A stretch of 64,000 nucleotides of DNA from Pontederia crassipes (lineage: Eukaryota > Streptophyta > Magnoliopsida > Commelinales > Pontederiaceae), in NCBI GenBank assembly GCA_030549335.1, contig CM060189.1:31395001-31459000 (forward strand), in the 5' to 3' direction. Shown here in pieces: positions 1 through 64,000 of this stretch (its first letter is position 1; the number at the start of each line of letters is the position of its first letter). Made by a program: the position numbers and the translations under genes. The notes beneath the pieces were generated by a model. That model was not told where the DNA came from. It ran no database searches and saw only the letters and a program-made list of their open reading frames with translations.

Positions 1-1640
1 TGGAAAATGCTCTGCAATTGGATGATGACACGCGTCGATGTTAAATTGGTTGATAGTTGATAGACAGACCAAAATGTCTGAGGACTAAAAGGTTGACAAA
101 CAATTGGCCGCTTGCTTATAAAGTAGTGTAATATGGTATTCTTGTAAGAGTAAACATATTTTTATTCTACGTATCATTTGATTAGAAGAGAATAAATTTT
201 AAAAATATAATATTTTATATTTAAAATATTTTATTACACAGAATTAGCGTTCAATATTATAATAACAAAAGAATATTTATATAATAATATATGATTGAAT
301 TTTTTTAAAAATAAAATATGTTTGAAAAAATTGAGAATAATCATATTCTTCTATTTTAGAAGAATAAATATATTCTTCTAACAAGATAAGATGGTTTCAC
401 GCTTTTCGAACTTTGATCGATATAATCTTATTCTATGAGTTGTTTAATTATATTCTCGAAATATTGACATATTCTTGTGTTTATTCCATAACCAAACAGG
501 TTGGGGATGAATAGTAGCTCCTCATTATTTAAGTAAATATTTTAAATTTGAATTTTTGTAAAGGTAAAAAATTTTCGTTGGGAGTTTTAGTCGCATGTTG
601 CTCGAAGCGACATCAAAATAATCGAGCTCGATGATGAATCGAGACTCTAATTCGTGACTAGCGCGCATAATTCTTAATGTCAGTTGAGTTAAACAATCGA
701 CGTCACTTTTAAGATTGCCAAATGAATGAGCAGGCTCTTACAAACAAAGAGATATTAATAATAGAAAAGCTAAATAAATAAAATTCTAACTTAATTCAGT
801 AAAAATAAACCTCATATAATTGGGGTGAGACAAAGTTTATAATGCATAATCTTTCCAAGTAATTTGAAAACTTGCATGCGAGGGAGAGATAAAGTAAACC
901 ATTCCATTTCTTATTCGACATAGCATCTAAAATATGCAGGTGAAACCTTTGTAAGCAAGAGTTGTCAGTTTCCTGTTCTCTGCGCTCCTCCCGGTGAGCG
1001 AGCAAGCGATGCGTTACTGCGTTTGCATGAGCAGGCGTATAAAGAGTTAGGAAAAAGTAGGTGTGGGCAGTTGGTACATGCAATTATTACTTGCTGGTGT
1101 GACCAGAACATGAACTCTTTCATTTACTTCCTTTGTTGGCGTTATTTACTTGAGATATGTGGGATCGTTTTCGCCCCGGCTAAAGTCATTAATGTCCATA
1201 GAAGTAGGTTTGAGGAGAGAGACTATATATATATATATATATATTATCATATATATACCCATTATTTATTTCTCTGTTTTTTTTCAGATATCCATTTTGG
1301 GCCTGTAGTCATCCAAGGATACTTCACTGTGATTGATCAATTTCCATGTTGGATGTTAGAAATATATTTCAGAAATTAAATCGAGTTGGGACTTGTCTGA
1401 CCCCATATTTATTATTCAATCTGACTATTTTTTGATGTCCTAAAAACTTGTGAGATTTAAACATCCTTAAAAAAAAAGGTGGTGTTAGCTAAATAGTCGT
1501 ATCTAACTCGGGCTAATTTCCAACAACCCAAATCCCACCTCTCCATTATGTGATCCAACGTGGTTGACCGATCCTTGTTTGTGTCAGAGAACTTAAGAAA
1601 CAAGTAAAAGGAACTCTGGCATTCAAGAGCTCACATAATT
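1..1640. other. AT-rich intergenic DNA, no gene recognised
   Basis: No coding frame here matches a protein family I know. The stretch from about 130 to 500 is very AT-rich with short motifs such as ATTCTTGT and ACAAGAATAT in opposite orientations, so a decayed MITE is possible, but I could not fix its ends. A (TA)n run lies at about 1226-1255. The last few hundred bases should hold the promoter of the F-box gene that follows, but I see no convincing TATA box. Confidence 0.5.
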
Positions 1641-1709
1641 CCTATAATCCTATCTGAGCTGTACATCTCTCATTCTCAAAGCTTCGCTTCTTATTTTTCT
1701 CTCTTTCTC

Positions 1710-4202
1710 ATGCATCTGGTTGATGTCTGCACTCTGCAGCGCCATCTGCGTCTGAAAAGACTTGACAACTCGTTTCCCATGTTTTTCGTTGCTGTCTCCT
1801 GCCTCCCTTTACTGCTCTTCATCTCCAAGCTACTCCCCAGGAAGCAACGCCCCTCGTTGGTGCATGACTTGACGCTGCTACTTGCTCTTCTGCTTCAGGA
1901 GTCCATTTGCTGCCTCATCCTTTGGCTGAAGAGTTTGAGGCTTCTCAGCTTGAGGGACCTCAAGTTTACAGTTGCTGCCGCGCCCATCAAGAGGAAATGT
2001 GGCCGTGTGGCAGAAGACGGAGCAGGAGAGCGGGCGGGCATGAGCATCCTGGATTTGCCGGAGCTGGCATTGGACTGCATCCTCGGCAAGCTCTCGCCGG
2101 CTGAGCTGTCGAGCATGGCGTGCGGTTGCCGCGCCCTGCGGGACATGTGCCGGAGCGACCATCTTTGGCAGAGGCGCGTGGAGGAGAAATGGGCCAACTT
2201 GTTCGGCAGGTCAGCAATCAGAGCGTGGGAGTCGTCTGTGGCCTCGATGAAGGACTCTTCCGACTGGAACAAACCAGGTAGAAGCCCGCGTCCGAAAGGC
2301 TGGCGGATGTCATCTCTTTCTTCTGTTCCTCCTCTCTCCTGGCTCACGCCCAAGTTCGGCGATGACATCAGACGTCGGAACAGACGTCTACGAGTTGATT
2401 CCTTTATGAATCTGTATCTGGAACTCGAGACTGGGAGGTTCTGGTTCCCTGCTCAGGTTTATAATCGAGAGGTATGCAGCCATTGCATCCTATTCCTTGG
2501 TATAAGCGGACTTGAGAAATGCTCAGTAGCACATTATGTTCTGTTCTGTGGTTATCTTCTTCATATCATTTTTCTGTTATTTTACTCTTTTTATAATGGC
2601 AGCATTTTCTTTGGATTCAATTATTCATTGTACCATCCTAAGAACATGTTTTTTTAGTATTTATATGATCTTCTCCTACTTTGTCCCTTTTGATCTTCTG
2701 AATGAATGCTTTTTTTTAGTGCAGAATGGGCATGTAGGATTCATGTTGTCTTGCTACGATGCTGAGCTTAGTTATGATCGGAAAACAGATACTTTCTTGG
2801 CAAGGTACAATTTCACAGCCTTACTATATAAAGTTGTATAGCTTTCTTTGAAATTGATACTTGATTCCAGTTACAGTCTCCATTTGATCAGAATTCAGAA
2901 GTTCTTTTAACTTGGTTTACAGGAATGCAAACATCAAATTTGTTACTTTCAATAAATAGTGCTCAGAGGCATTTCAACGGATCGAACACAATTGTGCTCA
3001 CCTCATGATTTCTGTCTTCTGTTTTCTTGATTCTCAGATACTCACCCCATGGGACAAGACCTGTGAAGATAGAGGAAGGGGTCTCATGGAACAGATTAAG
3101 AGCTCCTCCGGTCGACACCTCACCGTATGATCTTCACGTTTCTGATTGTTTGAACGAATTAAAGCCAGGCGATCATGTTGAGATTCAATGGAGGAAGGAC
3201 AAAGGACTTCCATATGGTGCGTGCTCACTGCTCAATGTACTGTTTTCAATTTTTTACTGCTGATCCATGCACTGTTTGATTTACTACATATCCAATTGAT
3301 CAGAGATTCAGAGTTGGTCTTCATTTCTGATGTCGACATCCTTTTGTTGGTAGAAGCTCACGTTTTGATTTCTACATGTATGATAAAATAGCATGCAAAT
3401 CAACGAGTAATGCAATTTTGTCATGTTATCTCAGGTTGGTGGTATGGAGTTGTGGGTCACTTGGAGTCATGTGATAAACATGAGCAACATTGCACCTGTC
3501 ACAAAAACGGTAAAAATCCTCATGTTGCTGTCCCAATTTTTGTGGTGATTCTGCAGTGAAACGAGAAACACACCATATAGTCAGAACAGAACTAGTACTT
3601 TGTATTCCACCTTGTGCACCTAAAGAAAAAATAGAATCCAAATTTGAATATTTCAGTCTTTCAGAGGTCCGAAAAAACATCTTATGTAGTGAAAATGGAC
3701 TATGATGAACTTGAGGGGCAACTGTCAACTTTCATCAACGCGGTGATAGTTACGGTTTGACTCGTACAATTGACATGTTTGTTTTGGCTACTACTTTTGA
3801 TGAAATACTGTACTTGACTATACAAATTCCCAATCAAATTCTTGCATATTTTCCTCAAGCATAACTATGTGACCATACGTGACTGCTGAACTACCTTTTT
3901 CAACTTTGGTATCACTTAGGATCCTTTTCAGACAACATCTTCTCTTAAGATGTAACTTTCGTCAGCATGTTCTCTTATGGAACTGAGCTGTTTGCAACCT
4001 TTCAATGGCAGATAGGATAACAGTCGAATTCAAGCAGTACAGTCCTGGTTCAAGATGGAGGAGGGCGTCGATAAGCCGAACAAGCAGCCGGAAGGAGGAA
4101 GGGAATGAGAGTGATGGCTTCTATGGAGGAATCAGGAAAATTTGCAGCCAGGATGAGATATCAGTCTGGAGGAAACTGTGGCCAGCTGAAATGCCTGAGT
4201 AG
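1710..4202 (+). CDS. F-box protein of the plant At2g26850/At2g41170-like type, five exons
   Basis: Likely the substrate-binding subunit of an SCF (SKP1-cullin-F-box) ubiquitin ligase. Exons are 1710-2471, 2725-2804, 3038-3216, 3435-3509 and 4012-4202; all junctions are GT-AG and phases agree, giving 428 codons plus stop. The F-box starts near residue 110 ([19 protein letters not shown]) and runs on to SDHLWQRR, the usual F-box ending. Downstream, conserved blocks such as [32 protein letters not shown] and [14 protein letters not shown] match the plant family. The N-terminus is hydrophobic ([19 protein letters not shown]), as in Arabidopsis relatives, which suggests a membrane-anchored F-box protein. 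The ATG at 1779 puts this segment first, as in homologues, and may be the true start (405 codons); 1710 is the longest frame. The substrate is unknown. The next gene, AGO6-like, is convergent. Confidence 0.88.
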
Positions 4203-7040
4203 TACCTGTAGAAGGATGCTATTCTTGAATCAAATTCCTTTTCTTTTCTTTTCTTCTTTTTTATGTTCCAGAGTTCTGAAGTTTTTTTTATCACAACAGA
4301 TGAAAAAAATAGAAGTAATGAAGATAGCCTCTGAAAATACCCCACCCTATTTGATCTTCGAATCAATATCTTTTGTAGTTTTATGGAAGATGTTGTAGTG
4401 GTGTTGTAAGTGCATGAGGAATTGAAATGTTTTATCCACGTTGAAAACGTTCTTTATGTTTTTTTTTTCTCAATAGAAACAACTTACATTCACGTTGAAA
4501 CTGCATTTCTCAAAATTTCGTAACTTTTGTACCAAATAAAAAAAAAAGTAAGAAAAAGTACTTTCGAGAAACAATATTTTTTGCCAAAAAAAAAATTTGC
4601 TTCATTTGACTGACCAAGAAAATTTTAATTTAACAATTAGCATGCCAGGCATGAGGATGTTTTCTTCTGAAGAAGTGAAATCGTTTTTGCTTGTATGCAT
4701 CTTTTTAGTCAATCACAAAATAGTTTTAGTTGATCCGGATTTTCCAAATTATTTTGGAAATTAATATTCATGAAATTTAACATGTAACTAGATCATCCTC
4801 CCATTTAATTTGTTCTTTCTAAACTTTCTCCATGATTCTTCATGCAACATCACCGTCAGTTTTACAGATGAACACCATAATAATATTCACATTTTTTTTG
4901 GAAAAAAATGTGCATAATTTGAAAGAGAATAGGCAAATAAATAATAATGTTTTTAGTATGCACTATATAATAGCATAAATTCGATATTGGGGCGATTACA
5001 ATTTCTGGGACAAGTTTAAGCACTATTAAAAGGTTTGGTAATTCCGGAACCAACTGAGATAGCAGGAAACCAAATTAACTAAAAGTAATTTGAATATTGT
5101 CATTATTCATAATCATCGTGGCTTTAGTTTTTTTTTTTTGTCAGTCACATTCATGCGGCGCTAATGATTATATGCATTATTAAATTAATCACCGGCCAAC
5201 AAATCTTATATCGCATAATTTATGAGACCATCTTCAATAAGTGAATCATAGCAAATGGCACAAGCATAATTTTGCACTCGGTACTTGGTTTGAAATTTCG
5301 ATTGAAATGAATATAACTTTTGATGTTGGTGAGTTGATGTTGAAATGAATATTTCTAATGCATCAATTATATTTTGATCTTGAAAAAAAGATAAAATTTT
5401 GATGCGAAAAGTTTGTGTATATTTTCAGTAAAGACAAGCATTGATGCCAATTCTATTTCAACTTCATTTTCTAATAGTCTCTATGATGCAATTTCCTACT
5501 TCAACTTCCATTGCAACATCAAAGTATTCAAATTGATAATAAGGACTTGAACGGGTTAAATATTCTCCTTCAGCATATGATCGGTCAAATTATTATTTCA
5601 TTTTTTATTTTATTTTCTTCAATTACAATGGAAGATCATTGTTTTTTTGTTTTCATCTTCAAATTTGCATTGTGTTTTGGGTTCCATTCTCTCTCCTCCA
5701 CGTTATATTTATAATAATAAAAAAAATGTTACCAAACAAGAATATGTCAAACAATTCTTTTTGACGAGAGTGACAGTATCATGAGCAATGTGGACTTGCT
5801 TTTGGGTAAACTTTTTACCATCACTTAGATGATATGAAGAGGAGAGAAACTATAGTGGTGCATCCACATTGATAGTAAGTTGGCATAGTCAGATGGTGGG
5901 GTTGTATCATATAATCGTCAGTAGCCATAAATTCGATTCTTAGAATTACAATTTTAATTAGGATTTATTTGATATCATTCTCATCCGAACATTAAATTAA
6001 TCGGATGCTAATAACTTTAAACACCGATAAAATCTCGACCCAAAAAAGAAACTAGGATAGTGCATGCAAAAATTGTCAAAATGGAGGGAAATTTAGTTCC
6101 AATATGAAGTTGGAGTAACAATAGATAGAGCTAACTATGAATTTTTCAAAATTTAAATATTTTATTATTAATTAGATGATACGGAGGAGAGACAAATAAA
6201 TGAAGTGACAGTCACAACAACAAAGAAAACCTAGAAAATAACTGTTGACAGTCACCGTGACAATCACGTGCAGAACTTCTAGATATGGAGGATGATTTGA
6301 TTATGAAATGAAGTTGAAAGACTAAGAATCACTAGTAAAGCTAGAGGATGATTAGTAAAATTTACTTGATTTTAATTTTTATTATTAGTAAGATTATGTG
6401 TGAAAAAGGAAGAAATTGAAGACAAAAAAAAGTCATTTCATCAAAAGAATCGTACGAGATATGAAAATAACACATGCAAAACTTTGAAAAAGCGGATAAC
6501 AATTTAGTTTAGGACAATTGATGAATTTTTCCCTAAATTGCTTCTATAATTATTTTACTCTCAAACTTTTCAAGTGTTTCTAAAAAAATATTTTGACTTT
6601 AATAAATTTTTGTTGGCTCTACTTATATCAAAATACTAATATAATCACATATCAGAATTCCAACATATATAACAAAAGTGGATGTTATAAGTTTATATGC
6701 TCAATATATATGAAACGTTTAATATGCATCAGGCAAAACAGATATGAAAAAGGAAACATGAAAGCCAATAAGATATAAGTTGATGCCATTATTGCATCTC
6801 AGTATGCAACTGTTATTTTTCCTCCAAAATCATCGACTTGGCATTGTATTATTCCTTTCCAAAAAAAAACATAAAAAAACGCTCACTAACTCAAACTGAC
6901 AGCAGCTTCCTCTGAATAGCATCACCAAAGAAAGATAATTTAATGCTATGTATACCATCTGTATAATATGAAACCTTCTTAATCTATACAACGAACTTAC
7001 TACAACATTGTTGCATCTGGGTGATATGTGGAGGATGGTC
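4203..7040. other. Intergenic DNA between convergent genes
   Basis: The 3' ends of the F-box gene (+) and the Argonaute gene (-) face each other across this stretch, so both 3' UTRs should fall in it. The rest is AT-rich, with poly-A/T runs (for example near 4555, 4592 and 5130) and no recognisable coding frame or element ends. Confidence 0.5.
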
Positions 7041-10000
7041 TCAGCAGAAGAACATTGAGATACAAACCTTGGCGTCGAGCCTTGGCATTTCTGGTACTGC
7101 AGTTTGTCCAGAGGAAGTCTCTGAATGGTCCTCAAATTTTATGAACTGAGACATTTGTAGTGCTGCCAAGTGTGCATAGCAGACAGGAGCCACTAAAGCA
7201 AAAACAAACAAGAAGACTTCCATTAGCCATACATGTTGATGCTTTTCATGGTAAACAAAGAAGAGGTATACATGAGAAAGGTCTCATTAGCAAGTAGCTT
7301 ACCAACAGATACTGCAGTAGTGCTTCTCTGGTACCTGCATCAAGGAATCCATGTCATTTCCACCATCTTATTCCTTACATTACCACCAAAGTTGAAGATT
7401 AGACATCAAATACTTACGCATAGCGCATAGGAAAGTGAATGAACCAACTTCTGCAGATCATCTGGTGAGAAACCAATCTCATCAAGCAAGACTTGATAGT
7501 GCGTCGGCCTTGAAGTTCCCTAAAGTGAATTGACAGAAACAAGCTTGTGAAGACGGCACATTATGAAAGAATTAAGTTCATTATTTGTCGACATTGTTGT
7601 TGTTGTTGTTGTCGACATTGCACGTATCATTTAGTGATGCAAAGACCTGGACAGAAGTGTAAAGTTAAAATGCAACACTTACAATCATCCCGGCCTGAGC
7701 ACACATGTAGAAGTCATAATTCCTTGGATGAACAACAGTTCTATCTACCACAGTTCCTGGTAACCAAAGTTTGAAAATAAATTTTCAAGAAAGTATGCCA
7801 TTGAGGTCAATGCTAAAAAATAAAGAGGTAAAGGTTTGTCAAACCACACACCAGGAGGTACATTGTCAGGACTACCAGCTTGAAACAGTCTGGTATGGTG
7901 AATCTTTTGTGCAATGATAATGGTGAACTTGGGAAGTTTGGTCTCACCTAAATGCTCAAACGCCTGAGAGAAGATAGGTTAAATAAAAAGAGACAACTTG
8001 TTCATCTAATAAAAACAAAATGCATGTTTTGTATTGGAACCTTTATGATTTGATCGAGCTCGACATTCAACACTTGGTTGAATTGGGACTCACTCACACC
8101 ATCCCTGAAATTTTAAGCAAATGGTTGGTAAACAGAAATCAGCTTCCTCAGAAGAGATTGATAGAGTTCTCGGTAGCCCTGAATCAAAAGCAGCAGGTAT
8201 CACTCCAAGCAAGAAGAAGAAAGAGAAAAGGAAAACACCATCTGCTTTAGATGTTTCAATTGAAGGGCTAGGCAATCCTACTGCTGGTAAGAATTATGAA
8301 ATAAGTCTCCAGTTTATTGCTGCTCTTTTTTTGAGAGGGAGTTCATATATTGCATTAAGTATTGGATATAAATAGTAAGATATAATTATAAGCTTTGTAG
8401 TGAGGTTTTAAGAGTTAGTAGTATTTTGGAATTTAAGCTTACATGTTGTGCTCACACTTTTCAATCCCTTATGAAGCATCCTTACATCTGTCTCCTTTTT
8501 GTGTCTTGCTTCGGACTTCCTAGGTTAAATTACTGCATTGTGATTGTTATACAAAACTTCCTTCAAATGTGTGTCAACGATTGAAAATTTTTCTTAGTTG
8601 GCAATTGCTGACACTACTTCAAAGGAAGGTGCAATCAACCATGGTGATAATATTTTACACACTACTAACAAACTTTCGCATCAAAGTTTTAACCTCTGTT
8701 GAGCATCCGCACTTTGGGAGACATATTAGTACTTGTGTGAAGGTTTTGGATAACTCCGGCTATGTTTTATAGCCGGTCCCAAGCCCGGATAAAGGAGGAG
8801 GATTGTGTTAGGCCCCGACAGCCAGCGTAAAACCCTGTCGAATCTCATGAACATGGATCAACGAAGCGTCGTATGATCCATGTAGCCGACCCCACCTAGT
8901 GGGATAAGGCTTTGTTGTTGTTGTTGTTGGTTGGTAAACAGAAAACCATAATCAATAACCAGCAACCAGAAAATATAGTGTAAAATTGTTCAAAACTTTA
9001 TCAAGCACTAATGCAGCTGCACAAAAGTTCTCTAAACCAGAAGAAATTAGTTTGACTGGTCTTACAAACTTGAAAAACACAAACGGGCTTTTATGATACC
9101 TGAAAATGATCATGCAGGATGGTTTCCTTCTTCCACTACTCTGGTAAAAGTCAAGAAGCACTTCCCTGTGCTCCAATAAATCAAATACATTATACATATG
9201 AAATTACAATCAACATCAGACAATTTGAGATATTTATTGCTCAACCTAAGCCACTTTAAACATGTCTAGCAACTAAGGTCTATTATAGATTTTCGTAAAA
9301 GGTATTCAACCAGGACAGGCACCCGGTGCAAGATCCAACTAAACTATTCAGCTCAAAATAAACCATTCAAACTATTCAGAAGAAGCTAAGACAAATAGAT
9401 GATAATAAAATAGTAGAAATAATTAAATGTACAGATCAAACTAAACTATTCAGTAGCATGCATTTGTCAAATATCAATCATATTTACACAGTAATGTTTA
9501 CAGAACATATATTATTATATGATTAGTAACTTACAACAAAATAATATTAGGACAAGTAATAGTAAATTTTCTAGTCTCAACAATATAAATTATGATTAAC
9601 AAATTAAGCTCACTTTTTTAAAGTTGAATGATTAACAAAACAAACATCAAAGCCTAGAAAAGAAAGCATTTAATTTATTTCATCCAACGATTCAAAACAT
9701 CGAATCACTTTCACTCTGTACAAGTAAAATAATGATTAAATAAAAATAATAAGAAAGCAAACATGCAAAATAAAATAAGTTATACTACATTAAAGCAATT
9801 AAATGAAGATTGTTCAGAAAACCATCATAATAGGGAAAAAATAAGTACAATTACTCAATTTTCTTTTTCATTGAATGATTGAAAATTTCAAATTATTTTC
9901 ATTTTGTACATGACTCAAGAAAGGTAATAAGTAAACATGAAGCATAATGTAATGGGTAACAAAAACAATTGCAACAGGAAAAATATCAAACCTCATTAAT

Positions 10001-13000
10001 TATATATAATTAATATACAGATGATACATAGATATGCATCACATGTTAAAATATGACAACAAGGGTAACTAAAGAGTTCAATGAAGGGCTAGTTAGAGGG
10101 CTCATTCAACTAAGAGTCAAAATGCTAAGTGAAGGGTCCAGTAAGATGACCGTGTAGCAAAAAAATAATGAAATGAGAGACTAATTAAAGTCTCTCATTA
10201 ATTTTTACAGGCAAACAATCTATTGGAAATCTATTTAAAGTTATCATAAATTCGTTTAGTAGTTTTTAATTTTTTTTTATCTTTTACAATGAACTGATGG
10301 GTTTCTTAAATGCGCCAATTTTCACAATTCAACAGAAGTTTTTGCTAAGTTTGACAGGTCCAACACCTCTCTTAGTTTTGACAACACTTCCTACATTACT
10401 TTGAAATAGAACAAGACATTACCTGATATTATTGTTTTCATTTTTTGTTGGTGTTGATGCTTATGGGAAAAATAAAGACATAAAAGAAGAATATGATAAT
10501 AGCTGGGAGGCATTACCTGATCATCCCATCATCCTCTCCATTAGCTTGTGGCTTATACAGAGCATCAATCATTTCAACCTTTGGCGCCTGTGTTCTTACA
10601 GATGCTCTGTATCTGGATACCAGGGGCCAGTGCCTAGAACCAACGACCTATTATTTCCAAAAGCATGGAATTAGGAAAAATATGAAAAAAAGTGTTAAAC
10701 ACAAACAAATTCTCAAAAAATACACTAGATGTTCTTAGTTCTTACTGCTGCTATCGATGGGACTGATTGACCAGGTGAACCATGAGAAACATCCATTCCT
10801 AAAATCATAGTTGGCTCATCCTTTATGAATGGAATGGAACGAGTATGTTCAAGAGCTAGCAATGAATTAATTCCATCGAGCTGAATCGAAAGAAGGGGAA
10901 ATAACATTAACAAAGACTTGATAATATAAGTCATATAACACAACGCAAACAGAAGCAAATGAATTTAATTTCAATACCTTAGTATTGATCTTCAGGAGTA
11001 CATTGGTTAAATACTGATCATTTATTTTCACCGGTGAAACACATTGAGTTGGTATTCCCAACTCATGAAGGTTTTTCTTCTTCCATGGCCCTTAAATATA
11101 GAATAAGTTCAGTAACTGCTAGGTAAGGAGGGAATCCAAGACAAATAAAAATATAAAAACTAAATTGCAAAAAAATAAGAATATTTATATGGTACCATAA
11201 AGTTCCGAGTTTTTTTCTCTCTGGAAGGACACAAAGAAGAAACTGAGGGGGACTAGACAATTTTGCTTTTATCTTCTCCATCATGTGTTCAACCCTAGCA
11301 ACAGGCCCACATCTCATCCATTGCCTATCCTCTTCAAAGAAGGCTGATGGGCGATTAATATGCTGCAAACAACAACCAGAGTGTTAGAAACTATGAATTG
11401 CATATGCCCATATCTAAAAAAGTTTAAGGCCTACCATTCCTTTGTTCCTTCCACAATTAATAAGCTCCCGTGACAAATAACTAAGATCACAACGAGAAGA
11501 AAAATTCACAATAGCCCAATCATCTATTTTTGCAGGTATCAATAGTCTCTGCATCAGAAAGAAGCTGACAATCAGTGTCGGTTGCATTCACTAAATTACA
11601 TGGTGCAGTAGAATTTTAGATGACAACCTTTTGATTGAAGTTCCATCGCCCATTACGAGGAAAACAATCCTCTGAGTTACCAACCTTCAACTGGAGTTAG
11701 AGAAACAACTAAGGTCAGCCTTCAAGATCCGGTGCAACAAGTCGCAAGTTACCAGACAAAAAAGGAAACCACGATTTAGATATGAAATCACCATGGGCAC
11801 AGGAAGCACGCGACCATCCAACTGCATTAGTTTCTCCTCAACGCGGATACCGCAAGAGGACAGCATTGGGTCTCTATCATATCGATTATTTTTTACCGTC
11901 TGCATGCATCATAAATGTAAGTTGCTATAAATCTTGCCATCATCAAGGATGATGAGATGAGCATTAACAAACATTTACATACATCAGTAACAACTCTAAT
12001 CCTTTCTGGCGGCTTCTGTCTTGACTTCTCTACGAGTGCAGCTCTTTGCTTAGATGACAAAGCTTTCGTGTATCGTTGCAATGAGACAAGATGGCAAAAC
12101 TGCATATTTCGTCCACAAAGATGAGTTGTATAAAATATCTCAGAGATAGGAGGAATAAACGATCCTGACAAACCTCAAGAGGGAGATAATTCGGACGTTT
12201 TGGTTTACCAACATCGAGGCAGGGTAAACATGCAGACCAAGTGATATCTATTTTTCGGCTTTTAAAATAATCAAAAACAGAAACATCCACCACATGCTCT
12301 TCTTCACCATTATCTCGGACTTTCATAGGGAACCTGCGTCAACATGAAAAAGATCAACACTTTTCCTTGCAAAGAACACAGTATAAATAACGAGGTATGA
12401 ACAAATATTTTCTTGTTCCGGCCGAAGGTGTTATAAAGGAATAAATTTTATGACAGATCACAAAGTTATAGGATTTAAATAAGACAAGAACTATCGATCA
12501 AACAAATAATGAAAGAAACAGAAAAAAAAAAGAGGACAAGAAGACACACAATTGTTGTTTGCATGGAAATTCACTCAATACAATAATTTTGAACTCTTGG
12601 TTCTTGTACTGTGCCTTGATCCTCGTGTTCTTTAGCATCCGTTTTGCCTGTGGTTGCCAACGGGATACACAAGAATCCGCCAAAAGTTACTGTTGTAGCA
12701 ATCAAAACTCGGAAGCAAAGAAAATGGATTTAGACTTTATGAGCAATCATACCTTTGCCCAATCAATATCACGGGGATCCCTTACATTCTGGTTGGCCAA
12801 AAGAAAGTCCACAACAGGACCAGGGGTCAGAATCATTGTTGTGGAAACATCTACATAGGTTACATCACAATGACATAAAAAATCTCAAATTTTGAAACAG
12901 TGACAAAATAGTTCTCTGAAAAGAAATCTATACCCATATTCAATGATAAGCCATCCTGAGTAGTGCAGAAGCTTGAATGAAACCCTCGGCATCCACTAAC

Positions 13001-14145
13001 ACCTCCCCCCACATCAACCAAGTTCATGTGATCAGCATTGAAGAAAGATTGCCTGACGAGAAGGCAACCCCTGCATTTAAAAAAGACAGATGCAAGTAAG
13101 TTTTGATACAAAAACATATTGGTTAGAATAGAAGATGTTATGAATATGACCTTTTTGCTTGTTGTTGTCTTAAGATGATGTCCAAAACCCTCAAAGCATC
13201 CTCAGGGTGTCCTTCACCTCCTTCAAGTGCTTGTGCAATAGAATTGAAAGGAATCTTTGCGGTAAAGTGTATTTCTACTTCAAATGTCTTTGTCGTATGC
13301 AAATGCTTGGAACGCTTCCGATCACTTCTATCAGTGCACCCATCATCTGGACTTCCAGAATGCACCCTGAACAAATAAGGAAATGAATAAAGTTAACCAG
13401 AGGAGCAGTTATGCAAGTACTTTAACGTATGCAGTAGAATGATCCATAAACTATTTTACTAACTTCAATATCATTGAGTTAGGAATATCATATGGTGAGA
13501 ACCATACATTGAGATGCTATCTATTGTTTTCAGTTTGAACTAGGCAGATGATGGGTTTTGCAGGACAATTACATTAATGCATGAAATTAGTTTGTTTCAT
13601 TCTGCATCATACTGTTATGTGAATCAAACTCTCAACAGTTACATTACTATCGATATATCAGTCACTAAGAACTACAGTTGAGAACATTGATTCAGAAAGT
13701 TCTTTATTTTAAACAGATAGAATTAGTGCAGTGAACAAACTTCTCTCTCCATCATAAGCAAAAGTCTTCCCTGCAAGCTCAGAGCAATAGGTTTTGTGTA
13801 ATTTCTCTATCACTTTTCTCCCAGTCTCCTTATTCGTTACAACATACTTATTGTCTGTTTCTATGGAAACCTGAAAGAGTTAGGAATTAGAATCATACAG
13901 TATAGTAATCTTAAAAATAAAGATGATTACTTCACACTTACAGTGTAATGATGGAACACAGTATTGTGGGCATTATATCTAACTCTGAAGTGATTGGTAA
14001 GCAGCGGTATGCGTCTCCCTTCTCTGCCAAAGCCAGGCCTCACAATTGGTAAGCGTTCTGGAGGATGAATTATATTAGGGAGTACATTGTTTGGAGGAAC
14101 TGGAGGGGCCAAATCTTCACCACCTTTACCATGGGATGCGGTCAT
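7041..14145 (-). CDS. AGO6: AGO6-like Argonaute (AGO4/6/9 clade), probably damaged
   Basis: AGO4-clade Argonautes bind 24-nt siRNAs and guide RNA-directed DNA methylation in the nucleus. Exons, 5' to 3': 14145-13942, 13870-about 13730, 13366-13151, 13070-12934, 12850-12753, 12647-12550, 12333-12174, 12099-11983, 11899-11792, 11690-11628, 11548-11435, 11362-11196, 11090-10978, 10880-10746, 10647-10517, 9165-9100, 8104-8041, 7963-7852, 7756-7683, 7519-7418, 7334 (or 7327)-7303, 7192-7041. AGO6-specific matches include CLDVGKPKRPNYLPLE and KINDQYLTNVLLKIN; the end is SMFFC. Catalytic D (GMDVSHG), D (FRDGVSES) and H (YAHLAA) are present. Oddities: exon 2 loses similarity after SLFT and runs to a stop; a run of seven A (11210-11216) shifts the frame after LPERK; one codon is missing in GQS-VPSIAA; HYHV reads HYQV and QKNHH reads QKIHH. 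An acceptor lies just before the ATG, implying a 5' UTR intron. Confidence 0.85.
7587..7620 (+). repeat. (TTG)n flanked by 10-bp direct repeats: apparent tail-only LINE/SINE insertion
   Basis: A 14-bp TTG repeat (7597-7610) lies between two exact copies of GTCGACATTG (7587-7596 and 7611-7620). TTG repeats are the 3' tail of the RTE LINE and SINE families in this window, so this looks like a target-primed insertion that copied only the tail. It sits in an intron of the Argonaute gene. Confidence 0.55.
8122..8944 (+). mobile_element. Retrotransposed block: captured host exon + partial intron + SINE, with 17-bp TSD
   Basis: Two exact copies of TGGTTGGTAAACAGAAA (8122-8138, 8928-8944) flank a 789-bp insert in an Argonaute intron, opposite in strand to that gene. 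The insert begins with an open frame (8139-8287) encoding a lysine-rich segment (SPSKKKKEKRK-like, then ALDVSIEGLGNPTAG) that ends at a good splice donor, CTG|GTAAGA. Unspliced intron-like DNA follows to about 8751, then a SINE (8752-8927) ending in (TTG)n directly against the second duplication. The simplest reading is that an unspliced transcript of another gene, ending inside a SINE, was copied by the RTE LINE machinery. I do not recognise the donor gene. Confidence 0.75.
8752..8927 (+). mobile_element. SINE with RTE-LINE-like (TTG)n tail, copy 1
   Basis: It begins AACTCCGGCTATGTTTTATA, contains GGCCCCGACAGCCAGCG and CCTGTCGAATCTC (a weak match to a pol III box B), and ends in GGGATAAGGCTTTGTTGTTG. 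The last roughly 60 bp match the 3' end of the RTE LINE at 38136-38991; the first roughly 115 bp do not. It forms the 3' end of the compound insertion at 8139-8927. Confidence 0.8.
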
Positions 14146-17100
14146 GCTGTAGTTGAAACATAACGCACTCAAAGTTAAAGATGGGACTACAAAGACAATG
14201 CTCTAGTGCTCCAAAGAAAATGCACCAGCAATTAAGTTTAGAAAAAATTGAAGAACCATAAATCTAAAGTCAATCTTGCTGTTACTGGAAAATAGGAAAG
14301 CAGAACAAAATGGACCGTGGAGCAGTCCATTCTTAAACCTGCTTTCATTGATGACAGAAACCTAAAAAAGGAAAGTAAGTTTTTTAACATGAGAGACTGC
14401 AACATGTTCACTTAAAATGTAGTAAGCAACATTATTAAAATCAGACACATTGGTCAGCCCGGTGAACCATGAATCACCTTTTAATCCGGTTTGGTTAAAT
14501 AACTTGGAAATAGAGTTCAACCAACTTGGGCTGGTTCAAACAAGAGAACCTAGTTCAAAATCAAAATGAAAAAAAGACAAAAAAAAAAGCAAGACACCAT
14601 TGCCACAGCCAAAAAGAATGGGATTAATAAGAAAAGGGAAGATAAGAAAGGGAAAAATGAGCGTGTGACGCCAAAAATAATGAGTGAAAAGAATGGAATG
14701 AGAAAATTAGAGAGGGAACAAAAGAGAGGAGGACTAATTGGAGATGGAGAGATGAAAAAGCAAGTTAAAGAAAGAATTCAAAAGTTTCTAATTTTTTTTT
14801 AAAAAAATATATTTAATCTTACTTTACTCTAAATTATATAAATAATTTCTTTAAAATAATATTTGCCTATTGATAGAAATAAGCACCTTTTTGTAAAGGT
14901 TAGTGATATTGTGTTCTTAAATATCGTAATTTTATCAGAATTCAATGCAATGCGGTTCAATTGGGTTGAATCACACGATTCCTTGCCCTAAGATTTTCTG
15001 TTTATGTTTTATTTCTTCCAAGGCCCAAGACATAAAGAAAGACAAATAAAAAATAATAATAATAAACACAACATCCCTACTTTAGCGATCTCAAAATTTA
15101 CTACTTTACAGATGGTTTTATTTTCTGAACTGAACGGAAAGGAAGATTCGGATTTTGAGGCATGAAAAAATTGCTATAGTCGAAAAGTAAACTATTGGTG
15201 TCGTAAAACCAAGTATGATACTATGATCAAACTGGGAGAAGAGTAAGGAAAAAAAAACATGTTCTTTCTTAAGCAAGATAAATCGAAGATGACAGGGAAA
15301 CAAACCAAAGAAAGAGCAGAAGATGATGAGAAAGATACAAGCAAGCAAGAAAACTTAAGTACAACTAGAACATCTGATAGTAGTCCTAAAATCACCAACC
15401 TACTAGGTCAATGAAGATTACCAAAACACGCCCAATCCAGTCCAGAGATGCAAAGGAAAAAAGAAAAAAAAGAAAAGAACTCGGCTTTAAAACAAACACG
15501 AAGCCATGCATGACGAACAGAGGAAGGTGAGTCAAAACGGATGTTAAGAAAAAAAGACATGAAGAACAGTTCGATCTACGCTATCAAAATTCGTGTATAA
15601 CAGACGGAAAAGTGAAGAAAAAAGATGGTTAAGAACGTGATGGGAAAATTCGAGAACAGTAAAGTAGAAAGATCGCAAAGAGATAGTAGAAAAAATAGAG
15701 GAGACACGAATTTATTCAAATTCATCCGTGAGACGAGGGTTACGTCCTATAAAGAGGTTTCACTATATTGTTTAAGTGTACGACCGTCACATCGATTATA
15801 TCAAAAATTAGGTTATTAATAGCCTCTCCAAACCGAGTTTAAAATCCAAATAAACGGAGAAAAAACTTAATCCGAATCACACGAGCCGGCTAAATAAAAG
15901 TTCAAAACCCGTCTAGATTTAGAGACCACCGTCGGGGGGCGAGCCTCCCAAATCCCCCTTTACGTTCGTACGCTAGCAGCACTATTAATTGAGTAATACT
16001 CAAATTTTTTTAAACTCACGTGAACAAACCCGATGTGAAAAATAAGAAATCCTGAAATATTCACCAACTCTAACAGAACGCACGAATCTTCGAGGAGGTG
16101 ACTAAGAAACAGAGGAGGTAAAGATGTCAAACGACCAAGAAAGATGAGGGGGGTTTAACGGGGGTATTACTAATACAATAATAGCTATATTATATAGATG
16201 TGGGGCAAGTGGCGTGGGGCCGACTCGGATGACGTGGCTGATCGGACGATCCAGATGGCCGGAAGGTCAATCGAGCGGCGGATTTTCGCTGGATTTAATT
16301 TTTGTAATAAGAAAACAAATTTTGTTTCTGATATTTTATAATAAAAAAATAGAGGAAGTGAATTAGGATTTTATATTCCCCACTTAAAACGAAGAAATAT
16401 TTTGGAAAAAATCCGGATGTAAACTCGGACAAGATTAATGTAATAAAAGTTATAAATTAGTTTAATTGGGCCAAAATATTTCAAGGTCAGTTTAATTACA
16501 TTTAAAAAATTCACCTTAATCTTTTTTTATTTAGATATGCTTGATGTTTTAAATCGATAATAATAAAAAAAGGTAAAGAAATGATTTTTAAAATATGCTT
16601 TGTTCCATCAAATAATAATAATAATAAATTGAAAATGAAATAAAATAAGGAAAAGAAAAGTAAACTAAATAAATTAGAGGTATGAATATTTTCGTGACTC
16701 CCTGCTTTTAATATCTTTTTTGTTCTATACAAACGGTGGAATTAATTTTGGAATTCATAATACAAAAGGAACATGTTATTAACCGATCAATTAATCACAT
16801 TAAGCTTTAATAGCTCGGAGCCTTCATTCCAATTTATTAGATTGGTTATTAATAAAACAAACTTTAATTGCTCAGAAATTAAGTAATCTTCTATTTTAAA
16901 TTATTGCACAGCAGGACGCTTTGATGGTTTATGAACCATCGTACATCTGCCAATTTAATTGCACATATCCTTATCCATATATTAACTATTATTATATATT
17001 AAGTATTTTGTATTGTATTTTCTGAATTTCCTCAACCAAAAATATTTATGAACTGTGTCATAAATAAATTATATCAGTCATTAATGAGCATTAAACTTAA

Positions 17101-20006
17101 ATGCTAATGGACATTATACTTAAGCCACAAAGTACTTGTAATCCTTTAGATTATATTAATTTCACATCTAGGTAAACATGCTAAGAAATTCCCACTCTCT
17201 AAATGATGAACCCTACGATTCAACGTGTTGGATCATTGGTCGAGTTGGACCTGACCCTGACAGGTTGGGTGTAGGTTAAAAATTCTAACCAAAGTCGACT
17301 TATCCACTTTGAAATCGAAGCTTTTATTATTTTTTAACCTCATTTTATATATTTCATTTAATTTGATGTTTATATTCTATTTTAAAAATAATCAAAAAAA
17401 TATTTTAATATGCAAATAATAATTAAACACTAAAAATTATATTTTAATATGAATATTCATATTTTTATCGTTAAATCACACAAGAAGAAATATAAAAATA
17501 TATAAAAATGTGATCGGATAACTCAACCATATGACCCAATCCAACTTCATCCAAATTGGATTGGGTTGAATTATACTAGGTTCATGAATACTCCTACCTC
17601 AAATCATTTATCTTGAATATGACAATAAGTTCAAATGGATTATGAAAATCATAAATTCAATTAAATTAACTTGATGAAATAAAAAACAAACAAATTATGG
17701 TCATGAGTTTTTTGTTATTACCTATGTCATATAATAAAAAGTAATAGAAAACACACAAAAAGAATAGTAGATCCACTCTATCTAAATGGTGTTCTAGAAT
17801 ATGATGCAAATTTAGAATTATCGTTGTATCACATCATTTAATTGGATCATTTGCTATAATAGTTCTAACAACTCATCAAAGCATCATTAATTTTATTAAT
17901 TTGACTTTCGAGATGAATATGTATCCTTTTATGGATTGTGAGATTATTTGATTGCCTATTGAGATTATTTGATTGCCTATTTTAGATTTACAAAACGGCC
18001 ATCTTGAATTATTAGGAATGCTATTACAATTATAATCCTAACCGTAAAACATTAAGAATATTTTTGGAATAAACTCTATTTGAGATCTATAAGGAGTGAT
18101 GTAAATATGTGATTATATATGAAAATATCTTTTTAAGGCAGACGTTGTATCACTAAATGTGATAATAAATTATCATAAGGTGTGACTTGGGAACGTGTTG
18201 GGTGTTATCGACATGGAAAAACACAAAAGTGGGAGATGTGACAAGTTTCAAAAGAAAAGCCAAGTACATGATTTTGAATTGCAAGTGCATAGCCTACATT
18301 ATAGTTAATGGAATTATAACATCTATAATCCACAATAAATGGTTTATGGAGTACCTTTAGAATCGGAATAGATTCTTCAATAAACACTTGAAGGACGTCA
18401 ATTCTTTCTTGAGAACTTGAAACTTAGTGTCACAACTCAAAAAGCCTCATGAAAGGTCGAAATGGAGTTAGTACTCTAAGATTCATAGTGTATGCTTTAG
18501 AACTCATCCCTTGGCCTCTTTTTATAGAAGAAGGCAAAATAAATTCAAGATCAAATGAGATATTACGTCCACGCACTTCACGAATATGAATGGCCCAATA
18601 ATTTTGTAGATTCATGTGTATTCAAAATGTGCATGAATCTTTAATATATTCATGAATGCACGTTATAAGTCTCGAAACATTTCTTCTCCACCCATTGGTG
18701 AGCATTCTAACGATCTTTCACTCGTCAGATGATTCAATATACATACTCCTTGTAATTCCTAATTTGGCATATCAATCATAATGTAATCACCCAATCTCTG
18801 TGAGAGCCTTAACACAAGATTTTTTAAGAAAAACATGACTACTCGATCAACAAAATAGTTTGAGTATGACTTGTTAGTGAAGCATAGTGGCTCATAAACT
18901 ATAACCCACACAATTGTTATAATAATTTGTTATCCAAGACTATGACTTACACATTTTTTTTCAAATATCACTTATTCACTAAGCTTCAAAATTGTGTTGT
19001 TGCACAGTCCAAACAATTTATTTGACTGCACAATAATTAATTTTGTCTGAAGTAATATTTATTCCGCATAAGGATGAAGTAGTCGACCAATTGTATATCG
19101 ATGCATGCATATTTCATCATATATTTAGTCTTTCATTTAATATTATTTTGAATAATTTTGCCATAATGCATCATTATATTAGATTGTTTTGTTTTATTTC
19201 TTTGATATGCAAATATATCTAACTTTAGTATGTTTATTATATATGGCAAACAAGGAAGCAACTGTGAAATTATTGGAGAAAATTACACCCAATGAAAGTT
19301 CAAGTCATAATAACAAATCCAATTGTGAAATGAGCTGTAATAGATGATTACTATACGGTCATATAGAGTTGTATGGATCCATTACAAAGGCGGAATCAAA
19401 TTTGGGCTAAACATTCCTAGATCATGATGGGGGCATGACAAACATATTTTTAATGTGCTTTGAATATGTTTGGATCATGAAATCCTCGTGAAGGTTTGTG
19501 ACAATGCTTATTTCGCATATTTCTAATGTGATTTGGAGTCTCATGGTTCAAGATCTAATCAATTGATCAACGCTTTGAGAAAATTTACTAAACCATCAAT
19601 CAATTATGCCTATTGATTATTCAAATTAATATGAATTGAACTAATGAAATGTGAGTTATTTATAGTTCAAAATCCTACTCGAATAGATCTTACTTCATAT
19701 ACTTTCTTCGTTGACCTTTACCTTGATTGGACTGATTTGCACATCTCTGACCATCTTCTACCATCATATGTGACCAAAATACCTCCAACAAAAATCATTA
19801 AGAGTAAGATTCATACTTTAAAAGTATGTCTCTTTCGGATCAATTACCTAATGTTTGGTTTTTGATAAATTGACTATTACTCATCTCTTTAGTCGTATAG
19901 TGTATTCTTGATTGAATTATAAGTGAAATGTACTAGTTCACAACTCTTCATTGTCAAATCTCCTCCAAAGTCACTTTATTGTCGAGCACAAATCAAATGT
20001 TTAATC
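14146..20006. other. Upstream region of the Argonaute gene and AT-rich intergenic DNA
   Basis: A 5' UTR exon and the promoter of the Argonaute gene should lie within the first 2 kb; the region around 16080-16150 is a candidate, but I cannot fix a start site. From 16.3 to 20.0 kb the DNA is AT-rich with no recognisable gene. The segment at 17220-17590 has related pyrimidine/purine-rich ends (TTGGATCATTGGTCGAG near its start, ATCCAATTTGGATG on the other strand near its end) and may be a small decayed TIR element. A 20-bp direct duplication lies near 17940-17980. Confidence 0.4.
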
Positions 20007-21472
20007 CAGTGTTGTAGTCGGCCGATCGTACCGTCGGACCGATGTCCAGGCACTAAAATGGCCCATGTGTCACACCAAGATTTCTCTCCTAGAAATCTTA
20101 TGTAACCGGCCTTGAATTGTTCCTACTGGAACATTCAAGTCAGTCTCACAAGCACTCTTCTTTTTTTCACTCAAGGAAGAACACTCGAACACACACTCTT
20201 ACTTAGTTTATTACTTAAGTAAAGTTAGTACACACAATGCACACACATGAAGAACTCGGATATGAGGGAAGAATACTTTATTATCACCTGTCCCAGAATG
20301 TGGGAGAGGCACATGTATTTATACACTCAAGGTCAACCAACTGCTGTCCCAATTTGAATTCAAAACAGATACAATTTAAATTCAAACTATAACTACCTAA
20401 TCTAGTAACCATCCATCCAATGGTCAGGAGTCTTCCATCATCCTGATTGAAGCCTTCATTGTCTGGATCACTTCCCTCCATCCTTGGACACACCCTGATG
20501 ATCTCCGACCACCAGAAGTCCCGCGCGTCCCTGCTCGGCCGCCCTATGTCCGTCGGCCATGGCCGCCGCCATGGATATGGCGGTTATAACCGCCATCTTC
20601 CTTCTTGCCGTCATCCCTGAGGTGCCACCACTCGTGCTCCTGCAATTCCAATGATGGCATGCGACTTCTACATGCCTGAGGATGAAATGGGACGAGTTGG
20701 ATTGCCTCTGGGGCGGTATGACCCAGAGTGGCCCGGGCGCGCCCGCCATGTGCGCCCGGCCACACCTCATGTCCCGGACATGTTCCCCTCGTCCATTGCG
20801 CCTAGTTCTTTGTGTCAAACCTCCTGCTTGACTGAGAAGTGCCGAGGTGCTTCTCCTGGTCCTTGGGATGCCTCGACTCATCCCTGGGATGGACATGGCC
20901 GCCATGTGCGCCTGGCGCTCAGGGCGCGCCCGGCCGCCACCGGCCATGTCCAGAAGTCCCCCCTTCATGGAGGGTCACACATGGGTCGGTCAAAACCCGG
21001 CCATGGGATTGACTCGCTTTGACCTGATCAAACCCGAGTTCAACTAGTCGACCCGCCGGGTTTGACCGATCCGGACGGGTCAAATTATAAAATATGGAAA
21101 AAATAAAATTTATAAAAATTATTAAAACTTTTTAGAAATATTATATATATATGTTTACTTGAAGTTTATGTTTTAACATTCTTCTTCGTCATATATTTCA
21201 TTGATATTTTTATTTTTTTAATTAGCTCATGAGATTTTTTTAGAAAATATTCGATTGATGATTCAATTAATGATTACTTTATTATATTATTTGATCTGAA
21301 TATTATATTATATATTATATATTTTGCTAAATAAGATATTACATATTAATAATATTAGATCACCTTAACTTATTTTATTTTTTTATTAATTTATATTATC
21401 CAGTCTGACCATTCGGTTCGACTAGGTCCAACCGGTCCGACCTGGGTTGGGTCTTATAACATTGGTTTAATC
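19999..21472. mobile_element. Non-autonomous hAT-like TIR element with 8-bp TSD, holding a solo LTR
   Basis: The ends form inverted repeats: CAGTGTTGTAGTCGG from 20007, and CAATGTTATAAGACC on the opposite strand from 21464. They are flanked by the 8-bp direct repeat GTTTAATC (19999-20006 and 21465-21472). An 8-bp duplication with CAGTG-type ends fits the hAT superfamily. No transposase is visible. A 912-bp solo LTR sits inside, near the left end. Assignment to hAT rests only on ends and duplication length. Confidence 0.65.
20068..20979 (-). mobile_element. Solo LTR (fossil), nested in a hAT-like element
   Basis: On the minus strand it starts TGTGACCC and ends GGTGTGACA (TG...CA borders), with CATG directly repeated on both sides (20064-20067, 20980-20983). 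Inside, on the same strand, a TATA box (GTATAAATACATG) precedes an AATAAA signal, the order expected of a promoter and polyadenylation region in an LTR. Its 5' half is GC-rich, unlike its surroundings. No internal coding region or second LTR is next to it, so it is a recombination remnant. I cannot tell Copia from Gypsy. Confidence 0.65.
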
Positions 21473-23863
21473 ATTTGAGTCTAAGTCATCTAGAGTTCTT
21501 CTCTTTTGATCTTGCATACGATATGGTTGGTTTGGACTCTAATGCAACTATAGCCATCTAGTCTCTATTTGAGTCAAGCTTGATGCATGACCATTGACTC
21601 AGAACCAGTCCTAAGTACTCTCACCTTTGTACACATGGCGGAAAACAATTTATCAGCATACATCTTCAGTTAGTTCGATGTTTATTTTCATGATAGCTTC
21701 ACATAACTTCTCCTTACATTTTGAAAAGATGAGAAGTCAGACATGGCAATGCCATTTATTTAAACTCTTTGAATGTTGATGAGGATCAGGAGCTGTTTGA
21801 CAATATTGATTAGTCTCCGCTCCTATCTACTTTTGAGATAGTCATAGATTAACTTACATTTCTATAAGAACATGACTTTTGTGTTTTAATAATAACAAAC
21901 CATGTAAATGGAAAAGTGTTAGAAAAGCCTTAACTATGATAAACATAATCATATGCATAAACCTTATGATTAACTACTTTGGTGTATGATGATATAATCT
22001 TCTCCCAAGTCAACTAATGTGGATAGGAAATTTCGACAAGAATATCATTACATCCAACATATGATTGGTCAAACGAGCCAAAAGGGTTGGCTGAGATTTT
22101 GCCGCCAATCACTATGAAGACAAAGGTGTCAATTTTGGCATATTGTCTAGCTAAGCAAAGCCTCTTACCCGATGAAAAGTTAATATAATTGAATTATAAG
22201 GTTCATGATAAGTGATAGTTGAACAAAAGCATTGGCAACATAATCATTGAGAAAGTGCCCATCGAAAGATGGATCAAGTTTGTTGGGAATGAAACACCGA
22301 GGATCGATGAACAATGAAAACAACGAAAGAAAAGAGAAGATGAACATAAAGATTTAACGTGGTAAAACCCTTTTGATCAATGTGAACAAGAGAGAAACAT
22401 CCACGGGCAAAGGAAGCAGCCGCCAGAAGAATTTCACTATGAGCCAAAAAATAGTACATCATATAAAATATTAACCCTCATATATAGTTCAAGCCCTCCG
22501 CTTCCGCCACAGATCCTCATTTTTCCTTCTCATTTTTTTTTCTTTCATAAAATTGGGTACGGGGTATATAATTCAAGGCACATCAACATTTAATATTTTA
22601 AGCACTACATCAATCATTAACAAGAGGAAGTGGAACAATGCTCATATTTCTCTAGTATGATGGACTATTAGATTGAAACTAGAAATAAATGCAGTTAGTG
22701 TGTTATCGGGTAGACTATTATGGATGTATATGATGTGATAAATTGTACCCATTTAAGCTCTTAGGGTGGGAGAGAAACCTCAGGTCTAGACATAGAGAGA
22801 CAAATAGTCTTTTGAATTAGGTTACCAAATTGTTCTTTCTTTAATTTTTTACTTGGTATTGTGATTTCTTCCTTCTCTAACTTTTCATCATTGATGAAGA
22901 TGCTTTTATTATTGCGTTGTCATCCATCACATGAAGCATAAACACCTCTCTATTTTTTTTTTGCATGACTTAGGATTATTCCTATCTAGATGTGAGAGAA
23001 TACTTTCATCAACATTGGCATTATGAAGAAAATTTTACTATCCATAATAGTGCAAAATAGGATTCCAAGTTTTTGGATTTATCGAAAGTAATTTGCCTTT
23101 GGGAAGAGTATCAATTTTAATTTAAAATTCACAGGGCCCACCACATTATTTCGTTTGGTTGTGATTAATTATCGATAATTTTAATTTCTCTAATAATCTT
23201 GATTATCACCTCATGATAATTGAACTAGCAAGTAGAAGTGTCTTTCCAGATTATCAGTTGGTTAGAATGTATTTTAACAAAAATATTCATTCAATCATTT
23301 TTCTAATTTTAAATATTTTATTAATAAATAAATATCACTCAAGTTCATCTTTTTTTATTATTTGAAATCTTTTACAAATAACTCTTAACTCTGCCTCATC
23401 TTCTTTTATCTAAATTCACTTTTCTATTTTTACTTTATTTATTTATAATAATATGTGATCAAAATATAAAATATTTTTTAAGGATATTTTAGTAATTTAT
23501 TCTCTAACTATTCTAATTATTATTTATATTACTACTACTTACCAAATATCATAGCGTGATATTACATATAATTTAAGTAGTGGTAACTTATTTAAGTGGT
23601 AATATATGAAATAAGTAATGCATCAAACGACAAGATAACATTAAGAGTTATTTAATTCTTTGGGATACTTGTCATTTGTCAAAATCTATCAAAAAATTGT
23701 TTTGTCATGATTTGATGCAGCAAACTTGCAAGAGGAATTTTTAAAAGAAAAAAAAAGGGGAGGGGGAAGAAGGTTTTATTTGTAGTGTGCACCCCTAAAA
23801 TTGTCAAAAGTACATAGGGTTTTATTATATGATGCATACATTTTTATACATACTTTATATATG
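21473..23863. other. AT-rich intergenic DNA
   Basis: No gene recognised. The segment at about 23150-23640 begins TTTCGTTTGG and ends with CATCAAACGACAAG, weakly complementary ends that could mark a decayed MITE, but the flanks give no clear duplication. The segment near 22340-22400 (TTTAACGTGGTAAAACCC) resembles LTR-type sequence but has no defined borders. Confidence 0.35.
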
Positions 23864-23879
23864 CACTACAACAAAATAG

Positions 23880-25010
23880 TCATTTAATGACACATAATTA
23901 AAGACACAAATTGAAGCGTCTTTATTTTACACAAAGTGTTTATTTATAAGGACGTTTTATATAGCGTTGGTATTATTATAAAATAATAAGGACACAAATA
24001 TATTTAGCGTCCTGATTTTAAAATTTTAAGACATTAATTTTGTGTCCCTATTTTAATTTAGAATATAAATATATTTTTATTTTAAATCTCATAATTTGGA
24101 TAACCTAGTGACACAAATTTAATTGTGTACCAATGATATTTGATAATAGGGATGCTTCTTATTATGCGTCCTAATAAAATTCAATAATAAAGACGTCACT
24201 GATTATGTGTCCCGATAATATTCGATAATAAGGATGTCACATATTATACGTCCTAATAAAATTCCATAATAGGGACGCCGCTTACCATGTGTCCTAATAA
24301 TATTATATAATAGGGACACCGCTTATTATGCGTCTTAAAAATATTAGATAATAAAGGCGTCGCTTATTATGTGTCGCAACAATATCTGATAACAAAGACA
24401 TCTTTTATTATGCGTCCCAATAATATTTGATAATATGGACATCGCTTATTATGCGTCCCAATAATATCCGATGATAGAGACGTTGCTTATTATGCGTCCC
24501 AATAAATAGGAACGTCGCTTTTTATGCGTCCCAATAAATAAGGACATGTCTTTTTATGCGTCCCAATAATATTAGATAATAAGGACACTGCTTGTAACGT
24601 GTCCCAATAAATAGGGACATCACGTTTTATGCATTCCAATAATATTAGACAATAGGGACACTGCTTATTATGCGTCCTAAAAATATTCAATAATAAAGAC
24701 GCCACTTATATTATGTCTCAATAATATTTGATAATAGGAACGTCTCTTATTATGCGTCCCAATAATATTCGATAATAGGGATATCACTTATTATGCGTCC
24801 CCATATTATTCGATATTAGGGACACTACTTTACAATGTATCCTTAAAATATTCGATAATAAGGACACACTTTACTATATGTCTCGAAAATATTCAATAAT
24901 AGGGATGATATATATTATGCGTCACTAAAATATTTGATAATGGGGATGCCATTACTCCTCTAATAAATTAAGAATATAAGAACGTAGCTATTTATGTCTT
25001 TACAATTGTA
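23880..25010. repeat. Left subterminal repeat array of the CACTA element
   Basis: About two dozen degenerate units, mostly 35-60 bp apart, alternate a segment like AATATTCGATAATAGGGAC with the core TTATTATGCGTCCCAATAA. GCGTC-type motifs on one strand alternate with GGACG-type motifs on the other, so many units are imperfect inverted pairs. In En/Spm such motifs bind TNPA. Confidence 0.8.
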
Positions 25011-26221
25011 ATATAAACTAAGTTAAACTTTTTAAAATTTTGGTAAAAAAAGCAAAAATATTTTTAATTAATAGGTAGCTAGCTAGTATATATTCTATTT
25101 ATTATTAAAAACAATTAGGAGGGATCCTTAATTTCTTTGACAAAGGTGTGTACATGAATTGTTTTTTGTTCTACATTGATTCTTTTCTTTAGGGATATTC
25201 ATGGATTCAGTTGACACAAATCCAATCACTCTGATTGGGTTAAGTTGATAACAAAGGAATTAACAAATTAATATGATTGAACTTAATTGAATCTCATTGG
25301 GTCAAAAGTTAAATGAGGCCGATCTCAATTTTTGATTTCATAATCCTTTTTATAACTCATACATTTAACTTTCAATGCAAGATTTTATCTTTTGGACATC
25401 CAATTAAAATCATTTTTATTAACCGTAATATGTATTTTAATTTTAAAGCTAAATAAACTTAAATATAAGTCAAATTAATTTAGTTTTTGAAATACTTTGT
25501 ACTAGACTCGTTTATTATTAAAATTTGATAGAATCTAACTTAACCAAGAACTCAAATCGGCCATATTTAAACTTGGAACAATGTCTAGATTATTAATGAT
25601 TTGAAGCTCTTTGATATAATTAATGATTGAGGATGATCAAGTATCCATTTACGATCATAAATAATTTGAAGTTCATTCAATAGTATTTTTAAAATTGGAT
25701 TTCAAATATGATGTCATATTAAAATATTGAAATTTTAGTTAAGTGTTTGGTTGAATTTCATTAGTAGAACAATTTTTTAGGTTTAATGGTAGCATAATTT
25801 TATTGGATTTATAATATTACTTATAACTTCAAACCTAATTAAAACTCGTGATTAACTTTAAAATTTTTAGTTGACGCCAAGTTTTATGGGGTTTAAATTA
25901 AAAAAAAGAATTTACAAGTATTTTATGTAAAATAAATGTATTGTTAGGTTATCTAATTATGACTTTTAGATATTATGTTTTGTCTAATTTAAGCAAGAGT
26001 AAAAGTTAATATATATCTAAATAATTTCGAAATTTATAGTTATATATTTAGAAGTAATGTTTATCTTATTTGTGACTTCATATATCTAACACTTAACAAT
26101 AAATTATATAATAATTAATAGATTATTTTTTTATCTAATTTAACCAACAATAAAAACATTCATATATATATATATATATATATAATTTAGAAATTTATAT
26201 TTATATATTCTAATAACAATG

Positions 26222-26264
<43 letters not shown>

Positions 26265-26483
26265 AGCTTATCTTATTTGCCTCTTAAATATAACTAACAC
26301 TATGATAACAAATTAAATAATGATTAGAGTTATAGTTTATTTTGTTGAAAACTTTTTAATGCTTCTTCTTCCTCCTCAATTGTGAATCTTTCTTGGAAGA
26401 TCAAGATCAACTTCTGCAATTGTGATCCTTTTTTCGAAGATCAAGACAAATTTTTTCGGTAAGTTCTTCTCTTTTTTTTCAAT

Positions 26484-26698
26484 ATTTTTTATTTGAAATA
26501 ATATGGAGTCCGATTAAAAGAGGGAGAGGGAGCTCAAGACGGACACTTGGCGAACTAATAGAGCAAGATCTATTGGTGAATAATATACTGAAAGGTTTGA
26601 TTACTAATAGAGCGAAATGACATCGTATGATCCATGTAGCCGACCCCACATAGTGGGATAAGACTTTGTTGTTGTTGTTATTGTATTTTTTTATTTGA
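26484..26698 (+). mobile_element. 5'-truncated RTE LINE 3' end inside the CACTA element
   Basis: Positions 26499-26683 match, on the opposite strand, the 3' coding end and tail of the RTE LINE at 38136-38991 (GTCCGATTAAAAGAGGGAGA through TAGTGGGATAAGACTTTG and a TTG repeat). The flanks carry a near-exact duplication, ATTTTTTATTTGAAA, before and after. So the LINE landed after the CACTA element did. Confidence 0.8.
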
Positions 26699-26718
26699 AA
26701 ACGTTGCACACCTCTAAC

Positions 26719-27350
26719 ATGCAGGAGAGAGAGCGCCCCTCTCTTTGCAGCGCCCCGGGCCCTCCCTCTCTGCAGAGCGGGAGAGGGGCGCGCGCCATCT
26801 CTATCTCTCTGCATGCCTCTCTCTCAGAGAGAGAGAGAGAGAGAGGGCGCGTGCCCTCTCTCTGAGGGACTTCTCTCTCTCGCCCTTCTCTACGCGCTCT
26901 CTCTCTTTGAGACGCGCAGGGGTGCGCTTTCTCTCTCCTAAAGAGAGAGAGGGGGCGCGTGCGCCATCTCTCTCTGTCTGCAAAGAGAGGGGCGCGTGTG
27001 CTCTCTCTCTCTATAGAGATAGGGGCATGCGCCCCTGCACGTCTCCCTCTCAGAGAGAGAGAGGGAGCGCGCCATCTCTCTCTCTACAGAGAGAGGGGCG
27101 CGCAGAGAGAGAGAGAGAGAGCGCGCCCCTCTCTCTGCAGAGAGAGAGGCGTGAGGCGCGCAGAGGGGTGCGCGCCCCTCTCTCGCAGAGAGAGGCGTCC
27201 CCTTCTCTGATCTCAGAGAGGGGCGCCTCTCTGATCTCAGATAGAGGGGCGCGCTCTCTCTTTGCGTCGAGCTCTTTCTCTATAGAGAGAAGCGTCTCTC
27301 TCGTTCGATTAGAGAGAGGGTGTTTTGACACCCCTCTTTCGAAAGAGGCA
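26719..27350. repeat. GA/CT-rich tract punctuated by GCGC, about 630 bp
   Basis: The tract alternates (GA)n and (CT)n runs with short GC blocks such as GGGGCGCGCGCC. Successive CTCTCT...AGAGAG blocks make many small hairpins, for example CTCTCTCTGCAGAGAGAGAG. A long open frame crosses it (26745-27587) but its product is only R/E/S/L low complexity ([13 protein letters not shown]), which is what GA/CT repeats yield in any frame, so I do not call it a protein. It lies just upstream of the transposase-related exons and could be a promoter or 5' UTR of the element. Confidence 0.7.
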
Positions 27351-27477
27351 TCCTCTCTTTATTTTAGTAGACATGTTAAATATGATAATTTTTTAAATAT
27401 GGCATGTGAACAATATATATTAATATGGTATATCTTCGATTTAATGTCTCAGATAATCTTTTATATATATTTGGACT

Positions 27478-27760
27478 CGTGGATAAAATTTGGATACAAA
27501 GGTCAAGAACACATCCTCAATATCTTCGAGGCATACAATCTTTTATCAAATTTGCATCTGATAATGCATTATTTGATGGAAAAATAATTTGTCCATGTCA
27601 AAAATGTTTCAACAAATTTTCTCATGAACCAAACATAATGGAACATCACTTGGCATGGAATGGATTTTTATATGGCTACATAACTTGGATTTTTCACAGA
27701 GAAAGTTTTTCTTCGGTACCTAATGATATTCCACATCCTCAATCTACACTTAATGATATT
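27478..27760 (+). pseudogene. CACTA transposase-associated domain remnant
   Basis: The frame from about 27478 reads KIWIQRSRTHPQYLRGIQSF, then a cysteine/histidine core CPCQKC followed by HHLAWNGFLYGYITWIFH. This order matches the Transpos_assoc domain (PF13963) found at the N-terminus of plant En/Spm TNPD-type proteins (W..., F..A, CPC..C, H...GF..GYT.W..HGE). It is followed by TNPA-like sequence in another frame rather than by the TNPD catalytic domain. Confidence 0.75.
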
Positions 27761-27792
27761 AGGACAGGCATATGTTGGATGGGAGGTCAAAA

Positions 27793-28978
27793 CCAGATGT
27801 GGCGAGGGAAGCTCTGAAAGAAGTTCCTTCTCAACGATGGATTGATCTAGTCCATTATTGGTTCTCGGAAAAAGAGAAGGTAATAATTTCATATTTATAT
27901 AATATTAAATAAATATGATGCTTTGTGATGCTGATTTTTTGTTATTTGTTAGAATATTTCTGCAAAAGGTAAAAGAGCTCGTGCACATCAAGTTGCTCCT
28001 CACACAATAGGGTCCCAAAGTTTTGCTCGAAAGAAGCGATTATTTGTATGTATTTTTATTTTACATAAATAAATTTGAATAATATAAATTTCCATGATTG
28101 ATTGCTCTTATATAATTTTTTCATAGAAAAAGAAGCATAATAGAGATCTTACTCCTGTGGAATGGTATTCTATAATTCACAAGCACAAAGATGGAGGATT
28201 CGTGAATCAAGCTTCTGAGCAACTTGTGGTATGAATAAGTTTATCTATTAATTTAACTTTGCATTTTAATTCTATACTTTTTCTTTATTCTAGAAAGAAA
28301 AAATAATGTGGTATGAATTCAATTTATTTTTTCAATTGAATAAATATTTTATGTATCTTTTTAACTTCATAAGTTATTTATTATTGAAAAAAATAGTTAT
28401 TAAATACATTGAAACAATTTTTTATGCACCACAGGAAAGAGCTACTACATTAATGACAAAATGAATTGCAAACTCTCAAGAAATTGAACATGTCAATATA
28501 GAAGATCAAGTATAGAATGAAGTGATTAGGACTGATCAATATGGTCGAGTAATAGGTTATGGACTTGGTGTTAATGCTAGACAAATACAAGAATCTCAAA
28601 GATGTGCAAGAATGAATACTGAAAGTGTTAATATTGAGCAACTGGTGGAAGCTCGTGCAGAGAAAATTGTGCGACGTGAACGTGATGAAATGGAATCTCA
28701 ATTTTAAAATAAAATGTAGGAAATGGAAAATAATTATCGACAACAAATATCAGATATGCAAGCTCAAATTGATACCATAACATCATTAGTAGGACATTTT
28801 AACCAAGGAAATGAAGATGAATTATCACATTCACAAGTGAGCACTCTTCCTTCTTTTTCCAATTTGTATGATGTAAAAGTATACTATTGACGATAATTGT
28901 ACATTTAGATACTTATAAATTTATTATTTTATTTTTTACAGGGACATAGACAAAAACTTGAAGATTGCAGAGAATGAT
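27793..28978 (+). pseudogene. TNPA-like plant transposase (Transposase_24 / Ptta-En/Spm) remnant
   Basis: Exon-like blocks 27793-27879, 27953-28045, 28127-28228, 28435-28836 and 28942-28978 are joined by GT-AG introns. They read SQRWIDLVHYWFSEKEK, then HTIGSQSFARKK, then LTPVEWYSIIHKHKDGGFVN and then a coiled-coil stretch (QLVEARAEKIVRRERDEMES, NNYRQQISDMQAQIDTITSL). This order is that of the plant transposase_24 family, whose En/Spm member TNPA binds the subterminal repeats. The frame is interrupted at least three times in the fourth block (stops near 28461, 28514 and 28705), so it is not a working protein as it stands. Confidence 0.78.
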
Positions 28979-29214
28979 AAAGCTTCAAATGTCTTTTATT
29001 AGAGATTTTTAGATTTATCATATTTTTCTTTTTTTCACTAGAGATGTGTGTGATTAAAAAATAATGTGTCACAAATTCTTCAGAATTTTTAGTTTGATAT
29101 CTAGATTGACTTCTTACTTATATTCTATTTATCTGGCCTGCAAAACCATCATATATATATATATACCATATACATGTTAAATGATATAATGAATTAATAT
29201 TTATAAAATAATAA

Positions 29215-29935
29215 TATAATTTAAGACACTAATTATTCGTCTTTAAATAACAACTAAGGACATTTTTTAGCATGTGCCAATTTTCAAATGTGACATTTTA
29301 AAATAAATATATAAAAAGAATTGAAGACACAAAATAAAAGTGTCTTTAAATTTACAATATTGATTTATGACGCTTGTTATAACGTTCTTAATTGGTAACA
29401 CTTGACAATGATGCATATAGCAACGTCCTTACATTAGAGACGCTAGTGATACAATATCAAATAGTGTCTTCAATTTAGCAACACAAATTAACAACGTAAA
29501 CGATAATGTCTTCACATTTGTGTCGCATGATAATGATGCAAATACTAGCATTTTAAAATTTTTGACTCAAAAAATAAGGACACTGTGAAAAGTGCAGGTG
29601 AATTTGTTAACGACGCAAGCTAACAACATAAGCTAAAATATCTTTAACTTAATAACACCAGCCGACGACACATGTAATTGCGTCGTTAAAATAGAGTCGC
29701 AAGTGGATGACGCAAAAAATATCGTTTGCAATTTAATATCATTGATTACAGACAGAGCAATAAGTGTCTTAATATTTGAGACACACGTTAGCAACATAAA
29801 ATATTAATGTCTCTAATATTATTTTCGACACCAAAAAAAGGTCGCTTTTAAAAGCGCAGATGACCTATTTAAAGACGCAAAAAATGCATCCACAAGAATA
29901 TAAATTTGCGTCCTTAGATGTGATTTTCTCTTGTA
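29215..29935. repeat. Right subterminal repeat array of the CACTA element
   Basis: Degenerate repeats built on GACGC, GCGTC and AAGTGTCTT motifs in both orientations run up to the terminal inverted repeat. They resemble the left array in core motif but are more diverged. Confidence 0.7.
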
Positions 29936-29941
29936 GTGATG

Positions 29942-30860
29942 CCATTTAAATGATTTTGTAGTTTTGATCATCACATGTATATATTTTCTTAAATTCATTT
30001 GAGTCTAAAGCTATCCACTTTTAGTTTATTTTATTTTTAGGATCATTATTTGAGAAGTACAAGGTGACCGGAACACAAGAACACAAATAAAATCAAAATA
30101 TGATAGATATGAAATTAACAAGAACCCGGGTCAGGTTAGCTTTCTACCCAGTGTTGGTCATCAGAATAGATCATTTTGGGTGACTCCAAACCCATATCAT
30201 GTTATCTTATCAAACTTTTCTACATCAATGATTGTAATTTTTCAAGCAAAATTCACTAAAATTAAGCATTAGAATCAACGCAAAACCCTAGAAGATTGTC
30301 GCCCAAAAAAAATGAGAGAAGAATTTCTATTAAAAGTCATTGCAAATCAATCGAGAATTAAAGAATCCGAAAATCATTTTTGACGTAACCTCAACCAAGA
30401 CTCATTCTAAAGACGTCAGTCAACTACTTGAAAGTTTTATTTACTATTCCAATCATTTATTTACTTGAAAGCTTACCAAGTTGATCGAAAATGCGAACCA
30501 ACCTTTTTTTATTAAATGGACAAAGTCAAACGTAAAAAAATTAAAATAAATTAGTTATTTAGTCAATATTTTAAATTTTGAAAAGGTTATTTTGAATTTT
30601 GAAGAAAACGAAGATTAGCAATTCTTTTCATCATGAAGAATAGTTAATTTTATTATTTTCTCTCTTAAACATCACTTATTCAAATTTCATTCAAGCACAA
30701 TTATTTTTTTAAAAAAAATTCAAAGGGATAACTAAATTAAATGGATTATTATTCATATAATTTGAATATGAATCAAACGTAACCTAAGAAACCTCACTCT
30801 TTCCCAATTCCTTATTCCATCACCAATTCCCAATTCTTTTCACGCTCTCTCTCCAAAAGA
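29942..30860. other. AT-rich intergenic DNA upstream of the UBAC2-like gene
   Basis: No gene or element recognised. The last 60 bases carry TTCCCAATTCCCAATTCTTT and a CT-rich run, probably the 5' UTR of the next gene; the same segment recurs at about 30900. Confidence 0.45.
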
Positions 30861-31042
30861 AGAAAAATGATGAACGGAGGACCTTCCGCGGATTCCGGAT
30901 TTCCCAATTCCCAATTCTTTTCACGCTCTCTCTCTCTCTCTCTCTCTACCCCCCTCCTATCGTCCCTTACCCTCTTCTGGTTTTGTTTCACTGATGATCT
31001 CACTCTTGTTCTTGTTGTCTCGTTCAATGTGCGCCGCCAGAC
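30796..31042 (+). repeat. Duplicated 5' leader segment with CT microsatellite inside the UBAC2-like start region
   Basis: AATTCCCAATTCTTTTCACG followed by CT repeats occurs at about 30824-30853 and again at about 30905-30950, the second copy with a longer (CT)n. The first lies before the ATG at 30867; the second interrupts the conserved N-terminal coding sequence between GPSADSGF and NAPVTKSF. The interval ends in GCCGCCAG, usable as a splice acceptor, but I see no good donor in the right phase. Confidence 0.6.
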
Positions 31043-34000
31043 AACGCCCCCGTCACCAAATCCTTCGTCGCCGCGAGCGCTCTCCTCACCGTCGTCATTG
31101 GCATGCGCCACCCTCCTCCTCCGCCTCTCCCCATCGGATTGTCTTATCAGGTCTCTCACTGCCCTTCACACTCACGGCACTAGTCGATTGATGCATCACG
31201 CATTGGATCTTCTGGCACCTATTTCTCGTACTGCAATTAGTGTGCATGCTTGAAAAAAAATGACTCTTTTCTTTCGAGTTTTCGGATGTGACTGTGAAAT
31301 TTAGTTGTTTTTTTCTTTTGTTGTTAACTTTGAGCTATTGACCAATTTAACTTTGAGCTATCGATCAATTTTCCAGTTTGGTTGAAGTGACTATTTCAGC
31401 GTATTTTCCGATCATTTGTATAAACTGTTGACTGCGTAATGTTTATCTTTGCCGCCGTCTCTTTGTCGTTTGGATCACATTAGATTTCGATTTTGGATTG
31501 TACAGGCCATATTCGAGAAGTTGCGCCTCTGGAACCTCGTAGCTTCAGTGTTTGCGTTCTCGTCAACTCCAGAATTGATATTTGGTCTTTATCTACTCTA
31601 TTATTTCAGAGTTTTTGAGAGACAAATAGGATCCAATAAATACTCGGTAAGAACATTTAACACTGATTGTTTTCTGGGGAAATGGCGCTAGCGTGTTCTA
31701 AGTTTTTATTTCCACATTTTCCCAGTTTTATCAATAATTTCTTTTTTCGTTGCGTACTGCTTAGCTTAACATGCAGGTTTTCATGGCATTTTCCATTGTG
31801 ATGTCATCTTCATTGGAAATCCTCGCTTTGGCATATATCAAAGGTGTGGACTATAATTTGTTTTCTTTGTTTGGCATTATTATCATTGTCAATTAGTTTT
31901 TGCTCTCTCTAAAAACAATAGTTTTTGCTGTTTTCCACTGTAAAATACTGAATTGCAGCCAAAATCTTATTACCTGATGCATCTCAGTCTTTGCTTTTCT
32001 GCATGACTGAACTTTCACATGTCTCTTGATTTAAGTATGCAAACTTTTTAGCATCATGGCTGTATCATTTAATTGAACATTATAGTTGATGGTAGGGGCA
32101 AAAGGAAAACATTTCAGAATGGTCATGCTCTCATTTATCAAACTTGTTTTTAATTGCATGTTAAGTTTACTAAATATAACATGTTTTATTTTATTTTAAT
32201 TTTGAATGACGATTGCCTATCCTGTTTTATGCCTTTGTGATCAAATATGGGCCTTAATCACAAATGTGAGCGTTGATTCTTTGTACTTTGACTACTTAGA
32301 TTGAGACCTTGACTAAACTTTTATTTAACGAGACTAAGGTGATAGAATCTCAAGAAAAGCGATTTAGTTATATTCTTGGACAGTTGGACCGGTCAGAAGG
32401 GGATACAAATCAATCAGCTAGAGTGATTTACCAAGGCAATGATGCATATTTTCAGGGTTAGGAAGAAGCCAAATCTTGATAATATAATGCAGAAAAATGA
32501 AACTAAATCATAATCAAGTTCTTGCTTTTCGGATTTTAAAATCAATTTGGACCACTTTCCCTTATATAAGTGGAATTTAGGTACTGACACTGATGTTTTA
32601 CCTAGAATGAAGAAAGCTAATCTGTATCTTCTTTTTCTCCACTGCAAACTTGTTTCGAACATCTAGTACTTTTTTCCTTTTTTATTTCATGATATTTATG
32701 TCTATTTTCTTAGAAGGTCTATTTATGACTATTACAGAGCAAGATTTATGCTTATTATCATTTTCTGTTTCATTGTTGTTGACTGAGATTATTTGTAATG
32801 TTGAAGTTTTTTTTTTTCATATCTTGAGAAACTTCTAAATGATTGTAGATCATGATTGTTGTCCATGTGGTGACAACAGTTGCATACTTTGGCAGTATGA
32901 TTATTCTAATACTGATCAATGATCATTTTATACTGATCAGACTACTTAACAACCTTTATGCAGATCCTTTGTACACTATGGCTTCGGGACCATATGGTCT
33001 AACTTTTGCTGCTTTTGTACCTTTCTACTTTGATATTCCAGTTTCATCGCGGATTCGTATGGATAAATTTTAGTGATAAGTCATCCATATACTTGGCAGG
33101 TCTTCAGGTGAAATTGATACTCGGATTATGATGTATTTAAATGGTTTTATGTGTACTAATCAATCTCATTTCATTTTGGACAGCTTCTTTTCTCTTCGTG
33201 GAAGCGATCAATAATCCCTGGTTGCTGTGGTTTACTAGCTGGATCTTTGTACCATCTAAGTGCATTTGGTATCCGCAAAATAAAGGTATATTATTGTCTG
33301 CATGAAATTCTGATGCTTGCATTTCATAAATATGTTCACAATTTTCTTTTGTTTAGGTTCAGGTTCAAAAGCATGAAGTATAACCAAGGGACTTATTCTT
33401 TGCAGTAATAATTTGTTAGACGTGTCCAGATACTCATTGTTGTCTAAAGGAATCTTTTGCACTTTATTTGCATCCCCTTTAATTTGGATATTTTATTTTT
33501 CCTTATTGATTTTCTTGCTTCTTTTCACATTACTAATACAACAACAACAAAGCCTTATCCCACTAGGTGGGGTCGGCTAATATGATGTATATTTTAAGTG
33601 TTTTTTTATGAGTTATCTTTCTTTTATAAAAATACAATGGCTAACTTTATTGTATAACAGCTTCCTATAGGCCCCAAAACAGATAACTTTGCCATGAACA
33701 TGTAACCATGATATCAACATCTGTATAGGTGGAACTTAACAAACAATTAAAAACTAAGCAACTTGCATTTATCTGTGAAGACTTCAAAAGTTAATGCAGT
33801 TAAGCAAAAATGGCATGCCAAGGGATTATAGATCTGTACTAAGTCTGTAAATAAATAAGATTCAAATTCTCGAGGAAGAATAAGAACTGCTGAAGCAAAG
33901 AAGGGAAAAATAATTAACCTGTGGCCAAAAGAACTAACTTAACGAAGTTAAAGTTCGTCAATTTTTTCAGCATTGTGTTAATTCCCAAATATTTTGTTCA

Positions 34001-37000
34001 TCCATGATGAAACTGGTTTGGAAGTTTACAGTGAGGAAATGAGGATGTGAGCAAGAGGGCAGGATGCTGTTTGTTTTTTAAGAGAGCGAATGGTGAGCAT
34101 AATCAGGTGACTCAATCAAAAAAGGAAAACCACCCAATATAATATGTCTAGTTTGCAGCATTTCGTTGGATCAATAACTCATTACGAGAGGCCCTATAAG
34201 TGCATTACAACCTGCACATTTTGAAGTAAATATTCTCATATGGAGTACTGTAATACATGTCAAATGTCACACCAGTTTGGTGACCTTAGCCATTTGAATG
34301 ATAATGTGGTGGTGTGTCTGGACTAGTTTGGTTGCAATGTCATGTGCAATGAAAATTCAAATGGACAATAAGATAAAATATAATATCCTTGCGGTCGTAT
34401 CTAAGCCAACAATGTCCAATGCTAAGCCATTTTGAACATAAATAGTCAGTTGAGCAAAAAAGGAGGCAAATATTACCATCTAACATGAAGTGTCATTGCC
34501 TGTGTGAAGAACATGAATGTGGGATGGGTTGGAGTGGGGATGGAGACGGTTGGGTGGGTGCAGAGTTCTTGGATTGTGGTGTTCTCTATGGGCTAATTCA
34601 AACTTGAATGGTAGATGTACAAGAGTGTGAAACCCAAAAAATTTCTACTGCGAGAGCTGTGGATTTGTGATGAGGGAAGGTCCAAGGTTCAATCCCAAAG
34701 TATGTGGGATTTTTCCTATTAGTTCTCAATGGGCTAATGCAAACTTGAATGATAGATGTACAAGAGTGTAAAACCCAAAAAATCACAACTCCGAGAGCTG
34801 TGGATTTGTGACAAGGGAAGGTCCAAGGTTCAATCCCCAAAGTATATGGGATTTTTCCTATTAGTTTGTGTGCTTATTCTTGCTTTTGGGGGATTTGATC
34901 CTATGTCACTTGTTTTTTGATAGCTGTTATGTATGGCTGCTGACCGATGTAATTCTTGTTATTGAAAAGTAAAAGATGAATTGAAATAGAATGAAAGTAA
35001 ATTAACTCTCACTTACAAGGTATATTAAATCTGAAAAAATAGGTTAAGGTTTATTAGTAAAAAATGGTTAAGATGAACTTTTTGTTAAGGAAAAAATGTT
35101 GAATGTAATTATAAACATTGTTTTTGAAAGACTACAAACATTTCTCATTTTAGTTACATGAACTTTTTTGGATACGCCTATGTGGCTCCCAGTGCTAGGG
35201 CTATTATCACCTAAGTAATTCGGAGCCGAAGAGAAAGAGTAGAATGATATTTACCTGACCAACTAATAATTTCAAGAATCGAACTCAGGGCAACTATACA
35301 ATCCTACTAACTAGTTGTGCCAATTATGCATATTTCAATTATATGAACTTTAAATTTTTGCCATATTGTTCATTTAAAATCTGTAGCTCTAAAATCTTGT
35401 CCGACTTAGATCATGATTGTTGTCCCTCTAATCTAACTTCATGTTTGGTTAAGCGTATTGCACACCAAGGATTTTGTAACGGCTCTCCAGTTTTTGTTTT
35501 TTGGAGATATCTTCCAGTTTTCAATTAGTCTTTATTCTATCTTTTTACTAGTTTTTTAGTGCTGAAAATCTTTTATGGATCATGTTTCTCTATTTACAGA
35601 CATTGTATTTGACATATGTGGAACTCCGCCTATGTTTTATAACCGGTCCCAAGCCCGGATAAAGGAGGAGGGTTGTGTTAGGCCCCGACAGTCAGCGTAA
35701 AACTCTGTCGAATCTCATGAACATGAATCAACGCATGTAGCCGACCCCACCTAATGGGATAAGGCTTTGTTGTTGTTGTTGTTGTATTTGACATATGCGG
35801 CAGTTATGCCAATATTGTGTTTCATTTGAAAGTTTTGCAGTGACTATTTTGCTTTGAACATTGTACAGTTTCCAAATGCACTTACGTCATTTGTCTCACG
35901 ATTACACTGGCCTTCATCAACTAATTCCTTAAACACTGCCTACTGGGAATTCTTTAGGAAACAGACATTCTCCTGCCCATCTCGAGGTAATCCTATCCAC
36001 ATGCCTATATACTGCTGATAGAGAATGTTCTTGGACTATATAATTACTTTTTTAGTTGTAAAAAAAAATTAACTTCGACAATATGTACCATCATTTCTTT
36101 GTTATAAGCAATTAATTGATTGTATATTCTTCATTGCTTTTGTGCTTTAATAAAAGCAAGAAATTTGTTAATATTGTTAATTAAAAGTAGTTATATGGAT
36201 AAAAATTAATTATGTGTATGAAACTTCTAATATTTACTTTTATACTACAACAACAACAAAGCCTTATTCCACTAGGTGTGGTCGGCTACATGGATCATAC
36301 GACGCCATTCGTTGATCCATGTTCATGAGATTCGACAAGGTTTTACGCTGACTGTCGGGGCCTAACACAATCCTCCTCCTTTATCCGGGCTTGGGACTGG
36401 CCAGTAAATTTGTTTTTTTATATTCTTATTTTTTTATTATATTTTAATTATAGTTCTTTTAGTGCATATCTTTTTGCCATTATAATTTTAAATAAACATT
36501 TTTTGTTAATTATTGTTTTAGATTGGCTTGTAATTTAGTACCTTTTGATATTTTTCATTATTGTATTTATATTTCTTATTTGTTATATTTTATTGAATAT
36601 CTTCTTTTATCATGTTTGCATTAGATATTTTTTACTTTTGTATTTATTTTATTATTTTATTTTTATGCATTATATTTTATTCTTTTAAACTTCAATATTA
36701 TTTTTTATTTAAAATAATCTTTATTTTATTATTATTCATGTATTATACTTTATTATTTTAAAAGGTATTTAACTATACAATTTTATACTCAAAGTCTTTT
36801 ATATTCTTAACTTTTTATTTATATTTTAAACATTATCCATCCCTTATATGTAATATATTTGATTATCACTATTATTTTTCTCATTTTTAACATCAATGAA
36901 TTATTCTAACTTATATGTTGCAATTACTTCCTTTTAAGCATATTTAAAAATAACATTTAAAATACTTTTTAATGTAATTTAAATTATTTTTAAATTTATA

Positions 37001-39941
37001 TATAATATCATTTTTTTTAATTCTACTATTATTTCTTTTAAATATTATGGTAATTTTTTATTTATATTATCTTTTAACATACTTCTATTGTTACTTGAAA
37101 GATAAACAAGTATTATTTGATCGAAAAATGGTTGTGCTGGCTCTTTTATGTGGTAGCACCATCAACGTTCACTCAACACCATTTGATTCATGATGAATAG
37201 TTGATCAAAAAAGTTTTCAGATGGTGCTACCCCTTAAAAAAGTAGCACAACCGTTGAACCCTTATTTTATAATAATAAACATTTTGTGAATTGTTTTATT
37301 TATATTTATTGTAATTTAATTTTTTAATAAATATTAAGTATATATTTTTAGTTGATCAAAATATTATTTTTATTAACTTTTCATTTATATTATAAATATT
37401 ATTTTATATTAGTTCATCTATTTTGTTTAAATATTAATAATAGAATATGAAAATTTTTATTTGTGTTTGAATACATAATCTATTAATTTTTCATAAAATA
37501 TTATTATATTCCAAATATTATACACATTATAATTTTTAATTAATATTAAAAATTATTTGTTGTCCTATACTTTCTCACACTCTCTTCCATTGCATTTCAT
37601 GGTCCCATCTAAAATTTCACTCTTAACATAACTCCTTGTGGATCCCAACCTTTGGTTGGTTTCCTCTCGTGAAAAGACAACCATCACACTCAGATTCCAA
37701 TTTCTTCGATACTGTAGCAAGGAGTAGACAACTTTACAGCAGTTGAAACCAACCAAATGCAGTAGTTTTCAACTGCAGTATTTGGATTTACGTGTAAGTG
37801 TTTTTACTTCAAACCAAATTCACCCTAAAGGATGGAGGTGGACAATATAATGTGAAATACAATAAGAAAATAATAATCATAAGTTTTTTCTCATTTCTCA
37901 TCTTTAGAAATATCCTAGAGGTTTTATGCTAGTTTGTATCCATGTCTATTGAATTCATGCTCTGATTCTACCTGTTTTGATTCTGAATCCTCTTAAAGCT
38001 ATATCTCGGTTAGCCTCAAGGTGAAATTATTCTTTAGCAATATTTTTTATAACAAACAACAACAAAGCCTTATCCCACTAGGTGGGGAGCAATGTTTTTT
38101 ATATTTAAAAAAATTAGCCAAGAGCATTTCTACAACAACAACAACAACAAAGCCTTATCCCACTAGGTGGGGTCGGCTACATGGATCATACGACGCCATT
38201 CCGCTCTTTTAGTAACCAAACCTTTCGGTATATTATTCACCAATAGATCTTGCTCTATTAGTTCGCCAAGTGTCCGCCTTGGCCTCCCTCTCCCTCTTTT
38301 AATCGGACTCCAGATTATTTGATCTACTCTTCTTACTGGCGCATCTAATGGTCTTCTCTGAACATGACCAAATCATCTCAAACGATTCTCTACCATTTTC
38401 TCATTAATAGGAGCCACTCCGACTTGTTCACGTATATGGTCATTCCTAATCTTATCTAATCTTGTATGACCACACATCCATCTCAACATCCTCATTTCGG
38501 CTACCCCTACTTTACGTTCATGTTGTCCCTTCATAGCCCAACATTCACTATCATATAACATTGCTGGTCTTATAGCAGTACGATAGAATTTTTCTTTAAC
38601 TTTATTGGGTACTTTTCTATCACAAAGAACTCCAGTGGTTTTCCTCCACTTACACCAACCAGCTTGAATTCTATGATTAACATCGTCATCAATCTTACCA
38701 TCTTGTCTTACAATTGATCCTAAATATTTAAACTTTGTCACTTGAGGAATTATATCCTCCCCTAGCCTAACTTCAAATCGTCTCTAAGTTGTTTATTTGT
38801 GAAATTGTTATGCATATATTCTATTTTATTCCTACATAAACAAAAACCCTTTGACTCCAACGTATTTCTCCATATTTCCAATTTTGTATTAATCTCTTCT
38901 CTTGAATCCGTTAAAAGTACTATATCATCCGCAAATAGCATGCACTTAGGTACCTTTCTACAATGCCTAAAATTATATGGAGAAATGCAAATAGCCAAGA
39001 GCATTTCTACAATGCCTAAAATTATATGAACAAAACTTCAGTCATCAGTGGTCGCAATATCTTCTCAAAAAAAAAATCAGTGGTCGCAATAACTATCCTT
39101 CCTTGATTTGTGTTAGTAAAGAGAAATGCAATTAACAGTCAGCTGAAGCTTCTTTTGTTTACCTACTCTGCATATGAATTAGTGAGTGGGGAAGAAACTT
39201 ATAAGTGGCTAAAAGTACAGAGGTCTTTGCATTACCAAGTTTATGGTGCTGAATGTTGCATATGTTCAGAAACTAGATGATTGTGAAACTAATGAGTATA
39301 TAGGTGCAAAAGTTTATGGAACCTTTTGGAATTGAGAGAAAGATCTTGAACTCAGAGAATAGTATATTGGCACAAGTAGTGTGTAGACTTCATAAAGATC
39401 AGAAGGGATCTAAAAATGTATCATCGGACCTTGATGGCTGGGTAGAGTTTTTTCCTACTGAATTAAAGAGTGAATTGGTTCTCTACTTTACTCATTCTTT
39501 TATGTGTAAGGCTTCCTTTGTGAATTGAATAGCGCATTGGACAACGAGACTTAGTAACTGAATGGTATAATTCCTATTTTGGTGCAGAGCAATTAACTCC
39601 GCCTATGTTTTATAGTCGGTCCTAAACCCGGATAAAGGAGGAGAGTTGTGTTAGGTCCCGACAGCCAGCGTAAAACCCTGTCGAATCTCATGAACATGAA
39701 TCAACGAAGTCGTATGATCCATGTAACCGACCCCACCTAATGGGATAAGGTTTTGTTGTTGTTGTTAGTGCAGAGCAATTATCCCCCAGCACATTATCCT
39801 TTCCCTGGGCCACCAAACGCTTCAGTTGCAACATTAGTATCTATGGGATTTGATGCGGATTCCGCAAGGCAAGCCCTCATGCAGGCTAGAAATGATATAA
39901 ATGTGGCAGCAACGAATCTCCTAGAAGCACAAGCAAGATAA
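30867..39941 (+). CDS. UBAC2: UBAC2-like rhomboid-like/UBA-domain membrane protein, with a broken frame
   Basis: UBAC2-type proteins are polytopic ER/Golgi membrane proteins with a catalytically dead rhomboid fold and a C-terminal UBA domain; plant members act in trafficking and ubiquitin-linked processes. Exons seen: about 31043-31150, 31506-31646, 31777-31843, 32964-33107, 33184-33285, 35869-35986, 39774-39941. Diagnostic segments are [57 protein letters not shown] and the UBA domain [18 protein letters not shown]...NLLEAQAR. The start ATGATGAACGGAGGACCTTC (30867) matches the family, but about 130 bp of CT-rich sequence separates it from NAPVTKSF. In exon 32964-33107 a run of four T (33068-33071) shifts the frame and gives a stop; one T fewer restores YLAG and the next exon's phase. 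A short exon before the UBA exon is not found; phases demand one. Confidence 0.8.
33539..33578 (-). mobile_element. 40-bp RTE LINE tail fragment
   Basis: On the minus strand this reads GCCGACCCCACCTAGTGGGA then TAAGGCTTTGTTGTTGTTG, the last 40 bp of the RTE family. Possible 6-bp duplication CTAATA at both sides. It lies in an intron of the UBAC2-like gene. Confidence 0.75.
34588..34866 (+). repeat. Two tandem copies of a ~140-bp unit with a tRNA-like box B
   Basis: Two copies (about 34588-34727 and 34728-34866), close to 90% alike by eye, share CAAACTTGAATG, GATGTACAAGAGTGT, GAGAGCTGTGGATTTGTGA, AAGGTCCAAGGTTCAATCCC and GGGATTTTTCCTATTAG. GGTTCAATCCC is close to the pol III box B consensus, so the unit could be a tRNA-derived SINE present as a tandem dimer. 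I do not see a clear box A or a 3' tail. It lies in an intron of the UBAC2-like gene. Confidence 0.6.
35603..35800 (+). mobile_element. SINE with (TTG)n tail, copy 2, 19-bp TSD
   Basis: The SINE spans 35622-35781, starting AACTCCGCCTATGTTTTATA and ending in (TTG)n. Flanking TTGTATTTGACATATGTGG (35603-35621) and TTGTATTTGACATATGCGG (35782-35800) differ at one base. It lacks the short segment TGCGTCGTATGATCC before the conserved 3' end, so the LINE-like tail starts a little later here. Confidence 0.85.
36247..36404 (-). mobile_element. SINE with (TTG)n tail, copy 3
   Basis: Reverse-orientation copy from the tail (CAACAACAACAAAGCC at 36247) to CCTCCTTTATCCGGGCTTGG; it stops about 15 bp short of the family's 5' end, so it is 5'-truncated. 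No clear duplication seen. Intron of the UBAC2-like gene. Confidence 0.8.
38036..38103 (-). mobile_element. 36-bp RTE LINE insertion with 16-bp TSD
   Basis: Only the last 36 bp of the RTE family (38052-38087: on the minus strand CCCCACCTAGTGGGATAAGG, then the TTG tail) is present. AGCAATATTTTTTATA (38036-38051) and AGCAATGTTTTTTATA (38088-38103) flank it and differ at one base. It is one of the shortest LINE insertions that still shows its target-site duplication. Confidence 0.8.
38115..39012 (-). mobile_element. 5'-truncated RTE-clade LINE (reverse transcriptase end), 21-bp TSD
   Basis: The element (38136-38991) encodes, on the minus strand, the end of a reverse transcriptase. An FADD box ([12 protein letters not shown]) is followed, in another frame, by [27 protein letters not shown] and [20 protein letters not shown], which are landmarks of the RTE clade. 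The coding region continues to within about 60 bp of the (TTG)n tail, so there is almost no 3' UTR. A 21-bp direct repeat (38115-38135 and 38992-39012, core AGCCAAGAGCATTTCTACAA) flanks it. One frame change separates the FADD part from the rest. It is 5'-truncated and lies in an intron of the UBAC2-like gene. Confidence 0.9.
39582..39781 (+). mobile_element. SINE, copy 4, inserted at and duplicating a splice acceptor
   Basis: The SINE (39596-39767) is flanked by GTGCAGAGCAATTA at 39582-39595 and 39768-39781. The duplicated target holds the 3' splice site of the last UBAC2-like exon (TGCAG|AGCAATTA). After insertion the downstream copy of the acceptor adjoins the intact exon (39774-39941), so the SINE lies wholly in the intron if that copy is used. 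The SINE's TTG tail now supplies the pyrimidine-rich tract. Confidence 0.85.
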
Positions 39942-40383
39942 AACCTTTCTATAAATATGGTGTTTCTTAAACAACTTCATTGTCTCAATTCGCGCTCCAT
40001 GCTTCATTTGCTAGAGACGAGGAGTTACTTGGCCTTTCCAAGTGTGTTCTCTCTATTTAGCAGCAAAACCAAATGGAGAACAGGTTGGACGACATAGTTA
40101 AAACCCATCGGGAGACCCTTGTAAAGTAAAGATGATAATTCTTGCACGTTGATACAGAAACGCCAAAGTACCTTAATGAAATTCAGCAATGTCGTGTTTC
40201 TTTGTTTTTGTTTTCATTCCCCTTCTATTACGATTACAAATTAAGGCTCCGCGTGAAGATTGATGTATTGAACCAATAACCTTTGGATTTGTGAGTCAAA
40301 TTCCGGCAACTTCGTTTCTTAACTTATTCTTTTGTTAGAGAGAGCTGTTAATAGATGACTATCCTATTGTGGGCAAGGGATTA

Positions 40384-40712
40384 GAAGTGTTCGACCCGGT
40401 GAACCTTATGACTCAACTCGACTGAAATTAGTTTGGGTTGGGTAAAAGGTCGGGTCGGAATTTTTCGGCCCGAGACGATCCAACTGGAATCACTTGAATT
40501 TTTTTAAAATTTTTATTTAGTTTTCAACTTATATCTTATATAAAAATATTAAAATAAAATATTTTAAATATAATTTAATATTTAACAAATTATTTATGCT
40601 TTTTAAATAAATATAATATAATGTTTTTTATATTAAATAATACAAAAAATAAGAAAAATTTAAAAAAAATGGTGATCGGGTAGAGGGTCGGGGTCCGTGA
40701 ACACCCCTAAGA
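40384..40712. mobile_element. Small non-autonomous TIR element (MITE), tentative
   Basis: The left end reads TTAGAAGTGTTCGACCC and the right end, reversed, TTAGGGGTGTTCACGGACCC; the middle is AT-rich and non-coding. The ends resemble those of the hAT-like elements at 20 and 48 kb in being rich in GACC/GGTC. No clear target duplication. It lies just 3' of the UBAC2-like gene, in or after its 3' UTR. Confidence 0.45.
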
Positions 40713-40972
40713 GGGATATCAACTAGATAGCATTGCTCATTACATATTCCTGTTTTATATCTGATAGCACACCCATTGTATACCAAATTCCATACTTTGG
40801 TCTTCATAGGCACGTGAGAACTATGAATAGGATGAACTTCATACTTCGCAGTCATTCTTTCTTCTCAAAATTTTTTTCGAAAACTTGATACACTTTGTTA
40901 TCATGCTATTGTTTTGTTGTTGAAGGAAAGCATGAAAACAGTTTTCTTTGATAATTATTATTTCTTTACAAC

Positions 40973-41068
40973 ATTATTTGTTTACACGGAATGACGTCGT
41001 ATGATCCATGTAGCCGACCCCACCTAGTGGGATAAGGTTTTGTTGTTGTTGTATTATTTGTTTACACG
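40973..41068 (+). mobile_element. 64-bp RTE LINE 3' end with 16-bp TSD
   Basis: The last 64 bp of the family (40989-41052: GACGTCGTATGATCCATG through the TTG tail) is flanked by exact copies of ATTATTTGTTTACACG (40973-40988, 41053-41068). It includes coding sequence of the LINE's end, not the SINE head, so it derives from the LINE. Confidence 0.85.
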
Positions 41069-44000
41069 CTTTCACATTTTTCTTTTTCCCTTGATTGGCA
41101 TTTTGAAATTTATTATTTAGCATGGTTGCTGATCTTGGAAGTGTTCACGAAGCCGATAATGCAAAGTAACGATAGAACTATGTTATCTTCTGTGTATAGT
41201 TAGACGGTTAGACTAGAGTTAGTGGTTAGCAAATTGTTAGTTGTTGATAGTTAGTTATCAGTTGATATCTTAGCCATTGGTGGTTAGTTAAATGCTTGGA
41301 CATTTATTCCTAATTTTTTTAGATGTAAAGAAGAATTCCTTTTGTTTCTTCTAATATTATGTTCCATGAGATGACGTGTTTCAACTCATCTCCTCCCTTG
41401 CGATGCTCCAGATCGTGGGGGCTGATAATGCTTCAGGTTACCAGTATCATACCCATGGAAGGCACACCAACTTGAATGGAGTGTGTGATGTTGCAAGCAA
41501 ATGTCAATGGGATCATGCAAACAATCGTGCAACTCACCACAAGTATCTAGTAGATGTAGATCTCGACGCAAGAAAAGTTTTTTGAATTGGGGACCCAAGA
41601 GAGTACTTCAATAGATCGGCTGACAAATTGATGAAGAATTCAACGAGGAAACTCAAATTTCAAGATAAAAATGGATCTTCCATTCAGCAAACAATTGATT
41701 ATTGAGGATTTCATGAATTGGCTTGCTAAGATGGAGACCCTTGAAGGGAAACAAGTCAAACTAGTGGAGTATCGGTTCTAGGATGTGCATCTGCATGGTG
41801 GGATCAAATCCCAGCACATTGCCCATCAAGAATGTCCTCCAATTCGAATTTGGGCATGAATGAAGCAATTGCTAAGAGATTGTTTCTACCATCCGACTAT
41901 GAACAAATTTTGTATCACCAGTGGCAGGACATCAAACGAATTAATCGCACGACACAACTCCGCCACTGTACTTTGAAAATCAACAAATTACCATATTTAT
42001 GTGGGGCTCCGACCGGCGATATGAGATCGAGTGGAGATACAATCTAAATATACACTCACCGACATTATGTCCTTAGCTGAAAAGGTTGAGCTCCACTTGG
42101 AAAGGAATGCTATGAGCTTCTTCAAGCAGATAGATTTTTTATCGTCAAGTCCAAAATTGGAGTTCCACTAAGCTCGAAAATTCTGTTATCTCTAAAATCC
42201 CTGCCATCAGCCTTTGCACAATCACAACAACATAACCTCACTAGAAATACCCATCCTCCCAATACATACAGGCATTTGGCATCTCTAGTCTACTATAAAT
42301 GTAAACCACACTCTAGCTAAAGGAGAAGTGAATGGTGCTAAACTAGAGGACTTGAATGACCAACAAGTAGACAAGGAAACTTAATATGTGAATATTGAGG
42401 GAGAACATATCTTTTATGTTTTCCAATGACTATTCCTCTCTCCAAGATGTGACAAACCCAGTCAAAGACACAACATCTTTCGAATAAGGGGAGCTATCAA
42501 TTGAAAATTGGGTGACACTAGTATTGTTAGTGGAAGCTATGAGAATATCGTGTTGAAAGTTTTAGTTGAGCGCCTAGCACTCCTAGTCGAAAAGCATTCA
42601 CCTCCTTACAAGGTAGGATGGATCAAATCGACAACCGATATGAATGTTACGCAAACCTGTCGAGTTCAAGTTCCTTTCTCAATTGGATGATGTTAGAAAG
42701 ATGAAGTCAATTTTGATATTTTGGACATGGATGCATGTCATCTTATAGTCGGCCGCATCTTATAGTTTGGCGTGGGAGCTTTATACATAGGACGAAAGAA
42801 TGTGTACACCCTCATACATGGAGATCAACAAATTCATCTCATGCCATTGGACAACAAACCTACAACTGATGTAAAATAGGCCTTCGTTATGGATAAATAT
42901 CATGATTTCACATCAAATGATGCGGCAGGCGGGCTACAACCAATGTGAAATCAACCTTTGTTGTGGATAAATATCATTATTTCACATCAATGACTATTTT
43001 CTCTGGACATGCACGACTATGTCACCCTTATCAAGTGACCAACATGAAGTGATAGTGCGCCATGTGCTACAAACATTTGAGGATACTCTTCTTCCTAAAG
43101 AGGTGCCCTTGGAGCTACCTCCTAAATGGAGCATACAACACAAGACCATCACATGTACTTATTATAGAATGTGTTCCAAATAGCACAAGGCGTTATAATA
43201 ATAGGTAGAGGAAGACATGTGGGGCATGCTATGTGATGCTACACTCTTTTCAAAATTGGATCTTCATTATGTCTATCATTCACAATGCAACAGGGGACAT
43301 ATGGAAGATAACGTTTAAAATGAAAGATATGTTTGTCATTTTGTCAAAGGCCTTATGACACTGGTTTTGAAGCCCTTCGTTTGTCATCTACTTTGATGAC
43401 ATCCTCATTTACAACAAAGAAGTTGCCAAACAACTCTACAACTACACTCCATCTAACAAGCCCTTCCAAATCACAAGCTGGAACCATAAAAGTTCATGTT
43501 CTTTAATAATAGTATCCTTATATTATTAGCATGTTCGGACTACTCGTGGATGATGAGAATGTGCAAAAGATATTCACATGGCCAACTCCTAAAACAATTC
43601 ATGATGTTCGAAGTTTCAATGGACCGTATCTTGTTGTGGGTCATTTGTGCACAGTTTCAGCAAAATTATGGCCCTACATAATGCTTAAAGAATATATAAT
43701 TTTGTTGGATGGAGGAAGCATCAAGAAGCTTCTAAGATATTAAACAACGACTAACATCAGCCTGAGTTTTGGATCTTCATAACTTTTGTCAGCCTGAGGT
43801 TGAATGTGATGCTTTTGCAATGGGCAGCTGACCCGTGCTTAATCAGGAGGGATGACTAAATCGCCTTCCACAATGAGAAGCTCAATAATCATCGGTGCCA
43901 TTAGATGACATATGAATTTAGTGTTCTATGTTGTTGTGCAAGACCTTAAACATTGGAAATACTATTTAGTTTAGTGGGAATTTATTCATCATAGAGACCA

Positions 44001-44704
44001 CAACGCTCTCAAACACTTGCAGAATTAGCCGAATAACAACATAATGCATATACAATTGGTCATGTTCCTTTAGAAGGTCACCTTCACAGTTCATCATAAG
44101 TATGAGGTTCTGAACTAGGTTGTTGATGCATTAAGTCGTCGAGGGAAGAGCTTTCCTGTTGGTCAAATGTAAGTTGTTAATGGATCCCTTTGTTTAAATG
44201 AACTTTGAGGATCTAGAGTTCGACCATGGTCAGAAAACTGTTAGCTAGGCAAAAGAATGGGAGGATGGCACATCCATGAAGGATTCTTGTACCTAGACAA
44301 TCGTCTCTGTCTTTCCCAATCTTCCTTGTGTGAATAGGTCATCAAGGATCTGCATAGCAGAGGTCTTGGAGGCCACTTCAGATGAGGCAAAACTATTGCA
44401 GTTATAAAAAAATGTCTCCTTTTGGCCAAAACTGCGAGGACATGTGGAGTGCTTTTTGAAATTATGTCAAGTTTGTCAAGTCGCGAGGAGTTATTTCCAA
44501 AATACTGGACACTATCTACCACTGCCAATGCTATAGATGGACTTCATCCTCGGACTCCTGTGAACTCAATTACCTAAGATATGAATTTCCTAGCTTGAAG
44601 CAAGATATTTGACCAGTAAAATCATTGTGATTTTCTTTAAAGAAGTGGTTAGGTTGTATGGCATTCTTCGTACTATCATGTTGCATAGAGATTCTAAATT
44701 CCTA

Positions 44705-44882
44705 TAACTCCGCCTATGTTTTATAGCCGGTCCCAAGTCCGGATAAAGAAGGAGGGTTGTGTTAGGCTCCGATAACCAACGTAAAATCCTATCGAATCTC
44801 ATGAACATGGATCAACGAATGCGTCGTATGATCCATGTAGCCGACCCCACCTAGTGGGATAAGACTTTGTTGTTGTTGTTGT
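44705..44882 (+). mobile_element. SINE with (TTG)n tail, copy 5, nested in the Gypsy fossil
   Basis: Full-length family member from AACTCCGCCTATGTTTTATA to (TTG)n, in the same orientation as the host element. No clear target-site duplication is left. Confidence 0.85.
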
Positions 44883-45573
44883 GGCACGATTGATCAACTC
44901 ATTGTGTTTAAATAGCACCACCCACCCTTAGAGTGATGTATAGATGAAGATTGTCAATCGCTCATGGGGCAATTTGATTTGGGCAATTTCCAGTGAGAAG
45001 CCTAAATAGTGGAATCTTTCACTTGCTCAACCTGAGTTTGCCTTTAATAGCTTTGTTAATCACACAATATGATGTGTACCTTTTATGATATTTACGTCAT
45101 TTGCCCTGACAAGTTGTTGACATCACTATTCTGGCTAGCTGTTCTTCTCTTGATGGAATTGCCGACATGATACATCTTCTTGATGGGCAAAGGACTTGTA
45201 GGATACAACTAGAGGAATCAAAATTGAGGTATAAGACTATTTTTTATCGTAAGCGATGCCAGCAAATCTAATGTGAAGGAAATCTTGTGATGGTTTATCT
45301 TCGGAAAGAGCATTTTCCTGGGGAAAGATACGATATGATGCAAAACAAAAAGTTTGATGATCAATGATAATGCATATATTGCCCACTTGTTGGAAGGTTT
45401 TGATATCTCACCAACTTTCAATGTGTCTGTTTTCTTATTGTGCACCCAATTTAATTGTTATTGTAACCCAATTCAATTGTCCAATGCTTGGGGTCAAGCA
45501 TTTTGAAAGGGGGAACTGATGCAGGAAATATTATGATCATGCAAAAAGTAATGATGGAAATGTATTAGGTATT

Positions 45574-47940
45574 ATTTTTTTAGAGGGAAAAAGGGTGATT
45601 AACCAGATTGTTAATCACCCAAAACCATGCATTGAAGTGCCTTAGGATGAAAGCCTAGGTTGCAAGAGAGGAATGAGAGTATTATTGGCGGAGGCACCAC
45701 TCATTACATAGGAAAAAAGTATGACTAAGAATATTTTCAACATAGCACCTATGATTCTGGAAGACCGTTTTATATCGTTGCAGCCAGATAGCCCACAATA
45801 ATGCATAGAAGCCTAATTTCTTCACGACCGGAAGATGATTGGCATTCCAGTTCCACCATGTTAGAAGACATTCCAAAATTCCATCTCAGTGGTGTCAATA
45901 GGGTTCCAGTAAATGTTGGCATTATTTCAAACTTTCATAGAGATTTTGTAATTAAAGAATAGATGATTTGTATCTTCCACCAGATTTTGATTACACATTT
46001 TGCAATTTGGAGTCACTCTTGTAAGCCAACAAACACAATACAAAGTTGTGGGAATCCGTCTTCTTCTAAGGAGCCAGATAAAAAGGTTGATCTTAAGAGA
46101 GATCTTTGTGCTCTAGATAAGGTAGCAGTCCATGAGCATGTCGTCTCACATAAGATTCTATATACCTCTTTGATGCTAAAGACACCCATCGACCAGTGCC
46201 ATCATTTGTATAGTTATTCAACTTGTAAGGTTGGATAAGGTTCGTTAAGCTTAATAGCTAGTGAGTTGATGAAGGTTAACAGCCAACCTCTAAGCCCAAA
46301 GGGTCCATCGAGACCTCTGGCATTTTTGTTTTAAGCCTAAGCGAAAAGGTGAGGGTAATGAGTAGTGAGCGGCCCAATAGGAAGCCATTCTTCATGTAAG
46401 AAGGTGAAGAGATTTTCTTGACCAAGAACAGGACTGAAAAATAGTCTCAAATGGAAAAGCACCTGAGATATGCCTTTCCAAAATGAGGAGTGTCGGGTTG
46501 ATGGAAAAATTTGGAGTCCCAATACACTGTTTTCATGGTAAGCAGAGATAGAAAGATGAAGAAGGTCTCGATCAGGGCCAAAAATGTGAAGTCCCGTGTA
46601 GAAAGCAAAGCCTCATTAAGATTCGGAGAGCCAAAATGCCTATACCACTTTCGCTTGCATATATGAGACCAAGAAACCAAATGAGCACCTCTTCTTAGAC
46701 CCATGCCAAAAAGATTTGACGAAGTGTGTCAAGACAAAGTTCAACATTTCTTGGGAGACTAAGGACACACACGTAGTACATAGGAAGAATCGTAAGAACA
46801 CAATTTAGAAGGTTCAAATAGCCACCACATGAAAGAGATCTAGCCCTCAAGCCTATGTTCCATTCTGCATATAATTGGATCTCAATCCCAAGAAAGAACC
46901 AATCGGCCAGTGAGAGCTTGCCCAAAATACGGTATAGGTAGTTTTCCAACATGTCATTCATCTCCATGCCAATGGGGATAAACATCAATTTGGAGTAGTT
47001 TATTGTAAGTCCAAAAATGTCACCATAGAGCTCAACCATTATAGCAGTCTTTTGCGCCTTTAAAATACTACTCTCAATGAAAAAGATAGTATCTGCGTAT
47101 TAGAGAATAGGAGTCAACAATGGATGCTGCTTGGATAAAAAAAATCCTGAGATCATCGCTGAATCACAAAGGGAGAAACACATCAACTAACGAGTCAACA
47201 ACAATGTTAAAAAGCAATGGGACCAAGGAACAACCCTATCAAATCCCGCGTTGCGATTGGATCCTACAGCGATCCATTTATGACGATAGAGAGGTCGTTA
47301 TGCACCTCTTCATCCAGGAGATTGAGAGCTTAGGAAACCTCATTGGTTAAGGGATTGCCACATGAATTTCCAATTTATAGAATCATAAGCCTTAAAAAAA
47401 TCAACTTTCTAGAGAAAACACTTTCAGCCATTGCGCTTTCAAGATGACATGAACTTAGTTGTCCGAGATAGATCTACCTCGGATGAAGGTCGATTGGACT
47501 GGGGATATCAAATCACATATCACGTTGCGTAACCTATTGGTTAACACTTTAAAAATTAGTAGAAAGATTGTATTTGACACAATTTCTGCAAACAGCTCCC
47601 ATAGCAACAAATCTCGTCATCCAGGAACCACCAATTTGGCCTCCATTGCGAATCCCAAAGGTTGGCGACCTTTGATTCTTGAAGAAGAGCAATATCCACC
47701 CTCTAGGTCTTCATGTAGGAACCGAAGGTATGCCGACCGTGCACATCTCCAAGACACCTATCAAGAGAGAATCTTCATTTGGAGATCGACTAGTCACCAC
47801 AATTCCTGAACCTAGTTGTTATCCGCCGCTCAGGATCCAGAAGAGAGTGCAGTTCGTGCGACCCCCTATGTCGTGACTTGAGATGAATAGACGAGGCATC
47901 ACATGAAGGTCTCAGCCCCCGATATCTTTTGCAATTGGTT
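45574..47940 (-). mobile_element. L1-type LINE fragment, nested in the right LTR of the Gypsy fossil
   Basis: On the minus strand, reading from about 47450 down: an FKAYDSINWKFMWQ-like segment, a YADT-like box (ILYADTIFFIES), GLTINYSKLMFIPIGM and CGGYLNLLNCVLTILPMYYV, landmarks of plant L1 reverse transcriptase. The 3' end is marked by a T-run (A-tail on its own strand) at 45575-45582, abutting LTR sequence. The frame carries several stops and shifts. Sequence from 47460 to 47940 may be its 5' part but I do not recognise it; that border is uncertain. Confidence 0.7.
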
Positions 47941-47951
47941 AGTTTGTTACA

Positions 47952-49021
47952 GTTAGGAGGAGTGTTTTTAAAATTGGACCGGCCGATTCGACCGGTTCAA
48001 TCACGAACTGATCACCAGTCCGGTTCAATTTTTCTTCAAAATCGAAAATGATAAAAAAAAACTGGATAGAACCGGGTTGAACCGGTTCAACCAATTAAAT
48101 CGGTTCAATCCGGTTTTTAAATTATTGTATTAAAAAATGCAGATTGGAAATTTTTAATGATGGAATGAAATGAAAAAGGAAAGCAATGAATCATTATGAA
48201 AGGTAAAATTCGGTTTGTTTTATTTTTGTATTAAAACATGTCAATTTTGAATTTTGAATGATAGAATCAAATACAAAAGGAAAGAAAATAAGTAATTTTG
48301 AAAGGAGAAAAAGGTAGGTGCTGGTGTAGAAATAAAGTAAGAAAATTAAGGAGAAGAATGAAGGGAGAAATTTAAGGAGGAAAAAAAGGAAGTGAGAGAA
48401 AAAATAAAATGGAAATAATTGAATGAAAAAGGAGAAATAATTTAATAAAAAGATATACAAAAGGAAAGTTATTTACATAAGTAATAATTAAATTAAAATA
48501 TATATTAACAACAGCAATAAAAGAATAAAAATATTTATAAATTTAAAAAATATTGATCAATTTCATTTTCTTGATGTTAACTAATTTATTCATTTTTTTA
48601 TAACATATACATTAGAATAATAAATCTAAATAAAATTAAATCATTCAACTTACTACATTTTAATTATAATAGATATGAATCAAGAATTGACATATTTTTA
48701 ATAGTATAAATATTTCATATTATTTTAATATAATGAGTCTATTTTTTGTTTCTATTTGCATTCAAGTATACTAATCATATAAAATACAATACATTTTGGA
48801 TGAGTTTATTAATTAAATCATTTAGAAAATATTTAAATTAATGTTCAATATTAATAAAAAAAATCTTTTGTGAGTATTTTTCTATTCTTTTCAAAGTTTT
48901 ATTCATGATATATCTTTGAAATAATAGATAAATAATATTTTATAAAAATCTGATTCGAACCATGACCCAAGTGATATGTCGGTTCGATGTCCGATCCAAT
49001 TTTAAAAACATGGGTTAGGAG
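47952..49021. mobile_element. Non-autonomous hAT-like TIR element, 1,054 bp, 8-bp TSD
   Basis: The ends are inverted repeats of about 60 bp: GTGTTTTTAAAATTGGACCGG at left, ATGTTTTTAAAATTGGATCGG reversed at right. The 8-bp repeat GTTAGGAG flanks them (47952-47959, 49014-49021). The interior is AT-rich and non-coding. It interrupts the right LTR of the Gypsy fossil: sequence after the second duplication continues the LTR. Ends resemble those of the element at 20 kb. Confidence 0.75.
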
Positions 49022-49328
49022 TCAATGAGTTGTTGGTTGTTGATACTTGATTATAAGTTGATAATTAGTTAAACTCTGACGTGTTCCTAGTTTTTTCAAA
49101 ATAAAGAAGCATTCGTTTTTTGTTTCCCCGACATGTCTATGCTACCATAGTGTCATCTCATCTTCTGAAATCACATGAGGATCCTGACTACATCAGTTCT
49201 CTTATGTCCTTCGAAGTGTTGCGCCCGATATTTGAAACTTGAACATATAGCAAACATTTGGAACTCATAAAACACTTCACTACATGTGCAGCGAACATCA
49301 GCTGGGACAAAATACAATTCAAACTTAT

Positions 49329-49523
49329 TTGACGAGAACTCCGCCTATGTTTTATAGCCGGTCCCAAGCCCAGATAGAAGAGAGTTGTGTTAAGCCCCGA
49401 CAACCAGCGTAAAATCCTATCGAATCGCATGAACATGGATCAACGAATAACGTCGTATAATCCATATAACCGACCCCACCTAGTGGGATAAGACTTTGTT
49501 GTTGTTGTTCTTGACGAGAACTC
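49329..49523 (+). mobile_element. SINE with (TTG)n tail, copy 6, 13-bp TSD
   Basis: The SINE spans about 49337-49510. TTGACGAGAACTC flanks it at 49329-49341 and 49511-49523; part of the duplication overlaps the SINE's first bases (AACTC), so the exact 5' junction is ambiguous by five bases. It lacks a few bases in the GGATAAAGGAGGAG segment. Confidence 0.8.
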
Positions 49524-49810
49524 AGAAAGCCCAATGAAAAAACAATTTCCTTCTTTAGAACGTTTTATGATTATGTGCTCGTAGTATGAAATGGCGTACT
49601 CGCAACCGACACTGCCTCCTTTATACACAAATATTACTTCACAACAGAACCCAGCACTTGAGAACACCAACTGCAAGCAACTAAAATTTTGCAGTTTGGC
49701 TACCTACTTCAAGCATTAGCTTGACAGAATTAATTATGAAGACCACAAATAACCATCTTAATCATCTCAAAAAACCATGACAGGGAGAGACTGTGCCTTG
49801 CTTTGAGTCC

Positions 49811-52800
49811 TCAACCAGAATTATGCATGAGATCAACTTTGCTCTTGTGAATCTGGAAGGCAGGAGAAATCCAGCTGCCACAACTGCACTGTGTTCCAGT
49901 CCAGTTGAAGTGCCCGAGTCGTGCATCACAATTGACGCACGATAGTTTTCCTTCCATGGCTCCATCCTTAACTGTAAGGATAGAAAGGGGAGCTGAATTA
50001 AAAAATGGTATCCTGTGATATCTTAGAATAACAAGATCACCCATATAAGCATCCAGATAATCAAACTTGAAAAGGATGAACATTTTTACCTGCAGTCATC
50101 CATTTTAAAGGTTCTATAAATAAAGATGTACACTCTATGTCCTGAAACTCATTAAATTGGGCACCAAAACTTTGTTTTCCCCAATTAAAGGCAGCCTCTT
50201 TTTCACCAGGCAGATGGCTGACAACATTCTCTTCCAAGGCAACAACTCTCCGGCATTTCTTGCAGCTGTAAGTGGTTTTACCTTGAGTTCCTCCTTTGAC
50301 AGAAGTGAATTTAGACTCTGAACCCAAGCCGGGATCATCTCCCAAGATGGACGAATCTATTGCCTCTCCTAGTTTAAAAGAGTGACCTAGAACAACGCCC
50401 AAGCAACAACAACAACAACAACAACGCCCAAGCATTAGAAAAGATATTTAATGCTTCAGAGAAGGTAATGTTGGTTTCTAGGATCAATTGAAATAAAAAA
50501 GAAATTGAGATGATGTTTAAAATTTGATTAGAATGGGATATACATGTAAAATGTGAGATGGAAGATAAAAAGAATCCATTTGTACTCATTATCTACTCAT
50601 CATTCAACTGTGAAAATAGAAGTACATGCATGCATGGCATATCAATTGAAACTCATTATCGGAAATGGTAGCCTTCTCAATCATGTCTCTGAGCTGCAGG
50701 ATAGAACATTATTAAAGTTCAAATGCACCAACTATGGTAGGCAGCCCTGGGGTCCGCGACCTTTGAAGGATCAACAACGCCTTTCGTTTATGGGATGACC
50801 TCGTGGCTCTTGACAAATGTTTTCCATGCCTGTTTTGACTGTGGCCTCAATTGGGATGCAAGAGCGAGGATGGTTTTCGGTGCAACTATTTTTCTATGCA
50901 TGTTTTCTATGCCTCAATTGGGATGCAAGAGCGAGGGTGGGCTTCGGTGCACCGCACCTAAATAATGAAGTCTTTTTGATATAGAGTGAATGTGAGGCTG
51001 TCATTTTGTTTTTTGTTTTTTTTTTTTGAGAGAAGAGTCGTTTTGTTTCTTGGCCTTCTGCTGGCCTTTCTATCAAACTTTTTCGTAACCCCTACTATTA
51101 TTAATGGAACTATTGGATGTCTACCATCTTGCTAGTCGTCCTTTCCTGTTTCAAAAAAAAAAGTTCAAATGCACCATGATTGAACCTTGAGGAATATTTT
51201 TCTTGAAAAAGAACCTCCAAGAATTGGGAAACTCATAGCCCAAAGTCCTCAAAAGATATGAAAAGCACAAACAAGAAACATTAACTTTAGATGGATGATT
51301 AACAATCTTAGTTGACTTTCGATTTTCGAATTCAGAAAGAAAAAGTAAAGATGACTTTGACTAGCTTGTGTGCTAGTTGTTGATGCACTGGATTGATGTA
51401 CTTTTCATGCAGGACTGCCAATCGAAGATCCTGACATTAAGGAGCACATGAGATCTCTAAATATGACGACAGTCAGCTCTGAGATTGCTAGGTGTCGGAG
51501 CTGGTGTCCATCAGATGCATGTAGACAGCCCGAGCAGAAACGCAACAGAAGGACCACATCCGGTGTCATCCTTGGCCTCATCAGGACAATATACCACCAA
51601 GATACGATCTGTTATCCAACATACTGCCTTGAAACAGCCACGTCCAAGAACCCCAAATCTAGAAGGCCTTCAGGTATACTAACATGGTTGCCAGTCTAGG
51701 AAAATCCTCCGCAACCACCCCACGTCCGCTCGTGCCCCCAAAAAGAAAAGGCCTCCCGGAACCTTTGGAGGCAGCCAACATGGGCCGTATCAACAGGAAG
51801 ATCTTGGAGATGCTACGCCAAAATGTGAAGTGACACGTGGGAGGCGTGTACAAGAATACCAAGAAAGGTCTCTACCGTAACATGCAAAAAAAGACAATGT
51901 GCCATAAGCCCATATGCCCCCACCTGGACCTAGCGAGAGCCAAAAGGGCCTGGTTGGTCTGACAGTGATACCGAACCAATAAACTGCTGTGTGAAGTAGG
52001 TTGGCATACATCTCTTCATGTGACAAGGTGGATGCCCCATTGATCAGAACCCTGACAAAGAGATATGCCCCGATAGAGTCGAGATGCCTCTCGCAGTGTG
52101 GAGTCCTCTCTTTGCAGCAATCTCATCAGATCAAATAGTGGATAAGTTATGCTATTGGGAGATCAGAAAACATGATGTCAGATGAGTCCAGATTAGAGTT
52201 ACAGGGTATGGTCTGCAGGCCAATTTTCTGGTTGAGAAGTCTACCATTTGATGCATGTGATAGATCACCAATGGGTGGATGAATGTTACAGATTTTTGGA
52301 AATCTTTCAGGTCTGGAGGGCACCAGCTACATAAGGTGTACGTTTCTTAGCGATGTCCAGCTCGGCCATTGATCTTTCATTGAGCCGCTTGGTATCTCAG
52401 CATAATGTGTGCATTTTCTGATCAATCAATATAATGTAGAAAATATCATTTCAATAGCGAAGTCTTTGTATCGGTAAAATGCGTGGGCTGTGAAGAGTTT
52501 TGTGACTCCGTTCAAACTTTTCACCGCATGTAATATAATATAGAAGTGGAGCAACAAAATGTGGATAGTTTCAAAACCAGGCAATAATCCAACATTTCTC
52601 AGAACATTAAGAGAAGAAAACTTATCAACAAAAAAGGATGTCATACTTCAAATGAATCTTTAAAGGAAAGTCATACATAAAATTATGAAATGTCAGATAT
52701 CAAGCTTTAAACAGCAATGATTACAAATAACAAAGTTTGGCTGCTCAATATTGTTCTCTCTTTTGGGGCCTTTACCAAGGTTAGTATGTGGCCATAAAAT

Positions 52801-55800
52801 CACAGCTCACAAAAGCATACATCGGAATTTACAATGAAAAGTATTAAAACATTTCATATACTTGCAATGGCATAAAGAATTATGGCCAATGTATGGCCAC
52901 CAAAAACACTTCAAGAAATGTGTTTTTGCTAATCAAGATTCCAGGTGAATGTATGATGGTTTCTTGAACTAAAATAGTCCTCAAATGCTTCCCATATCAG
53001 TGAACATAAGATGGATGAATTGGGCTCCAACTAAAGATATTTTGTGCATCCTGTGTGTGAGTCTCATGACGAAGACATCAACTATCTGTTCTTCAATTGC
53101 ATATATGCTAGACAGGTGTGGGCAGAGGCTCAATGTAACTGTCTAGATTGTGAGATCAGCACCCAGATTTTTGGACATTTTTTAGGTTTGGAGGATATTT
53201 GGAAAGATATACAAGTTTATAGATCGGGATCCCTAAAAAAAAAGAGTTTATAGATCAAGAAAGCAGCATATGGAAGCTATTGTGTTTGTTTCGGCCATTT
53301 GGTCCCCAACGCAATGGACATATTTCAGGGGCAAGAAGTGACTGACAGCACAACCAATAAAAGAAATCATGCAAGCCTTAGAATGGTTTATATTGAAGGG
53401 AACATTACAAAATAAACTTCTATAGAAATGAATTTATGAAACCCCACAAGAGCCCTTAGTGAGAATTTTGAAGTTAGTGGAACCCAGTCGAGAACAGGCA
53501 TACTAAAGATTAAGGTTGTCAAATTCTTGATCGTTTTAATGATCTTGGCATAATTAACATCTATCTTATTTTATGATCTAGCTCATATGTTCTTTACAGT
53601 TCTCCTAAGACAGGTCATAAAATCTCAGAATCCTTGATCCTTCAACCTCCCTTCCTCCCACTCACCCACCGCCCACCACCACCACCACCACCACCACCAC
53701 CACCACCACCACCGCCACCACCGCCACCACCACCGCCACCGCCACCGCAACCCCTCCTCTTCTTCCCTCCTCTCCTTGTGATCCTAGGTAACATGTCAAT
53801 CTTAGCAACCTGCTAAAAATTATAGACAAGAAGCAAGTTCAAAGCAACAGATCGGAACAAGTTTTCAATGGCCTAATGGATGTTTCTGTAGGAAGGGAGA
53901 AGGTCAGTAGGGGAGAGAAACAGGCAATTCAGATCCAGCTTGTTGAATCCATAGTAGGTCAGCAAAAAGGATGAGTCAATCAATGAGGCGACAATAATAG
54001 GCTGCTGAGCTGCATGTTTGATTCATGTTGATGATGACAAGCTATTATTAACTGGGCTAGCATTTAAGTCGCAAACTTAGCTGCACCAGTAAGATGTCTG
54101 CTTCTTATCTTCCGTACAGAATGAAATGGGTTTTCTCCTAGTATTAAGGTAAAACAGAAAAGTAAAACATGCGGGATCATATACGTCCAATATCATGATA
54201 ACTTCCCAGTTTTTCCAAAAAAAATAAAACATACTGGATCATATAGCCCCGTATCATGACAAGATTTCCCAGCTTTGCCAAATACCACATAAACTATATG
54301 TCCCAAGACTATTGTTCCATCAGTGACTGTTGGCTTCTACCACTAAAAAAATTAAGGCAAAAGGGGAAACGAAACATGCAAGAGCATATACCCTCCAAGA
54401 TCAAGAAAACTTCCCAGCTTCGCCAAATACAATATGACCTATATGTCCCTAGACTATTGTTACAACGGTGATTTTGCAACAATAAATGTTGCATGATGAT
54501 TCCTCCCTCTCTCCCTCCATGTGGTTTGAATACCAAAAACATTATAAATGCAGTGCCCTGAAGAACAAATAAAAAATAAACCAGGAAATAGTGCGTATTA
54601 ACATTAATGCATATAAAGTAATAAATACGATCACATGTGTTCATAAGAGTATCGTTGGTAAAAGTCAGTTTCTTTTCTTTGATTGCTAATTTTACAAATA
54701 CATGACATAAATGAAAAACATAGGCTTGCTCGCTTATTTATCATTTTTATAATCTTGTCATGTTGTGCTTTGATGTGAATGAATATTGTCTGGACATTAA
54801 TTTGTTGTCCATCATTGGATACCATGACAGTATGCAAGCAAGAAAGTTAAGATTTCAGACAAAAGGGTAATTCCGGTAAAATAGTGACACATGAAAGGTA
54901 CATGGAACAGAAATCAATTACAATACTATAGTGTAACTAACTTTAGTCCTCCTAAAAGTTGAAGGGGGATTAGTGGTTCTTGTATTTGTTTGAAATGGTC
55001 GTTCTTTATTTAATGCGATGAAATATCTGTGCCCAAAGAATTAAGGAGCTAAAAAGATAAATTCCGAATATAACTAAAAAATGCATAAGTGAAGGAAACA
55101 CAAGCTAAAATATATGCAACAGGAAAATTGATCTTCTAGCACACAAATGCAACTCAAGAATACATGACGACAATAACATTTAAATAAAAAAGATATACCA
55201 ACCCAGCATTTTCAGGCGGAAGCGCTTATAGATGGTACTTTCAGTGTCTACTTTGAAACCCATTTCTTCAAACAATGCTAACTGCAGAAGTAAAAAGATT
55301 TATCTAATCAAATTTTTGTACAATAATATACATTATAATCTATATTATTGAATGTGTGAAGCAGGCCTCACGTTTCTTGTCTTCTTCCTCTTCTCTGTTG
55401 TATTCCACTAATTATAACTCCAAAATTTTCTGAAGATGCCCGAGCAATGGCATGCAACATAGACTGACAATGGTTATGTTCATCATTTTTTAGTTTTGGG
55501 GGAGAGTTCTGAGTTTTGAGAACTTGCAGACATCATCTCATGACAGATTTAATTGTGGTCACTGATTTTCTACGTTGCAACACCAGTTCTCAGGTGTCAC
55601 TAATAATGTCCCAAGTTATAACTAGCGTATCCAAACAAGAGGAAGAAAATGACACGTGAGATCTGGCTCATATGAAAACACTTCACACATTCATTAATTC
55701 CAGATATGAAGAGAGAGAAAGGCCACAAAAGAATTTTTAGGAGAAGGCCACAAAAACTTGTTATTAAAATGCTGCAATATATTGCAAAACTGACTAAAGG

Positions 55801-57532
55801 AAATCTAACCTGATCAACAAATCCCTCATTTGGGCTGACAACATCGCGAGCTTGTTTCAAAGATTCAAGTGCATCTGAAGAACAAAATTAATTATGAAGA
55901 AAAGGAACGAATTAAAGCAAGTGCATCTGATCGTACTTTTTTGCTAGGTGTTACAAAAGAAACCAAAGCTTATTAATCTTGACAATATTACAATCGTAAA
56001 TATCACATAATCTTTCAGAAAGATTTCCAGACCTTCTGCAGACTTCTGTTCTGATTTCATTAAGTATGCTGTCAGGATAGCGGCACTGCAATAGAGCTCA
56101 AAAAGTTTGAAAATTTGTAGGAAACAGAAAATGTAATAAGTAGTAAGTATATACAAGTACACACGACCACTGTTAACCGCAAAGCCACATCAACAGATGC
56201 TTGGAAACACCACTAGCCTAAAGGCTGGACACTTGTCATACAGAGTGTAAATCGGTAATTTGCTTTTAACAGAGCAAAACATGAATAGCCAGACCAATGG
56301 CATGTTCACTTTGACAAGGATTAAAAAAGCAATACAAGGTTTCACGAGATCCTGAGAAATAAAGCAATACAAGGTTTCACGAGATCCTGAGAAATACACA
56401 CACCACCAAAGCCTTATCCCACTAGGTGGGGTCGGCTACATGGATCATACGACGCCATTCCGTATTCGTTGATCCATGTTCATGCGATTCGACAGGGTTT
56501 TACGCTGGCTGTCGGGGCCTAACACAACCCTCCTCCTTTATCCGGGCTTGGGACCGGCTATAAAACATAGGCGGAGTTAAAGCAATACAAAATATTTTCA
56601 GAAATAAAGCAATACAAAATATTTTTTCCCAACTAGTAGGGAGGTGACGCTTTTCAGAAGGTAGCAGTCTAATACTGCTGTATTAAACATCAATTGCATA
56701 ATTATGTCTGCTCCATCTCTGAATTCACGCAGACTCTCCACTGGAAAGATTAAAAATAAAATATTAAGTATTATGTTCTCCTAATTGAATGAACGCATGC
56801 CTTATTGCAATTTGTTTTTCAACTTGTATACGAAAGCTGCAGGGTAAGTGTGTGGGAGCGGAGCAAGTTAAGATACCAGCAAGATAGCTTGAGCTTCTCA
56901 ACTAAGTCTTCTTTTTTTTCGTATCTTTTACACTTACTGGAAAACCCATATAATATGCTACATCAAGGAACCAGTTTCAGTTTGACCTTTAATGCTGAAA
57001 GCAAAATGTAACCAATCCCATCCAACAACCACTCATAAATGTGCTTCCACCATACCCCAAAATCTAAAACTAGGCAAGGAACATATTAGTTAACCAAGAA
57101 GAAATGGCAGTAATACCTTCTAGAGACGCCGGCGAAGCAGTGCACGAGGACGACGCCTCCCTCCTTCCTGCTCCTTTCAATGAAGTCCAAGCACACGTCC
57201 AAATAGTCGAGCAGGTTCTCATCCTCGGTGTCACGCAACGGGACGGCCATCCTCTGCAACTTGAGTTCCGTCCCCGCTCGCTCGATCGAGTAGAGGACGC
57301 GGTGGGGCGGGAGCGCCCTCCTGGCGGCGCACTCGTGTTCCCCGGCGAGGACGGTGCGTGTCTCCTCAGCGGGGATGACGATCCCAGGGCGCCAGTCGGA
57401 GAAAAAGGAGATGGAAGCGGTGGAGAGAAGGGAGAGGACATGGGTGATTCCCTCCGAACCGCCGCCGCTCCGGAGGGCGTTGGCGGCATCGGTGATGTCC
57501 CCCAGAAAGAGACCCTCTCGGACCAACCACAT
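49811..57532 (-). CDS. DUSP12: DUSP12/YVH1-type dual-specificity protein phosphatase, six exons
   Basis: YVH1/DUSP12 proteins join a dual-specificity phosphatase domain to a C-terminal zinc-binding domain; in yeast and mammals they act in 60S ribosome maturation and stress responses. Exons: 57532-57117, 56085-56033, 55874-55810, 55281-55203, 50386-50090 and 49971-49811. All borders are GT-AG with matching phases, giving 356 residues and an unbroken frame. The start MWLVREGLFLGD aligns with the family's N-terminus. The active-site loop HCFAGVSRS (HCX5R) spans the first splice junction, with the general acid in PLRDTEDENLLDYLD. The zinc domain carries CKKCRR, CVNCDARLGHFNW and CSCGSWISPAFQIHKSKVD. 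Exon 1 is very GC-rich, unlike the rest. The 4.8-kb fourth intron is swollen by L1 remnants and microsatellites. Confidence 0.93.
50391..50434 (-). repeat. (CAA)n flanked by direct repeats near a splice acceptor: possible tail-only insertion
   Basis: A CAA run (TTG on the minus strand) at about 50405-50419 lies between two copies of AACAACGCCCAAGC. Like the example at 7587, this could be an RTE/SINE tail inserted without a body. It sits just upstream of the acceptor of DUSP12 exon 5 (50386), within its pyrimidine-rich tract. Slippage plus a local duplication would also explain it. Confidence 0.45.
50715..51176 (+). mobile_element. Short poly(A) retroposon (L1-mobilised), 430 bp, 16-bp TSD
   Basis: Exact copies of AAGTTCAAATGCACCA (50715-50730, 51161-51176) flank 50731-51160, which ends in an A-run. 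The 3' part (CTTTTTCGTAACCCCTACTA, then TTATTAATGGAACTATTGG) resembles an L1 3' end. A segment of about 28 bp with CCTCAATTGGGATGCAAGAG is present twice inside. It lies in DUSP12 intron 4. Confidence 0.75.
52240..53430 (+). mobile_element. L1-type LINE remnants (zf-RVT region)
   Basis: The frame around 53040-53240 reads HPVCESHDEDINYLFFNCIY, then ARQVWAEAQCNCLDC, matching the zinc-finger-like zf-RVT domain (C..C...E...H.F..C....W) at the end of plant L1 ORF2. A similar weaker segment (VTDFWKSFRSGG-like) occurs near 52300. Frames are broken. Borders are uncertain; it lies in DUSP12 intron 4. Confidence 0.6.
53670..53755 (+). repeat. (CCA/CCG)n microsatellite
   Basis: An interrupted CCA/CCG triplet repeat of about 80 bp. 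It gives a poly-proline open frame, but it lies in an intron of the opposite-strand DUSP12 gene and has no family match, so it is not called a gene. Confidence 0.85.
54150..54480 (+). repeat. Three diverged tandem copies of a ~100-bp unit
   Basis: Copies start near 54164, 54226 and 54370 and share GGATCATATA, AACTTCCCAGCTT, GCCAAATAC and CTATATGTCCCAAGACTATT. The first copy is shortened. Function unknown; intron of DUSP12. Confidence 0.65.
56404..56578 (-). mobile_element. SINE with (TTG)n tail, copy 7
   Basis: Full-length copy in DUSP12 intron 1, from a degenerate tail (ACCACCAAAGCC) to AACTCCGCCTATGTTTTATA on the minus strand, i.e. in the sense of DUSP12. It keeps both the LINE-like 3' end and the SINE head. 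Just before it a segment of about 35 bp (AATACAAGGTTTCACGAGAT...) is repeated in tandem; AAAGCAATACAA occurs on both sides and may be the remains of the target duplication. Confidence 0.82.
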
Positions 57533-59443
57533 ATCCGCCGGCGGTTGGATTCCTCCTCCGACGACGATGGGCGTCGGCGATCGGAAAGGAAGCAGAGGAA
57601 ATTTGAAAGCCCCAATAGTTCGATCGAAAGGATGGGTCTGGCTTTTCGCTGTGAATGATTTGGACTCGAAACAGCTTTTTTTCTCCTGTTTTTTGCTTAA
57701 AATAAAAAAAGTTAAATTAAGATATTTATTTTATTTAAAGATTTTTTTAGTTCTATCTGAGTTATTAAAAATTTCAAACTATTTTAAATATAGTAGACAA
57801 TAAATACAAGGTTGCCATTTCTTCTAAGAAATTGTTTTTGATAAAATTAACAAGTACGTCATTTTATGCGAAAAACTATTTTTAATATGTTTAATCAGTT
57901 TTACATATATGGGTTCAATTTAGATTGCAAGGCTTAAAAATAGTAAGACAACTGGTTTAATAAAGATGCAAGTGATAAAATGGAAATTCGAAAAGTAAAT
58001 TAATATAATTTAAAATATTTTTAGTATTTATATTTGCAGTATTTGTCTTTATCTTATTCGGAAAGCTATAAGTAAACGTCTGAACAATAATTTTGATGTG
58101 TAGCTGAAATTTGAAATATGATGTAAGTAGTGATTAAAATAAAATATATCTATTCATTATACGATAAAGTATTTAATTCGATTCTAGTTCTTAAAAAAAA
58201 TATTTTTCATTTCCACTTAACAGATATAACTTTTAACATGTAACATATTTTTTCTCATTATTTTTTTTCCTAATATTACGTTGCTATAATAACTTAACCA
58301 TCGCGACCTCAACAATTAAATATTAGGGTTTAAGGAAGCTCTAGAGTCTAGACCCTTTTTTACCTCAACAATTCGGTTGTGTTAAAGGTGTTGAGCTCTG
58401 GTCCGGTACGATGCATTCCAAGTCGTGTCAATTCCTTTTTTTTTAGTTTCATAGGTCCTATTTTCTCCCTCGAGGCGTCATGTTCGTCAGATTATTTTTT
58501 TAGATCGTATTTATCTTAATATTTTTAAAATCGAACCGAACACATCAACCGATCATTATTTGACTAATTTAATCGGATAATTCGATTTTTTATTAAAATA
58601 TAATTTTTAATGATTTCAAAAATATATTATGAATAGTAGTTTCAAAATAATATAAAAAATATAGTTCTTAGTACTGAACATTAATCTTTTTCTTATTTTG
58701 TAAATATATTTACAATAAATTTATTGAACATCTTAACCATATATTTAGGTGTACCATACATTTATATATGAATACATTTATAAAAATGGGAAAACTGTTT
58801 ACTATGATTTTAGAAGAATATGTTCTAACTTAGCTATCGCTTGACATGTAAAAAAATAAAGTATTAAGTAGCGGATAACGCTTTAACTGAATCAATACGT
58901 TAGTGTGAGTTTGGTAAATATTTTTTTAAAAGTAGCATTTAGATATTTTTGTACAAAATGGTATAAGTTATTTTCACTAGTTTATAGAATATTGACTATA
59001 GTGATTTTATAACTTATTGATATTATACCATCATTCTTTTAATATAAAATTTTGTTTAATCTTTAAGCATCATATATTATTTTTTTATTTTTATATATCA
59101 CTTATTTTTACTTAAAATCCAAACAAGATTTTTATTTTAAAATAATCAATATTTTATATTAAAATAATAATTTTAAAATATTGATATTCAAATAAAATAT
59201 TATAAATTAATTATTATGGATATGATGTTTATAATAATAAATCTAAATTATATTGTTATGCTTATAAGAATAAATCAATAAGTGTATACTAATTTGACCG
59301 TTATATTTATCAGATTTATAAATAAATCAATGTGTTATCGTCTAATTAAATCACTATTCTTTAATCAAAATGTTATCCGTTAATCGAATTGATAATTTTA
59401 CCAAACAAAATCTTAATACAAAACTTGAATTCCCCTCTCCTTT
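57533..59443. other. Upstream region of DUSP12 and AT-rich intergenic DNA
   Basis: The first 130 bases are GC-rich and belong to the DUSP12 5' UTR/promoter. Beyond about 57700 the DNA is AT-rich with no coding frame or element ends that I recognise. Confidence 0.5.
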
Positions 59444-60767
59444 GAGTAAATTTCAGTCATAATCATCCAACTTAGGGGATATTCCCAATGAGGTCATCCA
59501 ACTTCACTTTGTAATACCAAAGTCATCTAACTTCAAATACGTTTCAGCCGCAGTCATCACGATCGGTTATAGTCAGTAAACCTGTAAATTGCTAATGCAA
59601 CGTTGACGTGAATGCTTACATGACACCACGTCATCATTTTATCTCTCCTCCATGTCAGATTTTAAAAAAATAAAAATAAAAATGTCACGTTAACATTTTT
59701 CTCCCTGCTTTGTCTAAACTTAATTTTGTATCTACATGGTCATCTAATATTTCAAAACTTTTAGACAAGGTCATTCAACTTCTGAAATTTTCGATCGCAG
59801 TCATCATTAAAAACTTAAAAGAATAATAAAAACATAATAAAATAAAATAAAATAAAAATTAAAGTTACTTAGACTGACCCGGTACATTTTTTGGCACGAC
59901 CCATTCGGATTGAGCCCCCCAAATTTTTTATACGTATTAAATATATAATATTGTAATAATTAATATTTTTAATTAAGGAAATAAAAAATTAAAAAAATAA
60001 CATACCAATTATAGTTTTTGCCCTAAAATTTGAAAATAATAAAAACATTATAATTCTAAAAATAAAAATATTTTTTCGAGTCGTGCCCAGCACCCCGCTA
60101 GACGACCCAGTATGATTTGACTCTTTTCCCCGATAAAATCTCGCACAAAAAAATATTTTTATTTTCTAATTATAATATTTTTATTATTTTAAGTTTTAGG
60201 GCAAAAAATATAATTGGCATGTTATTATTTTGATTGTTTATTAACTTAATTACAAATTATTAATTATCATGATATTATTTATTTAATACACATTAACAAT
60301 TTGGTCGACTCAATCGAAGTGGGTCGTGCCAAAAAATATACCGAATCAGGCTAAATACCTTCATTTTTTTATTTTTTAAATTTTATATTATTATTATTTT
60401 AAGCTTTTAATGATAATCACGATTAAAAAATTTAAAAGTTTGAATGACCTCTTGTCTGAAAGTTTTAAAAAATCGAATGATCAAGTATAAGTTTGGACAA
60501 AGCAGAGAAAAATGCTGACGTGATATTTTTATTTTTTTTAATTTGACGTGAAGGAGAGAGAAAATAATGACATGATTGCCACATAAGCATTCACATCAGC
60601 ATCACGCCATTGATTTACATGCTTATTGGTTGCAACTGATCGTAATAATCGCGGCTAAAACATTTTTGAAGTTCGATGACCTTAGTATTACAAAGTGAAG
60701 TTAAATAACCTCATTGAGAATACTCCTTAAAATGAATGGCCACGACTGAAATTTACTCCCTATCCTT
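59434..60767. mobile_element. Foldback element: 1.3-kb near-perfect palindrome layout, 9-bp TSD
   Basis: The sequence from 59444 inward matches the reverse complement of the sequence from 60758 inward along most of its length: GAGTAAATTTCAGTC at both ends, then CAATGAGGT, AACTTCACTTTGTAATAC, ATGACACCACGTCAT-like and GTCGTGCC segments. Arms are about 600 bp with a spacer near 60070-60160. CCTCTCCTT and CCTATCCTT flank it (one mismatch). Long inverted arms with a 9-bp duplication suggest a foldback MULE. No protein is encoded. A transcript would form a long hairpin. Confidence 0.8.
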
Positions 60768-61785
60768 CATACTTTCTCAATGGGAAAGGTGGTCACCAAC
60801 GTACTTCTGTTTTCGGTATTCTTAAATTTAATTCAATATTACAAATTAATATCATCCTACTTAATGAGTCATTATTTGAGCAGTGTTCATGCTCTTATAT
60901 TGTCACTCATTTAGGTGCGTCACTTGAACAATGTTTGGTTATGTATAGAAATTAGGAGGCCTTAGTCTTCATTAGTTTTGCCAAACAATCATGAGAAAAA
61001 AATAATGATTAAGGTAACATTTTTTTTAAGAAAGAGGTAACAATGATTTTGGCCGATTTCTGTCAAATCTAGTTTTGTAATTCTTGCTTCTAGCAAGAAC
61101 ATGAAACACATGTTCAGACACGGCAACCATTGTTTTCTCTCTTTTAACATTTTTGTTTAAATTTGTTATTTACAGTTATAAAATATATTATATTTTATAA
61201 ATTAATAACATGTTCTTAAGTTACATCTAACCAATTTTGGGGGAGACCAAAATTTAATTTTACCCTATAATTATATTATATTATATATAAAGACATACTA
61301 AATATTATAAAAAATGCCTATACATGTGTCTATCCCCGGAAAGATCCAACTGATTTCATAAATCATCATTACAAAAACTTAATCGAACGCACATCCTCCT
61401 TGCTCAATGGGATCACAATTCGACTTCAGTCAAGTTGAGAACAAATCAGAGAAAAACACAAATTGTTAAATCAACCCAAGAAAAAATCAGAAGTAAAAAA
61501 GATGCTATGGACTGCCAAATCATGACCTTATTTTTTCGGAGGATACAGCCAGACATAGCTTGGCTTCCAGGATATTATGATGCAACGACATCCATAAGAT
61601 AAATAATAACACCATTGAAATGTCAAATTATGGCAGCCAACCACACATGTTATACACAAAAACTTCAACGGCATCTCATACAAATGCTACCAAAGTTTCA
61701 TGGCAAAATTCACCCAAATGTATTAGATGCAAGTTTTCCAGCGCCCAAGATGTATTTAATTTCGTGTTATTGAAGATCCCACACA
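60768..61785. other. Intergenic DNA and probable 3' UTR of the coiled-coil gene
   Basis: No gene recognised. The part next to 61786 should be the 3' UTR of the minus-strand gene. Confidence 0.45.
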
Positions 61786-63071
61786 TCAGAATGTGGTGAT
61801 CATGGAGAAACCTTCCTTCTCCGCCATCTCAATTCTCTCCAACACAGAGCTCATTTTGCTGGAATAGTTGTGGAACTGGAACACCAGATATAATAAGAAT
61901 CATAAAATGAATCAAATGATCATACTGATACTTAAAAGCATACCTCTTGTGCAACTTCCTCTGATTTAGCATGAAGTTCTTGTTGTTCAGCGTTCGCAGT
62001 TTCCCGTATAAGATTGGCTTCTGACATGAGCTGCTCAGCCTTAGAGAAAGGATAGGATCATGGGGTAAGGCATACAAGTGCAGTGTTAATATCAGACCAA
62101 AAACTCCTTAAATTGCTTATATGCAGCTGACAGAAAAGAACATGTAATATCTATATCTATCTATCTATATGTTGATAGAAAAACATAAATTTTAGTTACT
62201 ATCCAAATGATTGGCAACTTTAACACAGCAATGACCTTATGAGTTGTGACCTGTCAAGTGGCAATTCATCACTCAAATGATCGGACTCCACTGAATTGGT
62301 CATGACTTCAAGATGCTGAAGATGTTTTCTTGCTTGAGTATTGAAGAATATGATGTCGGGAGTCTAGTATAGTGTTTTACTCTTCACATAAAATTATTAG
62401 GACACCTAAAATTGATTCATTCCCAAGTTTAAAGCACCATCACTCAAGTACATTTTTTTATGAGGAAAAGGATGACCACCAAAGCTTGTGGTTGTCAAGT
62501 CATGTACAAGTGTGAGCTCTTGAGAGAGCAACAAAAAAGGAGAGGTATATCAGCTACCCATAATCCCACTTTAGAAGAAAAAGGGAGATGTGTACAATAT
62601 GTTCAAACTGACAAGTTTGCCCACCAAAAATCACTCAGTTGACTGGAGCCGGATGGCTCAAGTACTCTCCAACTCTGAATACTCAAAACTACATATCCAT
62701 TGCATATAAGCAAACATGGGAGGACAGGTAATCCTTGTGCAATACAATTTTTTCGGTTAGCATGCAGTAAAGTTTTTTGTTTGCCTGAATAAAATGAGAT
62801 AATAAACAATAAAGGAAAATGGGATGGTTTTGTACATATGGTGCACGTTTTGATATTAATTGTAAGACACTCTAGTTCCACTTTGAAATTTTTTAGTGTT
62901 ATAATAATTTGAGCCTTAGAATTAACATCCAAAAATATATTATATCTGGTGCACTGAAGGTAAATATAGATGGATGGCTGCTATAAGGTGGTAGCTGTCC
63001 TTTCCGCTCTAAAAGAAACTTTTTTTAGGAGAAAAAAGATAACTATCAAAGTTGTGATTGTCATCCATGTA

Positions 63072-63123
<52 letters not shown>

Positions 63124-63635
63124 GGATGTCATGTACAAAAAGGGGCTCTCAAGAAGTCTAAAAAAAAGCTTTCCTTGCATAAGAATTTGAAATATTCACC
63201 TTTACAACTGTAGCTTCAACTTTTTTCTCCCTAATCTCTAGATTTTGCAGTTTTAACTCCCATTCCGTCTTTATGGCATTAAATCTCCGAGTTTCTTCCT
63301 CTTCCTTGATATTTTTCTCTTTCTCCTCAGTCTTGATAAGCTCTTCAAAGTGATTAGCTGAAGATGATTTCCGATTTTAACATAAAGAAAAGTATATAAA
63401 AAAGGAAGGCATGCTTTTCCAACAATCATAGATAAGAATTCAGAAAATGGCAATCGAAAAAGAAAAAAACATAAAAATATACAGCAAATAGAGATGAAAA
63501 GAACTTATACAGGGCCATGCCTTTTGCTTGCCTTTCTCTTATTTTGGCTTCAATGGCCACCATAGCATCTTTTTCATCACTTAACTTAGTTTTCAGTGTC
63601 TTAACATCCTTCTCAAGTGCTTTAGCTGAATTTAC
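61786..63635 (-). CDS. Coiled-coil protein, 3' part only (5' end beyond the window)
   Basis: Exons seen: 63635-63521, 63357-63200, 62039-61944 and 61875-61786 (stop TGA at 61786-61788). The product is charged and heptad-like throughout: SAKALEKDVKTLKTKLSDEK, then FEELIKTEEKEKN, EWELKLQNLEIREKKVEA, then AEQLMSEANLIRETANAEQQ, ending MAEKEGFSMITTF. I do not recognise the family; the high E/K/A content and regular heptads point to a long coiled coil. The first visible exon fits the next in phase only if it ends at a GC donor (AAAAG|GCATGG at 63521/63520); the GT donor ten bases further on gives the wrong phase and a stop. The acceptor before GTAAATTCAG suggests more exons upstream. Confidence 0.7.
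63073..63118. repeat. (TA)n microsatellite
   Basis: A run of about 22 TA dinucleotides in an intron of the coiled-coil gene. A (TATC)n run occurs near 62149-62170. Confidence 0.9.
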
Positions 63636-64000
63636 CTGTCAGACAAGAAGATGAGATTGGTTAATTCCTTATCTATTGTTTCATTTGTTCTAGTGCACTA
63701 CTTGTGAAGGATGTTTACATGTACAAGCATTAAACTTCTTGCAAAAGCATCATTGCTTTTTACCAAAAAAAAACCATTGCTTATTTCCATCTGTTTGATT
63801 TATTAAGACCCAATGCCAAAGGAAACTAACCATAATATCTATAAACATAGTTCACTTATGGTTCAGTAAGGATGTGAATGTAAGACCAGCTGCAAGTACA
63901 GAGGGGTCAACCTCTATAGGAAGCTTTATACACAAATTTTTTTATAGAAACAAAATGCAGACAGAAGATAAAGAAAATTGTAAATCAACTGTAGGTATCA
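63636..64000. other. Intron of the coiled-coil gene, continuing out of the window
   Basis: No exon recognised between 63636 and the window end. Confidence 0.45.

Follow-up and report, generated by a model that had tools for sequence, protein, structure and literature searches.

Host exon-like and intron-like DNA joined to a SINE within one target-site duplication in an Argonaute intron of Pontederia crassipes: a candidate 5' transduction in a plant

The analysed stretch was a 64-kb window of Pontederia crassipes DNA, and the locus of interest lies in an Argonaute gene on its minus strand, which we take to be AGO4-like. Minus-strand coding stretches ending at 9100 and beginning at 8104 joined to ...MIIFRDGVSESQFNQVLN..., and a 45-residue peptide across the join was searched against the PDB. 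It matched 23 distinct sequences, all named Argonaute. In the two printed alignments (argonaute-2), the match was continuous across the join, and a gap of one residue lay at another position. The weakest of the matches was argonaute 10 (E = 4e-4), presumably the plant Argonaute among them. The intron between the two coding stretches holds an insertion that is antisense to the gene, as the preliminary description had claimed. The insertion lies 34 nt from the intron acceptor, next to which the duplication of the 17-mer has re-created the native sequence. This restored sequence may have kept the Argonaute intron spliceable. Elsewhere in the window, coding stretches with an F-box domain (1608-2657, plus strand) and a dual-specificity phosphatase domain (57086-57730, minus strand) were observed, together with a minisatellite of 41-bp period (24063-24944). 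The features of the locus and a related LINE are listed in Table 1.

Table 1. Coordinates of the insertion, its parts and related features within the 64-kb window. A slash marks a border between two bases.
Feature	Position	Strand	Basis
Argonaute intron with insertion	8105-9099	-	995 bp; 189 bp without the insert and one TSD copy
Left target-site duplication (TSD)	8122-8138		Exact repeat; TTTT at 8111-8114 (-11 to -8); A/T border
5'-truncated host exon fragment (putative)	8139-8286	+	49 complete codons from 8139; coding statistic; purine-rich first codon positions
Splice-donor-like site CTG/GTAAGA	8284-8292	+	GT at 8287-8288; coding signal falls here; putatively phase 1
Intron-like T-rich DNA	8287-8751	+	Composition; negative coding scores in sampled windows
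SINE head, untruncated	8752-8865	+	Aligned with six other copies; 2 substitutions from the majority sequence
Hairpin spanning the SINE head/tail junction	8851-8883	+	10-bp perfect arms; 14 pairs in RNA fold, z = -3.8
LINE-derived 3' end and (TTG)n tail	8866-8927	+	Identity with LINE 38196-38133 (minus strand)
Right target-site duplication	8928-8944		17 bp, exact repeat
5'-truncated RTE-type LINE (38784-38991 putative)	38133-38991	-	21-bp TSD; 3' end common with SINE

The borders of the insertion were defined by an exact 17-bp direct repeat, at 8122-8138 and 8928-8944. The 789 bp between the two copies (8139-8927) consist of 613 bp (8139-8751) followed by an untruncated SINE, and the second copy directly meets the (TTG)n tail of the SINE at 8927/8928. 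When the 995 upstream bases were shuffled (first-order, 3000 times), the 61-nt right flank had no word of more than 15 in common with any shuffled sequence. A chance origin of the repeat was rejected because its length was not reached in these shuffles, and the exact 17-bp target duplication around 789 bp proposed earlier was upheld. When 5 kb upstream was scanned, the only right-flank match outside TTG tracts was at 8122-8138, and no right-flank repeat adjoined the SINE head at 8752, both among the matches listed. The segment 8139-8751 is single-copy within the window, and its longest other match was 27 nt. The TSD encloses the entire insert, as in TPRT. DNA of host character lies between the left TSD and an element whose 3' end adjoins the right TSD, which is the border arrangement of a 5' transduction.

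The SINE was compared with its relatives in the window. Its homology starts at 8752 with AACTCC, the same start as in the other untruncated copies, which agrees with the earlier claim of a complete SINE whose (TTG)n tail adjoins the second duplication. The common 3' end occurs at 12 sites of the window (at most 6 mismatches in 27), and seven copies bear a head, six of them untruncated and one, S36, 5'-truncated. The 8752 copy is one of the least diverged, with 2 head substitutions in 104 aligned columns; the other six have 1, 3, 5, 6, 8 and 8. A non-TTG repeat of at least 13 bp was found upstream of 8 of the 12 tail sites, and the other four had none among the matches listed. The TSD adjoins the head in three of the five other untruncated copies (S35, S39 and S49). 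S56 is ambiguous because of a partial tandem repeat in its flank, where up to ~20 bp could separate TSD and head. For S44 (44702-44884), no TSD was found among the matches listed within 5 kb upstream. Only in the 8752 copy are TSD and head separated by hundreds of bases.

The origin of the SINE head was also considered. ARAGORN found no tRNA in the window, the SINE copies held no exact match to the Pol III B-box pattern, and no Rfam match was seen at the gathering score. The head could derive from a LINE 5' end. The length of the junction between head and LINE-derived tail varies in most of the seven copies; elsewhere indels are few, with one 3-bp gap in the heads. The junction sits in a hairpin loop, and the fold is strong in the 8752 copy, weak in S49 and absent in S35. 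Either the reverse transcriptase would have slipped in the loop of the hairpin, or head and LINE tail would have been fused independently on several occasions. S56 (56420-56502, minus strand) has extra junction bases, CGGAATGG, whose match in the LINE lies further upstream than that of the other copies; this copy may represent a separate fusion, or else the ancestral and longest form. A 30-nt SINE-tail pattern had no exact match in viral contigs. A plasmid search with the whole insert gave a sole match of 48 bp at the SINE-tail end (8880-8927, against the Alicyclobacillus fastidiosus plasmid NZ_CP104070.1; 53 bp, 85%, E = 3e-6), which is probably a chance match in TTG-rich DNA.

The 3' end of the SINE was shared with a LINE of the window. 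Positions 8866-8929, of which the final two belong to the TSD, were identical (64/64) to minus-strand positions 38196-38133. The LINE carries an ORF of 136 residues (38373-38783) with no Pfam match, which we take to be the C-terminal part of a plant RTE element. The shared 3' end and the microsatellite-like (TTG)n tail are those of TPRT by an RTE LINE, the RTE label being our assumed reading of this ORF. The accessible text of PMC3747384 describes the RTE LINEs of flowering plants as ending in (TTG)n or (TTGATG)n. It also describes the tobacco TS SINE, which has a 3' end in common with an RTE LINE and a (TTG)n tail, as here. The plant RTE insertion signature, according to the accessible part of PMC13295347, consists of a T stretch ~10 nt upstream and a TSD that starts with T, typically with A beside it; legume RTE-associated SINEs resemble the present insertion in both the T stretch and the T at the start of the TSD.

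The signature was fully present at the 8122 insertion. In its sequence, ATTTTAAGCAAA/TGG, TTTT occupies -11 to -8 and the border is A/T. Across the TSD-bounded elements of the window it was present only in part: a T-run of at least 3 in -16 to -4 was seen in five of eight and A/T in four of eight. These counts omit a ninth, tail-only site at 7585, and the background frequency was 0.29 for TTT and 0.12 for TTTT. The proposed use of RTE LINE machinery through the LINE-like 3' end of the SINE was thus in accord with both the 64/64 identity and the target signature. The omitted site lies in the Argonaute gene region (7585-7620), where a 12-bp direct repeat TTGTCGACATTG (7585-7596 and 7609-7620) encloses only (TTG)4. 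It resembles an RTE or SINE insertion reduced by truncation to the tail alone, or else a microsatellite that arose locally.

Coding potential was then measured in the 613 bp upstream of the SINE. Peptide P0001 comprises the 49 codons of the exon-like fragment plus one codon read into the donor. A codon statistic, for which the Argonaute, phosphatase and F-box genes of the window itself supplied 858 training codons, gave +5.8 bits for 8139-8286, a value reached in 0 of 5000 base shuffles. The in-frame extension beyond the donor scored -11.1 bits, and the next 148 nt after the donor scored -41 to -69 bits in the three forward frames. Within the intron-like part, all six frames were negative in each of seven sampled windows. 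T content was 22% in the exon versus 38% in the intron-like part (measured on 8287-8749). The coding signal collapsed at CTG/GTAAGA and T content rose there, in line with the splice donor and intron-like DNA of the preliminary description. Its open exon at 8139-8287 held only in part. The fragment was coding-like; however, it ends at 8286, with GT at 8287-8288, and the reading frame from 8139 stays open past the donor, to 8372. A second coding block, an ORF at 8598-8699, was rejected because it is out of phase with the donor and the seven sampled windows were negative in six frames.

Several of these measures limit the reading of an exon. Openness of the frame would arise by chance with P = 0.039 for that frame and P = 0.117 for any of three (base shuffles), so openness alone was weak coding evidence and the coding statistic was stronger. 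Across the 64 kb, 26 of 1278 equal-length windows scored as high in the best of six frames. Some of these were known exons, which also formed the training set, and others were low-complexity DNA near 27 kb; the statistic was therefore a good but not specific indicator of an exon. The strongest single composition change point in 8139-8749 was at 8241 (3 of 500 shuffles as strong), which counts against a sharp border at 8286/8287. The exon peptide had no relative in Pfam. It had none in the PDB either, where the one match (E = 5.9) was low-complexity, and no match in GTDB or viral contigs, that is, prokaryote and viral DNA, in which little was expected. From the order of coding signal, donor and T-rich DNA, we read 8139-8286 as the terminal part of an exon and the DNA from 8287 onward as the beginning of its intron, both oriented like the SINE.

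We consider it very likely that host exon, intron and SINE were retrotransposed together in a single, recent event. That one RTE-mediated event produced the whole composite is a reading we hold with high confidence. The opposite reading, two independent events, would have a plain SINE insert itself beside older DNA of the Argonaute intron, or beside another insert, with the 17-bp match coincidental or a foreign TSD. This is extremely improbable. The repeat is exact at the outer borders at a length that the shuffles never attained, and the right flank matched only there and not beside the SINE head, among the matches listed; no evidence supporting two events was found in the window. A processed pseudogene was rejected because the donor and the intron-like DNA after it are retained, there is no poly(A) and the tail is (TTG)n. 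Capture by a Helitron or a Pack-type element was unsupported, because the insert is bounded by a TSD and a tail of TPRT type.

For the RNA that served as template, we consider it probable, on balance, that a read-through, unspliced transcript was mobilised by 5' transduction, the SINE relying on the machinery of an RTE LINE. A copy of the SINE would have lain in sense orientation in an intron of a putative donor gene, ~465 bp downstream of the exon. Transcription would have started upstream and reached into the SINE while the intron was still unspliced. The LINE protein would recognise the LINE-like 3' end of the SINE inside this pre-mRNA and nick the Argonaute intron at TTTTAAGCAAA/T, with reverse transcription primed at the (UUG)n tail. 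Synthesis of the cDNA would have proceeded through the SINE and the intron into the end of the exon, and its stop within the exon would be ordinary 5' truncation. The empty site before insertion would be a 189-bp Argonaute intron with one TGGTTGGTAAACAGAAA. A single RNA as template and a donor gene with an intronic SINE are thus presumed by this model. Because SINE transcripts normally extend beyond the tail while the copies terminate at (TTG)n, starting reverse transcription inside a longer RNA would make no special demand. Since seven head-bearing copies occur in 64 kb, one would expect many pre-mRNAs here to carry a sense SINE in an intron. In the accessible part of PMC5787218, Au SINEs are described in wheat introns, with intron retention suggested. 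Such intron-retaining RNA is the type that the read-through model needs.

Both this transduction and a template jump are compatible with the borders. In a template jump, the RTE reverse transcriptase would finish at the 5' end of the SINE RNA and switch to an unlinked, unspliced pre-mRNA, giving a two-part chimera (three-part, counting the LINE-derived tail) within one TSD pair. The border of the SINE part coincides with the usual 5' end of these SINEs, as a jump would require, and this junction speaks against read-through to the extent that a template jump predicts it equally well. The same is true of the youth of the 8752 copy, because a jump from a fresh SINE transcript would give as few head substitutions (2 in 104 columns). 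LINE chimeras with TSDs, including tripartite ones with a SINE, are documented in fungi and mammals, and the fungal jump sites lie near predicted hairpins (accessible text of PMC2104539). However, a jump would require the enzyme to land in mid-intron on the acceptor RNA, 465 nt beyond the donor, where neither a natural RNA 3' end nor poly(A) has left a trace. In the fungal and mouse tripartite examples described in the accessible text of PMC2104539, the partner RNAs were repetitive or non-coding, and for the spliced MAP3K13-L1 chimera a template jump was not favoured by the authors in the accessible part of PMC13174262. A template jump was therefore judged rather unlikely, and read-through was favoured, because exon, donor and intron are contiguous in the sense of the SINE and the host part meets an untruncated SINE in mid-intron. 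An intron continuous with an untruncated SINE is what is expected if the SINE lay in that intron. Read-through of an ordinary flank would instead start from a cryptic promoter upstream of the source SINE, and the coding-like 148 bp would be a pseudogene fragment or chance. The exon peptide without a match in Pfam or the PDB, the frame open beyond the donor and the 26 of 1278 windows with equal scores are in keeping with it; the missing match and the position of the high-scoring windows near 27 kb, outside known genes, also count against read-through of a pre-mRNA. However, the coding statistic exceeded all 5000 base shuffles and fell at a strong donor, and an ordinary flank was considered very unlikely.

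The read-through reading was compared with known systems, as described in the accessible parts of the sources. In the 5'-transduction groups of human SVA, as here, a non-autonomous element is mobilised in trans, the RNA starts upstream, host DNA comes first and one TSD pair is present. SVA depends on L1 and poly(A), whereas a plant SINE, RTE-type machinery and (TTG)n are involved here, and exon and unspliced intron occur together. Human L1 insertions with mRNA or lncRNA at the 5' end number 17 (Law and Burns 2026, PMC13174262), of which 15 are in sense, 15 map to transcript starts and six end exactly at splice donors. They also have the host exon 5' of the element, mostly near full-length elements and, in the examples, TSDs. 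However, their exons are spliced, and here the donor is retained unused and followed by intron. The LINE template-switch chimeras of Magnaporthe and mammals likewise hold fused RNA copies inside one TSD pair of 14-16 bp, and some include a SINE (PMC2104539). In the examples described there the partner RNAs are repeated or non-coding, whereas the partner here is a pre-mRNA-like fragment found once in the window.

Host-DNA hitch-hiking with such elements is known in primates, and Helitrons are another route of plant gene capture. According to the accessible text of a 2026 review, plant gene capture is described via LTR elements and Pack-type DNA elements, and 5' transduction in plants is said to be unreported. 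Among the matches listed from a search of the open-access literature, no title or start of an abstract described a plant SINE 5' transduction. The chances seem to us evenly balanced that this is the first documented plant 5' transduction, and that sense SINEs in introns, by virtue of their RTE 3' end, serve as portable starts of reverse transcription that make intron-containing pre-mRNAs substrates of RTE machinery. If this is true, a SINE-dense genome would shuffle exons with a working splice donor, unlike processed retrogenes. The SINE/RTE route would move exons together with their splice donors, and it could be common where RTE-tailed SINEs are dense.
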